Part shown: positions 1 through 22,479 of the stretch, piece after piece
Position numbering within the stretch: position 1 is the first letter of the stretch
How the letters are laid out: each line of letters opens with the position of its first letter
NCBI GenBank assembly: GCA_943704525.1
Contig: CALSCQ010001544.1
Location: 1-22,479, forward strand
DNA length: 22,479 nt
Source: Pigoraptor vietnamica
Taxonomy: Eukaryota; Opisthokonta; Filasterea
Reading direction: 5' to 3'
Made by a program: the position numbers and the translations under genes
The notes under the pieces: generated by a model
The model's database searches: none
Seen by the model: the letters and a program-made list of their open reading frames with translations, nothing else
What the model was told of the DNA's origin: nothing

Positions 1-116
<116 letters not shown>

Positions 117-165
117 TGAAAACCAATTCCCACGTCGCGACACTGATATGTAACCCCCGTGACAG

Positions 166-2862
166 GTGACGGACTGGTGGGAGAAGTACGTGTATCTCCG
201 CGGGCGCAGTCCCATCATGATCAACTCGAACTACTACGGATTGGACAGTTGCAAGTGGGTGCCCTCCTGCCGCCCGATTGCGCGCGCGGCGGGCCTCCTT
301 GCCGAGATCGCCAAGTTCAAGCGCCTCCTCGACCGGGTGCGTGCGCAGGCGCTGCGTGCTGTGTGCGTACGTGCGATGAACGCAACATGTTGTGTGCGTG
401 TGTGCCTGCGTGCATGCGGTGAACGCGTGCATCGGTGGCAGTGCGCACACTGTTTGAGCAGCACCGCAACGCCTCTCCAGCCACTCGATTGTCCCATGTG
501 TCGCTCGCGTGCGTGCTCGCGTGTCTGATTGCGCGCGTCGCTCCCTGCGCAGGAGGAGCTGGAGCCCCTTGTGATACGCAACACCGTCCCCCTCTGCATG
601 TGGCAGTACGAGCGCATGTTCAGCACGTGCCGCGTGCCCCACCGGTGAGCCTTACCCTCCTTCCGTCTCTCAACGCTGTCCTGCGAGCGCACGGGGCGCT
701 TTTGTTCTGCTCTCTCTCTCTCCGTCGTAGTGAAGTCGATGGAATAACCGTCCATGATTCAGTCTGCTCACACACACGTCTCTCTGCCGTCCCCTCGCTC
801 CCTCGCAGCGACGGAGACAAGATTGTCCACTACGATCGCACCGAGTCGCAGCACGTGGTCGTGTGGGCCAAGGGCTCGTACTACTCTATCCCTTTCCAGC
901 ACCGCGATGGTGCGCTGTTGCACCCCGGCGAGTTTGAGCGGTGGGTGGAGCGCAACAGCCGTCGGTTCAGCGTCGCCGGATCGCATTGGAGGGGCTCATC
1001 ACCTCTTTGTACGCACGCAGGCTCCTGACACAGGTGCTTGAGGACGCCTCGAAGCGGACGATTTCGCAGACCGAGCGGACTGTGGCTGCGCTCACGGCAG
1101 ACGACAGGAACGTGTGGGCCGACGCGCGTGCCGAGTACTTCTCCACGGGTGTCAACAGGTGCGTGCACCGCTCGCTGTTTCGTCGTTTGCTTTGGGGTGC
1201 CATGTGTGCAAGAGCCTTGAACCCCAACCCTAACGTTTCGCAGGGAATCGCTGGATCTCATTGAGCGCGCCGTGTGCATCGTCGCGTTCGACGACGAGAG
1301 CCCTTCGCTGGACGACAAGGGTGCCACGCTCATGGGCCGCTCCATTCTCCACGGGTGAGCTGCGCAATGTGCAAGCGCACCGGCACTCGTTCGCACGTGT
1401 GTGCATGCTTTCACACCTCGAGAGATTCAGTCGCGCGCATCGCAAATGCTGACCCTTCGTTGCCCCCACAGCGACGGCACCAACCGCTGGTTCGACAAGT
1501 CCTTTGAGCTCGTCGTCTATGCGAACGGCAAGGCCGGCATCAACGCCGAGCACGCGTGGGCCGACGCCCCCGCCATGGGCCACATGTGGGAGTGGATCAA
1601 CACGGGCGAGGTCCTCGACGAGCTCTACAACGAAGACGGCACGCTGCGCGCGTCGTCCGCCTCGCGCCGCGCCCTGCCGAACCCCCAGCGCCTCGACTGG
1701 TCGTTTGGGCCGGCGGCGGAGGCGGCGATCGCCAAGTCGTACGCGAGCGCCGTCGAGCGCATCGCGGACTTTGACCTGCGCATCATTTACTTTGAGGATT
1801 ACGGCAAGGGACTTATGAAGAAGGCCCGCGTGTCGCCGGACGCGTACATCCAGATGGCGCTGGCGGTGGCCTACCGCTCGCTCAACGAGCGCTTCCCGCT
1901 GACGTACGAGTCGTCGATGACGCGGCTGTACCTCCACGGCCGCACGGAGACGGTGCGCCCCGTGTCGGACGAATCGGTCGCCTTTGTCAACGCCATGCGC
2001 GATCCGAAGGCAACGGTGGGCATCGCATGGCTCTTGTCTGTGTGGACCGCGTGTGCTGGGCGTGCCGTCTCTAGCATCGGTGATTGCGTTTGTGTTTGTT
2101 TGAAGAAGCGCCGGCTGATGTCGCTCTGTTCGGCTTGTGCGCAGCGCGAGGAGAAGCTCGCGAAGCTCCGCGCCGCGGGAGAGACGCACCAAAAGCGCTA
2201 CCGCGATGCCATGAGCGGCAAGGGTGCGTGGCACATTTGCGGCGGTGGCGGCTGCATATCGCGTGTGAATGGCCTTGGTTTCTATGATTGACTGCATCGC
2301 GCGTGTGCGCGACGATCGCCTTTGTGCGCGTGAATGCATCTCGTATGCGAACTAACGTGGTGCGTGCTGCCAATCGCAGGCGTTGACCGCCATCTGTTTG
2401 CGCTGTACGTGCTGTCGATGGGCCTGGGCACCGAGTCGCCGTTCCTCAAGGACGCGCTGAGCCAGCCGTGGCGGCTCTCGACGTCGCAGCAGCCGCAGCA
2501 GCAGACGAACCGGTGGGATGCGACCAAGGCCGACGCCCGCATCAAGCTCTGCCCCGGCGGAGGGTTTGGACCTGGTGAGTTGTCGTGCGTAAAAGTGCGC
2601 TGCGTCATGCAGTGTCTATCTCCCCTCAAATTGTGGCGTGTGGGCATGTCTCGGACAACCAGTTCTCCACTCTGACCGTCGCGTGTCCCCTGAAGTGGCC
2701 GACGACGGCTACGGCGTGTCGTACATGGTCGCGGGTGAGCAGAACGTGTTTTTCCACATTTCGAGCAAGAAGTCCTGCCCCACGACCGACTCGACAAAGT
2801 ACGGCGACGCCATTCTCCAGGCGATGGCGGACATGAAGGCGCTGCTCGTTGGCGAGAAGTGA
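166..2862 (+). CDS. CPT1: Carnitine O-palmitoyltransferase, CPT1-type (5' partial)
   Basis: Transfers long-chain acyl groups between CoA and carnitine, the entry step for mitochondrial fatty-acid oxidation. Nine exons can be joined in frame: 166-336, 553-644, 809-940, 1021-1158, 1244-1354, 1472-2015, 2145-2223, 2380-2574 and 2696-2862. They give 542 residues of the choline/carnitine acyltransferase domain; the N-terminus lies upstream of the window. Diagnostic pieces are [12 protein letters not shown] followed by NSNYYGLD in the first exon, [20 protein letters not shown] in the second, the catalytic His in [12 protein letters not shown] (codon 1551-1553), GRTETVRPV for carnitine/CoA binding, [12 protein letters not shown], and the C-terminal [16 protein letters not shown] split by the last intron. 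The N-terminal block favours CPT1 over CPT2. Because the N-terminus is missing, the outer-membrane anchor and malonyl-CoA regulation cannot be judged. The last intron ends in AAG rather than the usual CAG. The gene converges on CENP-T with 152 bp between stop codons. Confidence 0.95.
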
Positions 2863-3014
2863 GACCCGCAATGAAATCCCCTTGCGCTCACGTGACACTC
2901 GAGCAGTGCGGTTGTGCAATTGTGCAGCATCGGAGGGAATTCACATCCCCCGCACTTTGGGCGTGGAATTATGGGCACAGTGACAGTCGCCATCCACACT
3001 TCCGTGTATTTTAG

Positions 3015-4364
3015 CTATCGTTTCGCCGGCGGTTTTCGCGCGTGCGCCACTGGAATGAGTTCCTCGACGTACTCACGGGGAAGGTGCTGTCGGATGAGGG
3101 CGTCGAGGGTTGTCTTGGGGTGCAAGAGGCCCTGCCTGCAAACGCAGCCACTGTCAACAATCGCTAAAGCCGAGGGGGATTTGATGTGTGCACGACAGCA
3201 GTCCCACATCGTACAAAGCAGTACCGCGCTTCGCCCATTCCGCACCTCCTCATGAGGCACTCGACATCCGACCGCTCAATTGTGTGCCGTCGCGCGTGCA
3301 ATGCGTACGCAACAAGGTCACCCGCAATCGATTCGACAAGACGCTCGGTGCTGGAGGGGGAAGGGGCGCTCGTTCAGTGCGAGATCATTGTCTCATACAA
3401 AAGAGCATGAATGTGGCAGGGGATGGCGCGTGCACAAGAGTGAATGGAAAAAGGGAGTGGGATAGGAGGGGTTCTTGGAGTGTGCATGCTTGCGGATGGC
3501 GTCTGCGCAGTCTAACGGCCGTGCGTGCGGCACATAGATTGCGTAATGCACGCGCATGCACACACGTCCCCACCCGCGTGCGACGGCCTCAATGACGTCC
3601 CTGCTTGCGCGCCCGCCATCAAACATGCGGTGCAACAGCGAATCTGGCAGACACGGCAGTTCTTCCAGCGCTCTTTGTCGCGCGGCCTGTTGCGCAGGGG
3701 AGCTTACGTCAGGTCGCAGTGGCATTCAGGGCGACAGTCGTTCGCCACACCACGCACCTTCTTGTCGCCCACGTACTCATTCTCGGCGTCCTCTTCGTCG
3801 TCCTCGCTGTCGCTCTCCGCGCCCAACGCAGCGCTCTCGTCCTCATCCACATCACTCTCTGCTGTCCTTGCGTCTGCACTTGCCAGTCTGCGCACTGCCT
3901 TCGCAGCATGCGGTGGCGTAGCGGCCGATCGCGAGCCACGGCGCGCTCTTTTCGGGCTGGAATGTGCGTCATCAACCGCGTCTGACAGTGTGGAGTCAAG
4001 AAGCGGAGAAGGCAGGTCGCCTCCCCCAAACGAAGACAGTTCCCCTTCGCCGTCGTCCGCGCGTGCGCGCTTGCGTGGCGACGCACGCCGTGTAGCAGAC
4101 TCATTCAAAACGCCGCGAATCTGCACCATATGGACATGAGATCACGCATTGCGCAGCCGCCGCGCACAGCTGCCACCGTACCAGTGCTCTTGGTGACTCG
4201 CTTTCCAGACGACGCTTCGGCTGCGCCGTACGCCGTCGTGGAGGAGGGGATGAGGGCGCGCGCGAGGGTGACTCGCCCTGCGACAAGCGTGTTGAGCGAC
4301 GCACGGCCGAGGGCGGCGCACGCAGGACGCGCCTCACGAGGGTGCGCGGCGTCTCGTCGTCCAT
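3015..4364 (-). CDS. CENPT: CENP-T, histone-fold kinetochore protein
   Basis: Inner-kinetochore protein that links centromeric DNA (through a histone fold paired with CENP-W) to the microtubule-binding NDC80 complex. Five exons on the minus strand, 4364-4182, 4120-3758, 3686-3574, 3350-3246 and 3135-3015, join without a phase break into 294 residues. The start ATG has a GCCACCATGG context. Residues 5-14 read TPRTLVRRVL, like the NDC80-binding N-terminus of animal CENP-T; a second copy, SPRALIRGVL (57-66), is completed across intron 1. The middle is disordered, with SPRKRAR and SPKRARR basic patches and an acidic stretch. The C-terminal histone fold runs from about 190, with LPDSLLHRMF, AGDLVAYALHARRHTIE and RSDVECLMRRQGL. 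It is followed by the CENP-T-specific tail TLDALIRQHLPREYVEELIP. No single open frame shows the protein, because the histone fold is split over three exons. It starts head to head with DRC3. Confidence 0.88.
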
Positions 4365-4867
4365 GGTGGCGTTTACGGCAAGCATAAGCAGAGCTGCGAG
4401 CCCGGCGATAACAATTCGCTGTGTAACTCTGTTACAGATCACGTGATCTACTACAAAATCTGCTTATCAGAAACTGAATATAAAATTTCGCTTTCATAGA
4501 CAATGTATGCGTGATGTTGTGCGATGGGTGCTTGGATACACAGGAATGTCCTAGCGACGGACAATGTACTGCAGTGCTGATACGAACTCCGTCAAGAGAA
4601 CGAGTGCGCTTCTCAGTATTTTGTTCGCTCATTGCGACTGGCGCGTCCAAAGAGAGAGCGCAGAGCGAGTGCACAGAGATAGGGAGCGAGAGAGCGAGAG
4701 GGAGAGCGAGAGGGAGAGAGGGGGGAGAGAGTTTCTTCTCTACTTCAGTTGGTGCGGCGGCAGTGGCGTCCGAGGTTGACGTGCACCATCGCGTGTTCAC
4801 AAGCAAACACCGCTCCCCTGCGCTCGCACTCTGACGCGGGGGCCGCGGCCCGACCTCTTTGCGGAGA
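4365..4867. promoter_or_regulatory. Divergent promoter region of CENP-T and DRC3
   Basis: 503 bp between two outward-facing start codons, with no coding potential that I can support. It holds paired GTAAC/GTTAC pentamers at 4423-4435, a 14-bp palindrome centred on CACGTG (4436-4449), an AT-richer segment around 4450-4500 and a long GA-rich tract (about 4650-4735) that would fall in or near the DRC3 5' leader. No clear TATA box was found for either gene. Transcription starts cannot be placed from sequence alone. Confidence 0.55.
4436..4449. promoter_or_regulatory. 14-bp palindrome with CACGTG core
   Basis: AGATCACGTGATCT is a perfect inverted repeat around an E-box/G-box core and directly follows a GTTAC pentamer. 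The same ATCACGTGA core occurs at 9362-9370 in the other divergent promoter of this window, also near GTTAC pentamers. In many eukaryotes CACGTG is bound by bHLH or bZIP factors; which factor acts here is unknown. Confidence 0.5.
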
Positions 4868-7803
4868 ATGAGTCGCTTGTACGACACGGTGGAGCCGACC
4901 GTTATCGACGAGGACGTGCTGCGTCGCGCGGTGCAGGAGCAGACGGCGGCCGAGCGGGCCGAGGTGACCAAGAAGGAGGGCGTCGACTACAGGGATGTCA
5001 CGTGCCTTCGACTCGATTTTAAGAGTAAGTGGCTCTTTGGGGGTGTTGTGGACTGTGCAGAGTGCATCTCCTAGCGTATGGCCTTTGCAGTGGAATGGGC
5101 GTCGTTCTCGTAGGCAAGAAATGGAGAATGTGCTGTTTATCTCTCTCACATACACGCGCACTCACCGCACACAGACATTCTGCGCATCGACAACCTGTGG
5201 CAGTTTGAGAACCTCACGAAGCTCCAGCTGGACAACAACATCATCGAAAAGATTGAGAACTTGGACAGCCTCGTGAATCTCGAGTGGCTCGGTGCGTGTG
5301 GACGCGGGCTGTGCACGCAGGGGCGCTGTCGCTTGTCTTCCCTTGGCACCAGAGGGTTCTCATGTCTTGCGCGGGCATCCATATTGCTGACACACACACG
5401 CGCTGTTGTTTGTCTTCGCACGTACAGAATTCCTTCTAGTCTTCACGTGATCCATAGCTTCCCACACACACTCGCTGTTGTGGCTGCATTCTGTTTGCCA
5501 TGGGGCGGACAATAGTTTGAATCTAATCTCTGCGCCGCAATGCGCGCACCGCAGATCTCTCCTTCAACAACATACAGGTGATCGAGGGCCTGGATAAGCT
5601 CACCAAGCTGACGGATCTCACGCTGTACAACAACCGCATCTCACGCCTCGAAAACATGGACGCGCTGGTCAACCTCAACGTGCTCTCCATCGGCAACAAC
5701 AACCTCGAATCGCTCGAGAATGTGCGTGGGCCATTCGTACTGCGGCGGCACTGCCGCACTCGCACTGCTGTTTCTTTGCCTCTCCTCTGTGTGCCTTCGT
5801 GCACTCCACTGTCCCCTTGACATATTGTGTGTGTGCGCGGATCCGCTTGTTCACATGCTGGTTCCAGTATGTCAGTCTACATCGTGTGTGAGCCATCATG
5901 TGCGAGCAATGGTCGTGGTTTGTACTCTCCTGTGTGTGTGTCGGCGACGCTCATGATCGGCATGCACGCGCAGCTGACGTATCTCCGCCGCTTCGAGGCG
6001 CTGCGCTGTCTCAACATTGCCGGTAACAAGTTCTGCCAGGACCCCAATCACAAGGCGTTTGCCATCGCCATTCTCCCGGGGCTCAAGTACGTCGACTTCA
6101 GGCTAATCGAGGACCAGGCGGTGGGTCGCGGTCGCATTGGCCACTCGTATGTTGTGCCCATCTGTGCGCGATGCTTGCGCCTCACGTGCCGTTTGTGCCT
6201 TCGCGCCCGCACGTGCCGTTTGTGCCTTCGCCTCCTAATGTGCTCGTCACTCGATAATTCGCAGAGGACGGCGGCGTCAGAACAGTACCAGGAGGAGACG
6301 CTTGAGCTCGAAATCAAGGAGCGCGAAGAGAAAGACCGCCGCAAGATGGAGCGAGAGCACCAGGCGCTGCTGCTGAGGCACAAGGACGCGTACGTCGAAG
6401 GCCTCGTCGGCGAAGACTTTTTTGGCGAGATGCTTGCGGAGGACCCGGAGTATGCAAAGCTGAGCGCGCTCCCCGAGGCGCAGCCGCTCTTTGACGAGTA
6501 TCGCGCGCGATTTGTCGTCGTGTGCAACGAGACTATCGAGCACGCGCTGCGGCAACACGACGCGCGCACGGGGGAGCAGGAGCAGTTCACGCGGTGCATC
6601 ACGCGGGCGAAGGAGGAGAACCGGAAGGAGGCGGCGAAGAACATCGAGGCGTTTCAGTCTGTGCGCAAGAAGGTGCGCCCATGTTGTGCGCGTGGTCGAT
6701 TCAACTTGCCTGTGATTTTTGAGGTTGTCGCTCCGCGTGGGAATGGTTTGGGCGTCGTGTTGATCGTTGTGCGTGAGCTCCCGCTGCCCCTCGCCCGCAC
6801 CACGTGACCAACCTGTCTGTCTTGTCTCCGCTCGCAGCTGTTGCGCGACATTCGCAAGTCGAACGACCCAAAGACGACGGAGATGCTCGTACAGACACTG
6901 AGGGACCACATCCGGGGCCTCTGGACCTCGTTGATGGGCCTCGAAATGGAGCTCGTGGACCAGCTCGAGGTGCGTGTGCGTGTGTTGTGTGTGCGTGTGT
7001 GCATCCCGGATACGGGGGCATTGTGGGCGTTCACTGTGTTTGCGCATGGCTGTCTGGATTGGTGGCCCACTGCCCTTTGACTCGCCCATATTAAACTGGC
7101 CGTTCTTTGCCCACTCTAGGATGTCGTGAAGGAATTTGAGCGTAACATGTCGGACCTCACGACGTCGTTTGTCGAGCAAATCCAGGGACAATATCCGCAC
7201 TGTGCCTGCTTTCCGTGTGTCGTCCCCCGCCTGGCCTTCCCTCCCTCCAGCCATTGTGTGTGCGCGCACTTTGCGGACGTAATCGCCGTTCTCTCCTTGA
7301 CCGGCCATGCGTACTGTCGTGCAGCTGCGTGAGCTTGAGAACAACCATCACATCAAGGTGTCTGAGCTTGCGAACGCGACCATGGAGACGTTCTTGAAGA
7401 ATGAGATCGAGGGCGACATTCCGGAAGAACTGCGCCAGGTGCGTGGCCCGTACCTGTCACTGTAGTCCACTGCGCGCTCGTCGTCGATTGCATTTCTCGT
7501 GCAGAGAGTCGGTTCAATTTCGCCTGTCGGTTTCATGCGAACTTTGTTGTGTGCCTGCGTGCGCAGCTGTTTGTGGACAAGGACACGCTCGCGAACATTC
7601 TCAATGCGTCGCACGACGCGCACCTGGGCAAGATTGACGGGAAGGAGGACGAGATTGTTACGCGCGCAAACAGGCGCCTCGACGAGATTGTGAGCCGCGT
7701 GCACCTGGACGAGCTCACGCGCAACCGGAACCGCGTGGCCGAAATTGGCGCGCTCATCGACCACTTTGGCGCCGACACGGAGCACGACGATATGGACGAC
7801 TGA
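4868..7803 (+). CDS. DRC3: Dynein regulatory complex subunit 3 (LRRC48)
   Basis: Structural subunit of the nexin-dynein regulatory complex that links outer doublets in motile axonemes. Nine exons: 4868-5024, 5175-5291, 5555-5721, 5974-6120, 6265-6672, 6838-6969, 7120-7190, 7315-7438 and 7567-7803. They give 519 residues, close to the human protein (about 523). The N-terminus [18 protein letters not shown] is nearly identical to the animal start. Leucine-rich repeats follow (about residues 40-190, e.g. [19 protein letters not shown] and [17 protein letters not shown]), then an LRR cap and a long coiled coil. The C-terminus carries [17 protein letters not shown] and the EDEIVTR region. The seventh intron is not GT-AG but fits a U12-type AT-AC intron; only that choice restores both the frame and the family length. 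The gene is head to head with CENP-T and tail to tail with TMEM53. Its last codons, stop and early 3' UTR are duplicated downstream. Confidence 0.96.
6183..6231 (+). repeat. Direct repeat in DRC3 intron 4
   Basis: A 22-bp segment beginning CACGTGCCGTTTG occurs twice with a 27-bp period (6183-6204 and 6210-6231), inside the fourth DRC3 intron (6121-6264). The intron has no in-frame stop in the exon frame, so retention would insert 48 residues without shifting the frame. It is probably just a small tandem duplication. Confidence 0.75.
7191..7314 (+). other. U12-type AT-AC intron in DRC3
   Basis: A 124-nt intron that begins ATATCC and ends AC. The first six bases match the U12-type 5' splice site (ATATCCTT), and CTCCTTGAC at 7293-7301 matches the U12 branch-point consensus TTCCTTRAY at eight of nine positions. 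The branch A at 7300 lies 14 nt before the 3' end, within the short spacing typical of minor-spliceosome introns. Splicing here gives [20 protein letters not shown], the same length as the animal DRC3 segment. No GT-AG pair in the region keeps the frame without inserting extra residues. Confidence 0.8.
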
Positions 7804-7996
7804 TGCGCCAATACAGAGACAATTGCTCGTGAATTGCACATCCGACACAGAGTACGGCGGCACGCAGCACGACGACATGGACGACTGATGCGCCAATACA
7901 CAGACAATTGCTCGCACGGCATGGTGAATTGGGCTTCCAACAGAGAATTTCGTCGCGTGACATGCAGAGTACGGCGACACGGACACGGACAATTGC
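7782..7996 (+). repeat. 85-bp imperfect tandem repeat over the DRC3 stop codon
   Basis: The last codons of DRC3 (HDDMDD), the TGA and the following GCGCCAATACA..GACAATTGCTCG recur at 7867-7914 with only two differences over about 48 bp. GACAATTGC occurs at 7818, 7903 and 7988, giving two successive 85-bp steps; the third unit is strongly decayed. GAGTACGGCG at 7850 and 7967 is an additional shared word off the 85-bp register. This looks like a local tandem duplication that copied the gene's end into its own 3' UTR. Confidence 0.8.
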
Positions 7997-8118
7997 GGCA
8001 GTGCACGGATATCACGACAGCGACCCTTCCCCCCCTCTTCCATCACAGTTAAAGATGGACTCTACCGCCAGCAGAGAGCCGCTTCCTGATTTCAATTAAA
8101 GCGCTATGATACATTAGT
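7804..8118. other. Convergent intergenic region, DRC3 and TMEM53 3' ends
   Basis: 315 bp between two facing stop codons. The first 190 bp are the decaying 85-bp tandem repeat described separately. Near the right end, ATTAAA at 8095-8100 could serve as a DRC3 polyadenylation signal. Small open frames here on both strands are made of repeat sequence and resemble no known protein. Confidence 0.5.
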
Positions 8119-9161
8119 CTACGCCTGCGGCGCCACACTCCGCGCCCAGAAGGCGTCCAGTTCGCCCCAGTAGCGCTCCGGGTGCATGCGCATGTGGGTC
8201 ACGTGCTTGGACTTGTCCCAGGCGACAGCAGTGCACTCGATCCCGCGGCTGCGCCACTGCCCGATCACGTGCTCAATGTCTCGCGCGGGGGCCATGGCGT
8301 CGTCGTGTGAGTAGTACCTGTTGTGCGGCTGTGCGTGAGTGCGTGCGCACAAGCAACAAGCAAGTTGCATTCCCAATGCTACAACGCAACGGCAACGGAC
8401 GACATAGTGAGACGCGACACAGCGACACGCAGTGCCACCTACCAGAGGGACGGCGACTTGATCGTGTTAGTGTGGAACACGTGCGACGCGCCCTTGAGCG
8501 CCTCTGCGACGGGCTTTGCCGCCTTGAGGAACGCCGTGATGCTGCGCTGTGCGAGTGCCTGCTTCGCGGGGCTGTCGGGAAACAGGGCAATGGGCATCGC
8601 GAACGGAATGCCCCCGTAGTCGACGACGCTGTCAAAAACCTGTCCGCGCACGCTCGACTCGATCGTCGCGCACTCCGGACGCCGCTGTCGCAGCGCGGCC
8701 ATGCTCTGCAGGAAGAGCCCGTACATGTAACCGCCGGTCGAAAAACAGTGGAAGACGAGGCGCCGGTTGTGCAGGTTGTGCGCCGACATGTAATCGAGGA
8801 TCGCCTCCGTCCGTTGCCGACCGCGCGACGGCATCAGCACGTCCTGTGCCCGCGGCACGAGCGCGATCGTCTCCGCGCCTTTGCTGTGGTAATAGTCGAC
8901 GTACTTGGAGAGGTAGCGCGACTTGGCGCCCATCCAGCCAATCACAATGGCGATCGGCGCGTCCGGCGACGTGGCGTGATCGCGCGTGTGCACAAAGTCG
9001 TGCGCCTTTGCATGGCGCCGCGCAGACGACAGTCCCCCGTGCTGTCGGTGGTCCGTGGACGCGTGTGTGCAGCGAACAAGCTGCGAGGCATGATACGCTG
9101 CAGGCAGCCTGAGCACGGGCCGAGCGCGCGTGAGAGCGAGGAGCTGCAGCCTAAGCGCCAT
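8119..9161 (-). CDS. TMEM53: TMEM53/DUF829-family alpha/beta-hydrolase-like protein
   Basis: Two exons, 9161-8443 and 8317-8119, separated by a 125-nt GT-AG intron (phase 2), give 305 residues. From about residue 69 the sequence follows the DUF829 fold: APIAIVIGWMGAKSRYLSKY, a nucleophile-like elbow HCFSTGGYMYG with Ser141, DYGGIPFAMP, an acid strand YYSHDDAM (Asp245/246) and a C-terminal histidine segment KHVTHMRMHPERYW. These are the usual positions of a Ser-Asp-His triad, though catalytic activity of the animal TMEM53 family is not well established. The first 35 residues are rich in Arg, Ala and Leu with no acidic residue, which looks more like a mitochondrial transit peptide than the membrane segment of animal TMEM53. 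The start at 9161 was chosen for its GGAAATGG context and because the frame upstream looks non-coding. Head to head with the GDP-fucose synthase gene. Confidence 0.87.
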
Positions 9162-9531
9162 TTCCAACGATAAAAAGCACAGTCCAAGGCAGCAGTCCTG
9201 ACAAAACAAGCAAAGAAGAGCCCTGTGTGTGTGTGGTGGATGGGAATTTGAGTTGTGGATCAGCCACGCTGAACAGCGGCACGTGTGCGTGTGCAAGGCG
9301 TTCCGCCTCGGATCCGTAAGCCGATTGGCTCGGTATTTATAGTAACGCACTCATGTGGTTGATCACGTGACATACAGGTGTGTTACTTATGGCGTTACTC
9401 CAATCAGGTGGTGTTACACATTCATCCGGGGTGGAGGGCGTCGGCACATGTGATGTCCTTTTGTATGGTATTCAGCTGTCTCGACGTGAAAGCTGCCGTC
9501 GCACGAGCGAGTCTCTCTACTGTGTTAAGAG
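9162..9531. promoter_or_regulatory. Divergent promoter region of TMEM53 and GDP-fucose synthase
   Basis: 370 bp between divergent start codons. The minus strand has a TATAAATA box at 9334-9341, placed to serve TMEM53. The centre has ATCACGTGA (9362-9370) and several GTAAC/GTTAC pentamers (about 9341, 9381, 9393 and 9412). The plus strand has a CCAAT at 9400-9404 facing the GDP-fucose synthase start. No coding sequence was recognised. The arrangement of CACGTG beside GTTAC resembles the CENP-T/DRC3 promoter. Confidence 0.5.
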
Positions 9532-11379
9532 ATGGAGAAGAGCGCGACGATTCTCGTGACGGGCTCCAATGGCATGGTGGGCCGCCACCTTGTCAAGACG
9601 CTGCGGGAACAGGGCTACACGAAGGTGATTGCGCACACGCGCGCCGACTGCGACCTGGAGGATGCGAAGGCCACCGACGAGTACTTTGCGCGCCTGCGAC
9701 CGGACTATGCCTTCCTTATTGCGGCGCTGGTGGGTGGCATCAAGGCGAACATGTCGGACCCCGTGGGATTCCTCGCACGCAACCTGCGCATCGAGGTCAA
9801 CACGTACGAGGCGTGCCACAAGCACAAGGTGCGCAAGGTGCTCTACCTCGGCAGCTCGTGCATCTACCCGCGAGAGTGCCCGCAGCCGATGAAGGTGCGT
9901 GCAATGCGATATCGTACAAAAATTTCTCGTTGAGCAACTGGTCCCTGGTCTGTTGTGTGCCCGTATGAATTGCTTTTGCTCAGTGGCTTTAGTGTGTGCG
10001 TGAAGACAATTCGCTCGGACTCGCTTTGGCTGACTGCGCGGCGTCGCAGGAGGAATATCTCATGACGGGGCCTGTGGAGCCCACGAACGAGGGCTATGCG
10101 CTCGCCAAGATTTGTGGCTTGAAGCTCGCCGAATATTATTCTCGTGAGCAATTTGCGCGTCTGTCAGCGTGAGAGTGCTTTGTTTGTAACATGCGCATGT
10201 ATCGGCGTGAGAGTGCTTTGTGTGCCAGCGTTAGAGTGTTTTGGAAAGATACACATGTATCAGCGTGAGAGAAAGATGCGTGTGTGTCTGTGTGCGAGTG
10301 TTTGGTGTGTGCACGTGTGGCGCGTGGGAGCGTTTTGTGTAACATGTGCATGTATCGGCGTGAGAGTAATGCACATGTATCAGCGTGCGAGTAAGATGCG
10401 CGTGTGCGAGTGTTTGGTGTGCACGTGTGGCGCGTGGGAGCATTTGTACGTGCTTCATGCCTGACGCGGCGTCCTGCAGGCCAGTACGGCATGTGCATCG
10501 TGTGTCCGATGCCCTGCAACATCTACGGCGAGGGCGACCACTTTGATCTCGAGAAGAGCCACGTCTTGTCCGCGCTTGTCAAGCGATTTGTGGATGCCAA
10601 AAACAGCGGCGCCCGTGGGTACCTCTGCAATACGCATTACTGTTGGTGTGGGGACGTCCTCGGAAGTTTGCAAGCGCGTGTGCGTGTTCCTGCATTGACG
10701 GGCCTGTTCTCGTCGCCTGCCGCGCGCAGCCTCGGTGACGCTGTGGGGCACCGGCACCGCCCGTCGCGAGTTTGTGAACGTCATTGACGTGACGCGCTGC
10801 ATGCTGTGGATGATGGAGCACGTGACCACGCCGGACATCCACAACCTCGGCCCTGGCACGGACGTGTCCATTAAGGAGCTCGCCGAGCTTATTGCGGCAA
10901 AGGTCAACTATGCAGGTGCGCCTCCGCTTGCGTATTGCTGCCAGTTTGTTTTTTTGGTCGGTCTATTGTACGTGTTCGTGTATGTGTCCCGAGGTACGCT
11001 ATTGTACGTGTTCGTGTATGTGCGTGTGCGTATGCGCGCGCTGTGTGAGTGAAGTGTGCGTACGAGCCTAATGTATCACTTGCGTGTGTGTAGTATTTGT
11101 GCATTCGTGCGTGCATGCCCATGTGTGCGCGTGTGTGTTCTGTTAGCCGTTTACAAGTGCGTTCTCCACGTGACCACCATTGTTAACACCATGCCACTGA
11201 CACGCGGCGCAGGCACCATCGAGTGGGACCACACCAAGCCCGACGGCATGATGCGCAAGTGCCTCGAGGTGTCCAAGTTGCGCGCCAAGGGATTTTCCAC
11301 GGAGGTCGCCCTCAGCGACGGCATCGACGCCGTCATTGCCGAATACCACGCCGTGCTTGCGGGTGCAAAGGCGCACTAG
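9532..11379 (+). CDS. GFUS: GDP-L-fucose synthase (GDP-4-keto-6-deoxymannose epimerase/reductase)
   Basis: Converts GDP-4-keto-6-deoxy-D-mannose to GDP-L-fucose with NADPH, the last step of de novo GDP-fucose synthesis in the cytosol. Five exons, 9532-9894, 10050-10143, 10480-10614, 10730-10915 and 11213-11379, give 314 residues against about 321 in E. coli and human. All expected SDR features are present: the nucleotide-binding TGSNGMVG (Gly11, 14, 17), [15 protein letters not shown] with Ser108/Ser109 and Cys110, the catalytic Tyr137-x3-Lys141 in GYALAK, and His180 in [26 protein letters not shown] and the C-terminal [19 protein letters not shown] complete the substrate pocket. Each intron falls where the family sequence needs joining, e.g. 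SR|QYG and SGA|PSVTLWG. The second and fourth introns contain short tandem repeats. The gene is followed on the same strand by a glycosyltransferase-like gene that could be functionally connected. Confidence 0.97.
10160..10445 (+). repeat. Degenerate minisatellite in GDP-fucose synthase intron 2
   Basis: The word CAGCGTGAGAGTG or close variants recurs at about 10165, 10203, 10226, 10261, 10355 and 10381, often preceded by ACATGTAT. A longer block, GTGCGAGTGTTTGGTGTG through GGCGCGTGGGAGC, occurs near 10291 and again near 10403. Together they fill most of the 336-nt intron 10144-10479. The repeat is GT-rich on the transcribed-sense strand, as in other introns here. Confidence 0.75.
10963..11022 (+). 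repeat. 36-bp-period direct repeat in GDP-fucose synthase intron 4
   Basis: A 24-bp stretch beginning CTATTGTACGTGTTCG occurs at 10963-10986 and again at 10999-11022. It lies inside the intron 10916-11212 and leads into a GTGTGCGT-rich segment. No coding role is seen. Confidence 0.8.
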
Positions 11380-11743
11380 GCGGGTGGACGTGCGATTGAA
11401 CAAAAAATGCGGACAATTGCCGCTTGCGCCTTTGCGGCCTTGATAGGAATGCCTCGAGGTGCGAAACACGCCGCACAGAAGGCGCGCATTAACACACAGT
11501 GAGAACAGCGGTCCCGTCGCCGCCACAGCCACACGCACACATTGCAGCGCCGCACGAGTGCATGACTATTCCTTTTTTTCTGTCAATTTCACTTCGAACT
11601 GTGACAGTGACAGTCACTGTGGCTCGGCTAGTGTGATCACGGCGCTCCACTTCGGCGAGGTGACCGCCAGTCCCATGTCCCACAGCACCTGACCCCAGCG
11701 CCCATTCAGAAGAACGCAGCATGCACACCGAAAAAGCGCCAAC
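11380..11743. other. Intergenic region between GDP-fucose synthase and the SDR-GT gene
   Basis: 364 bp on the plus strand. The left part is the 3' flank of GDP-fucose synthase, with GGACAATTGCCGC at 11411 that resembles the GACAATTGC words in the DRC3 3' UTR. The centre has a T-run followed by a perfect inverted repeat (11604-11620). The right part is the promoter or leader of the next gene and contains a short upstream open frame. No TATA box stands out. Confidence 0.45.
11604..11620. promoter_or_regulatory. Perfect 8-bp inverted repeat with 1-nt spacer
   Basis: ACAGTGAC A GTCACTGT is a perfect dyad about 125 bp upstream of the SDR-GT start codon, with an extra half-site copy (GTGACAG) overlapping its left arm. 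A dimeric transcription-factor site is the simplest reading, but no factor can be named. Confidence 0.4.
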
Positions 11744-11762
11744 ATGGCCCTCTCTCGGGTGA
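11721..11762 (+). promoter_or_regulatory. Upstream ORF overlapping the SDR-GT start codon
   Basis: An ATG 23 nt before the chosen start opens a 13-codon frame (MHTEKAPTWPSLG) that ends after, and out of frame with, the main ATG. If transcription starts upstream of 11721, this overlapping frame would reduce initiation at 11744. The main ATG has the better +4 G context (AACATGG). Confidence 0.4.
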
Positions 11763-14400
11763 CCAGCAACACGAGGGTGCGTCTGACGCTCCTCGTGGCC
11801 GTGTCCGTTTTCGCCGGCTTCTTCACTGCGCGGCAACTGCCGAATCGCAACTCCCTCGTGACCAGCGCAGCCCAATCGCAAGCAGAATCGCCACGCGCCG
11901 CATCAGAATTGCGCGCTGAAATCGCCGCGCTTTCGCATCAGCTCGTCGACTTGCACGCGCACGTGGCCAAGTTGACGACGGCACAGGGCTTAGGCGGCAA
12001 ACCCGCGCCAATTCCGCGTCCCGCTGCCCATGGCAACTCTCATGTTGGCGGAAGCGGCGACGCCGAGCAGAAGAAAAGCCCGGACCACGCGCTTTCAGGG
12101 TCCAGCGTAGTCCGCTTTTCGCACAGCAGCACAAGCGAGCCGCTGGCCAGCACCACGGTACCTGCGGTGCGCGCGAGTACGGCGCCGCCAGCTTCCACTC
12201 ATGCGACCGCAGACCTAGGTAAGCCGCATTCTTGCATTAGCTGTTGTGCAAAGCCCCCCGGGCTGAGTGCAGCCATTATGACTGCCCACCGCGCGCGTTC
12301 GCTGTCGTGCGCGAACTCACGCGGGCGACTGATGCACCGGCGTGAGCAGGTTCTGATGCGGACGTATCGATGGGCGACGCAGCGCCCTTGACGGACGAAG
12401 AGGAGTACTGGCTGAACACAACTGCGCCGCGCAACGCTTCCCGGCACTACGGCTTCGACCCCCCGCCAGACGACGGAAGTGCCATTGTGCCGAGGCGCGG
12501 CACGTGCTTTCAGCGGGGCGAAGTGGAGGTCCTGCGGGCGTACCAGAAGGCGGCCGCGCAACCGTCCGTCGTTCTAGTGCTCGGGGGCGGTGGGCCGCTG
12601 GGACGCGCCCTCGTGTCGTCGATGGAGACGCTCGGCAAGCGCGTGCTGAACGTGCCGTCGAAGCTGATGCTCGACCTTCAGTTTGCCTCTGACACGGCGC
12701 TGGCGCACCATCTGGGCGGCGTGCGCATCGAGCTCGCGTTCCTGCTCGCGTGGAACTACCAGCCGGACGCGGAGAACGCCGCGATGGTTGCGAACGTCGT
12801 GCGCTACCTCAACTCGAGGCGAATTCCCTTTGTCTTCTTCAGCACGGTGCACGCGGCGACCAAGACGCTCCCCTTTGGCGCTTCCAAGGCCGCCGCCGAG
12901 GAACGCGTCTTCAATGTCGGTGGGGGGCACGTCGTGCGATTGCCGGACGTGTTTGGCGTCGAGGACTGGCACGTGGGCGACTCGAAGCTCCACTACATTG
13001 GCGCCGTTTTGAACAAGTGCGTGCGCGGAGACACGGCGCCCATCGCACCCGACTTCAAGATGGACCTGCTGGGCGCGCCGCGGGCCGCTCTCTTTGCGGA
13101 GGACGTCGCGGACGCCATCGTCCGCGCGGCGTTCGCGGGGGAGGGCAACACCTTTGCCTCGATGCCCATACTGTCCACCGTGGTGCCGTCGGGTGATGGC
13201 TGGACGACCGCGGCGGGCGTGGCGCTGGCCATTAACGACGCGTGGCGCGCGCTGTCGTCCGAGTGGCAAGCGCAGGGCGAAGTTGCCGATTGCGTTCCAC
13301 AGCGCGAGGTCGAATCTCTGAGGAACCACGCGCCATGGACGGGAGGGATCGGCGACGTTCCGAAGGCCCAGGGGGTCGTGCTGCGTGTGTCCGCGTCGGC
13401 GCCGTTGCGAGACCGCATTTCGGACCTTCTGCGCCTCTACCACGACAGGTACCTGACGTGGAAGGAAGTGGCGGAGCGACCTTACGTGAGTTTTATAACG
13501 GGCGTGCGCGCGGACGACTACGCCGGGAACATAATGGATCGCGTTCAGATTGCCATCGATGTCGTGGCCCACTTTTGCGACATGTACATGGTGTCGTACG
13601 AGCTGCTGTTGGTTGAGTGGAATCCGCTGCCCGACCGCCCTGCCGCGCGCGAACTTGTAATCCCGGCATCAATGCGCGGCCGCGTGCGTTTCATTACGGT
13701 GCCGCCTTCGGTCCACGCGTCGCTCGGCTGCCAAGCGAAAATGCTGGACATGTGGGCGAAGAACGTGGGCATGCGGCGGGCGAAGGGCGAGTACCTACTC
13801 AGCTTCATTCCGGACTCGCTGTGGGACGAGAGCATTTTCGAGTCGTTTGCGCTGCGACGGCTTTCGCCGGACACTCTCTACCTCGGATCCCGCTTCATGA
13901 CGGAAGCCGCAATGTCGACAGACGTTCGCGTGCTTGGTCCGGGTGCCGTGCTTGCGTGGGTGCGAGACCGTGCGTTGCGCAACCCCGAGGATCGCGCACG
14001 ACGGGACTCGCAGTATGCGCTGTACGGTCGCAATCGGCCCGCGAGCCAGCACAGCGAGGCAACAACCGTTGCTCCGGGGGACTTTGTGCTGGCGCACCGC
14101 GGCGTCATCGCAAACAAGATCCGCGGCTACGTCGAGACGTGCGACGTGCGTCACGTGGACGCCCTCTTTATCTACCAGGCGTTTCACAAGGGGCTCGCCG
14201 TGTCGTACATCGGCGACATTTACCACCAGCGTCACACTGTGATGGAGTCGCTCCACTTCCCCGTCGACAAGAAGGTCATGGCGCGCATGCTGGAGGACGC
14301 GTCGTGCGCGGGCATAGTCCGCATGCAGCTCGTGCGCCTGCTTGCGACGGACGGGGACTGGGGCTTCAGGAGGGAAGTGTTCGTGGAGACTGCCATTTGA
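11744..14400 (+). CDS. Membrane-anchored SDR-glycosyltransferase fusion protein
   Basis: Two exons, 11744-12218 and 12350-14400 (phase 1 intron of 131 nt), give 841 residues. Residues about 13-28 form one hydrophobic segment after a short basic N-terminus, the layout of a Golgi type II signal anchor, followed by a Ser/Thr/Pro/Ala-rich stem to about 160. Residues about 230-480 look like an extended SDR (nucleotide-sugar epimerase) fold: LGGGGPLGRAL carries GxxGxxG near 237-243 and FVFFSTVHAA the strand before the active site. The usual YxxxK is FGASK (Phe334, Lys338), so the catalytic Tyr is absent. Residues about 535-805 resemble a GT-A glycosyltransferase-like domain, with PYVSFITGVRADDY, YELLLVEWNPLPDRP, VRFITVPPSVHA, MWAKNVGMRRAKGEYLLSF and PDSLWDE where a DxD-type site would lie. 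Acceptor and donor are unknown. Lies 365 bp after GDP-fucose synthase on the same strand; no frame interruptions. Confidence 0.8.
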
Positions 14401-14691
14401 CCGACTAAAGAACCCGTCTTGTCCATCGGGCGAAGTGGCACCCGTCGTGGGAACACGAGATGGTGCCGCGCAGGCAACTGAAAGCACCGGCAGCAGTGAC
14501 AACCTTAATGGACAGTCCGGACAGTCAGCGATGTCCTGATGACGTCGCCTCCAACTGCACTCCTCTACACACACAGTCGTCGGACACACACACTTGAGCG
14601 CATCGTGCTTGCACACAGAACGGGCAAAGCAGGGGCTGCGTAGATCTGACCACCGGTCGCGTCCGCAGGGGCTTGCGGGGACTGAGCCACC

Positions 14692-15099
14692 ATGGCACTG
14701 CGCCTCGCTCCGATGGACGACGTGTCACGCAACGCCCTTGCGTTTGCTGCGACGACGCTCGCGTTCATTTCCATGCAGTTCATCTTCTCCATGTATTATG
14801 TCGACCTCTTTCTCAATGTCTACGGCGTGTCCAAGTGGTGGTTCTACGTGTCGCAGGTGCGTCACACGCAAAATTGCGCGCGAGTTACTCCATCGCAGGC
14901 ACTGTCGGCATCAACAGCATTGGGTTGTAACGTGCGTGACCTTTGTTTGCAGACGCTGTATCTCGTATGGAATGCGGTCAACGACCCCCTTTTCGGCTGG
15001 CTTCAAGACATGAGCACCTCGCCGGGGCGGCGACAGCAGGTGCGAGTTGGACGTCTGCTTGTGTATATATTTGCGTGCGCATGCGTGCGTGCGTGTGTG

Positions 15100-15130
<31 letters not shown>

Positions 15131-16865
15131 TGTGTGTGCGTGTGTGTGCGTGCGTGCGTGTGTGTGCGTGTGTGTGTGCGTGCGTGTGTGTGTGTGTGCG
15201 TGTGTGTGTGTGCGTGCGTGTGTGTGCGTGCGTGTGTGTGTGTGTTTGTGTGTGCGCGCGTGCGCGTGTGTGCGTGTGTATGCGTGCGTGCGTGTGTGTT
15301 TGTGTGCGTGCGCGTGTGTGTCACATGTATGACGCATGTGTATGCGCAATGCGCGCGCCTTCTTGCTCGCGCGTGATTCTAAAGCCCCTCGGCGTCTCTA
15401 CGTGCGCTCCGTAGGCTATTCTGCGGGGCGCGCCTCTCTTTGCGCTCAGCTTCCTTGTTCCGTGGTTTGACCTCGGGGGAGGGAGCGAACTGCTCACCGG
15501 GCTACACATGCTCTTTGCGCTGTGGTGGGTTGGTGATGTCTTGCCATGTGCCTTGACAACGGCGGTCGTGAGTGCCCGCGTCACGTGCTGATGCAATAGC
15601 GCACCACAGCTTTTGGGATTGCATGTACACGTACGTTGTGCTTGCGCAATGCGCGCTCTTCGCCGAGATTTCGCCCAACATTGAGGATCGCACGCGCGTG
15701 CTGCAGTTCAGCCAGGTGGGTAAAACGATGCGTCGTCCCCCCCCCCCCCCCCCCCCCCGGGTCCCCTCTGCCCTACATGTGCAGTATGCCAGTACTGCGA
15801 GTAGCCAACGCGATGTTGCCTTGACTTGACCACTGTACAATTGCGCTTGCATGCACGTGCCTTGCGCAGGCGGCGTCCATGCTGGGCTCGTGCAGCGTGT
15901 TTGTGGCTCACGCCGTCTGGGACAAGACGAACCTCGTTCCGTTCCGCGTCATGTGCGTTGTTGTCGCTGCGGTTGCGTATCTGTGCTTCAGATACACGGG
16001 CCTCCACGCAAAGACGCACCCGCACTTCCGGCCCACCGAGTCGCCCGACAAGGCCGGCGGGGACGGTGGAAGCCTGCGCGCGTTCGCCCGGCTGACGCTT
16101 GAGATTGTGCGCCAGCGCAACTTTCTTCTCTTCGTCGGCATGAACTTTCTTCAGATTTTCCACTCGACATTCGCCTCGAGCTTCTACACTATTTTTGAGG
16201 ACTCGCTGTTGGGACCGCCGAGCTCGAGCATGTCGCGTGCGGCGCGCACGGTGATCGCGGGTGCGTCCGGCGCCATTCCGCAGACGACAGTGCTGTTTCT
16301 CTCGCCGCTTCTCGCCACCGTGGGCTCGTACGCCATCATACGGTCGTCGTTCGTTGTGAAGGTCGCCCTAGGAGTCGCCTTCTTCTTCGTCGCGCAGACG
16401 CTCTCCGTCGCGTCGTCCGTGTCGTCGTACGCGGCTGCCGCGGTGCTGGCGTACATGGTGGTTAACAGGACGATCGCAGAGGGCACCTTTGCGCTCTTCA
16501 ATCTGAGCCTCGCGGACATCATCGACGCGGATGTACAGGCGAACCGCCGCGCCGCGCCCATTTCGAGCATGTTCTTTGGGACCAACGCGCTGTTCACGAA
16601 GCCCGCGCAGTCTCTCTCCCCGATGCTCGTCCTCGCCGTGCTTGCGGACAGCGGATACGTCGGCGATTTGGCCGCGCCGGGCGTCTCGCGGGGGCCCGTG
16701 GATGGCCCCGTGCGCTCGGCCATGCTTTATCTCCTGTGCGCCGTGCCCGTCGTGTGCGGCGTGGGCCAGTACTGGCTGTGGTCGGGATACACGCTCCGCT
16801 CACCGCAGCGCCTAAAGCCGATATCGCTGGCTGCCGCCGCACAGCAGGAACTAATGGACGTGTAA
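14692..16865 (+). CDS. MFS transporter, MFSD13A/TMEM180-like
   Basis: Polytopic membrane protein of the major facilitator/GPH-like superfamily; the substrate of the MFSD13A (TMEM180) family is not established. Five exons, 14692-14856, 14953-15039, 15415-15524, 15610-15715 and 15870-16865, give 487 residues. The start has a perfect GCCACCATGG context, 291 bp after the previous stop in a stretch where I see no other feature. Landmarks are [43 protein letters not shown] (the MFS loop 2-3 signature region), [22 protein letters not shown] joined across intron 2, [21 protein letters not shown], and [19 protein letters not shown] in the second half. About ten to twelve hydrophobic helices can be picked out. 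Intron 2 (15040-15414) holds a long GT tract and intron 4 (15716-15869) a 22-base C run, both prone to length error. It may share a pathway with the two sugar-related genes upstream, but only adjacency suggests it. Confidence 0.88.
15082..15332 (+). repeat. (GT)n/(GCGT)n tract in MFS intron 2
   Basis: About 250 bp of alternating GT with frequent GC steps, filling two thirds of the intron 15040-15414. It is open in several frames on both strands and produces spurious Cys/Val or His/Thr repeat frames that are not genes. Such a tract is expected to be length-polymorphic and able to form Z-DNA. Confidence 0.9.
15737..15758 (+). repeat. 22-base cytosine homopolymer in MFS intron 4
   Basis: A run of 22 C residues, followed by GGGTCCCC, within intron 15716-15869, 21 bases after the donor. 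G-runs on the opposite strand could form a quadruplex. The exact length is uncertain in most sequencing methods. Confidence 0.9.
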
Positions 16866-17019
16866 GGCGCAGGTACTGGCGTGTACGCAGAAGTGGCGTG
16901 CGTGTGCGTGCGGGTGGCTGGCCACAATAATACATTACATTATCCATTTAAGGGCCTTCATTGAGCACGAGCAACCGCCATAGTGAAGCCGCACGCGCCC
17001 CTGTCATCTGCGAACGAGC

Positions 17020-18251
17020 TCACTCCTCCTTTTCGGCGAGGCGCTGCGTTTCGCGGGAGCCGCCGTAGAGTCCGCCGGCGTCCTTCTCGCCCATCCTCGA
17101 CTGCAGCTTGGCCTCGCGCCACAGCTCGACGGGGTCAACGGGGGCGGACGGCTCCCGCTCGGTGAAATGACGGTCGAAATCGCCGCGGAGCACCTTGAGC
17201 GCAACCATTTCCTCGTGTATTTCCTTGGATGTGCGCACGCCCTGCAGCGCAATGGAGCGTCAGTGGCGAGAACAGGGCATTGCGCTTTCACGGCATGCCG
17301 GTGATAGTGGAGACAGCAGGTCGACAGACCAGAAACAAACGCGGGACATACGTGCGAGGACAGCAGGCGCGAGGGCCCATCGTAGGGCAACCCACCAGCT
17401 TACGGATGAGCGGGAGGGGCGGGCACCACCCGTAGAGCGCGTGGTTGAGGAGAAAGACGGCGCTGATAAATGTGAACAGCCGGAAGAACCCGCCGAGAAG
17501 GAGCGTGCTAATGCCCACAACCGAGGCCATCAGCTCCAGGACGCGCTCCGTGTCCCACTCGGCCTCAAGCTGCGCGGCACACCGCCCCGGTGAGTCGTGA
17601 GCTTGCATTGGCCAACCAACAGGAAGGTGGTGCCTTTACAAGCAGCAGGCTGAAGACACTCTGAGCGTACCTGGCGGATGCGGTCGGTGATGCTGCCGGC
17701 ACTCTCGCCGCGGTAGCGCGCCAGTGCGGCCAGCGTACGCCCCTTCACACGGGAGACGGGGAAGGGTAAGGGGGAAGGCATTGTTGAGACCAAATTTCCC
17801 ACGGCCACGCACGCGAATCCAAATAGCACACCGGGATGCGACCTACGTTTGCCCCATAACAACCAGCCATGCACACCTGAATCTCCTCAAGGTCGTTCTG
17901 GTGCGTGCTGCGCTCCACGCGCTCGTCGGTCCCGGGAAGCGCCTTCATCTTGCTCGCTGTCTCATGCAGCGCGACGCGCGCGTGTTCGCCCAGTCGCGCC
18001 GCGTGCTGTCCCGCGGCACCGAGCACCTTCTCCGCCGTTGCGCCCGTGCGAGCCTTGAGGGAGTTGAGGGAGGGCGCCGTCTTCGCGCTCTCGCGGGGCT
18101 GCTCGGGGCGCTGCTCACGCTGGGGCTGCTGCTCACGCTGGGGCTGCTGCTCACGCTGGGGCTGCTGCTCGCGATGGGGCTGCTGCTGCTCAGGGCGCTG
18201 CTCGTGGAGCGCGTGCTTGTACTCTCCGGTCGCGGGGCCTTCGGTCGCCAT
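17020..18251 (-). CDS. DUF2892-like two-helix membrane protein
   Basis: Four exons on the minus strand, 18251-17877, 17742-17671, 17569-17396 and 17241-17020, all at phase 0, give 280 residues. Residues about 18-50 are a Gln/Arg/Glu-rich repeat built on QREQQP. Residues about 60-170 are mostly helical and charged or amphipathic. Two hydrophobic helices follow (about 163-178 and 181-195), then GWCPPLPLIRKLGVRT, EIHEEMVALKVLRGDF and a charged tail. From memory, the helix pair with GWCPP and the RT..EI...ALK.LRGDF motif match bacterial DUF2892/YgaP-type membrane proteins, whose function is unknown. Intron 1 ends with AAG instead of CAG. The start at 18251 was chosen for its CCCCATGG context; an open frame continues upstream to 18512 but looks non-coding. 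Converges on the MFS gene with 154 bp between stops and lies downstream of MYSM1 on the same strand. Confidence 0.72.
18111..18178 (-). repeat. 18-bp coding tandem repeat (QREQQP)
   Basis: An 18-bp unit (CTGCTGCTCACGCTGGGG on the plus strand) is repeated three times nearly exactly with a degenerate fourth copy. Because 18 is a multiple of three, it encodes an in-frame QREQQP repeat near the N-terminus of the DUF2892-like protein. Copy number is likely to vary between alleles. Confidence 0.85.
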
Positions 18252-18645
18252 GGGGTCGATGAAGTGCGGAGGCCAACGAATGGCTGCAGGCGCGCACATG
18301 CCTGCAGCCCTTTGACACAGATGCCCCCGGGTCCAACGCCGCCATGGCACGTTCAGAGTGCAAGCGGCGGAATGCGCACAATGAAACGCAGTTCTCCCTC
18401 CGGCACTCGCAACAAGAAGACACAAAAGCAATGTTCGGCTGGAATGCCACGCACGCCCGTTGCACCGGGTCCACGGACACGGTGTCGCGTGATCTCGTTC
18501 CAGTCCTGCCAATAGCGTTCCTTTTCCCTATTTTTTTTTTTTCTTTTCTCTTTTTTTCTTTTTTCCGTTACAATTTTCTTCTTCTTCTTTTTGGTTGCGA
18601 CACGCAAAGACAAGACGAGACAACGCAGCAAACGCCAAAGTGAAA
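18252..18645. other. Region between the MYSM1-like and DUF2892-like genes
   Basis: 394 bp holding the 3' UTR of the MYSM1-like gene and the promoter or leader of the DUF2892-like gene, both on the minus strand. A polypyrimidine stretch on the plus strand (18528-18594) reads as A/G-rich sequence on the transcribed-sense strand just after the MYSM1 stop. Open frames here do not resemble proteins. No polyadenylation signal is clear. Confidence 0.5.
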
Positions 18646-21600
18646 CTACGCATCCTCCGGTTTGACATTGGCAGCGCCCAACTGATGTCGGTGCTCGTGC
18701 ACGGCGACCGCAGGGCCATCGGACGCATCAACGTCCCCGCCCGCGCCCGACGAGCCGCCCAAACCGAGAGAGTGGGTGTGGGCGTGGGCGTCTGGCGGGC
18801 CCTGACCCGCCGTTGCACCCGCCGGAACCAAGCCCCGCATGAAGAGTCCCCGCACGCGCGCAATAAACGCGGCCTGCTCGTCCTCCGAGACGTAGATGCG
18901 CGCCGCAAGCGACTCGCAAAGCTTGTCGAGGTACGTGAGGGGCTCACCGCGGCGATAAGGTCGCATCATGTCCACGCGGCTGCAAGACGAACGAATGGTG
19001 AGCACATAACAATCGCCAAAAAGGGGAGAGGGAAGAATAAAATTCTTCGCAGAACCTACCCCTTTGTCAAACGGTACCGCTGAACAATTCGCGCCACGTC
19101 CACGAAGAGTTCAGGGTCAAGAACCTCGGCCGGCGCAATGGACTTCTCACACACATACGGCAACCCTAAATTGGGCGAACGAAAAAGTGGCGTTATTCTC
19201 TCGTACAAGTGGAGTGGAGGTGCTAAGAACAGACAGTCGACAAATTTCAGCTGCCCAAAAACGCCATTCGCAGTACAAACGACAGTTAAATGCGCAGACG
19301 CCAGCCATTCGCAGTACAAACGACAGATAAAAGGACAGACGCCAGCCGTTCGCAGTACAAACGACAGATAAAAGGACAGACGCCAGCCATTCGCAGTACA
19401 AACGACAGATAAAAGGACAGACGCCAGCCATTCGCAGTACAAACGACAGATAAAAGGACAGACGCCAGCCATTCGCAGTACAAACGACAGATAAAAGGAC
19501 AGACGCCAGCCATTCGCAGTACAAACGACAGATAAAAGGACAGACACTGCAGGGCCACCCACTGTACTGGTGCAGCGCGTTCCACTCGCGACCGATGGTC
19601 ACAAAGTTGAACACGGACACATTCGAGGGGTGCTCTGGGTCGAAAGGGCTGACGATGACGCCGATGAAGGGCTCCAGGCCATCCCCACGCGCAAAGAGGG
19701 CCTGCAGACGGATTGGCGGGTGTCAGCACCGCGGCTCAGCAGGTCGCAACCGCACACAAACACCGCAGCACAGGGCTTACCTGATAATTGGTTTGGTTTT
19801 CTATGTCACGCAGAGAGGGGTTAGGGGCGAACGACGGGTGCGAGTGGTACCACCCAACAACGCCGAGTCCAGCGGCTGCAAAAACGTCGCGCGCCTCCAT
19901 TTCCGACACGGGATCCATCTCGCACTGCATGCCGGTACTGAGCGAGTTGCACGCGAACGCACGAACCACGCGCAGCACGCCCTCGGTCTCGTCGTACAAG
20001 CCGCCGAGCAGCCCGATGACTTCCGTGTGCGCAATGTGGGCGTGCACGTCCATGACCAGCATGGCACCCGACCCAACGACGACACGGAACGGCGCCGGGT
20101 CCGAAGGGGTGTACCGCCGGCACGCAACGAGGGAAAAGGGATCTCCCGCACCAGGCTCGCCGTCCACTTCTTCCCCTCGCGCAGCGCCCGTCCGGCCAGG
20201 CATCGCTTCGTCTGCAAAATACCGCGCGTTGTATGCGGCGAGGCGCTGCTGCTCCTGCTGCTCCAAGCGGGCCAAACGCGCCTTCCTGGCGTCGCGGGCC
20301 ACCAGCGCCTGTGCCTGCTCGGCGCCGTGCGTGATCGTTCGACCGTCTCGCTCTTGCTCAAACACCCACTGCCCGTGCTCGTCGCGCACGCGCCGCCGTC
20401 TAGGGCCGGCGACGGCCTCATCCGCGTCTGCAGCGGCCGACGCAATGGCCTCACGGTCAGCCAGTGACATCCCTCCGCGCTCGTCGTCGCCATGGTGAGG
20501 TTGGGTGCGCCGCACCCGCGGATAAGAGGCACGCGATACTCCTCCAACCACGTCGCCGCCATTGATCGCGCCCACGGCTTCCAGATACGCGTGTACACGG
20601 CCGATCGCGTTGACGTCGCCGCAGTCCTTCAGGCCGGGGCGCACGGACGTCTTCGTGAGGTACTTCGGGCGGCACTTGCGCCAGGCCGCGAGTATGTAGT
20701 TGCGTATTCGCACGTAGCGCTCGGGCGTTTTGGAAGGGTGGCCCGAAAAAAATTCGCGGTTTCGCGCCATTTCGTGCTCCGTGATGCCGTTTTCGTCAAT
20801 TTCGACGGGCTCTTCCTCCGTCGGACTGTTTCCTTCCGGCTCTTCCTGCGCCGCGGCCGGCTGCTCGTGACTCGAGTCCGCTTGGCCGCCGTCCCTCTCG
20901 CTGTCCGAAATGCGCGCACCCTCCTCTCCCGCGCCCTCAACAAGGGGCTCCGCAGCCGTCAACGGGGCGGGACTCGCGGCAGCCGCCGGCGCCATCGCAG
21001 GCGGCTCCTCGTCCCCAATATCAATGTCCGCGTCCTCCTCCTCCTCCTCCTCGCCGTCAGCCCCCGCATTGCCCCCATCGTCGCCCGCATCGCCCCCTTC
21101 GCTCTCGTCTTGCACACGATCCGCGGAACGCCTCGGATCGCCACCCGCAGTCGCACTTGCAGCACGGTTGGCAGGCGTCGAAACGGCCGCCCCACCGGCG
21201 CTTCGCAGGACCCCTTCACCCTCCGCAGCGGCGCCGGCCTGCCCCTCCAGCCGTCGGAAATACTGGCGCGCAAAGTTCTTCACCTGCAACGCCGTTCGCG
21301 TGGCCACGTGACCGGCGATGCGCTTCCACTTGCCCCTGCCAAACTTGTGCAGCCCCCGCTCAAAGAGGACGATCTCCGCCGCGCTCCACGGCACATTGTG
21401 TGACTGCGGGCGCTGCTGCGGGGCGGCCGTCGTCGTCGCAGGCAAGGCATCTCGCTCCCGGCCCTTGTCCCGCCGCGCGCGCCCTCCCTGCGACCCCTCG
21501 CCCCGGCGCGCCTGCTTGGTGACAGGCGCCGCGACGTCGTCCGGTGGTGGGTCCGTGCGCGGCCGCTTAGAGCCCGCTGCAGCGCCCCCCGTCCCCCCGG

Positions 21601-21895
21601 AAGTGCCATTGAAATAAAACTCCTCTTCGAGCAACATGCTCTCGATCACGGCGCGGCTGCGCTCGTCGACATCGGTCGTCTCCACCCCCCAGTGGGCATC
21701 CAGCATCCACGTCGGCTCCGCAAGTTCCGCCAGCAGTTGTGCATTCGCAGCGCCGCGCGACGGAGAGAGCGTCAGCCCTCCCGCTGGAACAAGAAGGCCT
21801 GCTGTCGTGGGCGACCGTCCCTGCGTCGCGTGCGCAACGTTCAGCGCATCTGCGCCGCCCGTGTCGCTCACGATGTCAATGTCTTCTTCGTCCAT
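18646..21895 (-). CDS. MYSM1: MYSM1-like SANT-SWIRM-JAMM histone H2A deubiquitinase
   Basis: Four exons, 21895-19781, 19701-19563, 19165-19060 and 18979-18646, give 897 residues (human MYSM1 about 828). Family role: removal of monoubiquitin from nucleosomal histone H2A, in the nucleus. A SANT/Myb domain occupies about 167-214 (NVPWSAAEIVLFERGLHKFG to KNFARQYF). An acidic, Ala-rich linker with a run of Glu and Asp follows. A SWIRM domain covers about 374-448 (REFFSGHPSKTPERY, RNYILAAWRK, GRVHAYLEAVGAING). A basic coiled coil (about 525-560) precedes the JAMM/MPN+ domain at about 600-770. Its zinc site is intact: Glu625 in TEVIGLLGG, then HSHPSFAPNPSLRD with His684, His686 and Asp697, plus Ser694. 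Downstream exons continue IGVIVSPF, then YR|LPYVCEK across intron 2, as in animal MYSM1. Intron 2 contains a 41-bp minisatellite and is open in the exon frame. Confidence 0.93.
19262..19548 (-). repeat. 41-bp minisatellite, seven copies, in MYSM1 intron 2
   Basis: Seven head-to-tail copies with start points exactly 41 bp apart (19266, 19307, 19348, 19389, 19430, 19471 and 19512, counted at the ATTCGCAGTAC word, GTTCG in the third). Inner copies are almost identical; the first is diverged (GTTAAATGCG) and the last is cut off. The array lies within the intron 19562-19166. There are no unique spacers, so it is not a CRISPR array. All three minus-strand frames are open through the array. Confidence 0.95.
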
Positions 21896-22479
21896 TCCCC
21901 ATTCACGCGCAGGCCGCCGAGCGGACGACGTGGCAAGTGTGCTGTATGGGAGCCGACATGCGTCTGGGGTGCGCGCGTGTGAAGATCAAACTGTATCTCT
22001 GCATTTTCAATCGTTGTCGCCGTTTTTTGGCGCCCTCTCAAGGACTGAAAGGCTGTTTTATTTGAAAATCGCGAAATTTCTACCGTAAATTGGTTTCACT
22101 TCAATTCAGCGGAGGCAGATGACTGTCAAGTCACAATACACGTCACGATTACGCCATTTCAACAAGAGACGCCTGCGGCTGGACCCCGATTGCATATGCC
22201 TTTTATTGTAAATTTTCAATTTACAAGAGACGCCACGCTGTGGCTGGACCCTGCGGGTGAGTCCCAATGTCAATGCCGCAGTCCACGGAGCCTGACGTGA
22301 CATACCATGACAGTCAATTGTACGAACACATCGGCACACATAATACGCAGTTCTGAATAAGCAGTCCATCACCTCTCGCACCAAATGCACGCTGCTTCAG
22401 AGACACACTCAGTCTGACTCGCCGACACTGGCACACTGACACATGACAGACACAAACACACGCAAACACGCACACACAT
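21896..22479. other. Upstream region of the MYSM1-like gene
   Basis: 584 bp with no gene that I can support. It is more AT-rich than the rest of the window, notably 21980-22110 and 22190-22225. A GCGAAA word within AATCGCGAAATTTC (22067-22080) resembles an E2F-type core. Two similar segments, AAGAGACGCC...GGCTGGACCC, flank an AT-rich perfect inverted repeat (22206-22226). The last 80 bases drift into CA-rich sequence. The minus-strand open frame at 22106-22390 has no recognisable features. Confidence 0.45.
22161..22252. repeat. Direct repeats flanking a hairpin-forming inverted repeat
   Basis: AACAAGAGACGCCTGCGGCTGGACCCC at about 22161 and TACAAGAGACGCCACGCTGTGGCTGGACCC at about 22222 are imperfect direct copies about 61 bp apart. 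Between them, TTGTAAATT TTC AATTTACAA (22206-22226) is a perfect 9-bp hairpin with a three-base loop, immediately abutting the second copy. No transposase or known element end is recognised. Confidence 0.6.

Follow-up and report, generated by a model that had tools for sequence, protein, structure and literature searches.

The flagellar gene DRC3 in a 22,479-nucleotide stretch of the Pigoraptor vietnamica genome (contig CALSCQ010001544.1 of assembly GCA_943704525.1; referred to here as the window) raises the question of why its reading frame breaks within a conserved segment, and whether the break marks an intron of the minor (U12-type) class that this genome is equipped to remove. A sequence-only reading had proposed that excision of a segment running from ATATCC to AC repairs the frame, that a branch motif lies 14 nt before the 3' end and that the conserved segment thereby regains its full length of 17 residues. 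The gene model and alignments bear out each of these proposals (Table 1). Translation of the unspliced region breaks, removal of the 124 nt restores the frame, and the resulting 17-residue segment aligns without a gap to 13 DRC3 orthologues, chosen from the best 120 listed, and to three distinct DRC3 sequences in the PDB. The complete product shows 54% identity to its best database match over 99% of its length, and the best matches are from animals (up to 54% identity among the matches listed).

Intron 7 reads ATATCCGC...CTCCTTGACCGGCCATGCGTAC, with GCGTAC as its last six bases, and the stretch CTCCTTGAC spans 7293-7301, its last A falling at 7300. The other seven introns of the gene are all GT-AG, with the donors GTAAGT, GTGCGT (four times), GTGGGT and GTGCGC. 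The combination of ATATCC, branch motif and AC end occurs once in the window and in none of 200 dinucleotide-preserving shuffles (both strands), and a looser form (RTATCC...A[CG]) occurred 0.01 times per dinucleotide shuffle of the window.

Table 1. Features of the window and minor introns elsewhere in the genome whose joined exons give a protein match spanning the junction
Feature	Position in window or locus	Strand	Description
DRC3 gene	4868..7803	+	9 exons, 519 aa product (gene model)
DRC3 exons 1-5	4868-5024, 5175-5291, 5555-5721, 5974-6120, 6265-6672	+	gene model
DRC3 exon 6	6838-6969	+	gene model
DRC3 exon 7	7120..7190	+	gene model
DRC3 exon 8	7315..7438	+	gene model
DRC3 exon 9	7567-7803	+	gene model
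DRC3 intron 7, AT-AC minor (U12-type)	7191..7314	+	124 nt, phase 2; gene model, alignments, enumeration of alternatives
5' splice site ATATCCGC	7191..7198	+	+7 G and +8 C, against the usual ATATCCTT; sequence and genome-wide motif count
Branch-site motif TCCTTGAC	7294..7301	+	presumed branch-point A at 7300; complements GUAAGGA in the U12 gene
3' splice site AC	7313..7314	+	14 nt downstream of the presumed branch-point A
Carnitine acyltransferase (Pfam)	1359-2291	+	neighbouring coding stretch
DUF829 (Pfam)	8439-9350	-	neighbouring coding stretch
Epimerase (Pfam)	9529-9933	+	neighbouring coding stretch
Long frame, weak epimerase match (Pfam)	12346-14400	+	neighbouring coding stretch
AT-AC intron	L080		PDEase, Pfam across junction
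AT-AC intron	L105		HIT, Pfam across junction; FHIT by PDB
AT-AC intron	L019		SGF29, Pfam across junction; donor ATATCCCC
AT-AC intron	L035		MCM-binding protein, Pfam across junction
GT-AG intron	L058		EXOSC1, Pfam across junction
GT-AG intron	L040		S4 domain, Pfam across junction; IMP3 by PDB
GT-AG intron	L063		RasGEF, Pfam across junction
GT-AG intron	L050		urocanase, Pfam across junction
GT-AG intron	L031		cation ATPase, Pfam across junction
GT-AG intron	L021		PIH1, Pfam across junction
GT-AG intron	L026		AP-1 mu, PDB only (E 2.4e-31), no Pfam match
GT-AG intron	L064		CYFIP1, PDB only (E 2.2e-17), no Pfam match

Enumeration of all excisions that keep the frame free of stops yielded 1152 candidates, which were ranked against one orthologue, the best 40 then being scored against all 13. 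The top eight of these 40 all remove exactly 124 nt, and 7191-7314 ranks sixth among them (182.2 against 182.8 for the best, a margin of 0.6), so that the end points are not fixed by score alone. It is, however, the only one of the eight with known splice ends, the other seven having neither AT-AC nor GT-AG nor GC-AG. A conventional U2-type intron, GT-AG or GC-AG, with its donor at 7202, 7204 or 7219 and its acceptor at 7324, could be suggested by the CAG at 7322-7324, which lies just before a phase-0 exon start, and by the GC and GT dinucleotides nearby. The best of the 15 GT/GC-AG alternatives (7204-7324, with a GC donor) nevertheless scores 12 points lower against the 13 orthologues and adds a residue, donor 7219 costs 17 points and adds six residues, and donor 7202 joined to 7324 breaks the frame; moreover, the candidate donors GCCTGC and GTCGTC differ from the donors of the seven GT-AG introns, making a U2-type intron very improbable. 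That there is no intron, the frame break in the unspliced translation reflecting a pseudogene or an assembly indel, is hardly credible, given that the rest of the 519-residue frame is undisturbed, its introns being normal, and that no simple error accounts for a 124-nt insert bearing three minor-intron motifs.

The features expected of U12-type AT-AC introns are largely present: the intron starts with [A/G]TATCC (ATATCC at 7191), carries a TCCTTRAC branch motif near its 3' end and closes with an AC that restores both reading frame and protein. The full donor RTATCCTT is not found, as GC occupies 7197-7198 in place of TT at +7/+8, and the intron is therefore classed as a variant rather than as a standard member of the U12-type AT-AC group. 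This departure, which had escaped the sequence-only reading, is common to other minor introns of the genome. There is high confidence that intron 7 is real and belongs to a known kind, the minor introns; its anatomy predicts that it would be spliced in the cell.

Some further features of the window are recorded here. The end of the DRC3 coding sequence with its stop and following bases, TGGACGACTGATGCG, at 7793 is repeated 85 nt downstream at 7878. On the reverse strand, 19736-21985 has its best matches among Myb-like, SWIRM and MPN domains 1 (MYSM1) proteins of early-diverging fungi, and the open frames at 19150-19620, also on the reverse strand, are built of the repeated motif CPFICRLYCEWLASVLLSVV..., which suggests a tandem DNA repeat rather than a gene.

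If intron 7 is a minor intron, the corresponding spliceosome should be encoded in the genome; U11, U12, U4atac and U6atac had all been predicted. The assembly (32.5 Mb in 1395 contigs) was searched with Rfam models alongside 14 control genomes. Single genes were found for U12 (73.8 bits; Rfam gathering threshold 53), U6atac (81.4 bits; threshold 33) and U4atac (64 bits; threshold 53), and none of the three had a match in the control genomes. The U12 gene retains GAGUAAGGAAAAUAAC, and its GUAAGGA pairs with the branch motif. A U11-48K gene is probably present, as judged from a candidate with CHHC finger scores of 24.0 and 28.2 bits (Pfam cut-off 21.1) and an RDYKRRRQ stretch as in the PDB 48K chain; the match of the whole sequence to that chain is weak (E 2.7e-4), and the Pfam family, which also covers GTSF1, matched one of the 14 control genomes as well.

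The part of the prediction that the searches did not bear out was U11 itself, which was not found with Rfam RF00548 at either E 0.001 or E 10, a negative that does not prove absence. The genes for U12, U4atac and U6atac (L001, L002, L003) have in common an element, GTCCCAYAAG, 67-72 nt upstream (GTCCCACAAG 67 nt upstream of U4atac and U6atac, GTCCCATAAG 72 nt upstream of the U12 match). It is probably an snRNA promoter element of this lineage, a reading based on its having also retrieved two TATA-containing genes that resemble Y RNA. This element followed by GCGG gave 14 matches (11 in the reversed control), with nothing resembling U11 among the five of the 14 inspected; followed by an Sm-like site, it gave a single match, the U12 gene itself (control 0), and no U11. 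The pattern GCGGR plus an Sm site gave 43 matches (24 in the control). The inspection of these covered the first 31 of the 43, eight of them for the promoter stretch only and the other 23 in 22 stretches, and revealed no U11; agreement with the promoter element never exceeded 7 of 10 bases, and cmscan, run on 20 of the 22, reported no snRNA.

The two genes retrieved with the promoter element resemble Y RNA or stem-bulge RNA, and each has the element, a TATA box and a T-run. L118 (C284:19080-19300, reverse strand) matches RF01656 with 41.4 bits (gathering threshold 38), and L119 (C1110:23880-24100, reverse strand) matches RF00019 with 29.7 bits, below the gathering threshold of 38. The assembly also contains mitochondrial COX1 (L005; C295:3234-4574, reverse strand), with 12 in-frame TGA codons that are presumably read as Trp. 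It is 99% identical to one public sequence, the next matches being at 61-74%, and Triparma, Pyropia and Fonticula are the only named organisms among the 120 matches listed.

The unusual donor was then placed in a genome-wide context by a branch-site search that set no condition on the donor (TTCCTTRAC N7-14 YAC or YAG). The YAC form gave 65 matches against 94 for the reversed pattern and the YAG form 52 against 79; in the absence of any excess over the reversed patterns, most of the 103 distinct branch-site candidates obtained by retrieving the flanks of every match are due to chance. The DRC3 intron is missing from the 103 because a C stands immediately before its branch motif. Despite this background, 20 of the 103 sites are preceded by RTATCCGC at a distance of 25-300 nt, against a mean of 0.72 and a maximum of 4 in 300 mononucleotide shuffles, and the motif is absent both from the reversed stretches and from their opposite strand. 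The classic RTATCCTT precedes none of the 103 candidates. Among the 27 RTATCC sites, positions +7/+8 are GC in 20, CC in three and AC, GA, TC and CG in one each, with +6 always C. The first base is A in seven of the 20 RTATCCGC sites and G in the other 13. There is a trend for AT donors to occur with AC ends (five of the seven were retrieved solely by the AC pattern) and for GT donors to occur with AG ends (10 of the 13 by the AG pattern; Fisher p 0.06). Matches to the donor-plus-branch pattern in viral contigs, among those listed, were judged to be chance given the size of the collection.

At 24 loci outside the window a branch site is preceded by RTATC[CT][GC]C, and 16 of these loci were joined and tested, the other eight having no recognised join or no clear 3' end. 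The joins imposed AC ends on AT donors and AG ends on GT donors. Matches to known proteins that span the junction were obtained for 12 of the 16, 10 by Pfam above the cut-off and two by PDB alone (Table 1). In the remaining four, an RFWD3 match spans the junction and scores below the cut-off (L113), an AAA_12 match ends short of the junction (L015) and two joins gave no protein match (L020 and L108). In these 12 sister introns and DRC3 together, +8 is C in all 13, +7 is G in 12 (C in SGF29) and +6 is C in 12 (T in the cation ATPase). A shift of the minor donor consensus in this lineage is well supported at the sequence level.

A shift of this kind would be expected to leave a trace in the snRNAs that read the donor. 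The U6atac gene has AUGAGCCGAGAG where the Rfam consensus has AUGAAAGGAGAG. In the register that is assumed here, with U6atac positions 16 to 12 opposite donor positions +4 to +8, the changed base at 13 pairs with +7 G and that at 12 with +8 C, and position 14, G in the consensus and C here, falls opposite +6 C so that a pair is lost. Since this change costs a pair, the compensation is partial at best. The gene's own U6atac forms four of five pairs with its own donor, with an internal mismatch at +6 (-1.7 kcal/mol), and three pairs, one of them U-G, with the classic donor (-0.6 kcal/mol); the consensus U6atac forms three pairs with the new donor (-3.3 kcal/mol) and five with the classic donor (-4.7 kcal/mol). 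RTATCGGC, which would be the perfect partner of this U6atac, was not seen among the 103 branch-site candidates. An assembly base error, a second, unassembled gene or a reading of position +6 by U11 only could each explain the mismatch there. No U6atac of relatives was found in the genome contigs searched, and a candidate in a viral contig, which had no Rfam match, was set aside as a chance match. The U6atac changes may thus be partly compensatory, and a matching snRNA change is likely but not settled.

Two other accounts of the donor merit consideration. The consensus could have shifted while the U6atac changes represent drift or an assembly artefact, the donor being read mainly by U11 and the 48K protein. 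In agreement with this, one of the three U6atac changes loses a pair, the computed pairing is weaker than that of the consensus U6atac and a single gene copy was found; against it, the other two changed bases restore Watson-Crick pairs with both of the changed donor positions. This account is possible, if rather unlikely. Alternatively, the donor might merely be relaxed, with +7/+8 having lost constraint and drifted to GC in a GC-rich genome, as might be thought from the GC content of the window (55-68% by kilobase) and from the SGF29 donor. Relaxation should produce a mixture, yet 20 of the 27 sites have GC, the seven others not necessarily all being real; the shuffles, which keep composition, yield 0.72 on average; and U6atac is altered at exactly the positions that pair with +7/+8. 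Relaxation is accordingly improbable.

The best explanation, which is very probably correct, is that 7191-7314 is a minor AT-AC intron in a genome that encodes a minor spliceosome, that the donor has moved from RTATCCTT to RTATCCGC and that U6atac positions 12 and 13 have changed with it. On the pathway of the known minor spliceosome, U11 and U12 would jointly bind the donor and branch site, U12 pairing with the branch motif in its usual form and U11, then U6atac, reading the donor; U6atac would take over the donor and the intron would be released in the usual two steps. What the present analysis itself contributes to this scheme is the anatomy and the base complementarity. A U11 with a matching 5' end would be expected. 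The broader proposition, that the minor 5' splice-site code was rewritten as a block from TT to GC at +7/+8, with U6atac 12-13 and presumably U11 matched to it and the U12-branch-site code left ancestral, is somewhat more likely than not to be right.

Canonical AT-AC U12-type introns, as described in the available parts of the sources, resemble the DRC3 intron in the ATATCC start, the TCCTTRAC branch and the spacing of 14 nt between the branch A and the AC end, and genomes that contain them likewise have U12, U4atac and U6atac; they differ at +7/+8, with TT where DRC3 and most other minor introns found here have GC. The RTATCCTT rule for U12-type introns is given in the available part of PMC2846911, which also describes Monosiga brevicollis as being without U12 introns and snRNAs. 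Rhizophagus irregularis similarly combines an all-round minor spliceosome with a position outside animals and plants, but its minor-intron motifs closely follow those of animals and plants, according to the accessible portion of PMC10639083, unlike the shifted donor here. Physarum polycephalum is likewise reported to have divergent minor sites, as other papers cite it (Larue et al. 2021, in the accessible part of PMC10228655). Its minor introns are far more numerous than in all others (PMC10639083, as available in part), with more than 20,000 reported (Larue et al. 2021, via the accessible parts of PMC10639083, PMC10228655 and PMC8329584) against the 20 candidates found here under a strict branch pattern. 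The strings ATATCCGC and GTATCCGC were not met in the part of the topic's literature covered, and none of the titles and abstract openings surveyed dealt with a displaced minor donor accompanied by an altered U6atac, most subscription journals lying outside the scope of both.

Such a change bears on how fixed splicing signals are. The minor 5' splice site ranks with the best-conserved signals of eukaryotic genes, and each minor intron requires its recognition first by U11 and then by U6atac. A change in this site should therefore be hard, and a block shift in one genome would indicate that such a change is achievable. It would also raise the questions of which partner changed first, of whether the number of minor introns must first be small and of what role each donor position plays. 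Classifiers based on RTATCCTT could overlook introns of this type and report a genome as being poor in minor introns. If true, the block rewrite would be a natural example of small RNAs that changed in concert with their scattered targets.
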